The notes below the pieces were generated by a model that saw nothing but the letters and a program-made list of their open reading frames with translations, was not told the origin of the DNA and did not search any database. From Clostridiales bacterium (GTDB lineage Bacteria > Bacillota > Clostridia > Christensenellales > Aristaeellaceae), in contig SVHC01000008.1 of assembly GCA_015056055.1 (NCBI GenBank), forward strand, positions 1 to 64,000: a stretch of DNA of 64,000 nucleotides. Direction: 5' to 3'. A program made the position numbers and the translations under genes. This document shows, piece by piece, positions 1-64,000 of this stretch (its first letter is position 1; each line of letters starts with the position of its first letter).

Positions 1-612
1 GATCTTGTCGCCCCACTGACGGATGGTGTAGGGGATATCATTGCCGTACAGCTGATAGTGGGAGGGATCCATCGTCAGGCACAGATTCTTGGAATCGACC
101 AGACGGAACATTTCGCGTGCGGTGAAGTAATCGTGTGCCAGCTGGCCCATAACGGTTTCGAGAACGACGGTAACATCGTTTTCTTCGGCGGTCTTGGCGA
201 TCATTTCAAGGCTGCCCTTCAGAGCGTCCCATGCGGGCTGCTCGTTGGCGATGCCGTTTACGCGTGCAGGAGTGCTGCCGACGACCGTGTTCACCTTTTT
301 GATGCCGGCGTCAGCGGACATTTTGATGAATTCGCAGGTTTCAGTGGCGTTCTTTTTCCAGGAATCGAGGGAGCAGTGGTCGCGCAGGCGAATGGTGGAC
401 GGGATGACCACGCCTTCCTTCTCGGCAGCGCTTACTGCAAAGCGTAGCATCTGATGCAGCGGGTAAACGTCGGTATCGAAGCACAGATCTTTGAAATCAA
501 CGCCCTTGTAGCCGATGTCGCGCAGGGTAGCACAGGCGCGGCGGATGTCATCCTCATTTTTCAGACCGTCAAACCAAAAAGCAACGTAAGAAAGCTTATC
601 CAAACTGACCAT
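1..612 (-). CDS. Sugar phosphate isomerase/epimerase (xylose isomerase-like TIM barrel), 3' end outside window
   Basis: An open frame runs from an ATG at 612 leftward to the window edge without a stop (204 codons), so the C-terminus is missing. The product has the AP-endonuclease-2/xylose isomerase-like TIM-barrel pattern: an early LRDIGYKGVDF strand-helix unit, a VVLETVMGQ strand in the middle, and NLCLTMDPSHYQLYGND near the cut end, with the Glu, Asp and His expected to bind a divalent metal. Such proteins isomerise or epimerise sugars or inositol derivatives in the cytoplasm. A GGAGG precedes the ATG, and a good promoter lies upstream on the same strand. It diverges from the sugar transporter operon at 1000, which fits a role in catabolism of an imported sugar. 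The exact substrate cannot be read. Confidence 0.8.
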   Translation of the reverse strand, partial: MVSLDKLSYVAFWFDGLKNEDDIRRACATLRDIGYKGVDFKDLCFDTDVYPLHQMLRFAVSAAEKEGVVIPSTIRLRDHCSLDSWKKNATETCEFIKMSADAGIKKVNTVVGSTPARVNGIANEQPAWDALKGSLEMIAKTAEENDVTVVLETVMGQLAHDYFTAREMFRLVDSKNLCLTMDPSHYQLYGNDIPYTIRQWGDKI

Positions 613-646
613 TTATTTGCGCCTCCAATCAATATTGCGTAATACG

Positions 647-675
647 ATTATATCATTTACGGGCCGCTTTTGCAA
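647..675 (-). promoter_or_regulatory. Sigma-A promoter of the isomerase gene
   Basis: On the minus strand, TTGCAA (670-675) and TATAAT (647-652) are separated by 17 bp, 35 bp before the ATG at 612. Confidence 0.75.
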
Positions 676-770
676 GAAAAAGCCGGAAATGTTTGATTGT
701 GGCGGTAACATTACCGGAATTTTGAGGGGTATGTGCGTAATGCTCAAAAAAAAAAAATAAATTGAAGGTA

Positions 771-799
771 TTGACTAAAATGGTATCGCGTGGTAAAAT
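771..799 (+). promoter_or_regulatory. Sigma-A promoter of the sugar ABC operon
   Basis: TTGACT (771-776) and TAAAAT (794-799) have a 17-bp spacer. The start site would be near 806, giving a leader of about 190 nt before the solute-binding protein gene. Apart from the two divergent promoters and the inverted repeat at 810-836, the 613-999 gap holds nothing convincing. Confidence 0.75.
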
Positions 800-809
800 A
801 AAACCATCG

Positions 810-836
810 AAGCTTTTGAATAAACACCAAAAGCTT
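810..836. promoter_or_regulatory. Perfect 9-bp inverted repeat at the transcription start (possible operator)
   Basis: AAGCTTTTG (810-818) and CAAAAGCTT (828-836) are exact inverted copies with a 9-bp gap, starting about 4 bp after the expected start site. The place and symmetry suit a repressor operator, but a leader RNA hairpin is also possible. Confidence 0.4.
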
Positions 837-999
837 GTGATGCATAAAGCTAGGAGGTATGGCTTTATTACACAAAGTAAAAAGGAGGGGCCGCTGCCGA
901 AAACAGATGCTGCTGTGGTGAACTATCACGACTTACAATTGACGACCGAGGAATAACAACAACCGACAAACAACAAACAAAGTAGGGAGGCTTTATATT

Positions 1000-2571
1000 A
1001 TGAAGCGTAGAATTTTAGCGCTTGCTCTTGCTTTACTGCTGCTTGCTCCGTTTGCTGCATATGCCGATGACGCCGCTACCAGTATTCTTCCCTGGACGGG
1101 TGAAGAAATTGAGATTGATTTTTATCAGGCCTACACCGGAAACGATCTGAGTACTCCGATTCAGGAATATGTGGATGCAGTTTTCGGCAACGTTAAGATC
1201 AACTGGGAAATCACCTCTACTGAGGACCGTGAAACCAAGCGTAATCTGTACCTGGCAACCGGTGACATTCCGGACATCATGATCTGCCAGCAGCTGGAAG
1301 ACATTCAGGCAAACTACTTCACCGATGATGAACTGTTCCTGAACTTCCTCGATTATGCAGACATCATGCCCAACTTCATGGAAAACCGTGAACTCAACCC
1401 CGCACATGAGTGGTGGGATGCTGCTGAAGGTGTTGCATACTTCGCACTTCCGGTAAAGTACCCGACCATTTGCGAAAAGTATCACATCAACACCGCGCGT
1501 CTTGAAGAGTATGGTCTTGAAGTTCCGACCACGTTCGAAGAACTGTGCACCGTACTTGAAACCATCGAAACCGCCAATCCGGAACTCGTTCAGGTCACCG
1601 GCTATAGCTGCTGGGGCTATGAATACTTCCGTATGCTGGTCGGCGATATGATCGGCAATCAGAACCGTAAGTCCACCGGCATCTACTATGATGAAGAAGC
1701 AGGCGGCTACTATCTCTACGCTCAGACCGATATGTACCGTCAGACTGTTGAATTGCTGGCTGACTGGGTAGCCAAGGGCTACTTCCATCCGGATGATTTC
1801 AACATGTCCGAGCAGGACGTTCAGTCCAAGATCTGGGGTCCCAACGACTGGACGCTGCAGATCAACTACGGCGCTAATGAAGAAGTCGGCGATCAGATCC
1901 TTGCTCCCGTTAAGGAAGGCGTTACCCCGATCGTTCAGGTTCTTGGCGATGACGGCTTCTACTGGTCCATCGTTGCTGCTGCAGATACCGAGTATCCGGA
2001 AGTTGTCTGCGCGATCGTAGACTGGCTCGTAGGCCCCGAATACTATGAGATGTTCCGCTGGGGCATCGAAGGCATCACCTACGAAAAGGATGAAAACGGC
2101 GTTAAGAGCTACATCGGTGAATATGCTGAAAGCCAGAAGGCTCGCGAAGACTTCGGTATCGGCAAGTTCGTTCCGGACAACCCGATCCACCGCGAGAACA
2201 AGGACCACGAAATCTTCGGCATGAGCCAGGAATCCATCGATAATGTTGTGGAATATGTTGGCTGGCTGAAGAACGGCGATGCAACCTTCTACTTCCATCA
2301 GGAACCGATCTTCACTGCTGAGCAGAGCGCTGAATTCGCAGCCATGAAGCAGGCCCTGAATACCTACATTGAGGAGCAGGAAGCACTGTTCATCTACGGC
2401 GAGCGTCCGATGTCCGAATGGGATGACTTCCTTGCAGAACTGCCGAACTACGGCGATATCGACGCTATCCTCGAAATGGCCAACAACGCCGAACAGCGCA
2501 TCTATCGTACCGCTGCCGAGCGTAACTACTGGCTGCCGGCAGGCTACAGCATTGAAACTCCCGCTGAATAA
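1000..2571 (+). CDS. Extracellular solute-binding protein of a CUT1-type carbohydrate ABC transporter
   Basis: The 523-residue protein has an N-terminal signal peptide (KRR, then a Leu/Ala core) ending AYA at residue 22, followed by a family-1 solute-binding fold. Typical features are the KRNLYLATGDIPDIMI segment near residue 87 and a Trp/Tyr-rich C-terminal lobe. It should capture a carbohydrate outside the membrane for the two permeases that follow. GGGAGG lies 11 nt before the ATG. Odd point: there is no lipobox cysteine, although Gram-positive binding proteins are normally lipoproteins, so it may be released or held only by the permeases. Codon use is strongly C-ending, consistent with high expression. 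The neighbouring mannosidases and galactosidase suggest a glycan-derived oligosaccharide, but this is inference. Confidence 0.9.
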   Translation: MKRRILALALALLLLAPFAAYADDAATSILPWTGEEIEIDFYQAYTGNDLSTPIQEYVDAVFGNVKINWEITSTEDRETKRNLYLATGDIPDIMICQQLEDIQANYFTDDELFLNFLDYADIMPNFMENRELNPAHEWWDAAEGVAYFALPVKYPTICEKYHINTARLEEYGLEVPTTFEELCTVLETIETANPELVQVTGYSCWGYEYFRMLVGDMIGNQNRKSTGIYYDEEAGGYYLYAQTDMYRQTVELLADWVAKGYFHPDDFNMSEQDVQSKIWGPNDWTLQINYGANEEVGDQILAPVKEGVTPIVQVLGDDGFYWSIVAAADTEYPEVVCAIVDWLVGPEYYEMFRWGIEGITYEKDENGVKSYIGEYAESQKAREDFGIGKFVPDNPIHRENKDHEIFGMSQESIDNVVEYVGWLKNGDATFYFHQEPIFTAEQSAEFAAMKQALNTYIEEQEALFIYGERPMSEWDDFLAELPNYGDIDAILEMANNAEQRIYRTAAERNYWLPAGYSIETPAE

Positions 2572-2640
2572 AACGACTCACTCGATGCATCAGGAATTCT
2601 GAATCAGAAATTTTGAATCAGAAATTTTCTAAGTGAACGG

Positions 2641-2677
2641 TGCGCCGGCTGGCTTTTGAGCCGGCCGGCGCATTTTT
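2641..2677 (+). terminator. Intrinsic terminator between binding protein and permeases
   Basis: A 13-bp GC-rich stem (2641-2653 with 2660-2672, one G-T pair), a 6-nt loop, and then TTTTT. It probably makes the binding protein more abundant than the permeases by partial termination. The remaining sequence to 2891 shows no gene, only the permease ribosome binding site. Confidence 0.8.
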
Positions 2678-2891
2678 GCTGCAATTTGGCAGCAAAAGAT
2701 CCATTTCAATCGGAGCAAAAGCATTCTCGGTCCCTGGAGATTCAAAGCATGGCAGGGATACAAATTTGAATTGAAAACAATGATGGTGAATTCAAACTGC
2801 AAATAGATCTCGCTGCGATTTCAACAGGTTGCGGCAAGAGCTATATCCGAAACGCTCCTGTTGAAAAATATATGCACGAGGAGGAATGAGA

Positions 2892-3836
2892 GTGAGTAAG
2901 AAGACGGCTGTGGCAGTAGGCCGCAGAATGCCGTGGGGCAGATACCTGCGCAACAATTTTGCGCTGTACACCATGATCATTCCGGGCGTGGTGACGCTGA
3001 TTCTGTTCAACTATCTGCCGATGTTCGGTATTGTAATGGCATTCCAGAAATTCAAACCCGCGAAGGGATTTTTCAGAAGCCCCTGGGCGGATCCCCTGTT
3101 TAAGTATTTTATTCAGATGGTTAAGGATCCGTTCTTTATGCGCTGTGTAAGAAATACGCTGATCCTGGGCGTGGAAACCCTGATCTTCAGCTTCCCGGCG
3201 CCGATCGTATTTGCGCTTTTGATCAATGAGCTGAAGGATGGGCCGTTCAAGCGCGTGTCGCAGACGATCTCCTATATGCCGTATTTCCTGTCTACGGTTA
3301 TTGTAGTCGGCTGTATGAAATCGATCCTTTCCATCAGCGACGGTCCCATAAACGTCCTGATAGAGATGTGCGGCGGGGAGAAGATAAACTTCTTTAACAG
3401 CAGAGAATGGTTCCGGCCAATGTACATCATATCCGGAATCTGGCAGACGGTCGGATACAATTCCATTATTTATCTGGCTGCGATCTCCGGCATTGATACG
3501 CAGATGTACGAAGCGGCTGTCATCGACGGCGCGACTCGTATACAGCAGATTATACATATCACGCTGCCGTCCATCATGCCCACGATGGTTATCCTGCTGA
3601 TCTTCGCCGTATCCGGTATCGTTGGTAACGATTTCCAGAAGATCCTTCTGATGTACAATGCCACGGTTTATGAAACGGCGGACGTTATCAATACCTACGT
3701 ATTCCGTGCCGGTATTGAGGGCGCACAGTTCTCCTACACTGCGGCAGTCGGTCTTACGATGTCGGTCGTGTCCTTCCTGCTGCTGGTGCTGACGAACGCC
3801 GTTGCGCGCAAGGTCAACGAAACTTCGCTGTGGTAA
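2892..3836 (+). CDS. Carbohydrate ABC transporter permease (LplB/MalF-like)
   Basis: This integral membrane permease of 314 residues has about six transmembrane segments and the cytoplasmic EAA loop (YEAAVIDGATRIQQIIHITLP) that docks the ATPase. With the next gene it forms the channel of a CUT1 importer. I chose the GTG at 2892 because GAGGAGG ends at 2884, 7 nt upstream; the in-frame ATG at 2886 would be only 1 nt from it. No ATPase gene is nearby, so a shared MsmX-type ATPase encoded elsewhere is likely. Confidence 0.92.
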   Translation: MSKKTAVAVGRRMPWGRYLRNNFALYTMIIPGVVTLILFNYLPMFGIVMAFQKFKPAKGFFRSPWADPLFKYFIQMVKDPFFMRCVRNTLILGVETLIFSFPAPIVFALLINELKDGPFKRVSQTISYMPYFLSTVIVVGCMKSILSISDGPINVLIEMCGGEKINFFNSREWFRPMYIISGIWQTVGYNSIIYLAAISGIDTQMYEAAVIDGATRIQQIIHITLPSIMPTMVILLIFAVSGIVGNDFQKILLMYNATVYETADVINTYVFRAGIEGAQFSYTAAVGLTMSVVSFLLLVLTNAVARKVNETSLW

Positions 3837-3853
3837 GAGAGGAGGGACTGTAA

Positions 3854-4735
3854 ATGGCGAGAAATCGGCTGAAAAAGTTCGGAGTTTTTGATTTTGTATG
3901 CTATCTGCTGGTAACACTGTTGTCGCTGATTTTCCTGTACCCGGTCGTTTACGCACTGAGCATCGCCCTGAGCGACCCGATGGGAATTCGTGAGAAGGCT
4001 GTAATGCTTTGGCCGGTGGGATTTTCGCTGGAATCTTTTAAATACCTGCTGGAAAAATCCGAAATCTGGATGTATTATAAAAACAGCGTTATCTACACTG
4101 TGCTGGGTACAGTGATCTTCCTGGTGGCGACCTGCATGATGGCGTTTCCCTTCACCAGAAAGGATTTCCGCGGCAAGACCGTGCTGAATGTGTTCATGGT
4201 CATTACCATGTTCTTCGGCGGCGGTATGATTCCCACGTATTACATCATCAATATGCTCGGTTTGCGCAATACCATCTGGGTTATGGTGCTGCCGGGCTGC
4301 GTATCGGCCTATCAGGTTATCGTATTCCGTACGTTCTTCCAGGGACTGCCCGATTCGCTGGTTGAGGCAGCGTATATCGACGGCGCAGGGCATTACCGCG
4401 TGCTTTGGCAGATCGTAATTCCGCTGTCCAAGCCGTTGCTTGCAACGTTTGCGCTGTTTACTGCGGTGGCAAAATGGAACGACTGGTTCGCTCCCCTCAT
4501 TTACCTCAACAAGGAAGAAATGCAGACCATGCAGATCTACCTCAGGCGAATGCTGATTGAGGACGTTGTTGGCCAGGGTAAAGAAATGAAGTACATATTG
4601 GAATACCAGAACAGAAATCCGATTACCATCAAATACGCCAGCGTATGGCTGGCCATCCTGCCGATCATGTGCGTATATCCGTTCCTGCAGAAGTATTTTG
4701 CAAAGGGTACGGTCGTAGGCGCAATCAAAGGATAA
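3854..4735 (+). CDS. Carbohydrate ABC transporter permease (LplC/MalG-like)
   Basis: This 293-residue membrane protein is the second half of the channel. It has about six transmembrane segments and an EAA loop reading VEAAYIDGAGHYRVLWQIVIP near residue 175. It starts 17 nt after the first permease with GAGGAGG before the ATG. The C-terminal KGTVVGAIKG is the usual ending of LplC-type permeases. It is the last gene of the operon; a terminator hairpin follows within 20 nt, and that hairpin is duplicated around an inserted element. Confidence 0.93.
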   Translation: MARNRLKKFGVFDFVCYLLVTLLSLIFLYPVVYALSIALSDPMGIREKAVMLWPVGFSLESFKYLLEKSEIWMYYKNSVIYTVLGTVIFLVATCMMAFPFTRKDFRGKTVLNVFMVITMFFGGGMIPTYYIINMLGLRNTIWVMVLPGCVSAYQVIVFRTFFQGLPDSLVEAAYIDGAGHYRVLWQIVIPLSKPLLATFALFTAVAKWNDWFAPLIYLNKEEMQTMQIYLRRMLIEDVVGQGKEMKYILEYQNRNPITIKYASVWLAILPIMCVYPFLQKYFAKGTVVGAIKG

Positions 4736-4751
4736 AATCTTGGACAAAGAC

Positions 4752-4779
4752 AACACCCGCAATATTGATTGCGGGTGTT
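4752..4779 (+). repeat. Terminator hairpin, left copy of a 28-bp direct repeat
   Basis: AACACCCGCAAT, a short loop, and ATTGCGGGTGTT form a stem. The same 28 bases recur at 5027-5054 on the other side of the 247-bp element. This copy, next to the permease gene, has no T-tract and runs straight into the element. Confidence 0.9.
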
Positions 4780-5026
4780 CAGTCTGTCAAAAAAGTATTT
4801 TTGCCAGACTTGTGGCGGGGAAGCAAGCTCCCCCGCCACTGCCACCCTCACCAGATTTCACTGAAATCATAAAGATTTCGGGCGTGAAATCTGCAATGTA
4901 GCGATTTTTTCTTCGGTTCGCTGGCTCTCCTTCGAAAAAATTCGCTCCTCGCGCCGTACACGCCGCCGCTGCGGATTGGATTTTTCTTTTCTAGCCTAAA
5001 CGATATTCGCGTTTTTTGACAATCAA
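4780..5026 (+). mobile_element. 247-bp non-coding element with terminal inverted repeats, inserted at a terminator
   Basis: This sequence is repeated at 39307-39553 with a single mismatch (G at 4814, A at 39341). It has 10-bp perfect inverted repeats near its ends (TGTCAAAAAA at 4785-4794, TTTTTTGACA at 5012-5021), lies between two copies of the local terminator hairpin, and contains several stem-loops: AGTCTG/CAGACT enclosing CAAAAA/TTTTTG at 4781-4810, GTGGCGGGG/CCCCGCCAC at 4812-4839, and competing GATTTCA/TGAAATC pairs at 4853-4893. No convincing protein is encoded. It behaves like a MITE or a structured-RNA element. The family is not recognised. Confidence 0.8.
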
Positions 5027-5054
5027 AACACCCGCAATATTGATTGCGGGTGTT
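5027..5054. terminator. Terminator hairpin, right copy of the 28-bp direct repeat
   Basis: Identical to 4752-4779. It ends 24 bp before the stop of the leftward mannosidase operon and is preceded by AAAA on the plus strand, so it can serve as that operon's terminator, and formerly served both convergent operons. Confidence 0.8.
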
Positions 5055-5078
5055 GTTTGTTATGAATTTGAATTTTGC

Positions 5079-7520
5079 TTACAGCTCCAGCAGGTTGACT
5101 TCCTCAACAGGCTGTGCGGCATCCATGGGGATGCGGAAGGTCTTGATTTCGTAGTGACCGAAATCTGCGGTGAAGATGCGGCCGATCTGCGGCAGTTCGA
5201 TGGAAACGCCTGCGGTATCCTGACCGTATGCCTCATGGCAGCGCAGGATGTAGGCGCCGCCGTCCTCGGCTTCCTTCAGTGCGGTGGCAATGATGCCGGA
5301 TTCGCTGATGCGGATACCCTCTGCGCACTGCGGGAGCTTGCCCTTGTGGTAGGTTTCATAGATGGTGTAGATGGGCGTATTCAGGCGGTAAGCGTGCTGA
5401 ACGACTTCTGCCTTGCGCCAGTCGCCTGCATGCGGGATAATGCGGAAGCGGACTTCGCGCTCGCCCTGTTCGGTGAAGATGCTGGAAGAATCGCGCATAT
5501 TTGCTTCGCGGCCAAAGTGATCGGCATAGATCGGGCTGCGCAGAACGGTCATGCGGATGACGCTGTCCTTTACGTCAACGGCGTAGTTGGAATCGTTGAC
5601 TACGGCAAAACCGGCTTCGGCATTGCTGACATCCACCCAGCGCTGGATGGGCTTTTCGGTGCCGTCCATGGGGCGGTTGATGGTGCCGTAGGGGATTTCG
5701 GCGGTGAGGGTTGCATTGTCGGCATTGACCGGGAACTCAAGCTTGAGCATCTTGTGCTTTTCGCGCCAGTTGAGCTTCATGCGCAGATCAATGAACTTGC
5801 CGCCTCTTTCAAGGATGATATCCTGTTCGAGGAGGGATTCGCCGTAAGTGAAGTACAGGCGGAGCGTTGCGCGAACGGGACCGCGATCCATCCATTCAGC
5901 CTTCTGGAATTCAAAGCGTCCGATAACATCGCGGTATTCGAACAGACCATGTCCCCAGGTATCGCTGTGGTTTTCTTCGATGATGATCGGCACGGCGCCG
6001 TGATCCTTAAGATATTCTCTGCCGGTATCCAGGCATTTGATGCTCTTGAGGAAGCCGGTTTCGGGATCGATTTCAACGGAAACATGCTCATTGCTCATGT
6101 TCCATTCGCCGATGGAAAGAACATCGTTGTCCTTCTGGGTGTAGTCGCCCATATGAGCCCAGTAGGTGGCGTAGCCCATTGCAGGCAGCTTGGCCGTGAA
6201 TACGGTGTTCCACGGGGCTTCGTTGCCGGTCTGCGTGGAGCGCACGCGCTGGTGCATGACTTCGTTGCCCTCGGAATCGGTGATGCTGGTCATGTGCTTT
6301 GCAATGGTAACGACCTGCTCAACCGGGAAGGGCATCGGGTTAAAGAGAACAATGGGGGAGCCTCTGTCCGCAAAACCCCAGAGGACGAAGGTGTTATCCT
6401 TGTTGCAGGGCAGGTTTGCATCGCCCAGCGTATCGATATTCCAGCTGATCTGCTGTGCGGCGAGGTTGTTCAGATCGTTTGCGATGTTCTGTGCATAGCC
6501 GTAGGAAGCACGTGCATCGGTGTATACTTCCTTGATGCTGCAGCCGCACATGAGGTCATGGAAGTGGTTGAACATGACGCGCTTCCATGCATCCTGCAGC
6601 TTGTCCTTCTTCTGCGGAGTGCCCAGCAGCATATTGGAAACTGCGCCCATCTTTTCGGCGGAGAGAAGGCTGGTTTCGGCAAGACGGTTCCACTGCTTGA
6701 TTTCCAGCATGGCGGAATAGCAGCCGATGGCGTGAATCTGCAGATCACCCTTCCAGATGGGCAGATCATACTTTTCCATGGCCTTGGCATACTGGCTGGG
6801 GGAGCTGTAAATCAGGTGCGGATGTTCCTTCTGCAGCTTTTCAATGTGGTTCAGAAGAGCGATGGTCGGGCCGCCGCCGTGGTTGCCCACGCCATAGAAG
6901 ACCATCAGGGGCATGCCTGCCTTTTCGGCGGCTTCGTCCATGTGCTTGTGCCACCAGTCAAAATGGTCGGGAAGGTTGATGGCGTAGTTGCTTATACGGA
7001 AACAGCGTACCTGGCTGCCGTCGGCACTTTCCCATACGGAAAGCTCGGGAATATTGGGATTCTCATGCGTGCCGGGACGCATGAATACGTAGGAATCCAT
7101 GCCGCTCTTTTTCAGAATCTGCGGCAGCATGCCGCTGTGACCGAAGGAGTCTACGTTATAGCCGATGTCACACATTACGCCGAATTTTTCAAGATAATAG
7201 CGCTGGGAATACAGGGCGTGGCGTGCGAAGGATTCGCCGCAGGGAATGTTGCAGTCCGGCTGCAGATACCATCCGTTTACGATGACCCAGCGGCCTTCCT
7301 TTACGAACTGGCGGATTTCTTCAAACATGTCCGGGCAGCAGGTTTCGATCCATTCATAGTAGGATGCGCCTGCGCAGGTGAAGAGGAAGCCCGGGAATTC
7401 CTTCAGGCGGTCAAGCGCGGAGCGGAAGGTGGATTTGATTTCGCTCATGCCCTCCGTCCACGGCCACAGCCATACGGGGTCAATGTGCGCATTGCCGATG
7501 AGGTGAAGATCGTGTGCCAT
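5079..7520 (-). CDS. Alpha-mannosidase, glycoside hydrolase family 38 (paralogue A)
   Basis: This 813-residue cytoplasmic-looking protein (no signal peptide) hydrolyses alpha-mannosidic bonds. The GH38 signature is present: GNAHIDPVWLWPW at residues 9-21, whose His and Asp bind the catalytic zinc, and YNVDSFGHSG, whose Asp (about residue 124) is the expected nucleophile, followed by the central three-helix and C-terminal beta domains. It is the last gene of a leftward operon after the GH2 gene and a second GH38 gene, 24 bp downstream of the latter. The two GH38 products are similar along their whole length (for example GMSEIKST and LPQILKKSGMDSYVF), so they arose by tandem duplication. Their substrates may differ; both keep the metal and nucleophile residues. 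Confidence 0.93.
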   Translation of the reverse strand: MAHDLHLIGNAHIDPVWLWPWTEGMSEIKSTFRSALDRLKEFPGFLFTCAGASYYEWIETCCPDMFEEIRQFVKEGRWVIVNGWYLQPDCNIPCGESFARHALYSQRYYLEKFGVMCDIGYNVDSFGHSGMLPQILKKSGMDSYVFMRPGTHENPNIPELSVWESADGSQVRCFRISNYAINLPDHFDWWHKHMDEAAEKAGMPLMVFYGVGNHGGGPTIALLNHIEKLQKEHPHLIYSSPSQYAKAMEKYDLPIWKGDLQIHAIGCYSAMLEIKQWNRLAETSLLSAEKMGAVSNMLLGTPQKKDKLQDAWKRVMFNHFHDLMCGCSIKEVYTDARASYGYAQNIANDLNNLAAQQISWNIDTLGDANLPCNKDNTFVLWGFADRGSPIVLFNPMPFPVEQVVTIAKHMTSITDSEGNEVMHQRVRSTQTGNEAPWNTVFTAKLPAMGYATYWAHMGDYTQKDNDVLSIGEWNMSNEHVSVEIDPETGFLKSIKCLDTGREYLKDHGAVPIIIEENHSDTWGHGLFEYRDVIGRFEFQKAEWMDRGPVRATLRLYFTYGESLLEQDIILERGGKFIDLRMKLNWREKHKMLKLEFPVNADNATLTAEIPYGTINRPMDGTEKPIQRWVDVSNAEAGFAVVNDSNYAVDVKDSVIRMTVLRSPIYADHFGREANMRDSSSIFTEQGEREVRFRIIPHAGDWRKAEVVQHAYRLNTPIYTIYETYHKGKLPQCAEGIRISESGIIATALKEAEDGGAYILRCHEAYGQDTAGVSIELPQIGRIFTADFGHYEIKTFRIPMDAAQPVEEVNLLEL

Positions 7521-7544
7521 AATGTTTCTCCTTAAATATGTATT

Positions 7545-10010
7545 TTAGAATTCGATAAGGTTGGTTTCCTCCACGGGGAGAGATGCGTCCTTGGGAATGC
7601 GGAAGGTCTTGATTTCGTAGTGACCGAAATTTGCCGTCCAGGTGCGATCAATATACGGGAGCGAGATGGAAACATTTTCCGTATCCGCGCCGTGTGCTTC
7701 GTGGCAGCGCAGGATGTAGGCGGAGCCGTCTTCGGATTCCTTGAGCGCTGCAGCGAAGATATTGTTTTTGTCAAGAATCAGGCCGGCAGACTTCTGCGGC
7801 AGGGTTCCCTTGTGGTAGGTTTCATAAACGGGATGGATGGGCGTATTGAGGATGTAAGCTTCCTTTACGGGCTCGGCTTCGCGCCAGTCGCCTGCGTGCG
7901 GGATGAAGCGGAAGGTAACATCGCGTTCGCCCTGCTCGGTGTATTCGCTGGCGTAGTCGCGGCAGCGGTCCTTGCCGAGGAAGTGGTCGCCGTAGATGGG
8001 GCTGCGCAGTACCGTCAGGCGGATAACGCCGTCAAGCGCATCGACTGCGTGCGTGGAATCGTTCACGATGGCAAGACCGCCGCGGGTAGCGCTGCTCATG
8101 TCCACCCAGCGCTGGATGGGCTTTTCGGTACCGTCTGCCGGGCGGGAAATCACGCCGTAGGGGATTTCTGCGGTGATGGATTTTTTGAAGGTTGCTACCG
8201 GAACTTCCAGCTTGAGCATCTTGTGCTTTTCGTGCCAGTGAATCTTCATGCGCAGATCGAAGGATTTTGACTCGCTGCCGAGAGATACATCCATGCGCAG
8301 GGTGCTGTTTCCATAAACGTACTCCAGGCGAACCGTTGCGCGCAGTGGACCGCGCTCCAGCCATTCCATCTTCTGGAATTCGAAGCTGCCGATTACATCG
8401 CGATAGGAGAACAGATCGTGTCCCCAGGTGTCGCTTTCGGTTTCGTCGATCACGAGAGCGGAAATCGGGCCCTTCAGACGGCCTTTGCCGGTGGCTTTGT
8501 CCGTAATCTGGCAGATTTTTCCGCTTTCCGGATCGATTTCCACGCGGATGAAGGGATTTTCAAGCACGTATTCGCCGGAAATAAGGTCGGCGCTTTCGAC
8601 TTCTTCAGGCTTGCCCTTGTGCAGCCAGTAGGTAGCGTAGCCCATGGCGGGGATTTCAGCGGTGAAAAGGGTGTTCCACATCAGAAGGCTCAGGCACACG
8701 GGATTGCGCACGCGCTGCAGCGGGACCAAATTGCCTTCGGAATCGGTGATGGAGCTGAATTCGCCGAATACGCTGATCTGCTGCTTCACGGGGAAGGGCA
8801 GGGGGTTGAACAGAACGACGGGAGAACCTCTGTCTGCAAAGCCCCAGAGAATCCAGTCTTCATCCTTGCTGCGCGGCAGTTGCGCGTCGCCCAGCGTATC
8901 AATGGCCCATGCGACCTTCTGCGTGGCAAGGTTTGCGACATCGCCGGCTTTCTGCATGGCGTAGCCGTAGGAGGCCTTGGAGTCTTCGTATACCTTCGGG
9001 ATACTGCAGCCGCAGATCAGGTCATGGAACTGGTTGAACATTACGCGCTTCCAGCCGTCCTTGAGCCCGTCTGTGTGCAGCTTGGTGTTCAGAAGCATGT
9101 GGGATGCGACATCGAGATTTTCGGCGGAGAGCAGTGCGGTTTCCGCTTTGCGGTTGGCCTGCTTGACCTCGAGCATGGCGGAATAGCAGCCGATGGCATG
9201 AATCTGCAGATCTTCGTTCCATACGGGCAGTTCCACGTCCTTCATGGCTTCGGCATAGTGCTCGGGAGAAGAGAAAATCAGGTTCGGATTTTGTTCCTGA
9301 ACGGATTTGATGAAGTCGATCATGGCAATGGTCGGGCCGCCGCCGTGGTTGCAGATACCGTAGAAGGCCATTTCCGGGTGGCCGAATTTTGCGGCATCGT
9401 TTACTGCGTCGCGCAGCTCGTATTTCAGGCCGTCCATATCGCGCATACCATAGGTGCGCTGGCGGGAACCCATAACGCGGCTTCCGTCTGCGCTTTCCCA
9501 GGCGAAGTGGGAGGGAACGCGATTGTTTTCATGCGGGCCGGGACGGCAGAAAACGTAAGAATCCATGCCGCTCTTTTTCAGAATCTGCGGCAGCATGCCG
9601 TTGTGACCGAAGGAGTCCACATTGTAGCCGACCTTGCTGATTACGCCGAACTTTTCCTTGAAATAGCGCTGGGAATACAGCGACTGGCGGGCAAAGGATT
9701 CACCGCAGGGCAGGTTGCAGTCCGGCTGCACATACCAGCCGTTCACGATAACCCAGCGGCCTTCTTTTACGTACTTGCGGATTTCTTCAAACATTTCGGG
9801 GGAGAATTCTTCGATCCATTCATAGTACGATGCGCCGGCGCAGGTGAAAACAAAGTCGGGATATTCGGCCAGACGGTCGAGTGCGGCGCGGAGCGTGGAT
9901 TTGATTTCGCTCATGCCCTCCGTCCACGGCCACAGCCATACGGGATCAAGGTGTGCGTTTCCGACAAGGTGAACGGGAAATTCAGACTTGGGAATTTTGA
10001 TATCAGCCAT
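7545..10010 (-). CDS. Alpha-mannosidase, glycoside hydrolase family 38 (paralogue B)
   Basis: The 821-residue protein is a full-length tandem paralogue of the downstream GH38. It has the zinc site in VGNAHLDPVWLWPW (about residues 16-29) and the nucleophile motif YNVDSFGHNG. No signal peptide is seen, so the enzyme should act on imported oligosaccharides in the cytoplasm. A GGAGG precedes the ATG, and the gene begins 12 bp after the GH2 stop, so the three genes are one transcript. In the presumed sugar-binding region the two paralogues diverge (SRQRTYGMRDMDGL here, CFRISNYAIN in paralogue A), which hints at different linkage or aglycone preference. Confidence 0.93.
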   Translation of the reverse strand: MADIKIPKSEFPVHLVGNAHLDPVWLWPWTEGMSEIKSTLRAALDRLAEYPDFVFTCAGASYYEWIEEFSPEMFEEIRKYVKEGRWVIVNGWYVQPDCNLPCGESFARQSLYSQRYFKEKFGVISKVGYNVDSFGHNGMLPQILKKSGMDSYVFCRPGPHENNRVPSHFAWESADGSRVMGSRQRTYGMRDMDGLKYELRDAVNDAAKFGHPEMAFYGICNHGGGPTIAMIDFIKSVQEQNPNLIFSSPEHYAEAMKDVELPVWNEDLQIHAIGCYSAMLEVKQANRKAETALLSAENLDVASHMLLNTKLHTDGLKDGWKRVMFNQFHDLICGCSIPKVYEDSKASYGYAMQKAGDVANLATQKVAWAIDTLGDAQLPRSKDEDWILWGFADRGSPVVLFNPLPFPVKQQISVFGEFSSITDSEGNLVPLQRVRNPVCLSLLMWNTLFTAEIPAMGYATYWLHKGKPEEVESADLISGEYVLENPFIRVEIDPESGKICQITDKATGKGRLKGPISALVIDETESDTWGHDLFSYRDVIGSFEFQKMEWLERGPLRATVRLEYVYGNSTLRMDVSLGSESKSFDLRMKIHWHEKHKMLKLEVPVATFKKSITAEIPYGVISRPADGTEKPIQRWVDMSSATRGGLAIVNDSTHAVDALDGVIRLTVLRSPIYGDHFLGKDRCRDYASEYTEQGERDVTFRFIPHAGDWREAEPVKEAYILNTPIHPVYETYHKGTLPQKSAGLILDKNNIFAAALKESEDGSAYILRCHEAHGADTENVSISLPYIDRTWTANFGHYEIKTFRIPKDASLPVEETNLIEF

Positions 10011-10022
10011 TGTGATGCCTCC

Positions 10023-13058
<3,036 letters not shown>

Positions 13059-13102
13059 TTAATAAATAAAGTAGGAAAATTTGAGACAGTGCTGTTTTTT
13101 TG

Positions 13103-13131
13103 ATTATAACATGCGGAAAAAGTACCGTCAA
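13103..13131 (-). promoter_or_regulatory. Sigma-A promoter of the lacZ-mannosidase operon
   Basis: On the minus strand, TTGACG (13126-13131) and TATAAT (13103-13108) have a 17-bp spacer and an extended TG before the -10. It is divergent from the trkA promoter. A short GTACC/GGTAC and CAAAT/ATTTG symmetry at 13123-13153 between the two could be an operator. Confidence 0.8.
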
Positions 13132-13169
13132 TTCAAATATGACATTTGGTACCTATGAAGTGGAAACAG

Positions 13170-13197
13170 TTGACAGGGGACGGGCATGTGATATAAT
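13170..13197 (+). promoter_or_regulatory. Sigma-A promoter of trkA-trkH
   Basis: Consensus TTGACA (13170-13175) and TATAAT (13192-13197) with a 16-bp spacer and an extended TGA before the -10. The leader to trkA is about 87 nt. Confidence 0.85.
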
Positions 13198-13290
13198 AAG
13201 GGTGTTCACCAACATCGGATAATGGTGTGATAAAATTAAAATTTGGATTTTTAAACGGCGCTTTTGCGCGGGAAAACAGAGGATAATACA

Positions 13291-14652
13291 ATGAAAGTGG
13301 TTATTGTTGGCGACGGTAAAGTGGGATTTGCACTTGCTGAACAGCTTACGATGGAAGAGCACGATGTATCCGTAATAGATAAAAATCAGGCGGTACTCGA
13401 TCGCCTTTCGGAAACGCTGGATGTGCTCACGATTTGTGGTAACGGCGCGAGTATGCGCGTGCAGAAGGAAGCGGGGGTTCCCGGAAGCGATATTCTGATT
13501 GCGGCGACATCTTCGGATGAACTGAATATGCTTTGCTGCATTGTTGCACGCAGACTTGGCTGTAAACATACGATTGCCCGCGTGCGTGACCCGGACTATC
13601 GCGAGCAGGTATATATGATGCGCGATGAACTGGGGCTTTCCATGATGATCAATCCGGAGCTTTCGGCGGCGCGTGAAACATTCCGTTTGCTTCAGATTCC
13701 CAGCTTTTTGAAACGCAGTGCATTTGCCAAGGGAAGAGCGGAAATCGTCGAAATTGAAGTGCGGGCGGGAAATCCGCTGATCGGCAAAAAATTGCCGGAG
13801 CTTTCGCGTGTTCTGCATGTGCGCGTGCTGATTTGCGCGGTGGAGCGCGGTCAGGAGGTCATTATTCCCAACGGTCTTTTCCGGATCGAAGAGGGCGACA
13901 AGCTTTACGTTACCGCTCCTACGCAGCATCTGGTAAGCCTGGTAAAGGCTTTGGGCATCGAAAAGCGCAAGGTGCGCGATATCATGCTGATTGGCGGAAG
14001 TCGTATCGCATACTATCTGACACAGATGCTGCTGGAATCCGGTATCCGGGTAAAAGTGCTGGAGAAAAATATGGATAGATGCCGCGAACTTGCGGAACTT
14101 CTGCCGAAAGCCACTATTATCTGCGGCGACGGTACCGATCATCAGACGCTCAAGGAACACGGAATTGCCAATATGGACGCCGTTGTGACGCTTACGGATA
14201 TTGATGAAGAAAACCTGCTGGTATCCATGTATGCAAACCATCTTGGAGTACCTACGACGATTACGAAGCTTAACCGCACCGAATACCGGCAGATTTTCCG
14301 TGACAAAGGCATCGACTGTACCATCAGCCCCAAACTGATGTGCGCTACAAGCATTGTGCACTATGTGCGCGGCATGCAGAATTCTTCGGCGGGCTCTGCC
14401 ATTGCCATGCATCATCTGGTGCAGCCGCATGTCGAAGCGCTGGAATTCCGCGTGACAAAATCCGCACGCCATACGGGCGAAACGCTGGCACAGATTCCGC
14501 TGAAGTCGGAAGTTCTGATTGCCTGCATCAGCCGTCAGGGTAAAATTACCATTCCGCAGGGCAGCGATACCATCGAAGTGGGCGATAGCGTCGTCGTGGT
14601 AACGCTGGCAGAACGCAAGATTCTGGACCTGAACGAAATATTTATGGATTGA
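13291..14652 (+). CDS. trkA: Trk potassium uptake system NAD-binding protein TrkA
   Basis: This cytoplasmic regulatory subunit (453 residues) gates the TrkH channel in response to nucleotides. It has two tandem RCK units. The first begins MKVVIVGDGKVGFALAEQL (Rossmann nucleotide loop) with a TrkA_C domain near 135-215; the second begins IMLIGGSRIAYYLTQML near residue 230 with another TrkA_C domain at the end (GDSVVVVTL). The ATG at 13291 is chosen over an upstream TTG because AGAGGA lies before it and the Rossmann strand starts at once. trkH follows after 7 bp, so the two form an operon. Confidence 0.95.
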   Translation: MKVVIVGDGKVGFALAEQLTMEEHDVSVIDKNQAVLDRLSETLDVLTICGNGASMRVQKEAGVPGSDILIAATSSDELNMLCCIVARRLGCKHTIARVRDPDYREQVYMMRDELGLSMMINPELSAARETFRLLQIPSFLKRSAFAKGRAEIVEIEVRAGNPLIGKKLPELSRVLHVRVLICAVERGQEVIIPNGLFRIEEGDKLYVTAPTQHLVSLVKALGIEKRKVRDIMLIGGSRIAYYLTQMLLESGIRVKVLEKNMDRCRELAELLPKATIICGDGTDHQTLKEHGIANMDAVVTLTDIDEENLLVSMYANHLGVPTTITKLNRTEYRQIFRDKGIDCTISPKLMCATSIVHYVRGMQNSSAGSAIAMHHLVQPHVEALEFRVTKSARHTGETLAQIPLKSEVLIACISRQGKITIPQGSDTIEVGDSVVVVTLAERKILDLNEIFMD

Positions 14653-14659
14653 GGCACTT

Positions 14660-16105
14660 ATGAATTACCGATTGATTATTCGAATGATCGGTCGTATTCT
14701 GCAGATTGAAGCCATCTTTATGATTCCGGCTCTGCTGATTGCGATGTTCAGCGGTGAATCTGCGGCCGTTTCGGGAATCGGCATGTCGATGCTGCTGTGT
14801 CTGATTACCGGTACGAGTATAGGGATGATCGAATCAAAAAACAGCCGCTTTTATGCGCGTGAAGGCTTCGTCACAGTCGGCCTTGCGTGGCTTGTGGTAT
14901 CCTTGGCAGGCGCGCTTCCGTTCTATATCAGCGGAGCAATTCCTTCGTTTGTGGACAGCTTTTTTGAAACGGTGTCCGGTTTTACCACGACCGGCGCCAG
15001 TATTCTGACAGATGTGGAAGCACTGCCCAATGGCCTTTTGTACTGGCGGAGCTTTACGCACTGGCTGGGCGGAATGGGTGTGCTCGTGTTTGCGCTGGCG
15101 ATTACGCCGCGTTCGGGTGACAGCAGCCACTCCATGTTGTATTTGAAAGCGGAATCTCCGGGACCGAAGATCAGCAAGCTTGTTCCCAAAACAAGACGAA
15201 GCGCAGGAATTCTGTATGCCATTTATGTGGTGCTGACGGTATTGCAGTTTGTTCTTCTGCTGTTTGACGGCATGCCTGCGCTGGATGCTATTACGCTTGC
15301 ATTCGGCACAGCCGGAACGGGTGGCTTTGCAATTCGAAACACCAGCGTAGCGGCATACAGCCACTATGCACAGACGGTAGTTACCGTGTTTATGATCCTT
15401 TTCGGTGTGAATTTCAGCGTATACTATATGCTGCTTGTACGCATGTTTCGCCGCGCGGCACGGGATGAAGAACTTCGCGTATATTTGCTGATTGTTGTGT
15501 GTGCGACGCTGATCATTGCGGCAAATATCTATTCCGAGTTGGGATCCGTCTATGAATCCATTCATCAGTCTGCGTTCCAGGTGGCATCCATTATCACGAC
15601 TACGGGATTTGCTACAGTGGATTTTGATAAGTGGCCTGAAGTGGCACGCTACATTCTTTTGCTTTTGATGGTATGCGGTGCATGTGCCGGTTCTACGGGA
15701 GGTGGAATTAAGGTATCGCGCGTGATCATGCTGTTCAAAAAAGCAAAACACTCGGTGTATCAGATGATGCATCCGGATTCCGTTCATGTAATGCACATCA
15801 GTGGGGAACGCGTGGATGATGATGTAATCCGCAATGTGGATACGTTTATGACGGTTTACATTATCATTGGCGCCCTTACAGTTTTATTCCTTTCGCTGGA
15901 TGGTTTTTCCTTTGAAACCAATTTTTCGGCCATGCTGGCCTGTCTTAACAACATTGGCCCCGGACTTGGCGTTGTAGGGCCTGCCGGCAATTTCAGCCAG
16001 TATTCGGATTTCAACAAGATTCTTCTTTCGGCAAACATGCTGATCGGAAGACTTGAGATTTTCCCGTTCCTTGCTTTGTTTACGCCGGCTATCTGGAAAA
16101 AATAG
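14660..16105 (+). CDS. trkH: Trk potassium uptake transmembrane protein TrkH
   Basis: This 481-residue membrane protein belongs to the TrkH/KtrB superfamily. Four pore-loop repeats with selectivity-filter sequences are visible: SGFTTTGASI, FGTAGTGGF, TTTGFATVDF and CLNNIGPGLGVVG. The filter glycine in each repeat coordinates potassium. CAGSTGGGIK precedes the last repeat, as in other TrkH proteins. It lies 7 bp after trkA. Its C-terminal sequence ALFTPAIWKK is normal for the family, so the gene is complete. Confidence 0.95.
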   Translation: MNYRLIIRMIGRILQIEAIFMIPALLIAMFSGESAAVSGIGMSMLLCLITGTSIGMIESKNSRFYAREGFVTVGLAWLVVSLAGALPFYISGAIPSFVDSFFETVSGFTTTGASILTDVEALPNGLLYWRSFTHWLGGMGVLVFALAITPRSGDSSHSMLYLKAESPGPKISKLVPKTRRSAGILYAIYVVLTVLQFVLLLFDGMPALDAITLAFGTAGTGGFAIRNTSVAAYSHYAQTVVTVFMILFGVNFSVYYMLLVRMFRRAARDEELRVYLLIVVCATLIIAANIYSELGSVYESIHQSAFQVASIITTTGFATVDFDKWPEVARYILLLLMVCGACAGSTGGGIKVSRVIMLFKKAKHSVYQMMHPDSVHVMHISGERVDDDVIRNVDTFMTVYIIIGALTVLFLSLDGFSFETNFSAMLACLNNIGPGLGVVGPAGNFSQYSDFNKILLSANMLIGRLEIFPFLALFTPAIWKK

Positions 16106-16173
16106 GCGCGCTGCGGAACAACGCGAGAGAAAATCGCGTCTAAAAGGCAAAAGCTGGATGGGAGGAAATGGAA

Positions 16174-17178
16174 ATGAAGAAACTGATATGCATGCTGCTT
16201 GCGCTGCTTATTGCGGCGGGAAGCTTTGGCGCGTTTGCCGATGGGGAAGCGGCGAATGCCTTTCAGTCGTATACTACGCTTTACGCTTCTTCGGATGCGA
16301 AAATTTATAATGTGGAGCTGGCGGCAGAACGGCTGAATGGATATGTGCTTGAAAAGGGCGAGGTATTCTCCTTCAATGAGATTATCGGTCCGCGTACTCA
16401 GGAGTATGGTTACAAGGTGGCGGAAAACGGCCGCGGGGTAAAGGTGCGCGGCGGCGGTGCGGCACAGCTGGCAACGACCGTGTACTATGCGGTGATGGAT
16501 GCCGGAATCAATGCATTCCATGAGCTGCACTTCTATGGCGATAAATTTGCCGATAACTATGCTGCAAGCGGTGATATGGCGGTCCTCGTGGACTATGCCT
16601 CCGAAACTGACTTTGTATTCTACAATTATCTTGGCGATATGACGTTCTATGCCGAGGTGATTAACGGCTGGCTGTCCTGCAAAATCGTTCTGGGCGATGC
16701 CGAATCTGTGGGCGGCAGCATTTTTCAGGGTGCAATGGTCGGCAGTGCAACCACCGCATTTGCATCAGACAAGAATCAGAAGACGAATGCCCTGCTCGCG
16801 GCAGGAAGCATTTCCGGAATCACGCTTACCTATGGACAGACTTTTTCGTTCAATACGATCGTCGGTCCGCGCACGCAGGAAGCCGGTTATAAGCTTGCTG
16901 TCAACGGCCGCGGTGCAAAGGTACGCGGCGGCGGCTCGGCGCAGGCTGCAAGTACCCTGTATCTTGCGGTGAAGAATCTTCCGAATGTCTATATGGTCGA
17001 AAAGCATACCTACGGCGACAGATACAATCAGACGTATGTAACTTTCCCCGAGGATGCTATCATGGTGGATTACTCCGGTGCAAAGGACTTCCGCTTTACA
17101 TATTATGGAAACAAGGCGCTTACCATTTATATGTATGAGGTCAGCGGAATTCTTTACTGCAATGTATATGAGCGTTGA
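16174..17178 (+). CDS. Secreted protein with two tandem VanW-like domains
   Basis: The 334-residue protein starts with a signal peptide (MKKLICMLLALLIAAGSFGAFA). It then has two copies of a VanW/YoaR-like core: residues about 30-165 contain LNGYVLEKGEVFSFNEIIGPRTQEYGY, and residues about 190-325 contain a matching YGQTFSFNTIVGPRTQEAGY. In the family the core continues with GGG-x-CQ-x-STTLYNA; here the two copies read RGGGAAQLATTVYYAV and RGGGSAQAASTLYLAV, so the conserved cysteine is replaced by Ala in one and Ser-Ala in the other. Function is unknown; VanW domains occur in cell-wall-associated proteins. GGAGG at 16161-16165 supports the ATG at 16174 over one at 16168. Confidence 0.75.
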   Translation: MKKLICMLLALLIAAGSFGAFADGEAANAFQSYTTLYASSDAKIYNVELAAERLNGYVLEKGEVFSFNEIIGPRTQEYGYKVAENGRGVKVRGGGAAQLATTVYYAVMDAGINAFHELHFYGDKFADNYAASGDMAVLVDYASETDFVFYNYLGDMTFYAEVINGWLSCKIVLGDAESVGGSIFQGAMVGSATTAFASDKNQKTNALLAAGSISGITLTYGQTFSFNTIVGPRTQEAGYKLAVNGRGAKVRGGGSAQAASTLYLAVKNLPNVYMVEKHTYGDRYNQTYVTFPEDAIMVDYSGAKDFRFTYYGNKALTIYMYEVSGILYCNVYER

Positions 17179-17210
17179 TGCGTGAATCCGAAAATGACGA
17201 TGCAGTATAT

Positions 17211-17238
17211 CCGCCCTCGGCACCGGTGCCGGGGGCGG
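17211..17238. terminator. GC-rich palindromic hairpin after the VanW-like gene
   Basis: CCGCCC and GGGCGG bracket a CGGCACCGGTGCCG palindrome, followed by ATATTTTAT. It is a probable terminator, but the T-tract is weak. Confidence 0.55.
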
Positions 17239-17312
17239 ATATTTTATGATGCGTATTGGAAATGTATGATTGTAAGATGAAGGTTAAATTGAATATTTTT
17301 GACGAAAAGGGC

Positions 17313-17341
17313 TTTACAAAAGGTGGGAATCGTGGTATACT
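17313..17341 (+). promoter_or_regulatory. Promoter of the tRNA array
   Basis: TTTACA (17313-17318) and TATACT (17336-17341) with a 17-bp spacer, 33 bp before the first tRNA. No other promoter is seen within the array. Confidence 0.75.
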
Positions 17342-17374
17342 CTAAAACTGTCAGCAGTGGTTTCGACCCTATAT

Positions 17375-17451
<77 letters not shown>

Positions 17452-17480
17452 AACCCGTCCGACACGGGCGGCCTTGTTAT

Positions 17481-17557
17481 GGTGGATGTAGTTCAGTGGT
17501 TAGAGCGCCAGGTTGTGGCCCTGGAGATCGTGGGTTCAAGTCCCATCATCCACCCCA
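17481..17557 (+). tRNA. tRNA-His (GTG)
   Basis: Acceptor GTGGATG/CATCCAC with the extra G-1 (17481) opposite discriminator C, as required of tRNA-His. Anticodon GTG; encoded CCA. Confidence 0.95.
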
Positions 17558-17600
17558 TTTTTTGCCGTCCGCCCGTCGGATATGGCTTCGTCGGCTGTAA

Positions 17601-17676
17601 TGGGGCGTAGCCAAGTGGTTAAGGCACGAGACTTTGACTCTCGCACGCGCAGGTTCGACCCCTGCCGCCCCAGCCA
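17601..17676 (+). tRNA. tRNA-Gln (TTG)
   Basis: Acceptor TGGGGCG/CGCCCCA, anticodon TTG, discriminator G, encoded CCA. Confidence 0.95.
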
Positions 17677-17682
17677 GTATAT

Positions 17683-17758
17683 GACCCATTAGCTCAGTCG
17701 GTAGAGCATCTGACTTTTAATCAGAGGGTCCCGCGTTCGAGTCGCGGATGGGTCACCA
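17683..17758 (+). tRNA. tRNA-Lys (TTT)
   Basis: Acceptor GACCCAT/ATGGGTC, anticodon TTT, encoded CCA. It starts 6 bp after tRNA-Gln. Confidence 0.95.
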
Positions 17759-17769
17759 CTCACACTCGT

Positions 17770-17854
17770 GCGGGCGTGGCGGAATGGCAGACGCGTCAGA
17801 TTTAGGATCTGGTGTCGAAAAGGCGTATGAGTTCGAGTCTCTTCGCCCGCACCA
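17770..17854 (+). tRNA. tRNA-Leu (TAG)
   Basis: A class II tRNA of 85 nt with a long variable arm, acceptor GCGGGCG/CGCCCGC, anticodon TAG and encoded CCA. Confidence 0.95.
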
Positions 17855-17865
17855 CACGATATTAT

Positions 17866-17941
17866 GCGGTAGTAGCTCAGTTGGTAGAGCGTCGCCTTGC
17901 CAAGGCGAAGGTCGCGAGTCCGAGTCTCGTCTACCGCTCCA
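17866..17941 (+). tRNA. tRNA-Gly (GCC), first copy
   Basis: Acceptor GCGGTAG/CTACCGC, anticodon GCC, encoded CCA. Identical to the gene at 18046-18121, including the five bases ATTAT before it. Confidence 0.95.
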
Positions 17942-17949
17942 CAAAACCT

Positions 17950-18023
17950 GCGGGTGTAACTCAATGGTAGAGTTCCAGCCTTCCAAGCTGGCTACGTGGG
18001 TTCGATTCCCATCACCCGCTCCA
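17950..18023 (+). tRNA. tRNA-Gly (TCC)
   Basis: Acceptor GCGGGTG/CACCCGC, anticodon TCC, encoded CCA. It lies between the two GCC glycine tRNAs. Confidence 0.95.
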
Positions 18024-18045
18024 TTGATTGCTCCCTTTACATTAT

Positions 18046-18121
18046 GCGGTAGTAGCTCAGTTGGTAGAGCGTCGCCTTGCCAAGGCGAAGGTCGCGAGTC
18101 CGAGTCTCGTCTACCGCTCCA
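18046..18121 (+). tRNA. tRNA-Gly (GCC), second copy
   Basis: An exact duplicate of 17866-17941. The identity continues 5 bp upstream, indicating recent duplication or gene conversion. Confidence 0.95.
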
Positions 18122-18124
18122 TAT

Positions 18125-18200
18125 GCACCTTTAGCTCAGTTGGTAGAGCACCTGACTCTTAATCAGGGTGTCCAGGGTTCGAGCCCCTGAAGGTGTACCA
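18125..18200 (+). tRNA. tRNA-Lys (CTT)
   Basis: Acceptor GCACCTT/AAGGTGT (first pair G-U), anticodon CTT, encoded CCA. Last gene of the array. Confidence 0.95.
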
Positions 18201-18202
18201 GT

Positions 18203-18234
18203 AAAAAAGCACTTGCATTTGCAAGTGCTTTTTT
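18203..18234 (+). terminator. Terminator of the tRNA array
   Basis: A perfect 14-bp stem (AAAAAAGCACTTGC with its complement) with a 4-nt loop and a T6 end, 2 bp after the last CCA. Confidence 0.9.
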
Positions 18235-18359
18235 CAACTGAATCCATCTTATCGGGTGGTGAAATTTCGCTGATGCTGGAATTCCCTGTGCGCAGCGGAT
18301 GGGTGGGTTTAATTTCTTCTGCGAAGCAGATTTTATCCGGCGAAAAAAGGAGTTTTAAA

Positions 18360-18692
18360 ATGAATCTCAGCATTTCTGATCTGCAGGCGTATTTGTCCGA
18401 CCGATACAGCGACTGGGCTACCGAGCAGAGCATGTTTATGAAGCTGGTGGAAGAGATTGGCGAAGTGGCAGAGGTTCTGAACAAGCGCGCCGGCAGAAAG
18501 GCTTCTGATGAAGAGGATTTGCAAATGCAGCTGGGGACTGAACTTGCGGATATGCTTCACTATATCGTGGCGATTGCTGCCATTAATGATATCGACCTGA
18601 CGCAGTGTATCATCGAAAAAGACAGGAAGGCTTCTGTGAAGTACAATCACGCGGTCAATTTGGAAAATTTTTTGTTCGGTCGCAAAGAGTAG
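18360..18692 (+). CDS. MazG-like nucleotide pyrophosphohydrolase
   Basis: The 110-residue protein is an all-alpha NTP pyrophosphatase of the MazG-like/dUTPase-2 superfamily, which hydrolyses nucleoside triphosphates (often non-canonical ones) to the monophosphate and pyrophosphate. The metal-binding motifs are KLVEEIGEVAEVLNK (ExxE) and ELADMLHYIVAIA (ExxD), about 30 residues apart. AAAAGGAG lies 7 nt before the ATG at 18360; a longer reading of the frame would begin inside the last tRNA and is not credible. It stands alone after the tRNA terminator; the 258-bp gap that follows has no clear gene. Confidence 0.85.
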   Translation: MNLSISDLQAYLSDRYSDWATEQSMFMKLVEEIGEVAEVLNKRAGRKASDEEDLQMQLGTELADMLHYIVAIAAINDIDLTQCIIEKDRKASVKYNHAVNLENFLFGRKE

Positions 18693-18950
18693 AGCCAATT
18701 CGCGCGCAGGCACGGATATATGTTTGTGCGTATTGCGCGATGGGTGACTGCAGCAGGGAAATTTTTTAGAATTAACGACATATTTTTATGAGTTTTGCTT
18801 TTCTTTTGCTTCGATGCAGGAATTCCGAAGATTAAGGGAGAATTAATAATCTGATTTGGTTTGTTTATGGGTGCAATGTGCCTTGGCGTTTTATATAATA
18901 ACATCTGTAGTGCAGAAACCGCTGCATTGTTTCCCGGAGGGAAAACGGAT

Positions 18951-20825
18951 ATGGATTGCAAACTGATGCAAAAAGCTGAAAAAAACGGAAGATTTTGTGC
19001 AGGAGCATGGCGAAAGCTTATGTGCCTTTTTTGCGCACTGGCTTTATGCCTGGGCACCGTATTTGCCGTGCCTGCAGACTCGGAAGGGGAAACAGCTTTT
19101 TGCGGGATTCCGTACCATGTGCACACGATAAAGTGCTATAAACAGCGGACAAAGCTTTCCTGCACTTATGAATCTCTTGAAGTACATAAGCATGAGAAAA
19201 GCTGCTATAATGACGAAGGATTGTTGGCTTGCGGCAAGGCGGATTATCTGGTTCATGAGCATGTCGAGGAATGCTATGACAAATTAGAACGATTGGTCTG
19301 CGCTATTCCGGAAAAACAGCAGCATACTCATGGCGAAGAATGTTATCGTATTGAAGGCGCGCATGCACATACGGCGGAATGTTATACCGAAAAGGCGGGC
19401 GAGATGGTTTGCCCGCTTGCCGAAGAGGCAGGTCATTCGCATGATGCAAACTGCTATGAGCGTGGCGCACTGCTGTGTGAGATGACAGAAAATCATGCCC
19501 ACACAAGTACATGCTATACCGAAGGCAAGTTGATTTGTGCGACGAATGAGCATGCACATTCGGATAGTTGCTACGGTTTGGGCGGTTCACCTTTGTGTGG
19601 TATTGCGGAGAACCATTATCACGGAAACGGATGCTACACGGCACCTTCGCTTCAGTGTGCGGAAGAGCACGAGCATGCGAATGGATGCTATTCTGAAAGC
19701 ACGCTTGTGTGCAGCATTGCGGAAGGGCATGCCCATGGTGCTTCCTGCTATGAACGAGTGTTGAACTGCGGCGCAGGTGAGCATTCCCACAGCGGCGCAT
19801 GTTATTCCGAGAAAATTCTTTCCTGCTCCAAACAGGAGGGGCATGTGCATGCAGATTCCTGCTATGAAAAGGCTTTGGTATGCGGTATGACCGAATCCGA
19901 AGGGCATGCGCATACGGAAGCGTGCTTTGAGACGGTTCAGGCTCTGCAATGCGAACAGCCGGAAAGCGAGGGTCAGAAGGTTCTTGCGTGCGGCGAGGTA
20001 CAGGCAAATACGCATGAGCATTCCAAAGACTGCTACGAGTTGGTCGATCCCAAGAAACTGACCTGCAAAAAGGCGGAGGATGGCGTTCATTTCCACGATA
20101 AAATGTGCTACGGATACTGGGATCTTATCTGTAAAAAACGGGTCCATGTGCATGAATTGATCTGCTATTCCGATCCGACTGCTGATCTGGAAGAACCCTG
20201 GAGATGGGAATACATTGTTTCCAAGGTTGCTTTGACCGGTGTTTGGGCGGATGATGTTATTGCCATTGCCGAAAGCCAGCTGGGCTATCGGGAAAGCCGC
20301 CGAAACTATATTGTGGAGGAGGACGGCGAAACCATCAAGGGATATACCCGATACGGCGAATGGTATGGCGCTCCGTATTCCGACTGGTGCGCAATGTTCA
20401 TTTCCTTCTGTCTGAAGTACGCGGGGGTTGAAGGAATGCCGCGCGATGCTACCTGCAGAGTATGGATAGAGGAGCTTTCGGATCCGGAAGTTAATCTGTA
20501 TTTCAAAGCAGGAACGCACGAACCGCAGAGGGGCGATCTGGTATTTTTTGACATTGACAACAATGGCAAATCCGATCACGTTTCTTTGGTTGTGGATACG
20601 GATGGCGGGCTTACGGTGATCGAAGGCAATGTTGAAAACAAGGTAAAAACGTCGGTGTATGCTGCGGATGATCCTACGATTATTGGTTACGGTGTGCTTC
20701 CGGAACAGAAAAAGGACGAGGCTGTTTTGGAAGAAGAACCCGATGCCGGGAACGTAGATGAGAATTTCCGGGCTGAATCAGATGGGCTGCGCAATTTGAG
20801 AACGCGAATGGAAGATATCAAGTAG
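18951..20825 (+). CDS. Secreted His/Cys-repeat protein with C-terminal CHAP-type amidase domain
   Basis: This 624-residue protein begins with a basic segment and a hydrophobic signal (about residues 24-42). Residues about 53-408 hold 17 repeats of H-x-H-x3-C-Y/F, such as HTHGEECY, HAHSDSCY and HVHADSCY. Most are preceded by a further Cys, so a repeat is roughly C-x(5-8)-H-x-H-x(3)-CY every 17-25 residues. Residues about 430-585 form a CHAP-like cysteine peptidase/amidase domain: AIAESQLGYRES, SDWCAMFISFC (nucleophile Cys near 480) and KSDHVSLVVDTD (His near 543). It probably cleaves peptidoglycan peptides or amides outside the cell. The repeat array could bind metal or form disulphides. The ATG at 18951 follows GGAGGG by 9 nt; an in-frame upstream start at 18861 lacks such a site. 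Confidence 0.8.
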   Translation: MDCKLMQKAEKNGRFCAGAWRKLMCLFCALALCLGTVFAVPADSEGETAFCGIPYHVHTIKCYKQRTKLSCTYESLEVHKHEKSCYNDEGLLACGKADYLVHEHVEECYDKLERLVCAIPEKQQHTHGEECYRIEGAHAHTAECYTEKAGEMVCPLAEEAGHSHDANCYERGALLCEMTENHAHTSTCYTEGKLICATNEHAHSDSCYGLGGSPLCGIAENHYHGNGCYTAPSLQCAEEHEHANGCYSESTLVCSIAEGHAHGASCYERVLNCGAGEHSHSGACYSEKILSCSKQEGHVHADSCYEKALVCGMTESEGHAHTEACFETVQALQCEQPESEGQKVLACGEVQANTHEHSKDCYELVDPKKLTCKKAEDGVHFHDKMCYGYWDLICKKRVHVHELICYSDPTADLEEPWRWEYIVSKVALTGVWADDVIAIAESQLGYRESRRNYIVEEDGETIKGYTRYGEWYGAPYSDWCAMFISFCLKYAGVEGMPRDATCRVWIEELSDPEVNLYFKAGTHEPQRGDLVFFDIDNNGKSDHVSLVVDTDGGLTVIEGNVENKVKTSVYAADDPTIIGYGVLPEQKKDEAVLEEEPDAGNVDENFRAESDGLRNLRTRMEDIK

Positions 20826-20840
20826 GATCGAATTCAGATA

Positions 20841-20883
20841 AAAAAATCCCTTCTCCGAAATTTATGCGGAGAAGGGATTTTTT
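20841..20883. terminator. Bidirectional terminator between convergent genes
   Basis: A perfect 17-bp stem, AAAAAATCCCTTCTCCG with its complement, and a 9-nt loop; T-tracts in both directions serve both the CHAP gene and the GH28-like gene. Confidence 0.9.
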
Positions 20884-20908
20884 GACGGGATCAGAGGGGG
20901 AAAGAAGC

Positions 20909-22192
20909 TTACTCGCAGTGCTTGTTTTCGGCAGAAACATCGACGCTGCAGCGACCGGAAACGGTGATTTTTTCTTCATATCCGGGAACGTTTGCCACCT
21001 GTACACGAATTTCAGGGTATTCGATCGCCTCTGCGGGATACGAGGTGAAGTGAATATCCGAATTTCCGAGATGAACATTTCTTAGGGAAATATTCTGCAC
21101 GGGATAGTTGGCATAGATCAGGTGGATGAGTTCATTTTCAACAAAGATATTTTCGAATGTGAGATTTTCCTGCGGTATCGGGTGACTGCCGGGATAATAG
21201 CTGCGGACATAGGATCCCATGTCCAGATCGATTCCGAACGCGGTGCCGCGTTTTTTCTGCAGATGGATATTGCGGAAGGTGATGTTCCGACATCCGGTAT
21301 CGCAGAAGGTGGCTTCCTGCGTACATACCCAGTTGATGCCGTCATATACCTGAACGCCCATTTCGTGCGTCGGCGGCGTGAAGGAAGGGTAGAGCTTACT
21401 GTCCGTGGGATTCATGACCACACGATAGATTCGGCCGTTGTGCACGACGGTATCCGAATGGTGAACCAGCATGCCTTCGTACCAGTTGCTCCAGGCACCG
21501 CCCAGCAGACGGCAGAAATAGCCGGTGGTGGATTCGGCATTCAGGTCATAACAATCCTCGATCAGGCCGTTTTCGATCCAGCCGACATGGGTGTTGGAAA
21601 CGGAATAATCATATGCGTTGAGCGCGATGGGATCATCATAGGTGCACAACCGTGCGCGGCGAATGACGAAATTTTTTCCCCAGCCGAGATGGATGCCGTC
21701 CTTGTTGCCGGTGATGTAAAGGTCTTCCAGCAGAACATTTTCAAATGCGCCCAGCTGAATGCCCATATCCTTGGCGAGCAGACCGGTGCATTCGTAATTG
21801 CGCACTTCGAGATTCGTGATATAAATGAATGCAACCTGTGCGCGAAGACCGACATAGCGGCTTGTGATGCCGAATCCTTCGCTTTCAACGTCGTTGCAGA
21901 TGAGCTTCAGGCCGATCAGCTTGATATTGTAGTTGCGGGTGTGGCTGAATGCGCCCTTGTTTATGAATGCGTTGCCGTTTTTGCCGGTGCGGCTTTCCTG
22001 CCGGCGAATGGTAACGCCGTCTTCAAAAATCAAGGTGGTATCATCGCCGATTTCGATGGGCTCGGAAATATCATAAATGCCGGGCTGACAGACACGGATT
22101 TCACCGCCCATATCAACTGCTTTTTGCAGTGCTAAAGCATTCTGCTCAGCATCGTTGCCGGGCATGAAGCCGAAATGATTGGCATTGGTCAT
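20909..22192 (-). CDS. Right-handed beta-helix glycan-active protein (GH28/pectate lyase-like)
   Basis: The 427-residue protein opens with a GH28-type start (DAEQNALALQKAVDMGGEIRVCQPGIYDISEPIEIGDDTTLIFEDGV) and continues with repeated beta-helix rungs (FENVLLEDLYITGNKDGIHLGWG, CRNITFRNIHLQKKRGTAFGIDLDMG, ENLTFENIFVENE). Such proteins are polygalacturonases or related lyases and epimerases acting on polysaccharides. There is no signal peptide, so it may act on imported oligosaccharides. The start is the ATG at 22192, preceded by AGGAAAGGAAG; the frame extends upstream without a ribosome site. It is divergent from the GH106-like gene with back-to-back promoters, so the two are probably co-regulated. 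Confidence 0.75.
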   Translation of the reverse strand: MTNANHFGFMPGNDAEQNALALQKAVDMGGEIRVCQPGIYDISEPIEIGDDTTLIFEDGVTIRRQESRTGKNGNAFINKGAFSHTRNYNIKLIGLKLICNDVESEGFGITSRYVGLRAQVAFIYITNLEVRNYECTGLLAKDMGIQLGAFENVLLEDLYITGNKDGIHLGWGKNFVIRRARLCTYDDPIALNAYDYSVSNTHVGWIENGLIEDCYDLNAESTTGYFCRLLGGAWSNWYEGMLVHHSDTVVHNGRIYRVVMNPTDSKLYPSFTPPTHEMGVQVYDGINWVCTQEATFCDTGCRNITFRNIHLQKKRGTAFGIDLDMGSYVRSYYPGSHPIPQENLTFENIFVENELIHLIYANYPVQNISLRNVHLGNSDIHFTSYPAEAIEYPEIRVQVANVPGYEEKITVSGRCSVDVSAENKHCE

Positions 22193-22222
22193 GGAAAAAC
22201 TTCCTTTCCTTTTTCTGATTAC

Positions 22223-22251
22223 AGTATAGCATGGAATAAAGTGCAATTCAA
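22223..22251 (-). promoter_or_regulatory. Promoter of the GH28-like gene
   Basis: On the minus strand, TTGAAT (22246-22251) and TATACT (22223-22228) with a 17-bp spacer. Its -35 lies 8 bp from the -35 of the divergent promoter. Confidence 0.7.
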
Positions 22252-22259
22252 TGGCTGCA

Positions 22260-22288
22260 TTGACAGAAAAAGGATGCTGTGCTATGAT
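22260..22288 (+). promoter_or_regulatory. Promoter of the GH106-like gene
   Basis: TTGACA (22260-22265) and TATGAT (22283-22288) with a 17-bp spacer, 45 bp before the ATG at 22333. Confidence 0.75.
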
Positions 22289-22332
22289 GCGAGAGAAAGA
22301 CAGGGAAGCTTTTGCGCAGAACGGAGGGGAAT

Positions 22333-25300
22333 ATGGGTTATTCAAGAAATCTGGATGCGGAAATTTTTCGAAATCCTCCGGCAGAGTATCGCTCTATGCC
22401 TTTCTGGGCGTGGAACGGATATTTAAAGAAAGAAGATTTGCTTCGACAGATTGATGATTTTCAGAAAATGGGCTATGGCGGATTCTATATGCATTCGCGC
22501 GTCGGGCTGGCGGACGAATATCTTGGCGAAACGTTCATGGAATGCGTGCGTGTGTGCTGCGATTATGCGGAGGAGAAGGGAATGCACGCCAGTCTGTATG
22601 ATGAGGATAAGTGGCCTTCCGGTTATGGTGGAGGACGGGTGACAAAGGAACACCCCGAGTATGCGCTTAAATATTTGTTGTTTTCGTCCGTAAAGTATGA
22701 AGACGGTCCGTATCGCCGGGAAAAACATACCAGCGGACGGCTTACGGAGGACGGCGAACTTTGCATGGTGGCAGCTTACCGCGTAGAGTTGGCTGGGAGG
22801 AAATGGGTATCCTACCGCCGGGTAGAAAAAGAAGATGCACAGGCAAACTATTTTGCATACGTTGTTTCAACAGGGCCTCTTGCGTGGTTTGACAATGAGA
22901 GGTATACCGATGTACTCAGCCCGGAGGCGGTGGATGCCTTTATTGCATGCACGCATGAGCGCTACCGGGATGTGCTGGGTGAGCGGCTGCAAAAGCGTTC
23001 TTTCCGTATTTTCAGCGATGAGCCGCAATTCAGCCGGGTGGAAACTTTGTCTTCCCCGGAAAGCGAGGCAGGGATTCCCTTTACGCCGGGATTTGACGAG
23101 AAGTTTTCCGAAAAGTACGGAAAGACGCTTGCCGACTGCCTGCCGGAAATCTTTTTCGAAGCGGCGGACGGAAGCAGTGGAGCTGCCAGATACCATTATA
23201 TGGATATGCTTTCGGAGCAGTTTGCACAGAGCTATCTAGAGAGAATCAGCCTTTGGTGCAGCGCAAACGGTATGCTGACGACAGGGCATCTGATGATGGA
23301 GGATGATCTTGCCGGGCAGGCGAAATGCAGCGGAGAGGTTATGCGTGCATATCGCGGCTTTGATATTCCGGGCGTGGATGTGCTGGCTGACTGGTGCCAT
23401 CACAATGCGCTCAAGCAGGTTCAGAGCGTTGCACATCAGAGGGGAAAATCCGGCGTGATGTGTGAATGCTACGGTGTTACCAACTGGGATTTTGATTTTC
23501 GCGGACACAAGCGACAGGGCGACTGGCTGGCGGCGCTGGGCGTGAATGCGCGTGTGCCGCATCTGTCCTGGGCGCAGATGGGCGGCGAAGCAAAACGCGA
23601 TTATCCGGCTACGCTGGATGGGCGCTCGCCTTGGTTCGAGAAATATACGGTCATCGAAAATCACCTTGCGCGCGTGGCTGCTGCTATGGATTGCGGTCGT
23701 CCTGTGGTGCGCGTGGGCGTGATTCACCCCATTGAAAGCTACTGGCTTCTGAATAGTGGTGATAAAGACAACAGCGAGAAATGCAGCGGACTGGAGCGGC
23801 GTTTTCGCGAACTTACGGAATGGCTTCTGTTCGGCCTTATGGATTTTGATTTTGTTGCGGAATCTTCGCTTCCCGAAATCGGCAGCGCAGAAGATGGCAG
23901 GCTTTGTGTGGGCGCGATGCACTATGACGTGATCGTTGTACCGCCGCTTTATACCATCCGGCAGACAACGCTGGATATGCTTAATGCGTTTGCTGCGCAG
24001 GGCGGACGCGTGATTTTTATGGGGAATGTACCCGGCTGCGTGGATGGGCGGAGTGTACCCGGCGGCGCACGGCTGCCAAAGTGCGTTCATATTGGATTTG
24101 AGTGTGACTGCCTGCTGGAGAATCTGGATGGCGTGCGCGAAATTGATATTCGCCGCGCCGATAACGGGGAACGTGTGGATGAGGTGATTTATCAGCTTCG
24201 CGAGGCGGAAGGAGAACGGTATCTTTTTGTTGCACACGGTTGGCCCAAGGGACATGGCACAAAATTGAATTACTGCCATCTGCGTATGACCATTCCGGGA
24301 AAGTGGCGCGTGATTTGCTGCGATACCGAAACAGGCGAAATGCATGAAGTTTATGCTGCGCAGGAAAGCGGCAAAACAGAGTACCTGTTTGAATTCAAGG
24401 AACATGATTCGCTGCTTTTAAAATTGATTCCCGGTGAAACGATTGTGCGGAAATGTGAGGAGAAAAAAGGCGCTTGCCGTATGTACAGGCTGCCGGCGTT
24501 CTGTGATGTGCAGCTGCATGAGGCCAATGTGCTTTTGCTGGATATGCCCCGCTGGCGGCTGGACGGCGGCAAATGGCATGAAAAAACGTACATCCTCACG
24601 GCGGACGATGAAATCCGCCGCACATTGAATCTGCCTATGCGTACAGAATCCGCCCTTCAGCCGTGGCTGCAGAAGGCGGAACCGGGCGAGAGGCACAGTG
24701 TGGTTTTGCAATACGATATTTCATCCGAATATACTGTGGAGGATGCCCGCCTTGCGCTGGAAGGCTCAGATTATGCGCGCATTTTTTTCAATGGGCGTGA
24801 GGTGGGCGAAAAAGTCGGCTGCTATCTGGACTCTGCCATCGAATGCGTTTCTCTGGGAAGGATTGAAGCAGGACATAATATTCTCAGTGTTGAATACAAT
24901 TTCGATCGCCGCGTGAATCTGGAAAGCATGTATATTCTGGGCGATTTCGGTGTGCGTGCTTTGGGTGATAAGGCCACTATCACCGCTCCGGTGAAAACGA
25001 TTGCCTTTGGCGATGCGGCGGAACAAAATCTGGCTTTCTACGGCGGTTCAATTACGTATCAGTGCCGGTGTATGACTAAAGAGTCCGGGCGAGCCGCTTT
25101 GCAGGTGGCGGATTATAGTGCGCCGGTTTTGGGTGTGCGCGTGGATGGGGGAGAGGAGATTTTGATTTATGCCTTCCCGTACAAAGCGCAGCTTGGATAT
25201 CTTTCGGCGGGCGAACACGAAATTGCTATTACGGCATACGGAAATCGCGTAAACACCTTTGGCGCGCTGCACAACTGGAATATGCAGGAGTCCGTCTGGG

Positions 25301-25404
25301 GACCGTACAGCTGGCGTTCCGGTGGGGTGTATTACGGGGATGCTTACAGATTGCGCTCCTTTGGTGTGACCTGCCCTCCGGTTTTGATTGTGGAAGAGGA
25401 TTGA
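22333..25404 (+). CDS. Large glycoside hydrolase, GH106-like (alpha-L-rhamnosidase type)
   Basis: The 1023-residue protein has the N-terminal pattern of GH106-related enzymes: MPFWAWNGYLKKEDLLRQI at about residues 24-42, GGFYMHSRVGL, and SLYDEDKWPSGYGGGRV, followed by a TIM barrel with IFSDEPQFS and a long C-terminal beta-rich part (FFNGREVG, ILSVEYNFD) that resembles a galactose-binding-like module. GH106 enzymes release L-rhamnose from plant glycans or glycosides. No signal peptide is seen. GGAGGGG lies 3-4 nt before the ATG at 22333. Divergent to a GH28-like gene, which fits pectin (rhamnogalacturonan) use, although this is inference and the exact family needs a profile search. Confidence 0.65.
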   Translation: MGYSRNLDAEIFRNPPAEYRSMPFWAWNGYLKKEDLLRQIDDFQKMGYGGFYMHSRVGLADEYLGETFMECVRVCCDYAEEKGMHASLYDEDKWPSGYGGGRVTKEHPEYALKYLLFSSVKYEDGPYRREKHTSGRLTEDGELCMVAAYRVELAGRKWVSYRRVEKEDAQANYFAYVVSTGPLAWFDNERYTDVLSPEAVDAFIACTHERYRDVLGERLQKRSFRIFSDEPQFSRVETLSSPESEAGIPFTPGFDEKFSEKYGKTLADCLPEIFFEAADGSSGAARYHYMDMLSEQFAQSYLERISLWCSANGMLTTGHLMMEDDLAGQAKCSGEVMRAYRGFDIPGVDVLADWCHHNALKQVQSVAHQRGKSGVMCECYGVTNWDFDFRGHKRQGDWLAALGVNARVPHLSWAQMGGEAKRDYPATLDGRSPWFEKYTVIENHLARVAAAMDCGRPVVRVGVIHPIESYWLLNSGDKDNSEKCSGLERRFRELTEWLLFGLMDFDFVAESSLPEIGSAEDGRLCVGAMHYDVIVVPPLYTIRQTTLDMLNAFAAQGGRVIFMGNVPGCVDGRSVPGGARLPKCVHIGFECDCLLENLDGVREIDIRRADNGERVDEVIYQLREAEGERYLFVAHGWPKGHGTKLNYCHLRMTIPGKWRVICCDTETGEMHEVYAAQESGKTEYLFEFKEHDSLLLKLIPGETIVRKCEEKKGACRMYRLPAFCDVQLHEANVLLLDMPRWRLDGGKWHEKTYILTADDEIRRTLNLPMRTESALQPWLQKAEPGERHSVVLQYDISSEYTVEDARLALEGSDYARIFFNGREVGEKVGCYLDSAIECVSLGRIEAGHNILSVEYNFDRRVNLESMYILGDFGVRALGDKATITAPVKTIAFGDAAEQNLAFYGGSITYQCRCMTKESGRAALQVADYSAPVLGVRVDGGEEILIYAFPYKAQLGYLSAGEHEIAITAYGNRVNTFGALHNWNMQESVWGPYSWRSGGVYYGDAYRLRSFGVTCPPVLIVEED

Positions 25405-25405
25405 T

Positions 25406-25954
25406 ATGGAAAAAAGAGAATTTTGCATGCAGCAGGCAAGTGGTCACCTTCAGTGGGCGAAAATTCGCTGCCTGTACCGCAAAGCGTTTCCGAGGGACGA
25501 AAGAAAACCTTTTTCCATCATTTGCAGCATGCGGAAAAAGGGAAAAACAGATGTATGGTATTTTTCGGAAAAGGGGAAATTTGCGGGTTTTGCCACGACG
25601 ATCAATTCGGATGAGTTGATTCTTTTGGATTATCTTGCTGTGCCGGAAGCACTTCAAGGCCGGGGAATAGGCGCAAAAATGCTGGAAAGCCTGAAAAAAA
25701 CGTATGCCGGGCGCGGTATATTCGTCGAAATTGAAAGCACGCGTGAAGGTGCGGATAACCTGCCGGAAAAAATTCGCAGAAAACGCTTTTATGAGCGTGC
25801 GGGTTTTAGGGAACTGTGCGTTGAAGCAGTTGTGTTCGGCGTGGAGATGGAACTTCTGGGCCTGAATTGCAAATTGGATTTTGATGGATACAAGGCATTT
25901 TACCGGGATGAGTACAATCCCTGGGCTGCGGAACATATCTGCAAAGTGGAATAG
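25406..25954 (+). CDS. GNAT family N-acetyltransferase
   Basis: The 182-residue protein has the Gcn5-type acetyl-CoA site: LDYLAVPEALQGRGIGAKMLESL (motif A, Q-x-x-G-x-G) and RRKRFYERAGFREL (motif B). It transfers an acetyl group to an unknown amine. It begins 1 nt after the stop of the GH106-like gene, with GAAGAGGA inside the end of that gene as ribosome site, so it is translationally coupled. A strong terminator follows. Confidence 0.85.
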   Translation: MEKREFCMQQASGHLQWAKIRCLYRKAFPRDERKPFSIICSMRKKGKTDVWYFSEKGKFAGFATTINSDELILLDYLAVPEALQGRGIGAKMLESLKKTYAGRGIFVEIESTREGADNLPEKIRRKRFYERAGFRELCVEAVVFGVEMELLGLNCKLDFDGYKAFYRDEYNPWAAEHICKVE

Positions 25955-25956
25955 TG

Positions 25957-25990
25957 AAAGGCAGCGTCACGCAATTGTGGCGCTGCCTTT
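25957..25990. terminator. Bidirectional terminator
   Basis: AAAGGCAGCG-CAC pairs with GTG-CGCTGCCTTT (one mismatch, 6-nt loop), between the GNAT gene and the convergent secreted-protein gene. Confidence 0.85.
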
Positions 25991-26583
25991 TACTGTAATG
26001 AATATTCCGGAATAATTGACAGATAGCTTTCGAGGATTTGAATAAAGATGGCATAGTCGTCTTCGGTCAGCGGACGGCAGACGGAATAGCTTTCGTCCGC
26101 ATATGCGTACAGATCGAAAAAGATACCCTTTCCGGAAAACATGGTTTCTGCGCGGATGAAAGGGCCGTATTCATCGACAAGATCAAATACCGCAAAGGGG
26201 ATAGTACCATCCATGGCGAAAACCGTTTCGCGGAAAATGCCGTTTAACGGTTCGTAGTCGGCGAGAGAATCGTTTATGTATTTTTGAAATGCTTCTTTAT
26301 CTGCTTCGAATAGATTGAAATCTGCCAGATGCCGGAAGAATACCGTGTACATATCTAAGACCAGTCCGTCGGGCGCAGGGTCGGTAAGGATGCCTATGGG
26401 GATGTAGTATTCCGTGGCGGCGCTGCTTTCGTAGGGGACAAATTCCCAGAATACCGGGCAATTCAGCGTAAACACATCTTCGTATGTGAAAAGCGCCGTG
26501 GAGGAATCTTCTGCGGCAGTTTCCGCAAATGCAGGAAAGGCGCACAGAATCAGGGCGAAAAGCAGAATAAATGCACGTTTCAT
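25990..26583 (-). CDS. Secreted protein of unknown function
   Basis: The 197-residue protein has a clear signal peptide (MKRAFILLFALILCAFPAFAET), cleaved after AFA, and an acidic mature part rich in Tyr, Phe and Asp. No domain is recognised. AAGGAAG lies 7 nt before the ATG. It is 38 bp downstream of the Gin-like gene on the same strand. A TATAAT (26613-26618 on the plus-strand scale) within the end of that gene could be its own -10 element. Confidence 0.65.
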   Translation of the reverse strand: MKRAFILLFALILCAFPAFAETAAEDSSTALFTYEDVFTLNCPVFWEFVPYESSAATEYYIPIGILTDPAPDGLVLDMYTVFFRHLADFNLFEADKEAFQKYINDSLADYEPLNGIFRETVFAMDGTIPFAVFDLVDEYGPFIRAETMFSGKGIFFDLYAYADESYSVCRPLTEDDYAIFIQILESYLSIIPEYSLQ

Positions 26584-26621
26584 TTTGAACGCTTCCTTAT
26601 GTGGTTTATGTGCATATTATA

Positions 26622-26798
26622 TCATGCTTTGCAGCGGAAAGAAAAGAGATTTTTCTTCATTGCGGCAACGAACCAACCGTATCTTGGGTCCGCTGCTGAA
26701 AGTGTGGAAAACGCTTTTTCACATTCGGGGCACAGCGTTATATCGGCAAATTGTAGGCAGCGGCTATGCTTTGCGCGGCAGAAGGAGCAGGTACGCAT
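26622..26798 (-). CDS. Gin/CsfB-like anti-sigma protein (small zinc-finger protein)
   Basis: A 58-residue frame starts MRTCSFCRAKHSRC and continues through LCPECEKAFSTL to DPRYGWFVAAMKK. The two CxxC pairs (CSFC and CPEC), about 19 residues apart, and the following S-x-x-D-P-x-Y-x-x-x-V-x-x-x-K segment match the order seen in the sigma-G inhibitor Gin (CsfB), a zinc protein that blocks sigma-G (and sigma-E) in the wrong compartment during Bacillus sporulation. GAGGTGAT lies 6 nt before the ATG. The gene is shorter than 60 codons and easily missed. If right, it shows that the organism has, or recently had, endospore formation. Other small zinc-ribbon proteins remain possible. Confidence 0.7.
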   Translation of the reverse strand: MRTCSFCRAKHSRCLQFADITLCPECEKAFSTLSAADPRYGWFVAAMKKNLFSFRCKA

Positions 26799-26919
26799 AC
26801 TATATCACCTCACAGAATCAATATGGGGCTGATTGCGGTATAATATTCAAATAGAAAGGAATTTGTTACGGATTGGCACATTTATGGCAGGAAATATCAT
26901 AAGAAATTGCATTTCCACG

Positions 26920-26949
26920 TTGACGGAATGGGTGGTTGTGGTGTACAAT
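26920..26949 (+). promoter_or_regulatory. Promoter and structured leader of nfnAB
   Basis: TTGACG (26920-26925) and TACAAT (26944-26949) with an 18-bp spacer. The leader of about 90 nt contains TGCCGGA (from 26960) and TCCGGCA (ending about 27014) as inverted copies that would close a 55-nt stem-loop before the ribosome site. Confidence 0.6.
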
Positions 26950-27047
26950 ATATAAAAATGCCGGACAAATCCTGCCTACTCCGAAAACGGTGCGCACGTC
27001 CTTTATCCGGCAGCACAAGGAAGATGAAATTAAAGGGGCGAGCAATC

Positions 27048-27887
27048 TTGTATAAGATCCTTCGTAAAGAACGACTGAATGACACGGTTACGCTGATGGA
27101 GATCCATGCACCGCATGTTGCCAGAAAGGCACTGCCGGGTCAGTTTATTATTTTCCGCATTGATGAAAATGGTGAGCGTGTACCGCTGACCATCGCGGAT
27201 TACAATCGTGAAACCGGCGGCGTAACGATTATTTTCCAGAAGGTGGGCGCAAGCACCCGTCTGCTGGACACCCTCGAAGCAGGCGACAGCATCCTCGACT
27301 TTGCCGGTCCGCTCGGCAAGCCCAGCGAGACCGAAGGCATTCGCCGCGCTGCCGTTCTGGGCGGCGGTCTGGGCGTTGCCATCGCCTATCCGCAGGCTAA
27401 GGCTCTGCATCAGGCTGGCGCAAAGGTTGACCTGTTTGTCGGCTTCCGCAATAAGGATCTGATCATTCTGGAAGATGAGCTGAAGAATGCCTGCTCCGAA
27501 CTGCACATCGTGACCGATGACGGTTCCAACGGCCGCAAGGGCTTTGTTACCACCGCACTGGCTGAGAAGCTGGAAGCAGGCGAGGAATACGATGCTGTAA
27601 TCGCTATCGGCCCGCTGCCGATGATGCGCGCTGCATCCGAGCTGACTCGCCCCTACGGCATTCGCACCATCGTTTCCATGAACTCCATCATGATCGACGG
27701 CACGGGCATGTGCGGCGGCTGCCGCCTGACCGTTGGCGGCGAAACCAAGTTCGCCTGCGTTGACGGCCCCGATTTCGACGGCCACCTGGTGGATTTTGAT
27801 TCCGCTATGAAGCGCGGCGCACTGTACAAGGCAGAAGAAGCTGAGGCGAGCAAGCATGTATGCCGCCTGACGGGAGAGGTGCACTAA
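27048..27887 (+). CDS. nfnA: NfnA, FAD/NAD-binding subunit of electron-bifurcating NADH-dependent ferredoxin:NADP+ oxidoreductase
   Basis: The 279-residue protein has a ferredoxin-reductase-type FAD domain (LPGQFIIFRIDENGERVPLTI), an NAD domain (VLGGGLGVAIAYPQAKAL) and a C-terminal 2Fe-2S site (GTGMCGGCRLTV followed by FACVDGPDFDGH). Together with NfnB it couples NADPH, NAD+ and ferredoxin redox in the cytoplasm. Homologues start MYKI-, which identifies the TTG at 27048 as the start, with AAAGGGG 9-10 nt upstream. Longer in-frame readings cover the promoter and leader. A stand-alone sulfide dehydrogenase-like role is the alternative; the adjacent NfnB favours Nfn. Confidence 0.88.
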   Translation: MYKILRKERLNDTVTLMEIHAPHVARKALPGQFIIFRIDENGERVPLTIADYNRETGGVTIIFQKVGASTRLLDTLEAGDSILDFAGPLGKPSETEGIRRAAVLGGGLGVAIAYPQAKALHQAGAKVDLFVGFRNKDLIILEDELKNACSELHIVTDDGSNGRKGFVTTALAEKLEAGEEYDAVIAIGPLPMMRAASELTRPYGIRTIVSMNSIMIDGTGMCGGCRLTVGGETKFACVDGPDFDGHLVDFDSAMKRGALYKAEEAEASKHVCRLTGEVH

Positions 27888-27888
27888 T

Positions 27889-29274
27889 ATGGCAAATATG
27901 CAGATGCAGAAAACCCCCATGCCGGAGCAGAAGCCGGAAATCCGTCGTCACAATTTCTGCGAGGTAGCCGAGGGTTATACCGCCGAAATGGCTATGAACG
28001 AGGCAGAGCGCTGCCTGAATTGCAAAAATATGCCCTGCGTTGCCGGTTGCCCGGTTGGCGTAAAAATTCCCACCTTCATAGACTGGATAAAGAAGGGCGA
28101 TTTTGCCGAAGCTTATAAGGTAATCCGCGGCACTAGCTCGCTGCCTGCAATCTGCGGCCGCGTCTGCCCGCAGGAAAACCAGTGCGAAAAGAACTGCGTA
28201 CGCGGCATCAAGGGTGAGCCGGTTGCTATCGGTCGTCTGGAACGCTTTGTTGCGGACGAAGGCATGCGCAATCAGGTGGAAGTTCCTGCCATTGAAGAAA
28301 ATGGCAAGAAGGTCGCTGTTATCGGCAGCGGTCCTGCAGGTCTGTCCTGCGCAGGTGCACTGCGTCAGAAAGGCTATGCAGTTGACGTATTTGAAGCCCT
28401 GCACACCCCCGGCGGCGTTCTTGTATACGGCATTCCGGAATTCCGTCTGCCCAAGGCGCTGGTAAACAAGGAAATCGATACCCTTCGTCAGATGGGCGTG
28501 AATATTCAGGTCAATCGTGTTGTGGGTCGTTTCGCTACGCTGGATGAACTCCTCGCTGACTACGACGCAGCATTCATCGGCAGCGGCGCAGGTCTGCCCC
28601 GATTCCAGAACATTCCGGGCGAGAACCTCGGCGGCGTTTATTCTGCAAACGAGTTCCTGACCCGCATCAACCTCATGAAGGCCTATGACTTCCCGAACCA
28701 CATGACTCCGGTTCGCGTAGGCAAGCGTGCAGCCGTTATCGGCGGCGGCAACGTAGCCATGGACGCAGCCCGCTGCGCACTGCGCATGGGCGCTGAGGAA
28801 GTTACCATCGTATATCGCCGCGGCGAGGCTGAACTGCCTGCACGCGCCGAAGAAATCCATCACGCCAAGGAAGAGGGCGTTCAGTTCCGCTTCCTGACCA
28901 ATCCCACCTCTATCCAGGGCAATGAAACGGGCTATGCCTGCTCCATGACCTGCGTTGAGATGGAACTGGGCGAACCGGATGCATCCGGCCGCAGACGCCC
29001 TGTTGTGAAGGAAAACAGCGAATTCACCATGCCGGTAGATACCATTATCATTGCAATCGGCAATTCCCCGAACCCCCTGATTCCTCAGACCACGCCCGAG
29101 CTCAAGACCCAGAAGTGGGGCGGCATCGTTGTGGAAGAGAATACCTGCAAGACCAGCATGGACCGCGTCTATGCCGGCGGCGACGCAGTAACCGGCGCTG
29201 CAACCGTTATTCTCGCAATGGGCGCAGGTAAGCAGGGCGCAGAGGAGATCCATAAACTGCTTTCGGAGGCGTAA
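27889..29274 (+). CDS. nfnB: NfnB, NADPH-dependent glutamate synthase-like subunit
   Basis: The 461-residue flavoprotein begins 1 nt after nfnA. N-terminal cysteine clusters for two 4Fe-4S centres are visible (CLNCKNMPCVAGCPVG near residue 43 and CGRVCPQENQCEKNC near 90). They are followed by an FAD loop (VAVIGSGPAGLSCAGAL) and a second Rossmann loop for NADPH (AAVIGGGNVAMDAARCALRMG). Without a glutamate synthase large subunit and with NfnA beside it, it is best read as the NADPH and ferredoxin side of NfnAB, which balances NADPH and reduced ferredoxin in anaerobes. Both genes show C-rich, highly expressed codon use. Confidence 0.88.
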   Translation: MANMQMQKTPMPEQKPEIRRHNFCEVAEGYTAEMAMNEAERCLNCKNMPCVAGCPVGVKIPTFIDWIKKGDFAEAYKVIRGTSSLPAICGRVCPQENQCEKNCVRGIKGEPVAIGRLERFVADEGMRNQVEVPAIEENGKKVAVIGSGPAGLSCAGALRQKGYAVDVFEALHTPGGVLVYGIPEFRLPKALVNKEIDTLRQMGVNIQVNRVVGRFATLDELLADYDAAFIGSGAGLPRFQNIPGENLGGVYSANEFLTRINLMKAYDFPNHMTPVRVGKRAAVIGGGNVAMDAARCALRMGAEEVTIVYRRGEAELPARAEEIHHAKEEGVQFRFLTNPTSIQGNETGYACSMTCVEMELGEPDASGRRRPVVKENSEFTMPVDTIIIAIGNSPNPLIPQTTPELKTQKWGGIVVEENTCKTSMDRVYAGGDAVTGAATVILAMGAGKQGAEEIHKLLSEA

Positions 29275-29275
29275 T

Positions 29276-30457
29276 ATGCGCTATCCCCTGAAGTACGGGC
29301 TTTTTATGGCCGCGTACTACATTACCAATTCGGTATACCAGGGATTTATCACACTGTACTACAAAAGCGCGGGCATGAACGAGGCGCAGCGCGGCATTTT
29401 GATTGCTGCGGTATCGCTGGTTTCCGTGTTCGCGCAGCCCTTCTGGGGCGGTGTGGGAGACAGAGCCCGTTCCCGCGCCCGCGTAATCCGGCTGCTGTGT
29501 CTGGGCGCGTGCGTGATGGTCGGGCTGTTTTTTTCGGCAGGTTCATCGTTTGGCCTGCTGCTTGCGTTTACGTGTGTGTTCGCGGCGTTCTATACGTCGA
29601 TTCAGCCCATGGGCGATTCGGTGATTCTGGAATCGCTGCAGGAACGTGACCAGTCCTTCGGTCCCATTCGCTGGTGCGGCTGCGTGAGCTTTGCCCTATC
29701 CTCCATGCTGTTTGGGCGCGTGGTGGACGGCGGCGGACGGGAAAACCTGATTCTTTTCACGGCTGCCGGACTTTTGATTCTGACGCTGTTTTCCACGTTT
29801 GCACTTCCGCAGACGGGCGGCGCGCAGAATTCGGGTGAAAAGCGAAGCATGCGTGAGCTGTTCAGGCAGAAAGACCTGATGATGCTTATCGGGCTTACCA
29901 TGCCGCTGCAGCTGACAATGGGCTATTTTTACGGCTTTTTCTCCACGCATTTCGTGTCCCTTCCGGGTGGAAACGAAGCGCTGCTGGGCTGGTGCTATCT
30001 GATTTCAGCACTCAGCGAAACGCCGTTTTTGCTGCTTTCGGATAAACTCTTTAAGAAGTTCGGTGCAGGAAAGCTGATGACCGTTTCGGCTGTGCTTCTG
30101 ACCGCGCGGTGGACGCTCCTCGCATCGACGACGAGCGTTCCGATTGCCATGCTCAGCCAGATTCTGCACGGCGGCGGTTTTATCGTAATCACGGTTACGA
30201 TGGCAAAGTATATTTCAAAAACCGTTGCGCCGGAATTGCGTTCCAGCGGGCAGATGCTGCTTGCTCTCACGGGCTTTGGCATTGCGCGCGTTGCGGGAAA
30301 TTTTCTGGGCGGCCTTGCCGCGCAGACGATGGGAGAGCAGAGTGTTTTCTGGCTGTGCGCAGCGGTAACGCTTGCAGCGCTCATCGGATTCGGCCCGTAT
30401 TATCTGAAGCATGCTCCGTTCAACGGCGAAAAACCGGCAGAAACTACAGAAGAATAG
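29276..30457 (+). CDS. MFS transporter (MFS_1-like/LacY-type)
   Basis: This 393-residue membrane protein has about twelve transmembrane segments. The cytoplasmic loop between helices 2 and 3 reads GVGDRARSRARVIR, the MFS G-x3-D/R-x-G-R-type motif, and the central loop is Arg/Lys rich. The N-terminus (RYPLKYGLFMAAYYITNSVYQGFITLYY) resembles the MFS_1-like group, which includes nucleoside and sugar/H+ symporters. The substrate is unknown. It starts 1 nt after nfnB, so it belongs to that transcript, although no functional link is evident. Confidence 0.85.
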   Translation: MRYPLKYGLFMAAYYITNSVYQGFITLYYKSAGMNEAQRGILIAAVSLVSVFAQPFWGGVGDRARSRARVIRLLCLGACVMVGLFFSAGSSFGLLLAFTCVFAAFYTSIQPMGDSVILESLQERDQSFGPIRWCGCVSFALSSMLFGRVVDGGGRENLILFTAAGLLILTLFSTFALPQTGGAQNSGEKRSMRELFRQKDLMMLIGLTMPLQLTMGYFYGFFSTHFVSLPGGNEALLGWCYLISALSETPFLLLSDKLFKKFGAGKLMTVSAVLLTARWTLLASTTSVPIAMLSQILHGGGFIVITVTMAKYISKTVAPELRSSGQMLLALTGFGIARVAGNFLGGLAAQTMGEQSVFWLCAAVTLAALIGFGPYYLKHAPFNGEKPAETTEE

Positions 30458-30463
30458 TGGCAA

Positions 30464-30504
30464 CCCTTCCACGCATAGTCTTATGCGATGGGAGGGATTT
30501 TTTT
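30464..30504 (+). terminator. Terminator overlapping the ribosome site of the next gene
   Basis: CCCTTCCA-CGCATA pairs with TATGCG-A-TGGGAGGG (one bulged A) and T7 follows. The 3' arm contains the GGGAGG that is the ribosome binding site for the ATG at 30505, so the same hairpin can both terminate and hide that site. Confidence 0.75.
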
Positions 30505-31368
30505 ATGCAGCCGATTCTGCTCCTGCGCTCGCTGCGTCCGGGCGCGATTTATCTGGGAGGGCGATTTGCCGGAGAGGTGGATGCGGACCGCGAACTGATT
30601 CTGCCCGTGGCGGCGCAGGGCGTGCAGATTCTGGAACTGCACCCCTATGACGATTCTGTGCCGCTTGCGCGCAGGCTTGTGTTTGCCGGCGGCGTTCCTG
30701 TGGCGGATGCATGGGGAGGGCTTTCCGGCATCCATGCGGTAGTATGGCCGGGAGGCATGGTGGAAGTTGAGATTTCTGATGCGCCTCAGATAGAGGAAAT
30801 GCCTCCGCCGCGCATGCTTGGTGAACTGGAAGTATATGAAAAAGATACGGAAAACGGGCGCCTTATAATCGTACGGCGTGCGGGGCATGAGCTTTTGCGC
30901 GTGGCAGGACGCGAGGCGATGCTGCGCGCAGATGGAAGTGTGTATGTAGTGGAAGATTTGAATGATGAGGTCGGTCATGCACGGGCGGTGGTATATATGC
31001 CGGGCGCTGAGGGGTATGAACCGGTCAGTGTGGATATGCTCTGGTCAAACGGAATGCCCATGTGGCCCGAAACGGCGGAGGGCTGTGCAGTAGCGACTTT
31101 GCAGGCGGCGCTCCTGGGTCTGACAGGTGAGGCGGGCGGCTATCTTGCTCCGGGATATGCGCTGGAAAGCGTACCTGTGAATATCCTGATTGACGGGTAC
31201 GATGCATGCACCCGCATGCGGTTTCCGGCCCCGGGCAGCGAGAGCGCGGTTGCACTTCTGAAACTGGAGGGGGAAAATCTCTTCCGCGCAACGCCGGTAT
31301 TTTATCGGGCGTCGCTTTCGGGCGGCATGCAGGGCTCCTACAAAATCGAACATTTTGCGGTAAGATAG
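30505..31368 (+). CDS. Hypothetical protein, 287 residues
   Basis: I do not recognise this protein. It starts MQPILLLRSLRPGAIYLGGRFAGEV and looks like a series of beta-rich units (VQILELHPYDD, RLVFAGGVPV, GHELLRVAGREAML), acidic overall, with no signal peptide or membrane segment. Position and GGGAGG spacing support the ATG at 30505; the frame runs upstream into the MFS gene without a plausible start. It may be read only when the overlapping terminator is passed. Its repeated strand-turn pattern could suit a viral- or phage-structural-type beta protein or a carbohydrate-binding protein, but that is a guess. Confidence 0.65.
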   Translation: MQPILLLRSLRPGAIYLGGRFAGEVDADRELILPVAAQGVQILELHPYDDSVPLARRLVFAGGVPVADAWGGLSGIHAVVWPGGMVEVEISDAPQIEEMPPPRMLGELEVYEKDTENGRLIIVRRAGHELLRVAGREAMLRADGSVYVVEDLNDEVGHARAVVYMPGAEGYEPVSVDMLWSNGMPMWPETAEGCAVATLQAALLGLTGEAGGYLAPGYALESVPVNILIDGYDACTRMRFPAPGSESAVALLKLEGENLFRATPVFYRASLSGGMQGSYKIEHFAVR

Positions 31369-31412
31369 CGAAGATTTTATCTATAAAAACGTGAAAGCTT
31401 ATATTCATTTCG

Positions 31413-31441
31413 TTGATTCTTTTATTTAGGCGTGCTACAAT
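31413..31441 (+). promoter_or_regulatory. Promoter of the riboswitch-oadB-oadG unit
   Basis: TTGATT (31413-31418) and TACAAT (31436-31441), 17-bp spacer. Transcription should start within a few bases of the aptamer's first stem. Confidence 0.75.
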
Positions 31442-31446
31442 GTGCG

Positions 31447-31538
31447 GGATGAAGGGGAGTAGCTTGCGCTCGGGGTGCGTAGCCGATTCGCGTCAACACG
31501 ATGAAAATCCGCGGCGGTGCAAAGCAAGACTTTCATGG
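31447..31538 (+). ncRNA. yybP-ykoY (Mn2+-sensing) riboswitch aptamer
   Basis: Conserved blocks occur in the family order: ATGAAGGGGAGTAGC at 31449-31463, GCGTCAACACG at 31490-31500, CGGCGG near 31512, and AGCAAGACTTTCAT at 31523-31536, whose end pairs with the first block to close P1. These match the GGGGAGUAGC and GUCAA loops of the manganese riboswitch. After the aptamer, GCGG-CGG/CCG-CCGC (about 31549-31569) forms a second hairpin just before AGGAGG (31579), with no T-tract, which suggests translational or structural control. The gene it controls is unusual for this class. Confidence 0.85.
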
Positions 31539-31594
31539 AAAACAGGATGCGGTACGGGATACCGGCCGCAAATCACACAGGAGGTAGTTTTTCC

Positions 31595-32689
31595 ATGGAG
31601 GTTTTTCTCGAGAACGTTACCCTGATCAATTGGCAAATGATCGTTATGTGGTCGATCGGTGGTCTTTTGATCTTCCTCGCTATCAAGAAGGATATGGAAC
31701 CTTCGCTGCTTCTGCCGATGGGATTCGGCGCGATTCTAGTCAACCTTCCAAAGGCAGGTGCAATGGAAGTTATCGGTACCCTGTTTAATGCCGGTATTTC
31801 CAACGAACTTTTTCCACTGCTTCTGTTCATTGGTATCGGTGCGATGATCGACTTTGGTCCCTTGCTTTCCAATCCGAAGATGCTTTTGTTCGGCGCGGCT
31901 GCGCAGTTTGGTATCTTCTTCACGCTGTCTATGGCATCTCTATTGGGATTTGATTTGACCGATGCGGCATCCATTGCCATTATCGGGGCGGCGGACGGCC
32001 CGACTGCCATTGTTGTTGCGAACCATTTCAAAACACGGTACATTGGCGCGATCACTGTTGCGGCCTATTCCTATATGGCGCTTGTTCCAATCGTGCAACC
32101 GGCATGCATCCGACTGATCACCACCAGGAAAGAGCGAATGATCCGTATGCCTTACAATCCGCAGGCAATCAGCAAGACCACTCGCATCTTGTTCCCAATT
32201 ATTGTTACGGTTATTGCAGGAATTGCTTCCCCGGATTCCGTTGAGCTGATAGGGTTCCTCATGTTCGGCAACCTCCTGCGTGAATGCGGCGTTCTGAATT
32301 CTCTGTCCGAAACCGCTCAGAAGGTTCTTGCAAATCTCATTACACTGCTGCTGGGTCTTACTGTTGCATCCAAGATGCAGGCGGCTGACTTCCTGCAGTT
32401 GAAAACGCTGATGATCCTTGCTCTGGGTCTGGTGGCATTTATCTTCGATACCTTTGGTGGCGTGCTGTTCGCTAAGTTCCTGAACTTGTTCCTGAAGCAG
32501 AAAATCAACCCGATGGTCGGTGCTGCAGGTATATCCGCATTCCCTATGTCCTCTCGCGTGGTCCATAAAATGGGTCTGCAGGAAGATCCGAATAACTTCC
32601 TGCTGATGCATGCGGCAAGCGCAAATGTTGCCGGTCAGATCGCATCCGTTATCGCAGGTGGTCTGATCATGGCTTTGATCGCAGTATAA
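31595..32689 (+). CDS. oadB: Sodium ion-translocating decarboxylase beta subunit (OadB family)
   Basis: The 364-residue membrane protein matches OadB/GcdB/MmdB: KKDMEPSLLLPMGFGAILVNLP near the start, LFIGIGAMIDFGPLLSNP, and IIGAADGPTAIVVAN, whose Asp (about residue 134) is the essential membrane carboxylate. Later it has NPMVGAAGISAFPMSSRVVHK with the conserved Ser. In the full enzyme this subunit decarboxylates carboxybiotin and pumps two Na+ out. The ATG at 31595 has AGGAGG 10 nt upstream. Only a gamma-like peptide follows; no alpha (carboxytransferase) or biotin carrier gene is in the window. The manganese-type riboswitch above it suggests a role beyond standard decarboxylation, or simply metal control. 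Confidence 0.9.
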   Translation: MEVFLENVTLINWQMIVMWSIGGLLIFLAIKKDMEPSLLLPMGFGAILVNLPKAGAMEVIGTLFNAGISNELFPLLLFIGIGAMIDFGPLLSNPKMLLFGAAAQFGIFFTLSMASLLGFDLTDAASIAIIGAADGPTAIVVANHFKTRYIGAITVAAYSYMALVPIVQPACIRLITTRKERMIRMPYNPQAISKTTRILFPIIVTVIAGIASPDSVELIGFLMFGNLLRECGVLNSLSETAQKVLANLITLLLGLTVASKMQAADFLQLKTLMILALGLVAFIFDTFGGVLFAKFLNLFLKQKINPMVGAAGISAFPMSSRVVHKMGLQEDPNNFLLMHAASANVAGQIASVIAGGLIMALIAV

Positions 32690-32702
32690 GGGGGATATAG
32701 GA

Positions 32703-32885
32703 ATGAATTTTCAGGCGTTTTTGAATACTCTGCCAATCATGGGCATGGGTATGCTGGGTATCTTTGTAGTCATGTTTGTTATTTACATGCTGATAGGCGT
32801 TTTGAATAAGTCTGGCGCGGCTTACGAGATGTTCGTCAAGGCAAAGCAGGTTTTCGTTGCAAGGAAGAACAAAAAAGAAAACTAA
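32703..32885 (+). CDS. oadG: OadG-like small sodium-pump subunit
   Basis: The 60-residue peptide has one transmembrane helix (GMGMLGIFVVMFVIYMLIGVLNK) after a short N-terminus and a Lys-rich cytoplasmic tail. This is the layout of the gamma/delta (OadG) subunit that assembles Na+-pumping decarboxylases, although family members usually have a longer tail. It follows oadB by 13 bp with AGGGGG before the ATG and shares its promoter and riboswitch. Confidence 0.8.
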   Translation: MNFQAFLNTLPIMGMGMLGIFVVMFVIYMLIGVLNKSGAAYEMFVKAKQVFVARKNKKEN

Positions 32886-32897
32886 ATCATTTAAGCG

Positions 32898-32936
32898 CAA
32901 TTCCCGGGTGACAGCAGTGCATCCGGGAATTGTTTT
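32898..32936 (+). terminator. Terminator after oadG
   Basis: CAATTCCCGG-TG pairs with CA-CCGGGAATTG around a 9-nt loop, followed by TTTT. Confidence 0.85.
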
Positions 32937-32958
32937 ATGTGCTGAAATAAAGTATAAT
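32930..32958 (+). promoter_or_regulatory. Promoter of the solute-binding fusion gene
   Basis: TTGTTT (32930-32935) and TATAAT (32953-32958) with a 17-bp spacer; the -35 overlaps the end of the preceding terminator. Confidence 0.6.
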
Positions 32959-33055
32959 ATAAACGTAACATAAAAACTGTCACGCAAATGTGCTGAGCGG
33001 ACACTTATATATAGAAAGGCAAAACGGCAAAGATAATGCGAAGGAGGGAACTGGG

Positions 33056-34903
33056 ATGAAAAACGCAAAAATGACGGCATGGATTCTTATAGTGGTTTTA
33101 CTGTTGGGATGTGCGGGTTTCCCGGCAGGCGCTCAGGAGGACATGAAGCTTCTTTCTATCGTTGCTATTGAGGGTGAAACCATCTGGGTGCATACTTCTG
33201 CCGGTCTTACCCCTTTCGATGCGAAAGGCGGGCAAATTGGCGCAGCACTGTATCCTGGAATGGATTGCTATGCCATAGGTTCCGACGGAAATGTATTTTG
33301 CAGCATTGATGGGGATATTTTTGAATACGACCGTGAAGGAAGCGAGGTTGAAAGGTGGGATACGCCCGTCGACAATTTCAGGAAGATTCTGGCAAACGAT
33401 ACATACATCATAGTTATGGGCGATGAAGAATACGGTACCATCAGCAGAAAAGAGCACACACTGAACATTAGCACAGCACAGCGGCTGGGAGATATCGATT
33501 TTTACAATGAGGATTCGTTCCTGCTTGTAAAGAATGCCGAACTTGTGCGGCTGGAATATGCTACGCTGATGGATACGGATGGGGAGCTTTTATCCGACGG
33601 TCAGAAGGTTGCAGGCGCTTCGGAAAACGGAATCTATCTGTACGATGAAAGAAACATATATTTCATGGACGCATTCGGCGGAAACACAAGTGTCTACGAA
33701 GCATTCTGGGATACGAAAGGCTTGACCGATGCGCAGGCGGACGGAGAAAACATATACGTAATTGTGGATAACCGGCTAATGTACAACCGTGCAGATGAAG
33801 AGCCTGCGGAAGAGCAGGTGCTGACAATCGTGGGCGGACTCAGCGGTTCTCATGATCCTCGTTTTGCAAAGGCTATTGAAATATTTACTGCCCGTAATCC
33901 GGAGTATACCGTTAAGCTGACGGAAAGCCAGTATGGTGCGCAGTTAAGAACCGCTGTAATGGCAAATGAACCGGGATACGATTTGTTTTTGATGGATTCG
34001 AAAACCAGCACGGATTTCAAGATTTCCGGGATACTCGTAGATTTTTCGGAGAACGAAGTGATCACGGAAAATATTGCGCAGTACATGGACATGCCGTTTT
34101 TGTGGGAGGACGACGGGAGTTTGTATGGAATTCCGGTAAGGGTATTTACCAAGGGCTTTTCGATCACGCGTGCACTGCTGAATGAAATTGATATTGATAT
34201 TGACCGCAACTGGACATGGGATGAGTTTTTTGCCCTGAAAGACGTTGCCAAAGAGTTGGGATTGCGGCTGATAGACGATGACATGAGCTGGTGGGGGTTC
34301 AGAGAATGGTACGAATCCGCATATTGCGACTACGCTGCCGGTGAGGCGAATTATGATACGGATGCATTCCGCAAACTTGCCGGGATATGGAAGCAGCTGA
34401 GCGAGGAGGATATGATCAATTATGATCCTGCGAAAACTGGCAATGTTCTTCTTAAGTATGGCTTTGGGTGCCCGGTTCAGGGAGAAGACAGATACGTACA
34501 TCTCGGTATGCCAGCAATGGATGGGGAAATCATCACGCCCATTGATCTGCCTGCTTTTTATGTAAATTGCTACGGGGAGCAGACTGACGCGGCGATTGAA
34601 TTTCTGGAAATCTTCAGTTCGCCCGAAGTGCAGTTTGAAAGTCAGGTGGGCAGTGAGCTGTTCCTTTCCGATCTTGAAAGCTATACGGAGTATTCGCTCT
34701 GGCAAATGTTCAACTGGATACCCACGGATGAACAAATGGAACAGTGGCAGCATTTTTTGAGCACCGGAAAGCAGCGCGGTACCAATCAGGAGTTTAACAA
34801 AGGCGTGAAGGAGCTGGTTTCGGCGTACCTCGCAGATGAAATAACCGTCGATGAATTTGCTCTGGAAATGCAGGAACGAGCTGATTTGATGGTCGGAGAG
34901 TAA
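33056..34903 (+). CDS. Exported fusion: beta-propeller-like domain + extracellular solute-binding domain
   Basis: The 615-residue protein starts with a signal peptide MKNAKMTAWILIVVLLLGCAGFPAGAQ, in which LLGC could be a lipobox and AGA an alternative cleavage site. Residues about 30-260 are a run of strand pairs (GETIWVHTSAGLTPFDAKG, GNVFCSIDGDIFEYDREG, NGIYLYDERNIYFMDAFGG, ENIYVIVDNRLMYNRAD) like blades of a beta-propeller. From about 265 on it is a family-1 solute-binding protein (SHDPRFAKAIEIFTARNPEYTVKL, TWDEFFALKDVAKELGLRL, IEFLEIFSSPEVQ). No permease or ATPase is adjacent. AAGGAGGG precedes the ATG at 33056. Possibly a ligand sensor rather than a transporter part. Confidence 0.8.
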   Translation: MKNAKMTAWILIVVLLLGCAGFPAGAQEDMKLLSIVAIEGETIWVHTSAGLTPFDAKGGQIGAALYPGMDCYAIGSDGNVFCSIDGDIFEYDREGSEVERWDTPVDNFRKILANDTYIIVMGDEEYGTISRKEHTLNISTAQRLGDIDFYNEDSFLLVKNAELVRLEYATLMDTDGELLSDGQKVAGASENGIYLYDERNIYFMDAFGGNTSVYEAFWDTKGLTDAQADGENIYVIVDNRLMYNRADEEPAEEQVLTIVGGLSGSHDPRFAKAIEIFTARNPEYTVKLTESQYGAQLRTAVMANEPGYDLFLMDSKTSTDFKISGILVDFSENEVITENIAQYMDMPFLWEDDGSLYGIPVRVFTKGFSITRALLNEIDIDIDRNWTWDEFFALKDVAKELGLRLIDDDMSWWGFREWYESAYCDYAAGEANYDTDAFRKLAGIWKQLSEEDMINYDPAKTGNVLLKYGFGCPVQGEDRYVHLGMPAMDGEIITPIDLPAFYVNCYGEQTDAAIEFLEIFSSPEVQFESQVGSELFLSDLESYTEYSLWQMFNWIPTDEQMEQWQHFLSTGKQRGTNQEFNKGVKELVSAYLADEITVDEFALEMQERADLMVGE

Positions 34904-34920
34904 AAAAGGAGAAAGACACT

Positions 34921-35685
34921 ATGAAGATAGTTGCATGGATGCTTGTGATGCTGTTGCTGATGGGATGCATGATTTTCCCGGCAGGCGCGGAGGGGGAAAG
35001 AATTCCGCCGCCGGAAATTGCAGGCAAGGCAGGGGCGTTTGGCAAGTACACGACTTTCGGCGCATATGAACAGGATAATAACCTTGACAACGGTCCGGAG
35101 CCGATTGAATGGCGCGTGCTGGAAATAAAGGATGGGCGAGCACTGGTGCTCAGCGTGTATGCACTGGAATATATGCCGTATCACGGAGCGATTGCGGAGG
35201 ATAAATCCATAACGTGGGAAACCTGGGATTTGCGCGCATGGCTGAATGGTGAATTTATTGAAAACGCATTTACAGAAGAGGAACGGGAAAGAATTCCGGT
35301 CGTTACGGTGACTGCGGATAAAAATCCGCACAACCCGTTGAATGCAGGCAAGGATACGCAGGATCAGGTATTCCTGTTGAGCCTGACGGAAGTAGAGCAG
35401 TATCTGTCGTCAAACGGAGCGCGAAAGTGCAAAGCAACGGCCTATGCCAAGGCAAAAGTGGAGGAAAGGCTCGGACGCGAAATTGATATCGGCATCGGAT
35501 ATAAGCCGGCCGATAGGGAAAATTGCGCGTGGTGGCTGAGAACCCCCGGCGAGGCGGATGGAAGTGCAAGTTCTGTTTCGCCAAACGGTTCTAAGACGTG
35601 GTTGATGGCCGGCCAGACCGAGAAATATGTGGATTATTGGGAGAACGCTGTTCGCCCTGCAATGTGGATTGATCTGGAACCCTGA
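34921..35685 (+). CDS. Exported DUF6273-type protein
   Basis: The 254-residue protein has a leader MKIVAWMLVMLLLMGCMIFPAGAEG, clearly related to the leader of the upstream gene (shared GC-x-x-FPAGA). The mature part has the DUF6273 pattern: GPEPIEWRVLEIKDGRALVLSVYALEYMPY, TWETWDLRAWLNGEFIENAFTEEE, DQVFLLSLTEVEQYL, CAWWLRTPGEADGSAS and VRPAMWIDLEP. This family is common in Clostridia, of unknown function, and may be a sugar- or sulfatase-related lectin-like fold. It begins 17 nt after the previous gene with AAAAGGAG, so they are one operon. Confidence 0.8.
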   Translation: MKIVAWMLVMLLLMGCMIFPAGAEGERIPPPEIAGKAGAFGKYTTFGAYEQDNNLDNGPEPIEWRVLEIKDGRALVLSVYALEYMPYHGAIAEDKSITWETWDLRAWLNGEFIENAFTEEERERIPVVTVTADKNPHNPLNAGKDTQDQVFLLSLTEVEQYLSSNGARKCKATAYAKAKVEERLGREIDIGIGYKPADRENCAWWLRTPGEADGSASSVSPNGSKTWLMAGQTEKYVDYWENAVRPAMWIDLEP

Positions 35686-35704
35686 GTTCTGAATGCAGAA
35701 TGAA

Positions 35705-35734
35705 AGCGGCCCGCATCGAAAGATGCGGGCCGCT
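35705..35734. terminator. Hairpin between convergent genes
   Basis: A perfect 13-bp stem AGCGGCCCGCATC with a GAAA tetraloop. A short TTTC-ATT tract on the minus side suits the convergent gene. Confidence 0.75.
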
Positions 35735-35746
35735 TGTACAATGCGG

Positions 35747-36631
35747 TTATTCTGCAGTCGTATCTGCTTCGGTTGTATCTGCTTCTGCCGTAGCTACGGG
35801 CTCAGCGGGTTCTTCCGTCGGTGCGGGAGTGGTGCCCGGGGTCAGGAGAGCTTCGATTTTGCCGTCCTTGACGGTGAGGTTATAATTCGTATCGAACTTG
35901 TAGAGAACCTGCTTTTCGGAGCCTTCGTAATCGAAGAACAAGGACAGGCCGAATGCATACTTGCCATCCGGGAATGCCATGGGTTCGCCATTCACGGTGG
36001 TTACGTTGGCAACATCAAAGCGGACGGAGAATTCGGCTTCATCCAGGTTGAAGGCATTTTCACTGGTGTTGGTAACGCCGGTGATGCCCTTTTCCTTGGT
36101 GGTTTCGTAAACGATGTAGGAATCGGAACCGCCCTTGAGGTTCTGAACAACCAGATAGATGCGGGAATTGCGGCCGTCGAAGCCGTATACATCCGCATAG
36201 CCCCAGCCTTCCATGGTGACGACGGTGCCGTCAAAGGAGAGCTGCGAGATGCCGATGTTGCCGTAGCGGGTTTCTCTGGAAAGCTTATGCGCGGAAGCGG
36301 GGATCGCCTCTGCAAGCGTGGGAACCGGAGTCGGAGCCGGAGTCGGCTTTACGGTTGCGGTCGGCACGGGAGCCTTCGTGGCTACGGGTACGGTGGGCTT
36401 GGGCGTAGCATTTACGCTGGGGAACTGTGCAAGCGCCGTCGGCGTGGGAGAAGCGGCAGGCGCATGCGTGCCGGTGTAGGGACGCGTGTCTGCATCGGCG
36501 GGCAGGAGATGCGAATAGTCAAACGACGTGAGCATATAAATTGCAACGCCGGCAATGATTGCCAGAATCAGAAGGCCAATCAGAAACTTGACAATGGAGC
36601 GACCGGAGTGTTTGCGAATCCATTTATTCAT
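35747..36631 (-). CDS. Membrane-anchored extracellular protein with Pro/Thr-rich stalk
   Basis: The 294-residue protein has a single N-terminal transmembrane helix (VKFLIGLLILAIIAGVAIYML, about residues 14-34). It then has a Pro/Thr/Ala-rich stalk to about residue 110 (repeated PTP, PVP and TPAP), a beta-rich domain (about 115-262; ISQLSFDGTVVTMEGWGYADVYGFD) and another Pro/Thr/Glu-rich tail. It should stand on the outer face with the globular domain extended into the wall. The domain is not recognised. The stalk would be a plausible site for glycosylation. GGAGGATG precedes the ATG. Confidence 0.65.
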   Translation of the reverse strand: MNKWIRKHSGRSIVKFLIGLLILAIIAGVAIYMLTSFDYSHLLPADADTRPYTGTHAPAASPTPTALAQFPSVNATPKPTVPVATKAPVPTATVKPTPAPTPVPTLAEAIPASAHKLSRETRYGNIGISQLSFDGTVVTMEGWGYADVYGFDGRNSRIYLVVQNLKGGSDSYIVYETTKEKGITGVTNTSENAFNLDEAEFSVRFDVANVTTVNGEPMAFPDGKYAFGLSLFFDYEGSEKQVLYKFDTNYNLTVKDGKIEALLTPGTTPAPTEEPAEPVATAEADTTEADTTAE

Positions 36632-36748
36632 CTTCAGGGCATCCTCCCATGATCTTCAGTATATTTCTATATATCTATCCATATATTACACACAAATTCC
36701 CGAAATGTCAATAGAAAATCCTGTATGCAGGCTTTGCGGGGCGGAAGA

Positions 36749-36777
36749 TTGACAAAGAGGGGTATTCATTATAAAAT
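36749..36777 (+). promoter_or_regulatory. Promoter of the NYN-domain gene
   Basis: TTGACA (36749-36754) and TAAAAT (36772-36777), 17-bp spacer. Confidence 0.75.
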
Positions 36778-36810
36778 AGCAAAAGACTTTAATGAGAATT
36801 GAGGCATTGT

Positions 36811-37785
36811 ATGGGTCAAAAAAACTATGCTGTGTTTGTGGACCTGGAAAACGCGGGCGCCAAACAGAGCACATTGCAGAATATTATTGAAAAGGTAAAA
36901 ATTCGCGGCGATATTCTTTTGGGCAAGGTTTACGGTTATACGGACAGATACACGGAACTGAAGGAAGTTCTTCTGTCCAATACGTTTTATGTAGTCCCCT
37001 CGCTGCGGCACGGGAAAAATCAGAAAAACAATCTGGATATTCAGCTTGTAATTGATGCGCTGGAGGTTGCCTATGTCAATCCCATGATTGACGGATTCTG
37101 CATTGTATCCGGCGACAGTGATTATACGCCGCTTGTGGGCAAACTGAAAAGCATGGGCAAGCACGTTTTGGGTATATCGCGCTCAGAAGTGGCGAGCAGC
37201 ATTTTTATCAAGGCGTGCAACGAGTTTCTGTTTCTGGAAAGCGTTGCGACGGTAGCTTCCGCGCCCAAACCCGAAAAGGAGAAGGGCGGGCGCGATGAAA
37301 TCAAGGAACTGGCAGAGATGATTCCGGCCATTCTGGCAGAGCAGCCGGACGAGCGCATGTATGCCAGCGAACTGAAAGGAACGCTTGTGCGTCTGCGTCC
37401 GGATTTCAGCGAAAAAAGCTATGGCTGTGCAAGCTTTGGCAAGTTTATGGCTCTGGTTGCGCGCGAATCGCCGAAAATCCGCCTGGAAACGGTGGAATCC
37501 TCGCTGATTATTTCGCTTGGAAACGGTGAAGCTGCAGCAAAGACCATTGATAAGTCCAATTGGCTTCCGGCTTTCCGGGTTCATCTTGAACGGTTTAAGC
37601 AGGAAGGCTTTGAGCGTATCAATCCCAGCATTCTCAAGGCTGCCATTCAGGCGGAATATCCCGATTATGATGAGCATAAGATCGGGTTCAAGAAATTTTC
37701 GGATATTATGAAGCGCCTGGAACGGGAGAAACTCCTGACCATCGAGGTGGACGAAACGCAGAATATGCTGCTCAGAATCGTCTGA
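36811..37785 (+). CDS. NYN-domain (PIN-like) RNase with two OST-HTH/LOTUS domains
   Basis: The 324-residue protein starts with a NYN/LabA-type nuclease domain: YAVFVDLENAG (first catalytic Asp), KNNLDIQLVIDALEVAY (second) and DGFCIVSGDSDYTPLVGKLKSMGKHVLGIS (third). Two OST-HTH (LOTUS) domains follow, about residues 160-230 (ELAEMIPAILAEQPDERMYASELKGTLVRLRPDFSEKSYG) and 250-320 (PSILKAAIQAEYPDYDEHKIGFKKFSDIMKRLE). The architecture suggests an RNA-binding ribonuclease in the cytoplasm. GAGG lies 6 nt before the ATG at 36811. It stands alone with its own promoter, without toxin/antitoxin partner genes. Confidence 0.88.
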   Translation: MGQKNYAVFVDLENAGAKQSTLQNIIEKVKIRGDILLGKVYGYTDRYTELKEVLLSNTFYVVPSLRHGKNQKNNLDIQLVIDALEVAYVNPMIDGFCIVSGDSDYTPLVGKLKSMGKHVLGISRSEVASSIFIKACNEFLFLESVATVASAPKPEKEKGGRDEIKELAEMIPAILAEQPDERMYASELKGTLVRLRPDFSEKSYGCASFGKFMALVARESPKIRLETVESSLIISLGNGEAAAKTIDKSNWLPAFRVHLERFKQEGFERINPSILKAAIQAEYPDYDEHKIGFKKFSDIMKRLEREKLLTIEVDETQNMLLRIV

Positions 37786-37826
37786 CCGAGAAGGCGGATT
37801 GTTTTACGGAAATAACCATAGCGTCA

Positions 37827-37855
37827 TTGTATTCTTATTGCAGATGTGCTATAAT
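37827..37855 (+). promoter_or_regulatory. Promoter of the CNNM/HlyC-type gene
   Basis: TTGTAT (37827-37832) and TATAAT (37850-37855), 17-bp spacer, with an extended TGC before the -10. Confidence 0.7.
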
Positions 37856-37920
37856 AAAGGTCAATTGGTGAAAATTGGTTCACACAAGGAGTATTATCGG
37901 AATTTGAGGGGGTACCGTCC

Positions 37921-39273
37921 GTGGATCCTATATGGCCACAATTACTGTTGCAGTTTGTTCTTATCGTAGTGAACGCCGTTTTTGCGGCAAGCGAAATCGC
38001 CGTCATTTCCATCAATGAAAACCGTTTGCACGTGCAGGCGGAGGATGGGGATAAAAAAGCCCGTGCCCTTTTGAAAATGATTCAGGAACCGGCAGGCTTT
38101 TTGTCCACGATTCAGGTTGGCATCACGATGGCCGGTTTTCTGGGAAGTGCGTTCGCTGCGGAAAACTTTTCCGACAGGATTGTAAGCGCAATGGTGGCCA
38201 GGGGTTTTACGGTGATCCCTGAGGCGACGCTGGATACAATAGCCGTTATACTGATTACCATCATTCTTTCGTATTTTACGCTGATTCTGGGCGAACTTGT
38301 TCCCAAAAGGGTTGCCATGCAGAAGCCTGAGGCGGTCGGTCGTGCGGTTTGCGGCTTGCTGTCGTGCGTGGCAAAGCTGATGAAGCCGATCGTATGGCTG
38401 CTTTCGAAATCCACGAACCTGCTTCTTCGTATGATGCGCATTGATCCCGATGCCGAGGAAGAACAGGTCACCGAGGAAGAAATCCGCATGATGGTGGATA
38501 TCGGTGAGGAACGCGGAACCATTGAAGCTGTCGAAAAGCAGATGATCGACAATATCTTTGAATTCAACAATACCACGGCGGAGGAGTGCATGACGCACCG
38601 AACCGACGTGACAGCGGTTTCCCTTGAGGATACGCATGACGAAATTGTTGAAATGATCATCGAATCCGGCTATTCACGCTTCCCGGTATATGACGAGGAT
38701 CTGGATGATATTATCGGCGTAATGCATACGCGTGATTATCTGCTCAATGCGCAGAAAAAGCAGCCCCTGCCCATGCGTGAACTTGTGCGCCCGGTGCGTT
38801 TTGTGCCGGAATCCGTGCGTGCGGATGTGCTTTTTCGTGATATGCAGAGGGAAAAGGTGCACATGGCCATCGTTGTGGATGAATACGGCGGAACCAGCGG
38901 TATCGTTACACTGGAAGACCTGCTGGAGGAAATCGTCGGCAATATCTACGATGAATACGACGAGGCGGAGCAGCCTGAAATCGCTGCCATCGCGGATAAC
39001 GAATGGCGCGTGGCAGGCGGCGTAGATATCGAAACGCTGAACGAAGCGCTGGATTTGGAATTGCCCGCCGATGAAGAATACGATACGCTGGGCGGAATGA
39101 TTTTCAGCCAGCTTACCACCATCCCGGAAGACGGTTCCCGCCCGGTTGTTCAGTGCTACGGTTTGACCATTTCCGTTACGGAAATTGCAGACCGCCGCGT
39201 AGAATGGGCAATCATCAAAAAGGATGAAGTGCCGGAAGGCGAAGAATCCGAAAAGGATGACGAAAAAGAATAA
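37921..39273 (+). CDS. Hemolysin/CNNM family protein (DUF21-CBS-CorC_HlyC)
   Basis: The 450-residue membrane protein has a DUF21/CNNM domain (about residues 5-190, four hydrophobic segments, including ASEIAVISINENRL and GFLSTIQVGITMAGFLGSAFAAE), then two CBS domains (ECMTHRTDVTAVSLEDTHDE and SRFPVYDEDLDDIIGVMHTRDYL; VDEYGGTSGIVTLEDLLEEIVGNIYDE) and a C-terminal CorC_HlyC transporter-associated domain (WRVAGGVDIETLNEALDLELP). Relatives are implicated in magnesium or other cation efflux. GTG is the start, with GAGGGGG 8 nt upstream. The following terminator is split by a copy of the 247-bp element. Confidence 0.9.
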   Translation: MDPIWPQLLLQFVLIVVNAVFAASEIAVISINENRLHVQAEDGDKKARALLKMIQEPAGFLSTIQVGITMAGFLGSAFAAENFSDRIVSAMVARGFTVIPEATLDTIAVILITIILSYFTLILGELVPKRVAMQKPEAVGRAVCGLLSCVAKLMKPIVWLLSKSTNLLLRMMRIDPDAEEEQVTEEEIRMMVDIGEERGTIEAVEKQMIDNIFEFNNTTAEECMTHRTDVTAVSLEDTHDEIVEMIIESGYSRFPVYDEDLDDIIGVMHTRDYLLNAQKKQPLPMRELVRPVRFVPESVRADVLFRDMQREKVHMAIVVDEYGGTSGIVTLEDLLEEIVGNIYDEYDEAEQPEIAAIADNEWRVAGGVDIETLNEALDLELPADEEYDTLGGMIFSQLTTIPEDGSRPVVQCYGLTISVTEIADRRVEWAIIKKDEVPEGEESEKDDEKE

Positions 39274-39281
39274 CTCAAATG

Positions 39282-39306
39282 AGCCCGGCATCGTGGATGC
39301 CGGGCT
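39282..39306 (+). repeat. Terminator hairpin, left copy of a 25-bp direct repeat
   Basis: AGCCCGGCAT/ATGCCGGGCT with a short loop. The exact copy is at 39554-39578. It has no T-tract and runs into the 247-bp element. Confidence 0.9.
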
Positions 39307-39553
39307 CAGTCTGTCAAAAAAGTATTTTTGCCAGACTTGTAGCGGGGAAGCAAGCTCCCCCGCCACTGCCACCCTCACCAGATTTCACTGAAATCATAAA
39401 GATTTCGGGCGTGAAATCTGCAATGTAGCGATTTTTTCTTCGGTTCGCTGGCTCTCCTTCGAAAAAATTCGCTCCTCGCGCCGTACACGCCGCCGCTGCG
39501 GATTGGATTTTTCTTTTCTAGCCTAAACGATATTCGCGTTTTTTGACAATCAA
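39307..39553 (+). mobile_element. Second copy of the 247-bp non-coding element
   Basis: 246 of 247 bases match 4780-5026, with the same inverted repeats (39312-39321 and 39539-39548). It lies in the same orientation relative to the upstream gene and again between two copies of the local terminator hairpin, whose sequence is unrelated to the one at 4752. Confidence 0.85.
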
Positions 39554-39578
39554 AGCCCGGCATCGTGGATGCCGGGCT
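39554..39578. terminator. Terminator hairpin, right copy of the 25-bp direct repeat
   Basis: Identical to 39282-39306 and followed by TT on the plus strand. It lies 64 bp before the stop of the convergent BclA-like gene. Confidence 0.8.
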
Positions 39579-39642
39579 TTAGTATGGGGAAAAACGAAAA
39601 CGCGGGTGGAAGGGGAATGGCTGCTTTTTCGACAGACGAATG

Positions 39643-40278
39643 TTATGCAATCCTGTGAAGCGACAGGGTTGCAATGACGGAATCGCCTGTGAAGGAAACT
39701 GCCTCCGAGGAAACCAACTCCAGAAGAACGGTGCGGTCGGTGGTAATGATTGCCTGTGCAAATGCCTGCTTTCCGCCGCCGGATTCATCCTGGGAAACGG
39801 AAATCGTCATGCCCGGCACTTCTACGCCGTCCACAAGGAAGGAAAAGGTGGTGTCTGCCGGGGTTCCGGCGGGAATGTTGAGCATGTAGCTGACTGTGTA
39901 GGTGCCGGGCTGCGAGAGAAAAATGGAATCTCCCTCTATGCGTACGCCTGTGGGAGAAATGTTGAAATCGCCGGTAAAGGGGATTGCGTCGCCCGGTTCC
40001 AATGAAAAGGGAGTAAACTGCGAAAAGTATGCATAGGTCGGGTAGAAATCGTTGCTCTGGCAGCAGCAGGGAACTTCGGTTTCCGTGCCGCAGGGACCGT
40101 CGTAGAAGGGTTCGGGTACGCGCTGGGGAACGAGCCGACATGGCGGCTGCATCTGACGCGCAATGGGGAACGGATGGAAAAATCCGGTGGAGCGCAGGGC
40201 AGCGCCGGGCGAAACGCAGGCGTCCTGCCTGCCGCAGGTGCAGCATGTGCGCCGCTTTTCTTTAATTACATATGCCAC
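39643..40278 (-). CDS. BclA-like protein with Cys-rich N-terminus (possible spore-surface protein)
   Basis: In this 211-residue protein, the first 75 residues are rich in Cys, Pro and Arg (CCTCGRQDAC, CGTETEVPCCC). The rest is a jelly-roll domain like the C-terminal part of BclA exosporium proteins: DAIPFTGDFNISPTGVRIEGDSIFLSQPGTYTVSYMLNIP and FSFLVDGVEVPGMTISVSQDES. No collagen-like Gly repeat is present. With a Gin-like gene elsewhere in the window, a spore coat or exosporium role is reasonable but not shown. The start is the GTG at 40278, 8 nt after AAAGGAG; the in-frame ATG at 40296 would include that site. Confidence 0.7.
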   Translation of the reverse strand: MAYVIKEKRRTCCTCGRQDACVSPGAALRSTGFFHPFPIARQMQPPCRLVPQRVPEPFYDGPCGTETEVPCCCQSNDFYPTYAYFSQFTPFSLEPGDAIPFTGDFNISPTGVRIEGDSIFLSQPGTYTVSYMLNIPAGTPADTTFSFLVDGVEVPGMTISVSQDESGGGKQAFAQAIITTDRTVLLELVSSEAVSFTGDSVIATLSLHRIA

Positions 40279-40333
40279 GGGAAATGCTCCTTTCAAAGAG
40301 ATTTCCCTTCACTATATGCTATTGGTTCCGCGC

Positions 40334-40362
40334 TTGCTATTCTGTGTGATTTGCGATATAAT
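40334..40362 (+). promoter_or_regulatory. Promoter of ftsK
   Basis: TTGCTA (40334-40339) and TATAAT (40357-40362), 17-bp spacer. Confidence 0.65.
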
Positions 40363-40428
40363 ATAATAATATGATGGGATCGTGTGCGGATTCGCAGCGC
40401 ATCCCGAATGAGAATCCCGGAGGATGAG

Positions 40429-42993
40429 ATGGCTGCATCGAAATCAAAAAAGAAAGCTGCTGCCAAGAAGGAGAACCGCAGCACACAAAGGGAAGCCCTG
40501 GGCGTCTGCCTGATTGGGCTTGCCGTAATTCTTTTGTATTTTTCTTTTGCCGGTGGATCGCTGGGTTTGGGTGTATTTTTGAAGGGCCTTGCGGGGCATC
40601 TGCTGTTTGCGCTGGCTCTTGTGGTTGCCTGGGTGGGCCTTTTGATGGCGGTTGGCGGCAGCAAGCGCATTGCACCGCTGCGCGTAATGGGCATCGGGCT
40701 GTTGTTTGTGTGCCTGTTTGCGTTTGTTCACCTTTTTGTGGCAGACGGAATTGCACACCAGATGCGGGTAAAAGGATTTTTGAACTTTGTCACGCTGTCG
40801 TTCAGGGCAGGTACCGGCGCGGGTGCAATCGGTGCGATTCTGTGCTGGCCGCTGTACAGCATTATGGGCGTATGGGGTACGGGTATTGCGGTGGTATCCA
40901 TTGTGCTGATGGATCTTGTACTGATGCGAAAAATTTCCGTTTCCCAAATCGCCGGACGGGTACGCAATCAGGTACAGGAATATCGGTCCGCCCCGCGCGA
41001 AAGCCGCTATCCCAAGAGGGACATTCCCATCGGCAGCATGTATCTGGAGGATTTATCGCAGGGTGCCAATTCGGGCGAGCGTTCCCGTTCAAAGAATCGT
41101 TCGGCAGACACGATCCTGACCCCGGTACGGGAGGAAAAGTCGTATTCTACCGGTGCATCTGCGCCGCTGCGTGAAAGGGTAAGAACGGAAAGACCGCAGG
41201 TCGAAATGGAAATTCCCGCCGTTTCTACCGAACGCATCCACCGAACGGAAACGGCTGCACGGCCCGCTGTATTTGAAACAGTTCCCGAAAAGAAGACCGA
41301 AACAGTCAATGTCGTTCCGGAAGAAAAGCCGGTGGAGATTTTCGACGCAGACCCGGAACTGCCTTTTGAAATGCCGGAAGAAAAGCCGGTGGAAACGCCG
41401 GTATTTGAAAGCAATGCTGCCGAACCGGAAGAGGAGAAAACTGCGCCGCGCGAGCTTCCCAAGATTGAACCCGTTTCCCTTGGCGCTGCTGCCGAAACGG
41501 ATGAAGAAGATACGGGAAAAGCCCTGTCCACTGCGCTTGGCGCGCCGGAGGACGACGCGGAGTATAACTATCCGCCGATTGATCTGCTTGCGCCGGTTAA
41601 AGTGGGCGCTGTGAAGGATTCGCAGGAAGCGGATGCCGAAAAGGCACAGCGGCTGGAAGATACGCTGAGAAGCTTCGGCGTGGAAACCCGTCTTACCGGT
41701 GTTGCACACGGACCGGCGGTAACTCGATTTGAACTGAAGCCGGCTCCGGGTATTAAGGTAAGCAGGATTACATCCCTTGCAGACGACATTGCCATGAACC
41801 TCGCTGCGGTAAGCGTGCGAATGGAAGCGCCCATTCCCGGCAAGGATGCCGTGGGCGTTGAGGTTCCCAATGACGAGCGCGAATTTGTGCAGCTGCGCGA
41901 AGTGCTCGAAAGTCCGGAGGCGCGAAAGAATCCTTCCAGAATCGCAGTGGCTCTGGGCAAGGACAATGCCGGACGGTTCGTGATTGCCGATATTGCGAAG
42001 ATGCCGCACGTTCTGATTGCCGGTGCTACGGGCTCCGGTAAATCCGTTTGCATCAACTCCATTATCTGTTCCATTTTGTACCGCGCGTCGCCTGCGGAGG
42101 TACGTCTCATCCTGATTGACCCGAAGGTCGTCGAACTGAGTGTATACAACGATATTCCGCACCTTTTGGTCCCCGTAGTTACCGACCCGCGCAAGGCGGC
42201 AAGCGCGCTGCAATGGGCGGTTTGCGAAATGACGGACCGCTATAAGAAGTTTGCTGCTGTGGGCGCGCGCAACATTAAGGGCTACAACGCCGTATGCCCC
42301 GAAGGCGAAAAGCCCATGCCGCAGATTGTGATCATTATCGACGAGCTGGCTGACCTGATGCTGGTCGCGCCGGGCGAAGTTGAAGACAGCATTCAGCGCC
42401 TGACGCAGCTGGCGCGCGCTGCGGGTATCCACCTTGTAATCGCAACGCAGCGTCCGTCCGTCAACGTTATTACAGGTGTTATCAAGGCCAATATTCCTGT
42501 ACGTATCGCATTCCAGGTTGCTTCTCAGGTTGACAGCCGAACGATTCTGGATGCTGCCGGTGCAGAAAAGCTTCTGGGTAACGGTGATATGCTTTACGCC
42601 ACGTCCACCACGCACCGCGTACGCGTGCAGGGTGCATGGGTTTCGGATGACGAGGTACAGAAGATCACGCAGTATATCATTGCGCACCACGAGACGGATT
42701 ACAACAACGACGTGATCGAGCACATGGAAAATGCGGATGTTCCGGATGCGGAACGTGCGGAGGCTGCCGAGGAATACGACGAGCTTTTGCCGCGTGCGAT
42801 CGAAATCGTAATTGATGCAAAGCAGGCGTCCATTTCCATGCTGCAGAGAAAGATGAAAATCGGCTATGCTCGCGCGGGCAGGCTGATTGATGATATGGAA
42901 GCGCGCGGAATCATTTCGCCCAACGAGGGCGCAAAGCCGCGTGAGGTACTGATGACGCGCGAACAATTCAACCAGATGTTTGGAGAAATGTAA
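40429..42993 (+). CDS. ftsK: DNA translocase FtsK/SpoIIIE
   Basis: The 854-residue protein has about four N-terminal transmembrane helices (residues 25-175), an acidic, Pro/Glu-rich linker to about residue 390, and the RecA-like motor with Walker A GATGSGKSVCINSI (about 531-544) and Walker B IVIIIDELADLML. The C-terminal gamma winged helix (LPRAIEIVIDAKQASISMLQRKMKIGYARAGRLIDDME) reads the chromosome-orientation sequences. It pumps DNA through the septum in cell division or sporulation; FtsK and SpoIIIE cannot be told apart here. GGAGG lies 6 nt before the ATG at 40429. It leads an operon with rimO, pgsA and cinA. Confidence 0.95.
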   Translation: MAASKSKKKAAAKKENRSTQREALGVCLIGLAVILLYFSFAGGSLGLGVFLKGLAGHLLFALALVVAWVGLLMAVGGSKRIAPLRVMGIGLLFVCLFAFVHLFVADGIAHQMRVKGFLNFVTLSFRAGTGAGAIGAILCWPLYSIMGVWGTGIAVVSIVLMDLVLMRKISVSQIAGRVRNQVQEYRSAPRESRYPKRDIPIGSMYLEDLSQGANSGERSRSKNRSADTILTPVREEKSYSTGASAPLRERVRTERPQVEMEIPAVSTERIHRTETAARPAVFETVPEKKTETVNVVPEEKPVEIFDADPELPFEMPEEKPVETPVFESNAAEPEEEKTAPRELPKIEPVSLGAAAETDEEDTGKALSTALGAPEDDAEYNYPPIDLLAPVKVGAVKDSQEADAEKAQRLEDTLRSFGVETRLTGVAHGPAVTRFELKPAPGIKVSRITSLADDIAMNLAAVSVRMEAPIPGKDAVGVEVPNDEREFVQLREVLESPEARKNPSRIAVALGKDNAGRFVIADIAKMPHVLIAGATGSGKSVCINSIICSILYRASPAEVRLILIDPKVVELSVYNDIPHLLVPVVTDPRKAASALQWAVCEMTDRYKKFAAVGARNIKGYNAVCPEGEKPMPQIVIIIDELADLMLVAPGEVEDSIQRLTQLARAAGIHLVIATQRPSVNVITGVIKANIPVRIAFQVASQVDSRTILDAAGAEKLLGNGDMLYATSTTHRVRVQGAWVSDDEVQKITQYIIAHHETDYNNDVIEHMENADVPDAERAEAAEEYDELLPRAIEIVIDAKQASISMLQRKMKIGYARAGRLIDDMEARGIISPNEGAKPREVLMTREQFNQMFGEM

Positions 42994-42995
42994 CC

Positions 42996-44288
42996 ATGAA
43001 AACTGTGGGAATCGTATCGCTGGGCTGTGCAAAAAACCGCGTGAACAGCGAAGAATTGCTGGGACTTCTGCGCGATAAGGGCTATGAAATCGTGCAGCCG
43101 GAAAAGGCACAGATCGTTTTTGTCAACACCTGTGGATTCATTGAGCCCGCAAAAGAGGAATCCATCGGGGAAATTCTGGATCTGGCTGCGCGTAAGGGCA
43201 AGGGGCTGGAAAAGCTCTATGTCACGGGCTGCCTGGTGCAGAGGTATCCGGAAGCTCTGAAGGAAGGTTTCCCGGAGGTGGACGGATTCCTGGGAGTAAA
43301 CGAATACGAGCGCGTATTTGAGATGATGGAATCCGACAACCGTCCCATGTTCTGCGGTGAGGGAAAGCGCTTTCTGGATAATGAGCGCGTGATTACCACC
43401 ACGCCCGGAACTGCTTATGTCAAAATTTCCGATGGCTGCGATAACCGCTGCACCTACTGCGCGATTCCGCTGATTCGCGGAAAATACGGTTCCCGCCCGA
43501 TGGAATCCATTGTTCGCGAGTGTGAGCAGCTGGCTGCGCAGGGAATCAAGGAAATCACGCTGATTGCGCAGGATACCTCGCGCTACGGCACGGATTTCGG
43601 CTCCCGCATGCTGCCGGAACTTCTGCGCCGCGTGGCAGCCATTGAAGGTCTTGTATGGGTGCGCGTGCTGTACTGCTATCCGGATACGGTGGATGACGAG
43701 CTTCTCGACACCATTGCCAATACGCCCAAAGTGGTGAAATATCTGGATCTGCCTCTGCAGCATATAAACGCCCGTCTTCTGAAGGCCATGAATCGCCGCG
43801 GAACGCCGGAGCATATCCGCGAACTGGTGGAAAAGTGCCGTGAAAGGGACATTGTCCTGCGTACGACCTTTATCGTGGGCTTCCCGGGCGAAACGGAGGA
43901 TGAATTCGAAGAGCTGCTCGATTTTGCAGCCGAGGCACAGTTTGACCGTATGGGCGCATTTGCCTATTCTCCGGAAGAAGGTACTGTGGCAGCCGAGATG
44001 GATGACCAGATCGATGAGGATATCAAGGCCGAGCGTCTGGACGAAATCATGCTGATGCAGCAGGGGATTGCCCTTGAAAAGAACGAGGAGCGCGTGGGCG
44101 AGGAAACGCTCGTTCTGTGCGAAGGACGCAAGGGAAAACGCTATTTCGGCCGTTCTGAAAAAGAAGCTCCCGAAAGCGACGGAAAGATCCTGTTTGAAAG
44201 TGTGAAGCCTGTGATGCCGGGCGACTTTGTACGTGTGCGCATTACCCGCGCCGAACCTTACGACCTTTACGGGGAGGCAATCGAATGA
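42996..44288 (+). CDS. rimO: Ribosomal protein S12 methylthiotransferase RimO
   Basis: The 430-residue radical SAM enzyme adds a methylthio group to the conserved aspartate of ribosomal protein S12. The N-terminal UPF0004 domain begins KTVGIVSLGCAKNRVNSE with the first 4Fe-4S cysteines (Cys in SLGCAKN, NTCGFI and VTGCLVQRY). The radical SAM site is SDGCDNRCTYCAIPLIRG (Cys about 148, 152 and 155), and a C-terminal TRAM domain follows (FVRVRITRAEPYDLYGEAIE). The SLGCAKN form and the ending YDLYGE are typical of RimO rather than MiaB. It starts 2 nt after ftsK and overlaps pgsA by 4 bp. Confidence 0.95.
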   Translation: MKTVGIVSLGCAKNRVNSEELLGLLRDKGYEIVQPEKAQIVFVNTCGFIEPAKEESIGEILDLAARKGKGLEKLYVTGCLVQRYPEALKEGFPEVDGFLGVNEYERVFEMMESDNRPMFCGEGKRFLDNERVITTTPGTAYVKISDGCDNRCTYCAIPLIRGKYGSRPMESIVRECEQLAAQGIKEITLIAQDTSRYGTDFGSRMLPELLRRVAAIEGLVWVRVLYCYPDTVDDELLDTIANTPKVVKYLDLPLQHINARLLKAMNRRGTPEHIRELVEKCRERDIVLRTTFIVGFPGETEDEFEELLDFAAEAQFDRMGAFAYSPEEGTVAAEMDDQIDEDIKAERLDEIMLMQQGIALEKNEERVGEETLVLCEGRKGKRYFGRSEKEAPESDGKILFESVKPVMPGDFVRVRITRAEPYDLYGEAIE

Positions 44289-44818
44289 ATCTGCCCAATA
44301 AGCTCACCATCCTGCGCGTACTGATGATTCCGCTGTTCTGCGTGTTCCTGGCGTTTTCGCCGGACAGCGATCTGTGGCGCTGGATTTCTCTGGCTGTTTT
44401 TGCGCTTGCCTGCCTGACCGACTGGGCGGACGGCAAGATTGCGCGTCAGAACAACCTTGTTACCAACTTTGGCAAATTTATGGATCCTATTGCGGATAAG
44501 CTTCTGGTCATGAGCGCATTCGTTATGCTGTGCTCTCAGGGCCGCATGGAGGCATGGGCCGTGATCGTGATCATGGCGCGAGAATTCATCGTCAGTGGTT
44601 TCCGTCTTGTGGCAGCTGAGGGCGGTGTTGTGATCGCGGCAAGCACGATTGCCAAGTTCAAAACCGTTTCCCAGATGCTGGCCGTTATGCTTACGATTGT
44701 TTTTGTGCCCGGCCCGCTTGCCATTGTTGCAAAGCTTGTGCTGTATGTGGCGGTAGTGCTTACGGCGCTCAGCGGCATCGATTATGTGTGGAAAAATCGT
44801 CAGTTCCTGAAAGGATAA
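44285..44818 (+). CDS. pgsA: CDP-diacylglycerol-glycerol-3-phosphate 3-phosphatidyltransferase
   Basis: This 177-residue integral membrane enzyme makes phosphatidylglycerol phosphate. The CDP-alcohol phosphotransferase signature is complete: TDWADGKIARQNNLVTNFG followed by KFMDPIADK, including the D-x2-D-G-x2-A-R and G-x3-D-x3-D residues that bind metal and substrate. It starts in the ATGA overlap with rimO, so it is translationally coupled. Confidence 0.95.
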   Translation: MNLPNKLTILRVLMIPLFCVFLAFSPDSDLWRWISLAVFALACLTDWADGKIARQNNLVTNFGKFMDPIADKLLVMSAFVMLCSQGRMEAWAVIVIMAREFIVSGFRLVAAEGGVVIAASTIAKFKTVSQMLAVMLTIVFVPGPLAIVAKLVLYVAVVLTALSGIDYVWKNRQFLKG

Positions 44819-44822
44819 GCGT

Positions 44823-46055
44823 ATGATTGCAGAAATTCTGTCCATCGGTACGGAACTTCTTATGGGCCAGATCGCCAATACGGATGCGCAGTATATTTCG
44901 CGCCGTCTGGGTGAACTGGGCATCAATATTTATCGTCACAGCACTGTCGGCGATAATCCCGAGCGTGTTCGCGAGGCACTCGCCGAATCGATCTCCCGGT
45001 CGGATATCGTGATCACTACGGGAGGCCTTGGCCCCACGGAGGACGATCTTACCAAGGAAATGGTTGCGGAGCATTTCGGTCTTGAGATGTATCTGCATCA
45101 GCCGAGTCTGGATGCTCTGACCGAGCGGCTCACCCGCATGGGCCGCGAAATGACCCCCAACAACAAAAAGCAGGCCATGATGCCCGTGGGCGCACGCGTG
45201 ATGCCCAATCTGTGCGGCACGGCGCCGGGCGCGATCGTGGAAGGAAACGGAAAAGCCGTTGCCATCCTGCCGGGACCGCCGCGTGAAATGCAGGATATGT
45301 TTGAACGCCAACTGGTGCCGTATCTTGAAGGCCGTGCAGGCGTGCGCATTGATTCGCGTTTTCTGCATGTGTGCGGAATTGGCGAGAGCAAGCTGGAAAC
45401 GATTCTTATCGACCTGTTCCATTCCGAAAATCCGACGCTTGCCCTGTACTGCAGCGCAGGCGAGGTGACGGCGCGTCTTTCCGCGCGCGTGGCGGATGGG
45501 GAGGAAAGTGCAAAACTGCTTGATCCCCTGGAAAATGAAATCCGTGCCCGCGCGGGCAGGGCGGTTTATGGCGAGGGACGCAATCTTACGCTTGCCGCAG
45601 CTGTGGTAAATGCACTGATTGAAAAGAACATTACCATCGCCTGTGCCGAGAGCCTTACAGGTGGTATGCTTGCCTCCCGCATTGTGGATGTGCCCGGTGC
45701 GTCTGCGATTCTGAATGAAGCATATGTGACCTATTCCAATGAAGCCAAGATGCGCCTCCTGGGCGTTTCGGAGGACACGCTCCGAAATTACGGCGCGGTG
45801 AGCGCACAGTGTGCAAAAGAAATGGCAGAGGGAGCAAGGCGCGCAGCAAACTCGGACTGTGCGATTTCTACCACGGGTATCGCAGGGCCGGATGGCGGCA
45901 CGCCGGAAAAGCCGGTAGGACTTGTATATGTCGGCATTGCTACGCCGGACGGATGCGAGGCTGTGGAACTGCACCTTCGCGGCGACCGCAGATGGGTTCG
46001 CGAACTTACCTGCGTGAATGCCTTTAATGAACTGAGACTGAGAATGAATTTATAA
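44823..46055 (+). CDS. cinA: CinA-family protein (competence/damage-inducible, NMN deamidase)
   Basis: The 410-residue protein joins an N-terminal MoaB-like domain (SIGTELLMGQIANTDAQYISRRLGELGI; TTGGLGPTEDDLTKE) to a C-terminal PncC-type deamidase (TIACAESLTGGMLASRIVDVPGASAI; STTGIAGPDGGTPEKPVGLVYVGIA). These enzymes recycle pyridine nucleotides by hydrolysing nicotinamide mononucleotide amide or ADP-ribose. rimO-pgsA-cinA is a common gene order in Firmicutes, often followed by recA, which is absent here and replaced by a dipeptidase gene. Confidence 0.94.
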   Translation: MIAEILSIGTELLMGQIANTDAQYISRRLGELGINIYRHSTVGDNPERVREALAESISRSDIVITTGGLGPTEDDLTKEMVAEHFGLEMYLHQPSLDALTERLTRMGREMTPNNKKQAMMPVGARVMPNLCGTAPGAIVEGNGKAVAILPGPPREMQDMFERQLVPYLEGRAGVRIDSRFLHVCGIGESKLETILIDLFHSENPTLALYCSAGEVTARLSARVADGEESAKLLDPLENEIRARAGRAVYGEGRNLTLAAAVVNALIEKNITIACAESLTGGMLASRIVDVPGASAILNEAYVTYSNEAKMRLLGVSEDTLRNYGAVSAQCAKEMAEGARRAANSDCAISTTGIAGPDGGTPEKPVGLVYVGIATPDGCEAVELHLRGDRRWVRELTCVNAFNELRLRMNL

Positions 46056-46067
46056 GGGGTGATACCG

Positions 46068-46988
46068 ATGAAACTGAAGGTTTGCGACGCGCATTGCGAT
46101 ACGCTTTCCCGCATTGCGACCAACACGCCCATGGATCAGATGTCCGTTACGCCGGAACGTCTGCGTGAGGGCGGCGTTTCCCTGCAGATGTTTGCTATGT
46201 TTGCGACCTACGGCGGGGACATTGAACCCTATGAGAAGGGCATTAAGATGCTGGAAGCATCCAAGAACTATCCGCTGAACATGTGCCGCGGCAATCTGCC
46301 CGACGAACTGCCGGACGAGCCGACGGGTGTATTCTCCATCGAAGGCGGCGAGATTCTGAAAGGCTCTCTGGAACATTTCTATGCATTCGACGAGGCTGCA
46401 CGTCTGCGCATGATCGCCCTGACCTGGAACCATGAAAATGAAATTGCGCATCCCGCAAAGGATGGTCCCGATGGCGGTCTGAAACCCTTCGGTCTTACCC
46501 TTGTGCGCGAGATGGATAAGCACGGCGTTCTGTGCGACGTTTCCCATCTGAACGAGGCGGGCTTCTGGGATGTTGCCGAACATTCTGCACTGCCGATGGT
46601 GGCAAGCCATTCGAACTTCCGCGAAAAGTGCGATCACTTCCGCAATCTCAACCGCGATCAGGTAAAGGCTGTGATCGAAAAGAAGGGCTACATCGGCATC
46701 AATTTCTTCAGCGCTTTCCTGGCGAAGGATCGCCCCGCGACGCTGGATGACGTATTCTGCCATGTGGATGCACTGATGCAGATGGGCTGCGAGGACGTAA
46801 TCGGCTTCGGCAGCGATTTCGACGGCATTGACGAGTGGCCCGAGGGACTGGCGACGCCGGCGGATTTCCCGGCGCTTCTGGATTTCCTGAAGGCACGCGG
46901 CGGCTATTCGGACGAAGCTATGGCCAAGATGGCGGGCGGCAATATGTTCCGCGTGCTCAAAATGGCGGAGGCTGCAAGGCGCGTATAA
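46068..46988 (+). CDS. Membrane dipeptidase (renal dipeptidase family M19)
   Basis: The 306-residue metallopeptidase hydrolyses dipeptides, some D-configured at the C-terminus. The two-zinc site is visible as CDAHCDTLSRIA (His and Asp near residue 6-8), FSIEGGEIL (bridging Glu), VSHLNEAGF and VASHSNFREKC (two His), and GFGSDFDGID (Asp). It has no signal peptide and should work in the cytoplasm. AAGGGGTGA lies before the ATG at 46068, 12 bp after cinA, so it is probably read with the ftsK operon. Confidence 0.93.
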   Translation: MKLKVCDAHCDTLSRIATNTPMDQMSVTPERLREGGVSLQMFAMFATYGGDIEPYEKGIKMLEASKNYPLNMCRGNLPDELPDEPTGVFSIEGGEILKGSLEHFYAFDEAARLRMIALTWNHENEIAHPAKDGPDGGLKPFGLTLVREMDKHGVLCDVSHLNEAGFWDVAEHSALPMVASHSNFREKCDHFRNLNRDQVKAVIEKKGYIGINFFSAFLAKDRPATLDDVFCHVDALMQMGCEDVIGFGSDFDGIDEWPEGLATPADFPALLDFLKARGGYSDEAMAKMAGGNMFRVLKMAEAARRV

Positions 46989-47006
46989 GGAGTACGAAGA
47001 ACCATC

Positions 47007-47843
47007 ATGGCAAAGAGAAACAGAAATCAAAGGGCACTTCCGTACTTTGTGCTGGCGATCATATTTTTCATCGTTGTGTGCGCCCTGTATGTGCATGAGG
47101 ACAATGAGGACGGAAAGATCATTCGTTCCTACACTTCCTATCCGCGCATTACCACACAGGAAGAATTGATCGAGGCATTCAATGGACCGGCGGCAAACTA
47201 TGCCGTCGAAGGACTTGCTCTTTCGGGAACGCCGGTAAACGACGGGCTGAAAATTCTGACCGACGAATACCTGATTCTGAATTATGACTGCCACCTTCTG
47301 ACGAAGAGCCTGGTGCGTGGTTCGGATGGATACACCATCCTGCAGGGCAAATGGGTTATTACTCCTGCCAAGTGCTGGACTTCCGTATCGGATGAAATTC
47401 TTCTGGCAGAAGGAATTGGTCTGGACAAGAACGAAGTAACATTTGAATACGGCGGCTACGGCACGATGGACGAAACCAACTGCGTGGAAACCGCGTGGGA
47501 ACAGCTGGAAAACGGCTTCTATTATCCGGATGGCATGGAGCTGAACGAAGGCGACCGCCGCTATGTGATGCGTGGCGTCAAGGTGGGCGATAAGGCGACT
47601 TTTGCCGCTACCATCGGCGATGGCAAGCTGGATGTTCTGCCGGTTGCGGACAGTGATATGGTGCTGATTAACGGCACGGTAGAGCAGCTTGTGGGCTTTG
47701 TATACAACCAGAATGATGCGATGACGCGTCTTCTGATCATACTGGTGCTCTCGTTTGATCTGGTTTTCTGGGGAATGGGCATCCGTTGCTGTATCAAGAA
47801 ACTGAAAAAAGGGAAAAAGCGTTCGAGTGACGCTGATGAATAA
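47007..47843 (+). CDS. Membrane protein of unknown function with N- and C-terminal helices
   Basis: The 278-residue protein has one hydrophobic helix near the N-terminus (ALPYFVLAIIFFIVVCALYV) and one near the C-terminus (LLIILVLSFDLVFWGMGIRCC). Between them is an extracytoplasmic domain of about 200 residues (NYAVEGLALSGTPVNDG, GKWVITPAKCWTSVSDEILL, DKATFAATIGDGKLDVLP), and a basic tail KKLKKGKKRSS follows. The two-helix layout with an inserted beta-rich domain resembles GIDE/TMEM43-like membrane proteins, but I do not claim homology. It starts 18 bp after the dipeptidase with GGAG. Confidence 0.6.
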   Translation: MAKRNRNQRALPYFVLAIIFFIVVCALYVHEDNEDGKIIRSYTSYPRITTQEELIEAFNGPAANYAVEGLALSGTPVNDGLKILTDEYLILNYDCHLLTKSLVRGSDGYTILQGKWVITPAKCWTSVSDEILLAEGIGLDKNEVTFEYGGYGTMDETNCVETAWEQLENGFYYPDGMELNEGDRRYVMRGVKVGDKATFAATIGDGKLDVLPVADSDMVLINGTVEQLVGFVYNQNDAMTRLLIILVLSFDLVFWGMGIRCCIKKLKKGKKRSSDADE

Positions 47844-47862
47844 AACATAGGAGGCAATTATC

Positions 47863-48729
47863 ATGAGCGGATTTATTCTCAAAAGCGGCGATCTGAAGGC
47901 ACGTGTTCTGGTGCCGGAAAGCTATCGTTACACCCGTACCCGTTTCAACCATTCTGCATTTGTTCAGGATGTGTGGTACAAAGGCGTTCGTTTCACCCAG
48001 TATGAGCGCAGCCAGCCGGGCGGATTCAACACCACCGAAGGCAGCGGTATCTGCTGCGAGTACAACTGCCAGCAGATCGAACTGGATTCCCAGCCGGGCG
48101 AAATGTACCTGAAGCCGGGCATCGGCGTTCTGAAGCGTGAAGAGTACACCTGGAGCATCGTGCACCATGTCAAGTACGAGCCCCTGCCCACCCGCTATGA
48201 AATCGTGGGCGAGGATACCGCCATCTTCGAAACCGACAGCCCCAAGGTGAACGGCTACGCTTATTATGAGAAGCGCGTTGTCAAGCTCGACGGCAACAAG
48301 CTGACCAAGACCGTTACCCTGCGCAACACCGGTGACAAGCCCTTCGAAATGGAAGAGTACGGCCACAACTTCATCTCCCTGGGTGATGAAGCGGTCGACG
48401 AGAACTACAAGCTGGAAGTTCCTGCCCTGAAGGATACCGCAGGCCTGACCAACGGCGTTCTGTATCCCGTGCCCGGCGGCTTTGAACTGGAAGGCGAACC
48501 CTCCTTCTCCTTCTACGTAAAGAGCAGCGACACCGTTAAGGGTGAGCCTGCATGGCGTATGACCCACAAGACCCTCGGCTGGAATTGCTGCGAGTACACT
48601 TCCTTCGACCCCTGCCGCGTTGCAATCTGGGGCGATTATTACGTACTGTCCTGCGAAGTATTCCTGCCCATCAAGCTTGCTCCCGGCGAGGAAATGACCT
48701 GGAGCCGTACCTGGGAATTCAACGTATAA
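47863..48729 (+). CDS. Galactose mutarotase-like protein of unknown substrate
   Basis: The 288-residue protein looks all-beta and follows the galactose mutarotase/aldose 1-epimerase superfamily pattern: a long supersandwich with HVKYEPLPTRYEIVGEDTAIFET, a midsection KRVVKLDGNKLTKTVTLRNTGDKPFEMEEYGHNFISLG with a conserved-looking His, and LAPGEEMTWSRTWEF at the end. No signal peptide. Such proteins change the anomeric state of sugars or bind carbohydrates. GGAGG lies 9 nt before the ATG, 19 bp after the previous gene. Strongly C-ending codons point to high expression. Confidence 0.6.
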   Translation: MSGFILKSGDLKARVLVPESYRYTRTRFNHSAFVQDVWYKGVRFTQYERSQPGGFNTTEGSGICCEYNCQQIELDSQPGEMYLKPGIGVLKREEYTWSIVHHVKYEPLPTRYEIVGEDTAIFETDSPKVNGYAYYEKRVVKLDGNKLTKTVTLRNTGDKPFEMEEYGHNFISLGDEAVDENYKLEVPALKDTAGLTNGVLYPVPGGFELEGEPSFSFYVKSSDTVKGEPAWRMTHKTLGWNCCEYTSFDPCRVAIWGDYYVLSCEVFLPIKLAPGEEMTWSRTWEFNV

Positions 48730-48744
48730 ACTTAAATAGTAACT

Positions 48745-48776
48745 GCGTCCTTCGGCATTTGCCGGAGGACGCTTTT
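48745..48776 (+). terminator. Terminator after the mutarotase-like gene
   Basis: GCGTCC-TCGGCA pairs with TGCCGGAGGACGC (one G-T pair) across a 2-nt loop, then TTTT. The stretch to 48984 has no supported gene. Confidence 0.85.
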
Positions 48777-48984
48777 GTGAGCCTGATTTGCCGGAAATGG
48801 GGCGGTGAAGGCGGCATATGTCCGGGTAGGGAATGAGTCGCAGATTTCTGCAGCTGCGGCGGTGCGGGCATTTTTGCGGCCTGTGAACGATTCGTTTGCA
48901 ATGACGGTTTCAGGTAGTGCTGGTGCGCGGGAGTACATCGCAGCGCCCGAATGAGTATGTGCCGGTGTGAATAAAGAAAATAAC

Positions 48985-49013
48985 TTGACAATTGAATACC
49001 TGCATAGTATCAT
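48985..49013 (+). promoter_or_regulatory. Promoter of the lysine riboswitch-dapAB operon
   Basis: TTGACA (48985-48990) and TATCAT (49008-49013), 17-bp spacer. Confidence 0.75.
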
Positions 49014-49032
49014 AAAATCAAATCGCATATGA

Positions 49033-49192
49033 AGTGATAGAGGCGCGAAGCTGATGGGCATGGACGAGCCGGCGGGCTGTGAAACTGTGCGAGGCATCTT
49101 CGCCGAATTGGTTCCCCGGGCGCGGGGCGCTGATGGGGTCGTGGAGAATATCCCCGGCACTGTCCACACGGGACGTGTGGTTGCGCTATCTT
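49033..49192 (+). ncRNA. Lysine riboswitch (L-box)
   Basis: The leader contains the L-box core in order: AGAGGCGCGAAGCTGATG at 49039-49056, TCTTCGCCGAA near 49100, further stem-loops, and GGTTGCGCTATCTTG near 49179-49193, which closes with the GATAGAGGCGC start. This is the lysine-binding five-way junction that switches off diaminopimelate/lysine synthesis genes when lysine is plentiful. dapA and dapB lie directly downstream. Confidence 0.9.
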
Positions 49193-49204
49193 GTTAGAAT
49201 AATG

Positions 49205-49233
49205 ACGACAAGTATAGGCGCTTGTCGTTTTTT
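49205..49233 (+). terminator. Attenuator terminator of the lysine riboswitch
   Basis: ACGACAAG (49205-49212) pairs with CTTGTCGT (49221-49228), followed by a run of T. It lies directly after the aptamer, so lysine binding should favour termination before dapA. Confidence 0.85.
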
Positions 49234-49299
49234 ACTGAACGGCAGGTCGGTCACAGGCGATAGACTTACAGAAAAACACCGCACAGGAGGAAGATACAA

Positions 49300-50175
49300 A
49301 TGATCATGAAGGGAAGCTATGTTGCACTGATTACCCCTTTCCATCCGGATGGAAGCGTCAATTTTGAAAAGCTGGCTGAGCTTTGCGAATGGCATGTTCA
49401 GAACGGTACTGACGGTATCGTTGCTCTGGGCACCACCGGCGAATCCAGCACCATGAGCCATGAGGAGGACGATGCTGTTGTCCGCCGCGTGCTGGACGTT
49501 GTAAACGGCCGCATTCCGGTTATCGCAGGCACCGGCTCCAACTGCACCGAAACCGCTATCATGAAGTCCAAGGCTGCCCGCGAAATGGGCGCTGACGGTA
49601 TCCTCGTTATCACTCCGTACTACAACAAGGCCAACGACAAGGGCATGTACCACCACTTTGTGGACGTTGCAGATGCGGTTCAGATTCCCACCGTTCTGTA
49701 CAATGTTCCCGGCCGCACCGGCTGTGCACTGTCCCCGGCATGCGTTGGCGAGCTTTCCAAGCACAAGCACATCGTTGCTCTGAAGGAAGCCAGCGGCAAT
49801 ATGTCCTATATGGCAAAGATTGCGCGCTACATCAACGACGATTTCCAGATTCTCTCCGGTAACGACGATATCATCGTGCCGATGATGTCCATGGGCGGTT
49901 CCGGCGTTATTTCCGTATTTGCAAACCTCTGCCCGCAGATCTGCCATGATATGGTTCACTCTTACCTCGACGGCGACCATGAAAAGGCACGCGACATGCA
50001 GATCAAGTATCTCGATCTGATCAATGCGCTGTTCATCGAGGTCAACCCGATTCCGATCAAGGAAGCCATGAACATGATGGGTATGGGTGTTGGCGGCTAT
50101 CGTCTGCCGCTGTGTGAGATGGAGGATTCCAACCGCGAAGCTCTCCGCCGCCAGCTGGCTGTTCTCAGGGGGTAA
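49300..50175 (+). CDS. dapA: 4-hydroxy-tetrahydrodipicolinate synthase
   Basis: The 291-residue TIM-barrel aldolase condenses pyruvate with aspartate semialdehyde at the branch to lysine and diaminopimelate (and dipicolinate of spores). GTTGESSTM (the family Thr-Thr-Gly-Glu motif), TPYYNK with the catalytic Tyr, and VALKEASGN with the Schiff-base Lys (about 161) are present. AGGAGG lies 9 nt before the ATG at 49300. dapB follows in the same transcript, both under the lysine riboswitch. Confidence 0.96.
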   Translation: MIMKGSYVALITPFHPDGSVNFEKLAELCEWHVQNGTDGIVALGTTGESSTMSHEEDDAVVRRVLDVVNGRIPVIAGTGSNCTETAIMKSKAAREMGADGILVITPYYNKANDKGMYHHFVDVADAVQIPTVLYNVPGRTGCALSPACVGELSKHKHIVALKEASGNMSYMAKIARYINDDFQILSGNDDIIVPMMSMGGSGVISVFANLCPQICHDMVHSYLDGDHEKARDMQIKYLDLINALFIEVNPIPIKEAMNMMGMGVGGYRLPLCEMEDSNREALRRQLAVLRG

Positions 50176-50180
50176 GAATC

Positions 50181-50894
50181 ATGCTTTCTGTTTGCATTAT
50201 CGGTAACGGCCGCATGGGTCACACCGTTGCGGACGAAATTGCAGCATCCGATGACCTGACTCTTGCGGGAATGGTGGAAATGGCAAATTGCGAAGCCGAT
50301 CTTCCCGAGGCGGATATTATCATTGATTTCTCCCATCCGAACAACATCCGCGCCGTATGCGAGCGTGCCGTGAAGTGCGGGACTGCTCTGGTTCTGGGCA
50401 CCACCGGACTGGGTGAAGAACATCAGCAGATGATCAATGAGGCTGCCAAGGCTGCTCCCGTTGTTCAGTCTGCAAACTTCTCCACCGGCGTCGCCATCGT
50501 TGAGCGTCTTCTGCAGGAGATGCGCACGGTCAGCCATCTTTTCGATATCGAAATGACTGAGGCACACCATCGCTATAAGAAGGATGCACCCAGCGGCACT
50601 GCAAAGCTGCTTCTGAATGCTATCGACCCGAACAATGAGCGCGGACGCGTTTATGGTCGCGAGGGTATCGGCGAGCGCAAGGGCGAAATCGGCGTGCACG
50701 CTATCCGTGGCGGTACCGTTGCAGGCGACCACACCGTTCTGTTCCTCGGCGAGGATGAGACCATCGAAATCAAGCATTCTGCAGCCAGCCGCCGCATTTT
50801 TGCCGCAGGCGCACTGACTGCTGCACGCTTTGCTGCCACTCAGCAGCCGGGTCGCTACAATATGCAGGACGTGCTGTGGGGCGAAAAGAAATAA
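50181..50894 (+). CDS. dapB: 4-hydroxy-tetrahydrodipicolinate reductase
   Basis: The 237-residue reductase carries out the NAD(P)H step after DapA. The nucleotide loop is IIGNGRMGHTVADEI. The active-site sequence is TEAHHRYKKDAPSGTAKLL, with the catalytic His and Lys; VLGTTGLGEEH precedes it. It is a little shorter than the usual 240-270 residues because of a brief N-terminal domain, but all motifs are there. It starts 5 nt after dapA. Confidence 0.95.
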   Translation: MLSVCIIGNGRMGHTVADEIAASDDLTLAGMVEMANCEADLPEADIIIDFSHPNNIRAVCERAVKCGTALVLGTTGLGEEHQQMINEAAKAAPVVQSANFSTGVAIVERLLQEMRTVSHLFDIEMTEAHHRYKKDAPSGTAKLLLNAIDPNNERGRVYGREGIGERKGEIGVHAIRGGTVAGDHTVLFLGEDETIEIKHSAASRRIFAAGALTAARFAATQQPGRYNMQDVLWGEKK

Positions 50895-50924
50895 ATATCT
50901 CTCGGACGAAAATACCAAGAAAAA

Positions 50925-50957
50925 TGACCCCGACCTATTCAATGTAGGTCGGGGTCA
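50925..50957. terminator. Bidirectional terminator dapB/aminotransferase
   Basis: A perfect 13-bp stem TGACCCCGACCTA with a 7-nt loop between convergent genes. Confidence 0.85.
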
Positions 50958-50971
50958 ATGTTTATACTCGC

Positions 50972-52171
50972 TTACACCAGTTCATTCACGAATTCGCGGA
51001 GACGACGCATGCCTTCCATAATGTTCGCGCGGGAAACTGCGTAGCTCAGGCGGACGTGATTATCGGTGCCGAAGGCAAGACCGGGGACTACGGCAACCTG
51101 CTTGGAATTGATCAGTTCCTCGGCAAATGCGCTGCTGCCGTCGATGACAGTATCGCCATGCTTTTTGCCAATCAGGGCGGAGATGTTCACCATTACGTAG
51201 AATGCGCCCTTGGGCAGATTTGCGCTCAGACCCGGAATATCGTTGATGGATTCGGTCAGAAGAACTCTGCGCGCGGAGAATTCTGCAACCATTTCATGCA
51301 TAACTTCGCCGCTGTCTGCCAGCGCAACCGATGCCGCATGCTGGGCAATGGAGTTGGCATTGCTGGTAGCATGGCTTTGGAAGCTGGTCATTGCCTTGGC
51401 GATGTGCGCGGGCGAGGCGGTGTAGCCGATGCGCCAGCCGGTCATAGCGAAGGACTTGGATACGCCGTTTACGATAATGGTCTGCTCCTTGATGGCGTCG
51501 CTCAGCTGAGCGATGGAAACATGCTGTTCACCGTCATAGATCAGCTTTTCATAAATTTCGTCGGAAATGACATAGAAGCCATGTTCAACTGCCAGACGAG
51601 CAATTCCCTCCAGAACTTCGGTGGGATATACACATCCGTTGGGATTGCTGGGAGAGTTGACGATGATGGCCTTGGTCTTGGGAGTGATGGCCTTTTCGAT
51701 ATCGGAAAGCTGCGGAACGAAGTGGTTTTCCTCCGAGGTATGTACAAATACCGGTTCACCCCATGCCATGCGGACCATTTCCGGATAGCTTACCCAGCAC
51801 GGAGCGGGGATGAGGACTTCTTCACCGGGATTGAGGATTGCGCTCAGCGCGTTGAAAAGAGACTGCTTTGCACCGTTGGAAACAACGATGTTTTCAGGCT
51901 TATAGGTAAGATTGTTATCACGCTGGAATTTTCTGCAGATCTCCTCACGCAGCAAAAGCGTACCTGCGACGGGGGTATAGCGGGTCTGCCCGCGGTCAAT
52001 CGCGTCTTTACCGGCGTTGCGGATGTATTCCGGGGTGGGGAAGTCCGGCTCACCTGCGCCGAAGCCGATTACGTTCTTGCCCTCTGCGCGCAGCTGCTTT
52101 GCCTTTGCATCAATTGCCAGCGTTACAGAAGGGGCGATTGCCTTAATGCGGGTAGAAAGTTCCAAAGCCAT
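50972..52171 (-). CDS. Pyridoxal-phosphate aminotransferase, class I (aspartate aminotransferase-like)
   Basis: The 399-residue enzyme is a fold-type I aminotransferase of the AspB type. Visible motifs are GAGEPDFPTPEYI, TRYTPVAGTLLLREEI, SNGAKQSLFNAL (phosphate-binding), NSPSNPNGCVYP, ISDEIYEKLIYDG (Asp/Tyr to the cofactor) and VSKSFAMTGWRIGY with the Schiff-base Lys (about 239). It likely moves amino groups between glutamate and oxaloacetate or an aromatic keto acid. The start is set at 52171 because AAAGGAT lies about 10 nt before it; the ATG at 52183 overlaps that site. It is convergent with dapB. Confidence 0.93.
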   Translation of the reverse strand: MALELSTRIKAIAPSVTLAIDAKAKQLRAEGKNVIGFGAGEPDFPTPEYIRNAGKDAIDRGQTRYTPVAGTLLLREEICRKFQRDNNLTYKPENIVVSNGAKQSLFNALSAILNPGEEVLIPAPCWVSYPEMVRMAWGEPVFVHTSEENHFVPQLSDIEKAITPKTKAIIVNSPSNPNGCVYPTEVLEGIARLAVEHGFYVISDEIYEKLIYDGEQHVSIAQLSDAIKEQTIIVNGVSKSFAMTGWRIGYTASPAHIAKAMTSFQSHATSNANSIAQHAASVALADSGEVMHEMVAEFSARRVLLTESINDIPGLSANLPKGAFYVMVNISALIGKKHGDTVIDGSSAFAEELINSKQVAVVPGLAFGTDNHVRLSYAVSRANIMEGMRRLREFVNELV

Positions 52172-52260
52172 ATATATATCCATCCTTTCGGTTTTGCAAG
52201 CTGCAATATATATTCTATGCAGTTTCTTCTTCTCCTGCTTTTGCGAATGTTAAAAATGAA

Positions 52261-52306
52261 TTACGGCCTCCTTTTTCTTGCAAGTTTGCGAAAAAGGAGG
52301 CCGTAA
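52261..52306. other. Perfect 17-bp stem-loop upstream of the aminotransferase gene
   Basis: TTACGGCCTCCTTTTTC (52261-52277) and its exact complement (52290-52306) flank a 12-nt loop. It lies between dus and the aminotransferase gene, 90 bp before the latter's ATG, and has no strong T-tract. It may be a second terminator, a processing site, or a palindromic repeat. Confidence 0.6.
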
Positions 52307-52355
52307 ATGCCCGAATTTCGGCGAGAGATGCAAATGCGACTTGCTTGTTCCGTCA

Positions 52356-52396
52356 TAAAAAAGATCCCTTATGCATCAATACTATGCATAAGGGAT
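52356..52396 (-). terminator. Terminator of dus
   Basis: ATCCCTTATGCAT with its exact complement (13 bp, 7-nt loop), followed on the minus strand by CTTTTTTA. Confidence 0.85.
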
Positions 52397-52416
52397 GCAA
52401 AATGAATTAATAGTAT

Positions 52417-53370
52417 TCATTCAGGCAGCGTTTTCAGGTATTCCTTCAGGCAGGAGCGAACTTCTTCCGCCTGCGGCAGGGTGTTGATCCTTTCTCTCAG
52501 ACGGGCGCTGCCCGGCATGCCGCTTACATACCATGCAACGTGCTTTCGCATTTCGCGCACGCCGCATGCTTCTCCCATCAGGGAAACCTGCATATCCAGA
52601 TGTCTGAGCGCCATGTCGACTTTCTGGGAAGGAGTAGGAGCAGTATAGGGTTCACCGGCAAAGCGAGCCCGGATTTCCGAGAAAATCCAGGGGTTTCCCT
52701 GCGCGGCTCTGCCGACCATTACGCCTGCACAGCCGGTTTCCTCCATCATGCGCATGGCGGAATCGCCGTCTACAACATCGCCGTTGCCCAGCACCGGAAT
52801 GGAAACTGCCCGGCATACATCGCGGATCACATTCCAGTCTGCATGACCGGAATAAAATTGTTCCCTCGTGCGCGCATGAACGGTGAGCGCACATACGCCC
52901 ACGTCCTCAAGCCTTCTGGCCAGGTCCGGTGCGGTAACACTGTTCCAGCCTGCGCGGATTTTGACAGTAACAGGAAGGTGAGTTGCCTTTACAGCTGCTT
53001 CGGCGACCTTCTGGGCAAGCTCGGGTTCCTTCATCAATGCGGAGCCCTCACCGTTTCCGGCGATTTTGGGCGCGGGGCATCCCATATTGATGTCAATGAA
53101 AGCAAATCCACGGTCGGAAAGTTCTTCTACTGCACGGGACATCAAATCGGGCTCGCGGCCGAAAAGCTGCAGCCCAAGGCGCTTTTCTCTGGGGCCGCGC
53201 CGCGTAAGCGAAATGCTCGCCCGTGCATCCCGGGGTGCGTAAAGATACCCCTTTGCTGAAAGCATCTCTGTCACGCAGAAAGTCGCGCCCATCTCCTGTG
53301 CAAGCAGACGCGCGGGCAAATCGGTTACGCCCGCCATCGGCGCAAGCGCCACAATCCATTCTTTATTCAT
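52417..53370 (-). CDS. dus: tRNA-dihydrouridine synthase (DusB-like)
   Basis: The 317-residue flavoprotein reduces uridines in tRNA D-loops. It has the Dus order: ALAPMAGVTDLPARLLAQEMG at the start (FMN), GFAFIDINMGCPAPKIAGNGEGSALM with the catalytic Cys (about 98), TVKIRAGW, TVHARTREQFYSGHADW, and PVLGNGDVVDGDSAMRMMEETGCAGVMVGRAAQGNPWIF (FMN phosphate). Its start overlaps the stop of the upstream small membrane protein gene by 8 bp, so the two are coupled. Confidence 0.94.
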   Translation of the reverse strand: MNKEWIVALAPMAGVTDLPARLLAQEMGATFCVTEMLSAKGYLYAPRDARASISLTRRGPREKRLGLQLFGREPDLMSRAVEELSDRGFAFIDINMGCPAPKIAGNGEGSALMKEPELAQKVAEAAVKATHLPVTVKIRAGWNSVTAPDLARRLEDVGVCALTVHARTREQFYSGHADWNVIRDVCRAVSIPVLGNGDVVDGDSAMRMMEETGCAGVMVGRAAQGNPWIFSEIRARFAGEPYTAPTPSQKVDMALRHLDMQVSLMGEACGVREMRKHVAWYVSGMPGSARLRERINTLPQAEEVRSCLKEYLKTLPE

Positions 53371-53914
53371 TCTCCACCTGCTCCGGCACGGGTGTGGGTT
53401 CCAGGATAACTTTTGTCTGCTTCAGTCCCACGATGCGCCACTGACCGTTTGTTTTCAAAAGAGTCACGTCGTATTCGCCACCCTGCCAGGCGGGGATATC
53501 GCCTGTGACATCATTCACGCGGCTGGAGGCAACTTTGCCTTCGATTTCGGGCACGCGTTCGGTGATCGTGCAGTATGCCGTATTCTGCCACGGCCATGCC
53601 CACAGCCACTCCAGGGTGATAGCGTGGTCAAAATCCGTGATCCGATAATCGATATACGGAGAATTTTCGGAGAATGCCGCGTTCATTACCGGGTCATTCG
53701 CCAGGAATTCTGCGCCGAAATACTTGTTCAGCTCCACTGCGTCCTCGCGGGTGAGAGCTACTTCCACGCGTTTGTGCATACCTTCTGTCACCAGAATGTA
53801 GATATTTCCCGAGTTGAGCGCCATATAAAACGCTGTGATCAGAATCGCCACGCATACGCAGACGATCACAAGGCGCGTGGCAATGAACCATAAGGCTCGT
53901 CGGATATATTTCAT
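53363..53914 (-). CDS. Membrane-anchored protein of unknown function
   Basis: The 183-residue protein has a single N-terminal helix (LWFIATRLVIVCVCVAILITAFYMAL, about residues 8-33) and an extracytoplasmic domain with many Trp, Tyr and Glu residues (TLEWLWAWPWQNTAYCTITERVPEIEG and WQGGEYDVTLLKTNGQWRIVGLKQT), the latter resembling the last strands of NTF2-like domains. AGAGGAAAG lies 8 nt before the ATG at 53914. Coupled to dus by an 8-bp overlap. Confidence 0.65.
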   Translation of the reverse strand: MKYIRRALWFIATRLVIVCVCVAILITAFYMALNSGNIYILVTEGMHKRVEVALTREDAVELNKYFGAEFLANDPVMNAAFSENSPYIDYRITDFDHAITLEWLWAWPWQNTAYCTITERVPEIEGKVASSRVNDVTGDIPAWQGGEYDVTLLKTNGQWRIVGLKQTKVILEPTPVPEQVENE

Positions 53915-54076
53915 GGATGAACTTTCCTCTCTGATATTCGATATGCATCGCTTTGACGCGCGGCATATCGTCGCAGTTGCAAACACATACTTTTTCATTC
54001 AATATTATACCGTCAATTGCGCTCCGGGTCAATCCCATTGTAAGCATGCGAATTTTTTGCCTGATGCATTATCTTC

Positions 54077-54105
54077 TTGATTTGCAATCGTTTTTGCGGT
54101 AAAAT
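54077..54105 (+). promoter_or_regulatory. Promoter of the HAD-hprK-ROK-methylase run
   Basis: TTGATT (54077-54082) and TAAAAT (54100-54105), 17-bp spacer, 19 bp before the first ATG. Confidence 0.75.
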
Positions 54106-54123
54106 GAAAGGTGAGGTGTGCTT

Positions 54124-54936
54124 ATGGTACGATTGATAGCATTGGATCTTGATAATACGCTGCTTACGCCGGAAGGAACCGTTTCCCCGCGCACGATTGT
54201 TGCGCTGCGGGAGGCCATGGCGCGCGGCGTTTGTGTGGTTCTGGCCAGCGGACGCATGGTGGAAGCCATGCGCACAATTGCGGATTCCATCCCGGTAAAT
54301 GCGCCCCTGATTGCCTTTAACGGTGCGATTGCATGGGATTTGAATGAAAATCGGGCTGCCACGCGATTCCCCCTTGCCATGGAGGATGCCAGGGACATCT
54401 GCCGCATGGCGGAGGAAAAAGGGCTGCATATTCAGGCTTATCCCGACGGTGGATATTTTTACGAAAACACCAACGAATTTTCCCGCTATTATGAAAAAAT
54501 GATTCGCTATCCCGGCACCGCAACGGGTACGAAGATGAGCGAATTTATCACCACGGACGTGAACAAGCTTCTGATCATCGCTCCGGAGGAAACCTGCCGT
54601 CAGGAACTTCCCGTGTTTCAGAAGGCGTTTGAAGGAAAGGCATCCTTTTTTCAGTCGCGGAACATCTATATCGAATGCGTTCATCCTACGGTGGACAAGG
54701 GACGCGCACTCGAAGCACTTGCGAAGCATCTGAACATTCCCCGTGAGCAGATCATTGCTTTCGGCGATGAGGAAAACGATATTCCCATGCTCAGATATGC
54801 GCACGTTGGTTATGCCATGGAAAATGCCAAACCTTCGGTGCGCGAAATGGCCGACCGGATTGCGCCGCACTTTGCAAAGGACGGCGTTGCTCAGGTAATT
54901 GAACAACTGATCAGCGAGGGGGAGATGGATTGGTAA
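54124..54936 (+). CDS. Cof-type HAD hydrolase (sugar or nucleotide phosphatase)
   Basis: The 270-residue protein has the Cof/HAD-IIB layout: LIALDLDNTLLTPEG (nucleophile Asp and acid/base Asp), VLASGRMVEAM, a C2B cap in the middle, DKGRALEALAKHLNIPREQIIAFGDEENDIPML (Lys, then the two metal-binding Asp) and YAMENAKPSVREMADRI. It dephosphorylates small phosphates such as sugar phosphates. AGGTGAGG precedes the ATG at 54124. It overlaps hprK by 7 bp, which places it in a carbon-control operon. Confidence 0.92.
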   Translation: MVRLIALDLDNTLLTPEGTVSPRTIVALREAMARGVCVVLASGRMVEAMRTIADSIPVNAPLIAFNGAIAWDLNENRAATRFPLAMEDARDICRMAEEKGLHIQAYPDGGYFYENTNEFSRYYEKMIRYPGTATGTKMSEFITTDVNKLLIIAPEETCRQELPVFQKAFEGKASFFQSRNIYIECVHPTVDKGRALEALAKHLNIPREQIIAFGDEENDIPMLRYAHVGYAMENAKPSVREMADRIAPHFAKDGVAQVIEQLISEGEMDW

Positions 54937-55853
54937 AGACTGCCGACATGGTCAAGGCGCTTGGCCTTGAAATTCTCTATCTTGGAAACGGTGACAGTCT
55001 GCATATTGAGACTTCCGAAGTCAGCCGCCCCGGTTTGCAGCTTGCCGGCTATTGGGACTATTTCGCCCGGGAACGCACGCAGCTGATCGGCAAAGCGGAA
55101 GCCTCCTATCTGGAAACGCTGGAAGAGAAGGACCGCCGCGAACGTATCCAAAAACTCATGTCCTATGACATTCCCTGCGTGATCATCTGCCGCGGTATGG
55201 ACTGTTTCCCTGAAATGATGGAAGCCGCGCAGGAACGCGGAGTTCCGATCTTCCGCAGCAAGGAAAACACCACCATGCTGCAGATTCGTCTGATTGTTTT
55301 TTTGAACAGCTATCTTGCGCCCAGGAAGACCATCCACGGCGTTCTGGTGGACATTGCCGGTATTGGTATGCTGATTACGGGCGACAGCGGAGTGGGCAAA
55401 AGCGAAGCTGCACTGGAGCTCATCAAACGCGGACACCGCCTTGTAGCCGATGACGTTGTTGATGTCAGCCGGGTAAACGATGAGCGCCTTGTTGGCGAAG
55501 CGCCGGAAGCCATCCGTCACTTCATGGAAATTCGCGGAATCGGCATTATTGACATTGCAACCATGTATGGTGCGGGCGCGATCATCCGATCCAAATCCAT
55601 TGATATGAATGTGCATCTGGAGCTGTGGCAGAAGGACAAGGAGTACGAAAGACTGGGTCTTGAAGAAACCAAAACTTCCATCCTTGGCGTAGAGATTCCG
55701 CAGCTTGTGATTCCCATTCACCCCGGTCGTAACCTCGCAGTTGTGCTGGAGGTTGCCGCCCGCAATCTGCGCCTGAAGCAAATGGGCTTCAATGCTGCAG
55801 AGGAAATTGAACGACGCCTGAACGAGCGCCTTATGCGCGGCTCCATGGAATAG
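54930..55853 (+). CDS. hprK: HPr kinase/phosphorylase
   Basis: The 307-residue enzyme phosphorylates Ser46 of HPr with ATP when sugar metabolites are high and removes it with phosphate when they are low, thus controlling catabolite repression. The N-terminal domain (about 1-130) is followed by the P-loop LITGDSGVGKSEAALELIKRGHRLVADD (about 149-176), and the HprK signature EIRGIGIIDIATMYGAGAI comes next. A TTG start at 54930 gives the usual N-terminus (xVKTADMVKALGLEIL), with GAGGGGGA 6 nt upstream inside the HAD gene. Its presence implies CcpA-type regulation of the sugar genes in this genome. Confidence 0.95.
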   Translation: MVKTADMVKALGLEILYLGNGDSLHIETSEVSRPGLQLAGYWDYFARERTQLIGKAEASYLETLEEKDRRERIQKLMSYDIPCVIICRGMDCFPEMMEAAQERGVPIFRSKENTTMLQIRLIVFLNSYLAPRKTIHGVLVDIAGIGMLITGDSGVGKSEAALELIKRGHRLVADDVVDVSRVNDERLVGEAPEAIRHFMEIRGIGIIDIATMYGAGAIIRSKSIDMNVHLELWQKDKEYERLGLEETKTSILGVEIPQLVIPIHPGRNLAVVLEVAARNLRLKQMGFNAAEEIERRLNERLMRGSME

Positions 55854-55878
55854 ATTTTGAATAAAAGGAGATAAACAA

Positions 55879-56823
55879 ATGTTGTACGTAGGTATTGATC
55901 TTGGCGGCACCGGCATCAAGGCCGGTCTTATCACGGAAGACGGAACGATCCTTGCACAGGCAGATTGCCCCACCGGCGTTGAGCGCGGCCATGAAGCCGT
56001 TATCGCCGACATGGCAAAGCTCGCCCTGACCGTTATTGAAAAGGGCGGAAAGACCCTTGATGACGTAAAGTCCATCGGTATCGGTCTGCCGGGCGTTCAG
56101 GACCCGCGCACCGGTCATGTTCCCTTCTGCACCAACCTGTACTGGCACGATGTACCCGTAATCGAGCTGATGAACAAGTACATCGACAAGCCCATTTACT
56201 TTGATAACGATGCAACCGTAGCGGGCCTTGCAGAGTCCGTTGCAGGCGTATCCGCAGGCGTAAAGAATTCCGTATTCATTACCCTCGGTACCGGCGTCGG
56301 CGGCGCAATCATTATTGATGGCAAGCCCTACTCCGGCGCAAACGGCGTAGGCAGCGAAGTGGGCCACATGATCACCGTAATCGACGGCGAGCCCTGCACC
56401 TGCGGCAACAGCGGCTGCTGGGAGCGCTACGCCAGCGCCACTGCCATCATCCGCATGGGCCGTGAAGTGGCTGAAAAGAAGCCCGCAGGCAGCATCGCCC
56501 GCGCAGTCGGCGGCGACCTGTCCCGCATCACCGCAAAGACCATCTTTGACCTCGCCAAGGAAGGCGACCCGGATGCCACCGAGCTCTTCAACCGCTATGT
56601 ATACTATCTGTGCGTCGGCATTGTGAACATCATCAACTGCGTTGACCCCGAAGTTCTGGTAATCGGCGGCGGCGTCTCCAAGGCCGGCGATTTCCTGCTC
56701 AATGCTGTTCGCGCAAAGCTGCCGAGCATGGTATTCTACAAGGCTATGCCGTATGCACGCATCGAGCTGGCAACCCTCGGCAACGATGCAGGAATCATCG
56801 GCGCCGCAATGCTGGGCCGCTGA
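55879..56823 (+). CDS. glcK: ROK family glucokinase
   Basis: The 314-residue sugar kinase has the actin-like fold: YVGIDLGGTGIKAGLI (phosphate-1), PIYFDNDATVAGLAE with the catalytic Asp, ITLGTGVGGAIIIDGKPYSGANGVGSEVGHM (phosphate-2 and zinc His) and CTCGNSGCWERYAS (the ROK zinc cysteines, about 173-185). It most likely phosphorylates glucose at C6; other hexoses are possible. Highly biased codon use suggests strong expression. It lies 25 bp after hprK with AAAAGGAG. Confidence 0.92.
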   Translation: MLYVGIDLGGTGIKAGLITEDGTILAQADCPTGVERGHEAVIADMAKLALTVIEKGGKTLDDVKSIGIGLPGVQDPRTGHVPFCTNLYWHDVPVIELMNKYIDKPIYFDNDATVAGLAESVAGVSAGVKNSVFITLGTGVGGAIIIDGKPYSGANGVGSEVGHMITVIDGEPCTCGNSGCWERYASATAIIRMGREVAEKKPAGSIARAVGGDLSRITAKTIFDLAKEGDPDATELFNRYVYYLCVGIVNIINCVDPEVLVIGGGVSKAGDFLLNAVRAKLPSMVFYKAMPYARIELATLGNDAGIIGAAMLGR

Positions 56824-56824
56824 T

Positions 56825-57748
56825 ATGCTGTACTATGCAACCGTTCCCGCTGGGCTTGAATCGCTTGTGCGGGACTGTATTCCCAAGGGCAGCCGCCTGA
56901 TTCGTTCTTCCGGCGGCGCTGCGCTGATCGATTGCCCTGCCCGTCCCAAGGTATGGCCGGATCTGTTCACCAATGTGCATCTGGTTCTCTGCCAGGCGCG
57001 TACGAATGAATTTGGCCCCATCCTCCGCGTGGCGGAGGCAACGGCAAGCACGGCATTCTTTGCCTATACGCATCCGCGCCAGTCATTCCGCATTCGCTTT
57101 ATGAAGGATGGTCATGCCGCCAGCGTGCCGCCTGCGGATCTGGCACGTGCAGAAGCGCTGGTCAAGCGCACGGGCCATTTCCGCCCGGACAGGGTGAAGG
57201 CCGAGCTGGAATTCTGCTATATCCTGCGTCAGGACGGAAATGCATTCTATACGATGCAGCTTTCCCGCGAGCGTACCCGCGCTGCAAAAGGAATGCTCCG
57301 TCCGGAGATCGCCTATGCTCTGCCGCTGTTTGCGGGAGTAAAGACGGGCGAAACCGTAATGGATCCGTTCAGCGCATCCGGAGCCGTTGCGCAGGCTTTG
57401 AAGGCATTCAGTGCAAAGGCCGTTCTGAGCGATCCTGAGGGTGAAAATGGCGCTCTCAAGTGCCCGGCAAACGCGCTTTCCCATGTCAAGCTGCGCACGA
57501 TTGATCACGTTGTTACAGTGCTTCCGTGGCTGCTTCCCAAGGGCGAAAGCATGGATGCATTCTATGCAGCGGTATTCAGTGAATTCCGCCGCACGCTCAA
57601 GCCCGAAGGCAATGTCGTGATTCTTTCCGGTGCGCCTGCAGAGGCGGAAAAGGCCGCCTGCTCCGTAGGATTTGCAGCTGACCGTTCGCTGAGTATTTCT
57701 TTCGAAGGCAAAAAGCTTTCCATCATGAGGTTTAAATTACAGAGTTGA
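56825..57748 (+). CDS. UPF0020/THUMP-type RNA methyltransferase-like protein
   Basis: The 307-residue protein starts like tRNA/rRNA methylases with a short THUMP-like N-terminus (LYYATVPAGLESLVRDCI), then RIRFMKDG and MQLSRERTRAAKGMLRPEIAYALPLFAGVKTGETVMDPFSASGAVAQAL, the UPF0020 signature and SAM loop. The catalytic N/D-PP-Y/F motif expected after the next acidic strand (VLSDPEG) is not evident; the place is taken by VVTVLPWLLPKGES. It may be a distant or inactive member. The ATG at 56825 is 1 nt after the ROK gene stop. Confidence 0.75.
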   Translation: MLYYATVPAGLESLVRDCIPKGSRLIRSSGGAALIDCPARPKVWPDLFTNVHLVLCQARTNEFGPILRVAEATASTAFFAYTHPRQSFRIRFMKDGHAASVPPADLARAEALVKRTGHFRPDRVKAELEFCYILRQDGNAFYTMQLSRERTRAAKGMLRPEIAYALPLFAGVKTGETVMDPFSASGAVAQALKAFSAKAVLSDPEGENGALKCPANALSHVKLRTIDHVVTVLPWLLPKGESMDAFYAAVFSEFRRTLKPEGNVVILSGAPAEAEKAACSVGFAADRSLSISFEGKKLSIMRFKLQS

Positions 57749-57807
57749 TCCCGGGAGTCTCTACTTCGCGTGATAGCTATGTTGTTCGATTGAGAATATC
57801 ACAACCG

Positions 57808-57840
57808 GGCGTTGCCTTTCTGCAAGGCAGCGCCTTTTTT
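57808..57840 (+). terminator. Terminator of the HAD-hprK-ROK-methylase run
   Basis: GGCG-TGCCTT pairs with AAGGCA-CGCC around a 5-nt loop, then T6. Confidence 0.88.
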
Positions 57841-57868
57841 ATTGAAATGACAAGAATAGCGGACAGGC

Positions 57869-57922
57869 GAGGGGAATCCCCTCCGTCACCTGCGGTGACA
57901 CCTCCCCTTGATTCAAGGGGAG
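57869..57922. repeat. Intergenic palindromic repeat unit
   Basis: Three adjacent palindromes: GAGGGGA/TCCCCTC (57869-57883), GTCACC-TGC-GGTGAC (57885-57899) and CTCCCCTTGA/TCAAGGGGAG (57902-57922). This CTCCGTCACC...GGTGACACCTCCC layout resembles short interspersed repeats common between genes of gut Clostridia (from memory). Only one copy is in the window. The rest of 57923-58072 shows no gene. Confidence 0.55.
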
Positions 57923-58072
57923 CTTGACGTCGCGCGGGCCGACGGATTCCGGAGACCGAAGGCTGAAATGGCGGCAACTTCGAGCGCCGCCACGGAACAC
58001 TGGGTAAACGCAGTGCAGGCCAGTGCGGAGAAAGGAATTCGTCGGTATTCTTCTCTGAATCGGTTGGAGCAT

Positions 58073-58104
58073 AAAAACAGCTCCCTCACATGAGAGAGCT
58101 GTTT
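58073..58104 (-). terminator. Terminator of the siroheme-type reductase gene
   Basis: AAACAGCTC/GAGCTGTTT with an inner CTC/GAG pair, followed on the minus strand by TTTTTAT. Confidence 0.8.
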
Positions 58105-58124
58105 GGATTGGCATATTATCGAAA

Positions 58125-59057
58125 TCAGCGTTCTTTGATGTCTGCTGCAAGGATTTCATCCTTGCGTGCGAGCAGATCATCGCTCCAGAGAGCCTTTTCC
58201 AGAGCGTCCACACCGAGCCGGTCGATGGCTTTGCCGAGGCGTTCCTTTTTATAGGCATTCTCGCGGAACCAGAGCATCGTCTTTTCAACCAGCGGCTCGA
58301 TTTCGTTTCCGTCCACCATGCGGGACAGGCGCGTGCCTGCGCGGGTGGATTTTCCCCAGGTACCGCCCACATAGATGGCGTACTGAACCTTGCTTTCCGG
58401 TGCGAATGCGCCGAAGGGACATTTGCCGGTGCAAACGCCGCAAGCGAGGCATACATCCGTATTGATCTGTGCCTTACCATCCACAACGGAAACGGCCTTC
58501 ATCGGGCATGCAGCCTCAATGGCGCATTTTTTGCAGCCGCGGCACTTTTCAGCATCGAATACCGGTGCGCGGTGACCTTCAATGCCAAAATCGTTCAGGC
58601 TAGGCTTGGCACAGCTGTTCGGGCAGCCGCCAACGCCGATTTTGAATTTGTGCGGCAGGGAAACATTGCCCCAGCCGATATAATACTTTTCGTGCAGACG
58701 CTTTGCCAGAGCCTGAGTATCATAGTTGCCGAAAACGCAGGTAGTACCCTTGCAGGCAACAACCGGACGAACCTTTGCGCCGGTGCCGCCGAATTCCAGA
58801 CCGGCATTTTCGCGAACAAAGGCGCGGGCTGCATCGATGTTTTCATAAGCGATACCGGGAATCTCTGCGCACAGGCGGACGGTGAATGCAACCGTGCCGT
58901 TGCCGTAGCGGCGTGCGCATTCGGCAAGAATTTCAAGCTGGGCTGCGGTAAAGACGCTGCCGGGCGCGACTACGCGGCCGGAAAAACAATCGGTTCCGCG
59001 ATTGCGCAGAAAACCAAGCGCCTTTACGCGGGTAATATCGTCTTTGGTGATGCTCAT
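58125..59057 (-). CDS. Nitrite/sulfite reductase-like protein with two 4Fe-4S ferredoxin motifs
   Basis: The 310-residue protein has a nitrite/sulfite reductase ferredoxin-like half domain (RNRGTDCFSGRVVAPGSVFTAAQLEILAE), then VVACKGTTCVFGNYDTQALA and IGVGGCPNSCAKPSLNDFGI, the cysteine pairs that hold the siroheme and 4Fe-4S pair. Two ferredoxin clusters follow (CRGCKKCAIEAACP and CLACGVCTGKCPFG). This order matches the AsrC/small assimilatory sulfite reductase-like group of anaerobes. No asrA, asrB or siroheme genes are beside it, so its electron donor and substrate are unknown. The ATG at 59057 follows GAGGTGG; a GTG at 59066 overlaps that site. Confidence 0.82.
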   Translation of the reverse strand: MSITKDDITRVKALGFLRNRGTDCFSGRVVAPGSVFTAAQLEILAECARRYGNGTVAFTVRLCAEIPGIAYENIDAARAFVRENAGLEFGGTGAKVRPVVACKGTTCVFGNYDTQALAKRLHEKYYIGWGNVSLPHKFKIGVGGCPNSCAKPSLNDFGIEGHRAPVFDAEKCRGCKKCAIEAACPMKAVSVVDGKAQINTDVCLACGVCTGKCPFGAFAPESKVQYAIYVGGTWGKSTRAGTRLSRMVDGNEIEPLVEKTMLWFRENAYKKERLGKAIDRLGVDALEKALWSDDLLARKDEILAADIKER

Positions 59058-59091
59058 GTATTCCACCTCATGGTATATAATCTATGTTTAT

Positions 59092-59120
59092 ATTTTACTG
59101 CAATCGCAGCGTTGCGTCAA
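59092..59120 (-). promoter_or_regulatory. Promoter of the reductase-like gene
   Basis: On the minus strand, TTGACG (59115-59120) and TAAAAT (59092-59097), 17-bp spacer. Confidence 0.75.
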
Positions 59121-59140
59121 GGCATTTTGTGTCTAAGTGC

Positions 59141-59188
59141 AAGCATCAAAAAAAGCCTCAGCTTGGCTGAAGGCTTTTTTTGATGCTT
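59141..59188. terminator. Long terminator hairpin
   Basis: A 17-bp perfect stem AAGCATCAAAAAAAGCC plus an inner CAGC/GCTG stem, with T7 within the arm. It ends the gene at 59193 and lies just before the reductase promoter. Confidence 0.85.
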
Positions 59189-59192
59189 GAAA

Positions 59193-59675
59193 CTACTCTG
59201 TATTGCTGCTAAGTCGGCGGCGTGATATCAGAATGAACCGATCGAGCCGCGCAAACCAGTTCCAGATGGAGATCAGGGAATTCCATTCTTCCGGATATGC
59301 ACTGACGCCGGAGAGGGAAATGGATTCAACGCCTGTGCGGGAGATGGTAAGACCCCATTCCGAGGGAGGATAACTGTCGGCAAAATAGCGCTTTTCCCAG
59401 CGATACACACCGATTTCATCCATGCGGTCAAGAAGCTGCGCATATGCAGGCTGACTGATTGGGAATTCAATGGAATTGACCTGCAGATCGTCGCAAGATT
59501 CTGGTGTGAGTTTGCATTGTGGCAAGATGCAGTCCTGACCGGCGACGGTGATGCGGATGCGCTTGGTGCGCCGGGTGCAGTTTAGAAGGATGTGAAAACT
59601 GACACCGTTGTAATTGCTGACATGAAAGGAAATTTGTGAAATGGCGTCGGGAAGGGAACGCAAAGGCGTATCCAT
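59193..59675 (-). CDS. Hypothetical protein, 160 residues
   Basis: Not recognised. The product begins MDTPLRSLPDAISQISFHVSNYNGVSFHILLNCTRR and seems to be a small alpha/beta protein without signal peptide or membrane segment. A positively charged stretch is at residues 34-42, and a Trp-rich part (EEWNSLISIWNWFARLDRFIL) is near the end. The ATG at 59675 lacks a strong ribosome site (GGAGGT lies 5 nt upstream). It is the only gene between the reductase and the duplicated-terminator insert. Confidence 0.55.
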   Translation of the reverse strand: MDTPLRSLPDAISQISFHVSNYNGVSFHILLNCTRRTKRIRITVAGQDCILPQCKLTPESCDDLQVNSIEFPISQPAYAQLLDRMDEIGVYRWEKRYFADSYPPSEWGLTISRTGVESISLSGVSAYPEEWNSLISIWNWFARLDRFILISRRRLSSNTE

Positions 59676-59773
59676 GTATGACCTCCGAACGTATCACAAA
59701 AAAAGATGCAACTATTATTATAGGGGTTCATAAAGGATATGTCAATGAAATATGCTGCAAAAGCGTACAAAAA

Positions 59774-59798
59774 AGGCCGGAGAACATTCTCCGGCCTC
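59774..59798 (-). terminator. Terminator hairpin, distal copy of a 25-bp direct repeat
   Basis: AGGCCGGAGAA/TTCTCCGGCCT, identical to 59997-60021. On the minus strand this copy is followed by T6, so it is the functional terminator for the antiporter transcript once the insert has been read through. Confidence 0.85.
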
Positions 59799-59996
59799 AG
59801 ATCTCTGCCAAACCCTGCAAACGCAAAAATCCTTATGAACAGTAAAAGCGTCGTAAGGATTTTTGCTTGCTGTGTCAGCAACACTTGCAGCCAGCAGTCA
59901 CTTATGTCCATGTAAGCTCCCTTGACTGCAAGTTTGCTTCCTTGCCTTGCAGGCTTTTTCAGACTCTGGCAAATCGTTGACTTTGTCAACGATTTG
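59799..59996 (-). mobile_element. 198-bp non-coding insert between duplicated terminator hairpins
   Basis: This sequence lies between two exact copies of the antiporter's terminator stem-loop. It contains a perfect 11-bp stem AAATCGTTGAC/GTCAACGATTT (59971-59995), a 13-bp perfect stem GCAAAAATCCTTA with its complement (59821-59871), and no convincing gene. Its sequence is not that of the 247-bp element, but the architecture is the same: gene, hairpin without T-tract, structured insert beginning with a stem-loop, hairpin with T-tract. Shared short strings after the first stem (TTTGCCAGA and GGAAGCAA in transcript sense) could mean a distant relation. Confidence 0.65.
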
Positions 59997-60021
59997 AGGC
60001 CGGAGAACATTCTCCGGCCTC
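59997..60021 (-). repeat. Terminator hairpin, gene-proximal copy of the 25-bp direct repeat
   Basis: An exact copy of 59774-59798, starting 12 bp after the antiporter stop. On the minus strand it has no T-tract and runs into the insert. Confidence 0.9.
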
Positions 60022-60032
60022 TGAACAGGAAT

Positions 60033-61331
60033 TTATTTTGCGGCTGCCTCCATGGCTTTCTTTGCAGCGTCGCGGGCGCTGGTGCGGCCTTCCTCCTGAA
60101 TATCTCCGGCTTTGGTAAGGGAGATCTTGGTGAGGTAGGGACCGACGATTTCGTAAATCAGAACAGCGAACAGGGTGATGTTGCGTACGATGGAACCATC
60201 GGCACCAAGTGCGGTAGCCTTGATGGCCATGCCCAGAGCGACACCTGCCTGCGGGAGCAGCGTGATACCCAGGTACTTGACGATATTGGGGTCGCACTTC
60301 ACGAGGCTTGCACTGCTGCTTGCGCCGAAGTACTTACCGAGGGAGCGGGCGATGATGTAGACGATACCGACAACAACAACGGTCCACTCGGAGAATACGG
60401 AAAGGTCAAGTTCTGCGCCGCTGATAACGAAGAACAGAATCAGAATCGGTGCGGTCCAGCGGTCGGCGCGCTCCATCAGTTCTTCAGAGAAGTCACAGAT
60501 GTTGCAGAATACGGTGCCCAGCATCATGCATGCCAGCAGGGAAGAAAAGCCAACGTGAATACCGCCAACCGTGAAGCTGCAGCAGGAGATACCAACCGTC
60601 AGCATTACGAAGGTAACGGACACAGCCATACGCTTGGAACGGGAGTGGAAGTACTGCTCGCATTTGGAGAACAGCATACCCATAACGAAGCCCAGACCCA
60701 GGGAAAGGATAACCTCCAGCAGGGGTTCAAGAATGATGGACAGAACGTTGAGCTCGGAAAGGCTGATGGATTTTGCGATACCGAAAGAAATTGCAAATAC
60801 GACAAGACCGACAGCGTCATCCAATGCAACTACAGGCAGCAGGATATCGGTCAGCGGACCCTTGGCCTTGTACTGACGAACAACCATCAGGGTGGCGGCA
60901 GGTGCGGTTGCGGTTGCTACTGCGCCCAGTACGATTGCGGCGGACAGGGGCAGTACGTTCGGCATGGCAAAGTGCAGAGCGATCAGAGCAACGTCAACGA
61001 CAATGGTGGTTACAATAGCCTGCATGATACCGATAACGGTTGCCTGCTTACCGATCTTTTTCAGAGCGGAAAGGCGGAACTCGTCACCCATGGAGAATGC
61101 GATGAAGCCCAGAGCTACGTCGGAAATAACGCCGAAACCGGCAAGCTGATCATGCGTGATGCCAAGACCGGGAATGTCAAATGCGCCCAAAACGAACGGA
61201 CCGATCAGAACGCCAGCAACGAGGTATGCGGTAACAGCGGGGAGGTTCAGCTTCTTTGCCAGTCGGGAAAGAAGAAGTCCTGCAAGCAATGCTACCGAAA
61301 GGGTGATCAGAAGAACTGCCGTGGATGACAT
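60033..61331 (-). CDS. Cation:proton antiporter (CPA2/Kef-NapA type)
   Basis: This 432-residue membrane protein has about twelve hydrophobic segments. The CPA2 pattern is visible: LPAVTAYLVAGVLIGPFVLG near residue 30, ISDVALGFIAFSMGDEFRL, and LPVVALDDAVGLVVFAISFG with the paired Asp residues that bind the ion (about residue 170), plus the matching C-terminal repeat. No TrkA-N domain is attached, so it is more like NapA/GerN than full-length Kef. It exchanges Na+ or K+ for H+. GerN-type antiporters act in spore germination, but no spore link is shown. AGAAGG lies before the ATG. Confidence 0.9.
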   Translation of the reverse strand: MSSTAVLLITLSVALLAGLLLSRLAKKLNLPAVTAYLVAGVLIGPFVLGAFDIPGLGITHDQLAGFGVISDVALGFIAFSMGDEFRLSALKKIGKQATVIGIMQAIVTTIVVDVALIALHFAMPNVLPLSAAIVLGAVATATAPAATLMVVRQYKAKGPLTDILLPVVALDDAVGLVVFAISFGIAKSISLSELNVLSIILEPLLEVILSLGLGFVMGMLFSKCEQYFHSRSKRMAVSVTFVMLTVGISCCSFTVGGIHVGFSSLLACMMLGTVFCNICDFSEELMERADRWTAPILILFFVISGAELDLSVFSEWTVVVVGIVYIIARSLGKYFGASSSASLVKCDPNIVKYLGITLLPQAGVALGMAIKATALGADGSIVRNITLFAVLIYEIVGPYLTKISLTKAGDIQEEGRTSARDAAKKAMEAAAK

Positions 61332-61462
61332 AGTTATCAGTGCCTTCTTTCATCTTTAATAAGTAGAGTTTCTTGCGCGTACGGTTCTGTATTATATCAT
61401 TCATGTGTCAAAGAAGCGTGCATGCAATTGCGTCATATAGGTTGTTTCTGTGTTAAAGATAA

Positions 61463-61500
61463 CGCCCCGAATCGGAACCTACTGTTTCCGATCCGGGGCG
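61463..61500 (-). terminator. Terminator of valS
   Basis: CGCCCCG-TCGGAA pairs with TTCCGA-CGGGGCG, an 8-nt loop and a T-rich tail on the minus strand. Confidence 0.85.
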
Positions 61501-61519
61501 TACATAAGGTGTATTTATT

Positions 61520-64000
61520 TTACAGTGCCTGCATTTCTGCAATGCGGGCTGCGATGGAGGTGAGGAGCTCTTCGTTCTTGGCGAGCTTTTCCTTCTCCTG
61601 TGCTACGAGAGCTTCGGGAGCCTTGGAAATGAATTTCTCATTGGTGAGCATGCCCTTGCCGCGGGCGATTTCGCCCTGAACGCGTGCGAGGTCCTTATTC
61701 AGGCGTGCAAGCTCCTTATCGAGGTCAACGAGCTCACCCAGCGGGATGAATACTGCGCATGCGTTGGTTACGCAGGAAGCGCTCTTTGCCGGGTTGGCGT
61801 CGCCCTCTGCCAGCAGCGTCATGCCGCTGGAGGAAGCCAAGCGTGCGAAATATCCGTCGGCCTGAGAAAGAACATTCTGCCAGCCGTCTGCGGGGCGTAC
61901 GAACATCTGGGCACGCTTGCCGGGGGCAACGTTCATTTCGGCGCGCAGGTTGCGGATGGAGCGGATGGTTTCCATGATGCCTTCCATCTGCTCGGCTTCG
62001 GTGGTGAAATCGAACTCGGGCAGTGCAACCGGCCATTCTGCCTTGATCAGCATGCCTTCGGTGTTCGGCAGGAAGGAGTAAACTTCCTCGGTGATGAAGG
62101 GCATATAGGGGTGCATGAGCTTGAGGATGCCGGTCAGCACATAGCACAGTACGGACTGCGCGCAGGTCTTGGCGGCCTCGTCTTCGCCGTTCAGGCGGTT
62201 CTTGGCAAGCTCGATGTACCAGTCGCAGAACTGGCTCCATACGAAATCGTACAGGGCTTCTGCGGCATAACCGATATCGAGGTTTTCCAGATTCTCGGTT
62301 ACGGTGCGGACAGTCTGCTGGAAGCGGGTGAGAATCCACTTATCGCACAGGTCGAGCGCATTCACGTCGATGGGAGCGCCGTTCCAGCCTTCCAGATTCA
62401 TCATGGCAAAGCGGCTGGCGTTCCAGAGCTTGTTGGCGAAATTGCGGTTGGCTTCGATCTTTTCGATGCTCATGCGCATGTCGCTGCCGGGAGCTGCGCC
62501 GAGGATGAGGGAGTAGCGCAGGGCGTCTGCGCCGTACTTTTCGATAACCTCAAGGGGATCGATACCGTTGCCCAGGGACTTGGACATCTTGCGGCCCTGT
62601 GCATCGCGCATGAGACCGTGCAGCAGTACCTTCGGGAACGGAACTTCGCCCATCTGCTCGATGCTGGAGAAGATCATGCGGGCGACCCAGAAGAAGATAA
62701 TATCATAACCGGAAACCATCAGGCTGGTGGGGTAGAAGTATTCCAGATCTTCGGTCTTGTCCGGCCAGCCGAGCGTGGAGAACGGCCACAGTGCGGAGGA
62801 GAACCAGGTGTCCAGAACATCCTCATCCTGATGCATGGAGCCGCCGCAATCGGGGCAGGCATCCGGAGCGGTGCGTGCTACGACCATCTTGCCGCACTTG
62901 TCGCAGTAATAGGCCGGGATGCGGTGACCCCACCAGAGCTGGCGGGAGATGCACCAGTCGCGGATGTTTTCCATCCAGTTGTAGTAGGTCTTGGAGAAGC
63001 GCTCGGGGATGAATTCGATTTCACCCTTGCGAACTGCCTCGATGGCGGGATCGGCAAGCGGCTGCATCTTTACGAACCACTGGGTGGATACCAGGGGCTC
63101 AACGGCTGTGTGGTGGCGGTAGCAGGTACCGACGTTGTGGGTCAGGGGCTCGATCTTTACGAGCAGACCCAGTGCATCCAGATCGGCAACAACGGCCTTG
63201 CGGCATTCTTCGCGGGTCATGCCTGCGTACTTGCCTGCGGCTTCGCTCATGGTGCCGTCGTCGTTGATGACGCGGATCATTTCCAGATTGTGGCGGCGGC
63301 CGACCTCGAAGTCGTTCGGGTCGTGTGCGGGAGTCATCTTAACTGCGCCGGTACCGAATTCGCGGTCAACGTATTCGTCTGCAACTACGGGGATTTCGCG
63401 GTTCATGAGGGGCAGGGTAACGGTCTTGCCAACGAGGTTGGTGTAGCGCTCGTCATCCGGATGTACGGCAATACCGGTATCACCCAGCATGGTTTCCGGA
63501 CGGGTGGTGGCAACGATTACATCGCCGTTTGCGCCCGGGTAGCGCAGATGCCACAGGTTGCCCTGCTGCTCTTCGTATTCAACCTCTGCGTCAGAAAGAG
63601 CGGACTGGCACTCGGGGCACCAGTTGATGATGCGTGCGCCGCGGTAGATGAGGCCCTTTTCATACAGGCGTACGAATACTTCAATAACGGCCTTGTTCAG
63701 ACCTTCGTCCATGGTGAAACGCTCGCGGGTCCAGTCGCAGGAGGTGCCCAACTTGCGCTGCTGGCTTACGATGCGGCGGCCGTACTGTTCGCGCCACTGC
63801 CATGCACGCTTGAGGAATTCCTCGCGGCCGAGGTCCTGCTTGGTGAGGCCCTCTTCCTTCATGGCGTCAACGATCTTTACTTCGGTTGCGATGGAAGCAT
63901 GGTCGGTGCCCGGCAGCCAGAGGGTCGGGTCACCCTTCATGCGGTGATAGCGGATGAGGATGTCCGTCGGGATTTCGTCCATCGCGTGGCCCATGTGGAG
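61520..64000 (-). CDS. valS: Valyl-tRNA synthetase, N-terminus outside window
   Basis: 826 codons run from the window edge to the stop at 61520. The first visible residues are [14 protein letters not shown], the class I HIGH motif (HMGH), so about 40-50 N-terminal residues are missing. [14 protein letters not shown], the editing domain ([22 protein letters not shown]), the Rossmann part with [17 protein letters not shown] and a zinc-like [21 protein letters not shown] (KMSKS), the anticodon-binding helices and a C-terminal coiled coil ([26 protein letters not shown]) identify the enzyme. It charges tRNA-Val. Regulation (for example a T-box) cannot be judged because the 5' region lies beyond 64000. 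Confidence 0.97.

Follow-up and report, generated by a model that had tools for sequence, protein, structure and literature searches.

Why should the same hairpin stand, base for base, on both sides of a short non-coding element, and what sets the length of such a repeat? The question is raised by a locus in a 64,000-nucleotide stretch of DNA from a Clostridiales bacterium (positions 1 to 64,000 of contig SVHC01000008.1), which is the whole stretch analyzed and is referred to here as the window. A 28-bp hairpin, AACACCCGCAATATTGATTGCGGGTGTT, which has a perfect 12-bp stem, is found at positions 4752–4779 and again at 5027–5054 (28/28 nt identical), and a 247-bp insert (4780–5026) separates the two copies. 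This arrangement had been described in an earlier reading of the sequence (the original prediction), and it was found to be exact. We consider it quite probable that the insert is a MITE with IS1182-type ends, which was moved in trans and whose target hairpin was copied to both sides by cutting at places set by the structure of the target.

The element, its hairpins and its copies

The insert starts with CAGTCTGTCAAAAAA (left terminal inverted repeat, 4780–4794, + strand) and ends with TTTTTTGACAATCAA (right terminal inverted repeat, 5012–5026, − strand), and on the + strand the whole element reads CAGTCTGTC...GACAATCAA. The two repeats are imperfect partners in the window and better matched in relatives, several of which have TTTTTTGACAnnCTG at the right end. 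Three structures are present from the left end inwards: a left-end palindrome, AGTCTGTCAAAAAAGTATTTTTGCCAGACT (4781–4810), which has one mismatch in the window copy and is perfect in several relatives; a G+C-rich hairpin (4812–4839, inverted pair I4); and a structured core of four helices (4849–4977, + strand, equivalent to L009:370-498). No ORF of 80 or more amino acids lies inside the 247 bp, and the ORF list contains chance ORFs that overlap the ends of the element. When positions 4730–5070 were folded as RNA, a z score of −7.74 was obtained. The neighboring genes are an upstream ORF (3854–4735, + strand), named a putative permease in the original prediction, and a convergent downstream ORF of 813 amino acids (5079–7520, − strand), which by eye we take to resemble an alpha-mannosidase.

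A terminator scan of positions 4600–5200 gave four sites (0.8 expected). On the + strand the right hairpin, which keeps its tail GTTTGTTATG, is the only terminator-like site; the left hairpin is followed by CAGTCTGTCA and was not called terminator-like. Because only the right copy scored on this strand, the left, gene-proximal copy is regarded as having no + strand tail, and the proposal that this copy had lost its T-tract fits the sequence. Judged from these letters, transcription is likely to continue across the element as far as the second hairpin.

The motif TGTCAAAAAA occurs five times in the window (0.16 expected from shuffled sequences), and four of these occurrences are the ends of two element copies. 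The fifth (20544–20553, − strand) stands alone in surroundings which look coding-like by eye, and no second element end was found near it.

The second copy of the element (39307–39553, + strand) is 99.6% identical to the first. It is flanked on both sides by another hairpin of 25 bp, AGCCCGGCATCGTGGATGCCGGGCT, which flank comparison placed at 39282–39306 on the left and 39554–39578 on the right. That the hairpin is local and differs between the two sites had been noticed before; its doubling around the second copy is an addition. The gene upstream of this copy has a match in 28/40 relatives, and 11 of the 28 homologues, 47–77% identical (homology without implied orthology), were compared. The exact end motif of the element was absent within 400 nt of the stop codon at all of these homologous loci (0/11).

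To survey the copies in the draft genome (2.83 Mb, 80 contigs), which contains 50 pieces matching the element, 40 loci were taken by element sequence alone, with their flanks ignored. Eighteen two-ended copies were obtained, 15 within contigs and 3 split across contig ends (21 loci altogether). A locus-specific hairpin is duplicated around 16 of the 18 at 80% identity or more, and around 17 at 60% or more; in the remaining copy (L021) the right hairpin is full and the left one is shortened. Based on a strict test (six Watson–Crick pairs, at most one mismatch and at most 3 nt from the element end), a hairpin is present at 15/18 left ends and 17/18 right ends versus 339/2000 random positions. 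Hairpin sites with locus-specific repeats, as anticipated for the other copies, are thus the rule, and sites of the contrary kind are not. On the other side of the account are the remaining 19 of the 40 loci, which are incomplete at one end or at both, or stop at a contig end (L013, L036, L037), and many of which look like decayed copies. The element is short and non-coding, is present in many copies, and has terminal inverted repeats and target-site duplications, the features by which MITEs are recognized.

Several copies show peculiarities of their own. The hairpins flanking L011 (G000:C40:7623-8670) agree in 26/26 stem nt and differ at 4/6 loop nt, and about 15 nt of the right end of the element recur in inverted form immediately beyond the right hairpin, as if they had come from fold-back priming. 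By hand count, the right hairpin of L019 (G000:C70:71462-72502) is nearer to the inverted left hairpin (five mismatches) than to the direct one (eight). At L040 (G000:C65:88074-89005), the duplicated stretch consists of the hairpin plus about 19 nt equal to the start of the G+C-rich part of the element. In addition, modules of about 107–109 bp (CGCAATAGTCGCCCAGCG... / CGCAATGGTCGTCCG...), likely to be a separate small repeat family, are nested beside the G+C-rich hairpin in many copies (L018, L020, L035 and L038–L044).

The left end of the MITE was also detected in 21/151 genomes of the family, from 12/50 genera. The end motif CAGNNTGTCAAAAA, counted on both strands with palindromic ends counted twice, occurs 17–51 times per genome in 10 of 11 genomes searched, versus 0–1 for a reversed control; in the eleventh (G061) none was found. 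Two sets of counts from relatives weigh against our explanation: duplication at 80% identity or more was observed for 5 of the 8 full copies counted, two others (L098, whose repeat lies 51 nt farther out, and L100) having been left out before the count, and a flush hairpin was observed at 16/24 left ends. Elements in G069 have a different core with the same ends and layout. Two ends lying 2.2 kb apart on contig C93 of G001 were considered as an autonomous copy and rejected: no transposase-like ORF was seen by eye between them, and the second end resembles the end of another miniature copy.

IS1182-family elements at hairpins

The ends of the MITE are shared with full elements of the IS1182 family. 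Its leading nucleotides are the same as those of L190 (17/17) and L189 (16/16), and the full elements L164 and L176 start with CAGCCTGTCAAAAAAGG, as the MITE does. Hairpins are duplicated around both of the latter (that of L164 is AAACCACCCGTCAAACGGGTGGTTT), and likewise around L169 and L184, whose ends are related. Four transposases tested (L164, L176, L169 and L153) scored 410–467 bits with the NCBIfam IS1182 model (NF033551), whose cut-off is 270. At L188, a single hairpin separates a MITE end from an IS1182 element. Like hairpin-targeting members of the IS1182 family, the MITE is found at palindromic targets.

A search with PF13751 (IS1182 transposase) matched 97/309 genomes of the family. 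Several observations do not favor mobilization by such an enzyme, however. The draft genome which carries the window (80 contigs) gave no match to PF13751 or PF05598. An intact PF05598 protein is encoded in two of ten MITE-rich genomes, G053 and G095, and the IS1182 elements in these two have different ends by eye (CAGACCGTTGACAAA). Conversely, no MITE match was obtained in G243 (with L164) or G024 (with L176), the genomes in which the IS has matching ends. The two hairpins flanking L156 differ from each other. Because neither the element, which has no ORF inside, nor the genome was found to encode an IS1182-family transposase, our classification of the element goes no further than a MITE with IS1182-type ends.

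We then analyzed full IS1182 elements. A scan of named genomes gave the best 80 of at least 521 confirmed loci; together with 12 of the 35 loci L153–L187 and 15 plasmid loci (L268–L282), these made up 107 loci tested. After 31 had been set aside (end motif uncaught or flank too short), 76 with both ends and flanks were left. In this set, to which the best 80 of at least 521 contributed, the hairpin is duplicated at 49/76 loci, and a flush hairpin is present at 70/76 left ends, 72/76 right ends and both ends of 68 loci, versus 345/2140 random positions. With the MITE copies described above, these data support integration guided by hairpins, as had been suggested, and structure-targeted insertion may be regarded as well supported. 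The 27 loci without duplication, in the same set with its best 80 of at least 521, speak against our explanation: 20/76 have two different flush hairpins, and at 7/76, which include the ISEfa7 site of L269, L278 and L281, at least one side does not pass the strict test. One of the mismatched hairpins, in Romboutsia, has its partner at a distance of about 3.5 kb, where a second IS copy ends on its far side; recombination between copies, or a composite element, would produce this layout. Such events may be the usual cause of hairpin mismatches.

Two further observations concern arrangement. At L279 (plasmid 2 of E. faecium isolate E7098), two IS1182 left ends are in tandem with one hairpin between them, as if two insertions had entered the same hairpin. 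Element orientation with regard to neighboring genes was uninformative, since antisense ORFs arising by chance are common (29/33 and 34/35); hence we make no claim about orientation.

Occupied and empty sites could be compared directly on plasmids. Plasmid 2 of Enterococcus faecium DO (L275) carries an IS1182 element with a copy of AGAGCGAATCTATAAAAGATTCGCTCT at each end; the left side keeps the A-tract and the right side the T-tract. The corresponding site in E. faecalis pJF3A-4253-2 (L284), which has no IS there, contains one hairpin in the continuous sequence AAAAAAGAGCGAATCTATAAAAGATTCGCTCTTTTTTT, and one hairpin is likewise present on a third plasmid without the IS (L283), its stem carrying one change. 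The original prediction had called for a single hairpin at sites lacking the insert. This is what was observed for a full IS1182 element, the comparison being one of plasmids with such an element and not of same-species alleles of the MITE; with regard to the MITE itself, the 11 homologous loci described above were without its exact end motif. With the left flank as the only query, empty sites were not found for the plasmid elements L270, L273 and L277, and for L280, among the matches listed, a further record (L286) also has the IS.

Length of the duplication and its possible origin

DDE transposases are usually characterized by a fixed duplication length, which corresponds to a fixed stagger. 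The elements analyzed here behave differently. In the set that includes the best 80 of at least 521 loci, the element-anchored duplication and the hairpin differ in length by at most 2 nt at 45 of 46 non-redundant sites, the exception (L195) having a mismatch within the repeat; in the 45 exact sites from this set, best 80 of at least 521 again included, the duplication is 20–34 bp long, with a median of 24 bp. The proposal that the repeat is as long as the stem-loop is therefore borne out well beyond the window. Most of these 45 sites are in records titled Bacillota, and some are on plasmids. It seems that, across all 45, the target's own fold dictates the length of the duplication.

A mechanism which would give this result can be outlined as follows. 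The 247-bp element would be a non-autonomous MITE on which an IS1182-family DDE transposase acts in trans. This enzyme would pick palindromic, mostly terminator-like hairpins by their shape and not by their sequence, and would join the 3' ends of the element to the 5' feet of the target cruciform. The hairpin strands would then unfold and be filled in, leaving the whole stem-loop on both sides and a duplication as long as the hairpin. Replication-linked copying, which had been mentioned as another route, is not needed.

Hairpin targeting by relatives of these elements is known. According to the available text of PMC5678879, IS1272 and TnSha1, which belong to the IS1182 family, use inverted-repeat targets of 21–85 bp without a common sequence; the portion of PMC4923244 consulted lists seven TnSha1 sites, three of which are predicted terminator hairpins, with five supported by RNA data. 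In the same parts of both papers (PMC5678879, PMC4923244), the stem-loop is deleted wholly or partly and no target duplication is formed. Both also cite Siguier et al. for palindromic targets of some IS1182 members, in the text at hand, and PMC5678879 adds that detailed data were not given. According to excerpts of PMC12056078, descriptions of IS1182-related transposition differ as to whether the target is duplicated, whether there is a deletion, and whether sequence or structure is recognized. In the records available in part, ISCaa15 and ISPse1 have 4-bp repeats, and two ISMac2-related MITEs have 4 and 0 bp; therefore, the family is not uniform. The present elements have an IS1182-family transposase and palindromic targets in common with IS1272 and TnSha1; the outcome is stem-loop deletion there, whereas here it is duplication, and a 247-bp MITE is involved.

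Attack at the 5' foot of a cruciform has also been considered before: pathway b in Fig. 13 of PMC5678879, a hypothetical route drawn beside the IS1272 deletion, predicts hairpin duplication. In the available part of that paper it is a logical alternative without examples, whereas natural examples and uninserted sites are presented here. Among open-licence PMC literature, as far as its accessible text goes, this pathway in PMC5678879 was the sole mention of whole-hairpin duplication; PMC4923244, PMC3196728, PMC10969869, PMC3281130, PMC9484755, PMC3852290, PMC12056078, PMC9208149 and PMC1781477 were compared as well. Thus, within the portions of the literature searched, hairpin targeting by IS1182 relatives with deletion as its outcome is known, and natural duplication of whole hairpins is new. 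Our elements share their ends, their transposase and the palindromic targets of some members with the IS1182 family. Because ISfinder may list long, variable direct repeats for this family, novelty is claimed only with respect to the literature searched.

A rather unlikely possibility, which nevertheless deserves serious attention, is that the target is read as duplex DNA. A flexible dimer would bind both arms of the palindrome and make its cuts at the outer edge of each, preferably at A|A and T|T steps. The base composition of the 45 exact duplications is in line with this idea: the first base is A in 35 and the last is T in 40, an A-T pair is outermost in 34, the preceding base is A in 37 and the following base is T in 35. 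The bias at the first and last bases could be a sequence preference. Moreover, in 30/45 sites the helix could extend past the duplication. Since these 30 helices could continue outside, the cut appears to fall in the A/T-rich foot of the stem, often short of the end of the longest possible helix. The suggestion of cutting at both bases of the stem is thus to be qualified: the cuts lie within this foot, and in many sites they stop short of the end of the longest helix. On the other hand, the related IS1272 is described as structure-recognizing in the parts available of PMC5678879 and PMC4923244. The arm sequences also change between sites and the total length spans a range of 14 bp, neither of which is easily reconciled with binding to duplex arms.

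It is very unlikely that a transposase of the IS1202 type, or another one with a long fixed stagger of 24–29 bp, produced these repeats, with hairpins as mere preferred landing sites and the match in length a coincidence. The IS1202 family makes target duplications of about 24–29 bp, which had suggested this lead in the original prediction, and the median of 24 bp is at the edge of that range. Its duplications share their unusual length with those described here, but their range is narrower and the transposase is another one: lengths of 20–34 bp that track the hairpin are not those of a fixed stagger, and the ends and the tested transposases are IS1182. The IS1202 reading was dropped on account of the length range and the ends, and IS1182 takes its place.

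Some data would fit a third, highly improbable reading without any target duplication, in which hairpin, element and hairpin form a fixed regulatory unit, or the repeat was created later than the insertion, by recombination or gene conversion: the core has a structure with compensatory changes, and the hairpin pairs of L011 and L019 differ only in the loop or center. However, the hairpin is specific to each site while the element is constant, one hairpin is present at sites without the IS1182 element, and all 11 homologous loci are without the exact end motif. Finally, IS1272-like replacement of a hairpin by an element bringing both hairpins, although it involves the same transposase family and the same kind of target, is almost certainly wrong, as the hairpins are locus-specific and not element-specific, and at L275, compared with L284 and L283, the target hairpin was kept and doubled where IS1272-type insertion loses the stem-loop without duplication, which refutes this reading for that element.

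Returning to insertion by structure-set cutting, we may ask how far it extends. That a large IS1182 clade and its MITEs have no fixed duplication length, take their cut sites from the target cruciform and add a complete terminator-like hairpin with each insertion is a generalization to which we would give about equal chances of being right or wrong. If true, the form in which terminator palindromes are recognized in vivo would be folded DNA, and terminators would become more numerous and be rearranged as the elements spread. Whether terminator palindromes are extruded in the cell and acted on as structures is an old question which could now be tested directly. Insertion of this kind would also explain paired identical hairpins in genomes, and would offer a rule for locating the true ends and the empty sites of such IS1182 elements and MITEs.

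The structured core

The core was aligned over window positions 4849–4977 using 30 of 31 rows, the dropped row being a chance regular-expression match in L011. In these 30 copies, 35 consensus pairs were identified, 10 of which have changes on both sides, and 98.4% of cells are paired; the covariation score was reached by 0/500 shuffles. Further pair types numbered 13, which does not exceed the average of 13.9 in the shuffles. There are 45 two-sided pair changes versus one that is one-sided (G-U). The scarcity of wobble intermediates hints that the palindromes are constrained or corrected at the level of DNA and not only as RNA, an argument which is limited by the shared ancestry of the copies.

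Rfam was considered as a source of identity for the element and gave none: with four copies and their flanks (L009, L019, L029 and L032), two matches at E ≤ 1 were obtained, both far under the cut-off. In a number of copies (L029–L034, L038, L043, L044 and L047), which have no recognizable ends, the core is kept whole or in part, often just past a stop codon by eye, and it may persist beyond mobility for a reason.
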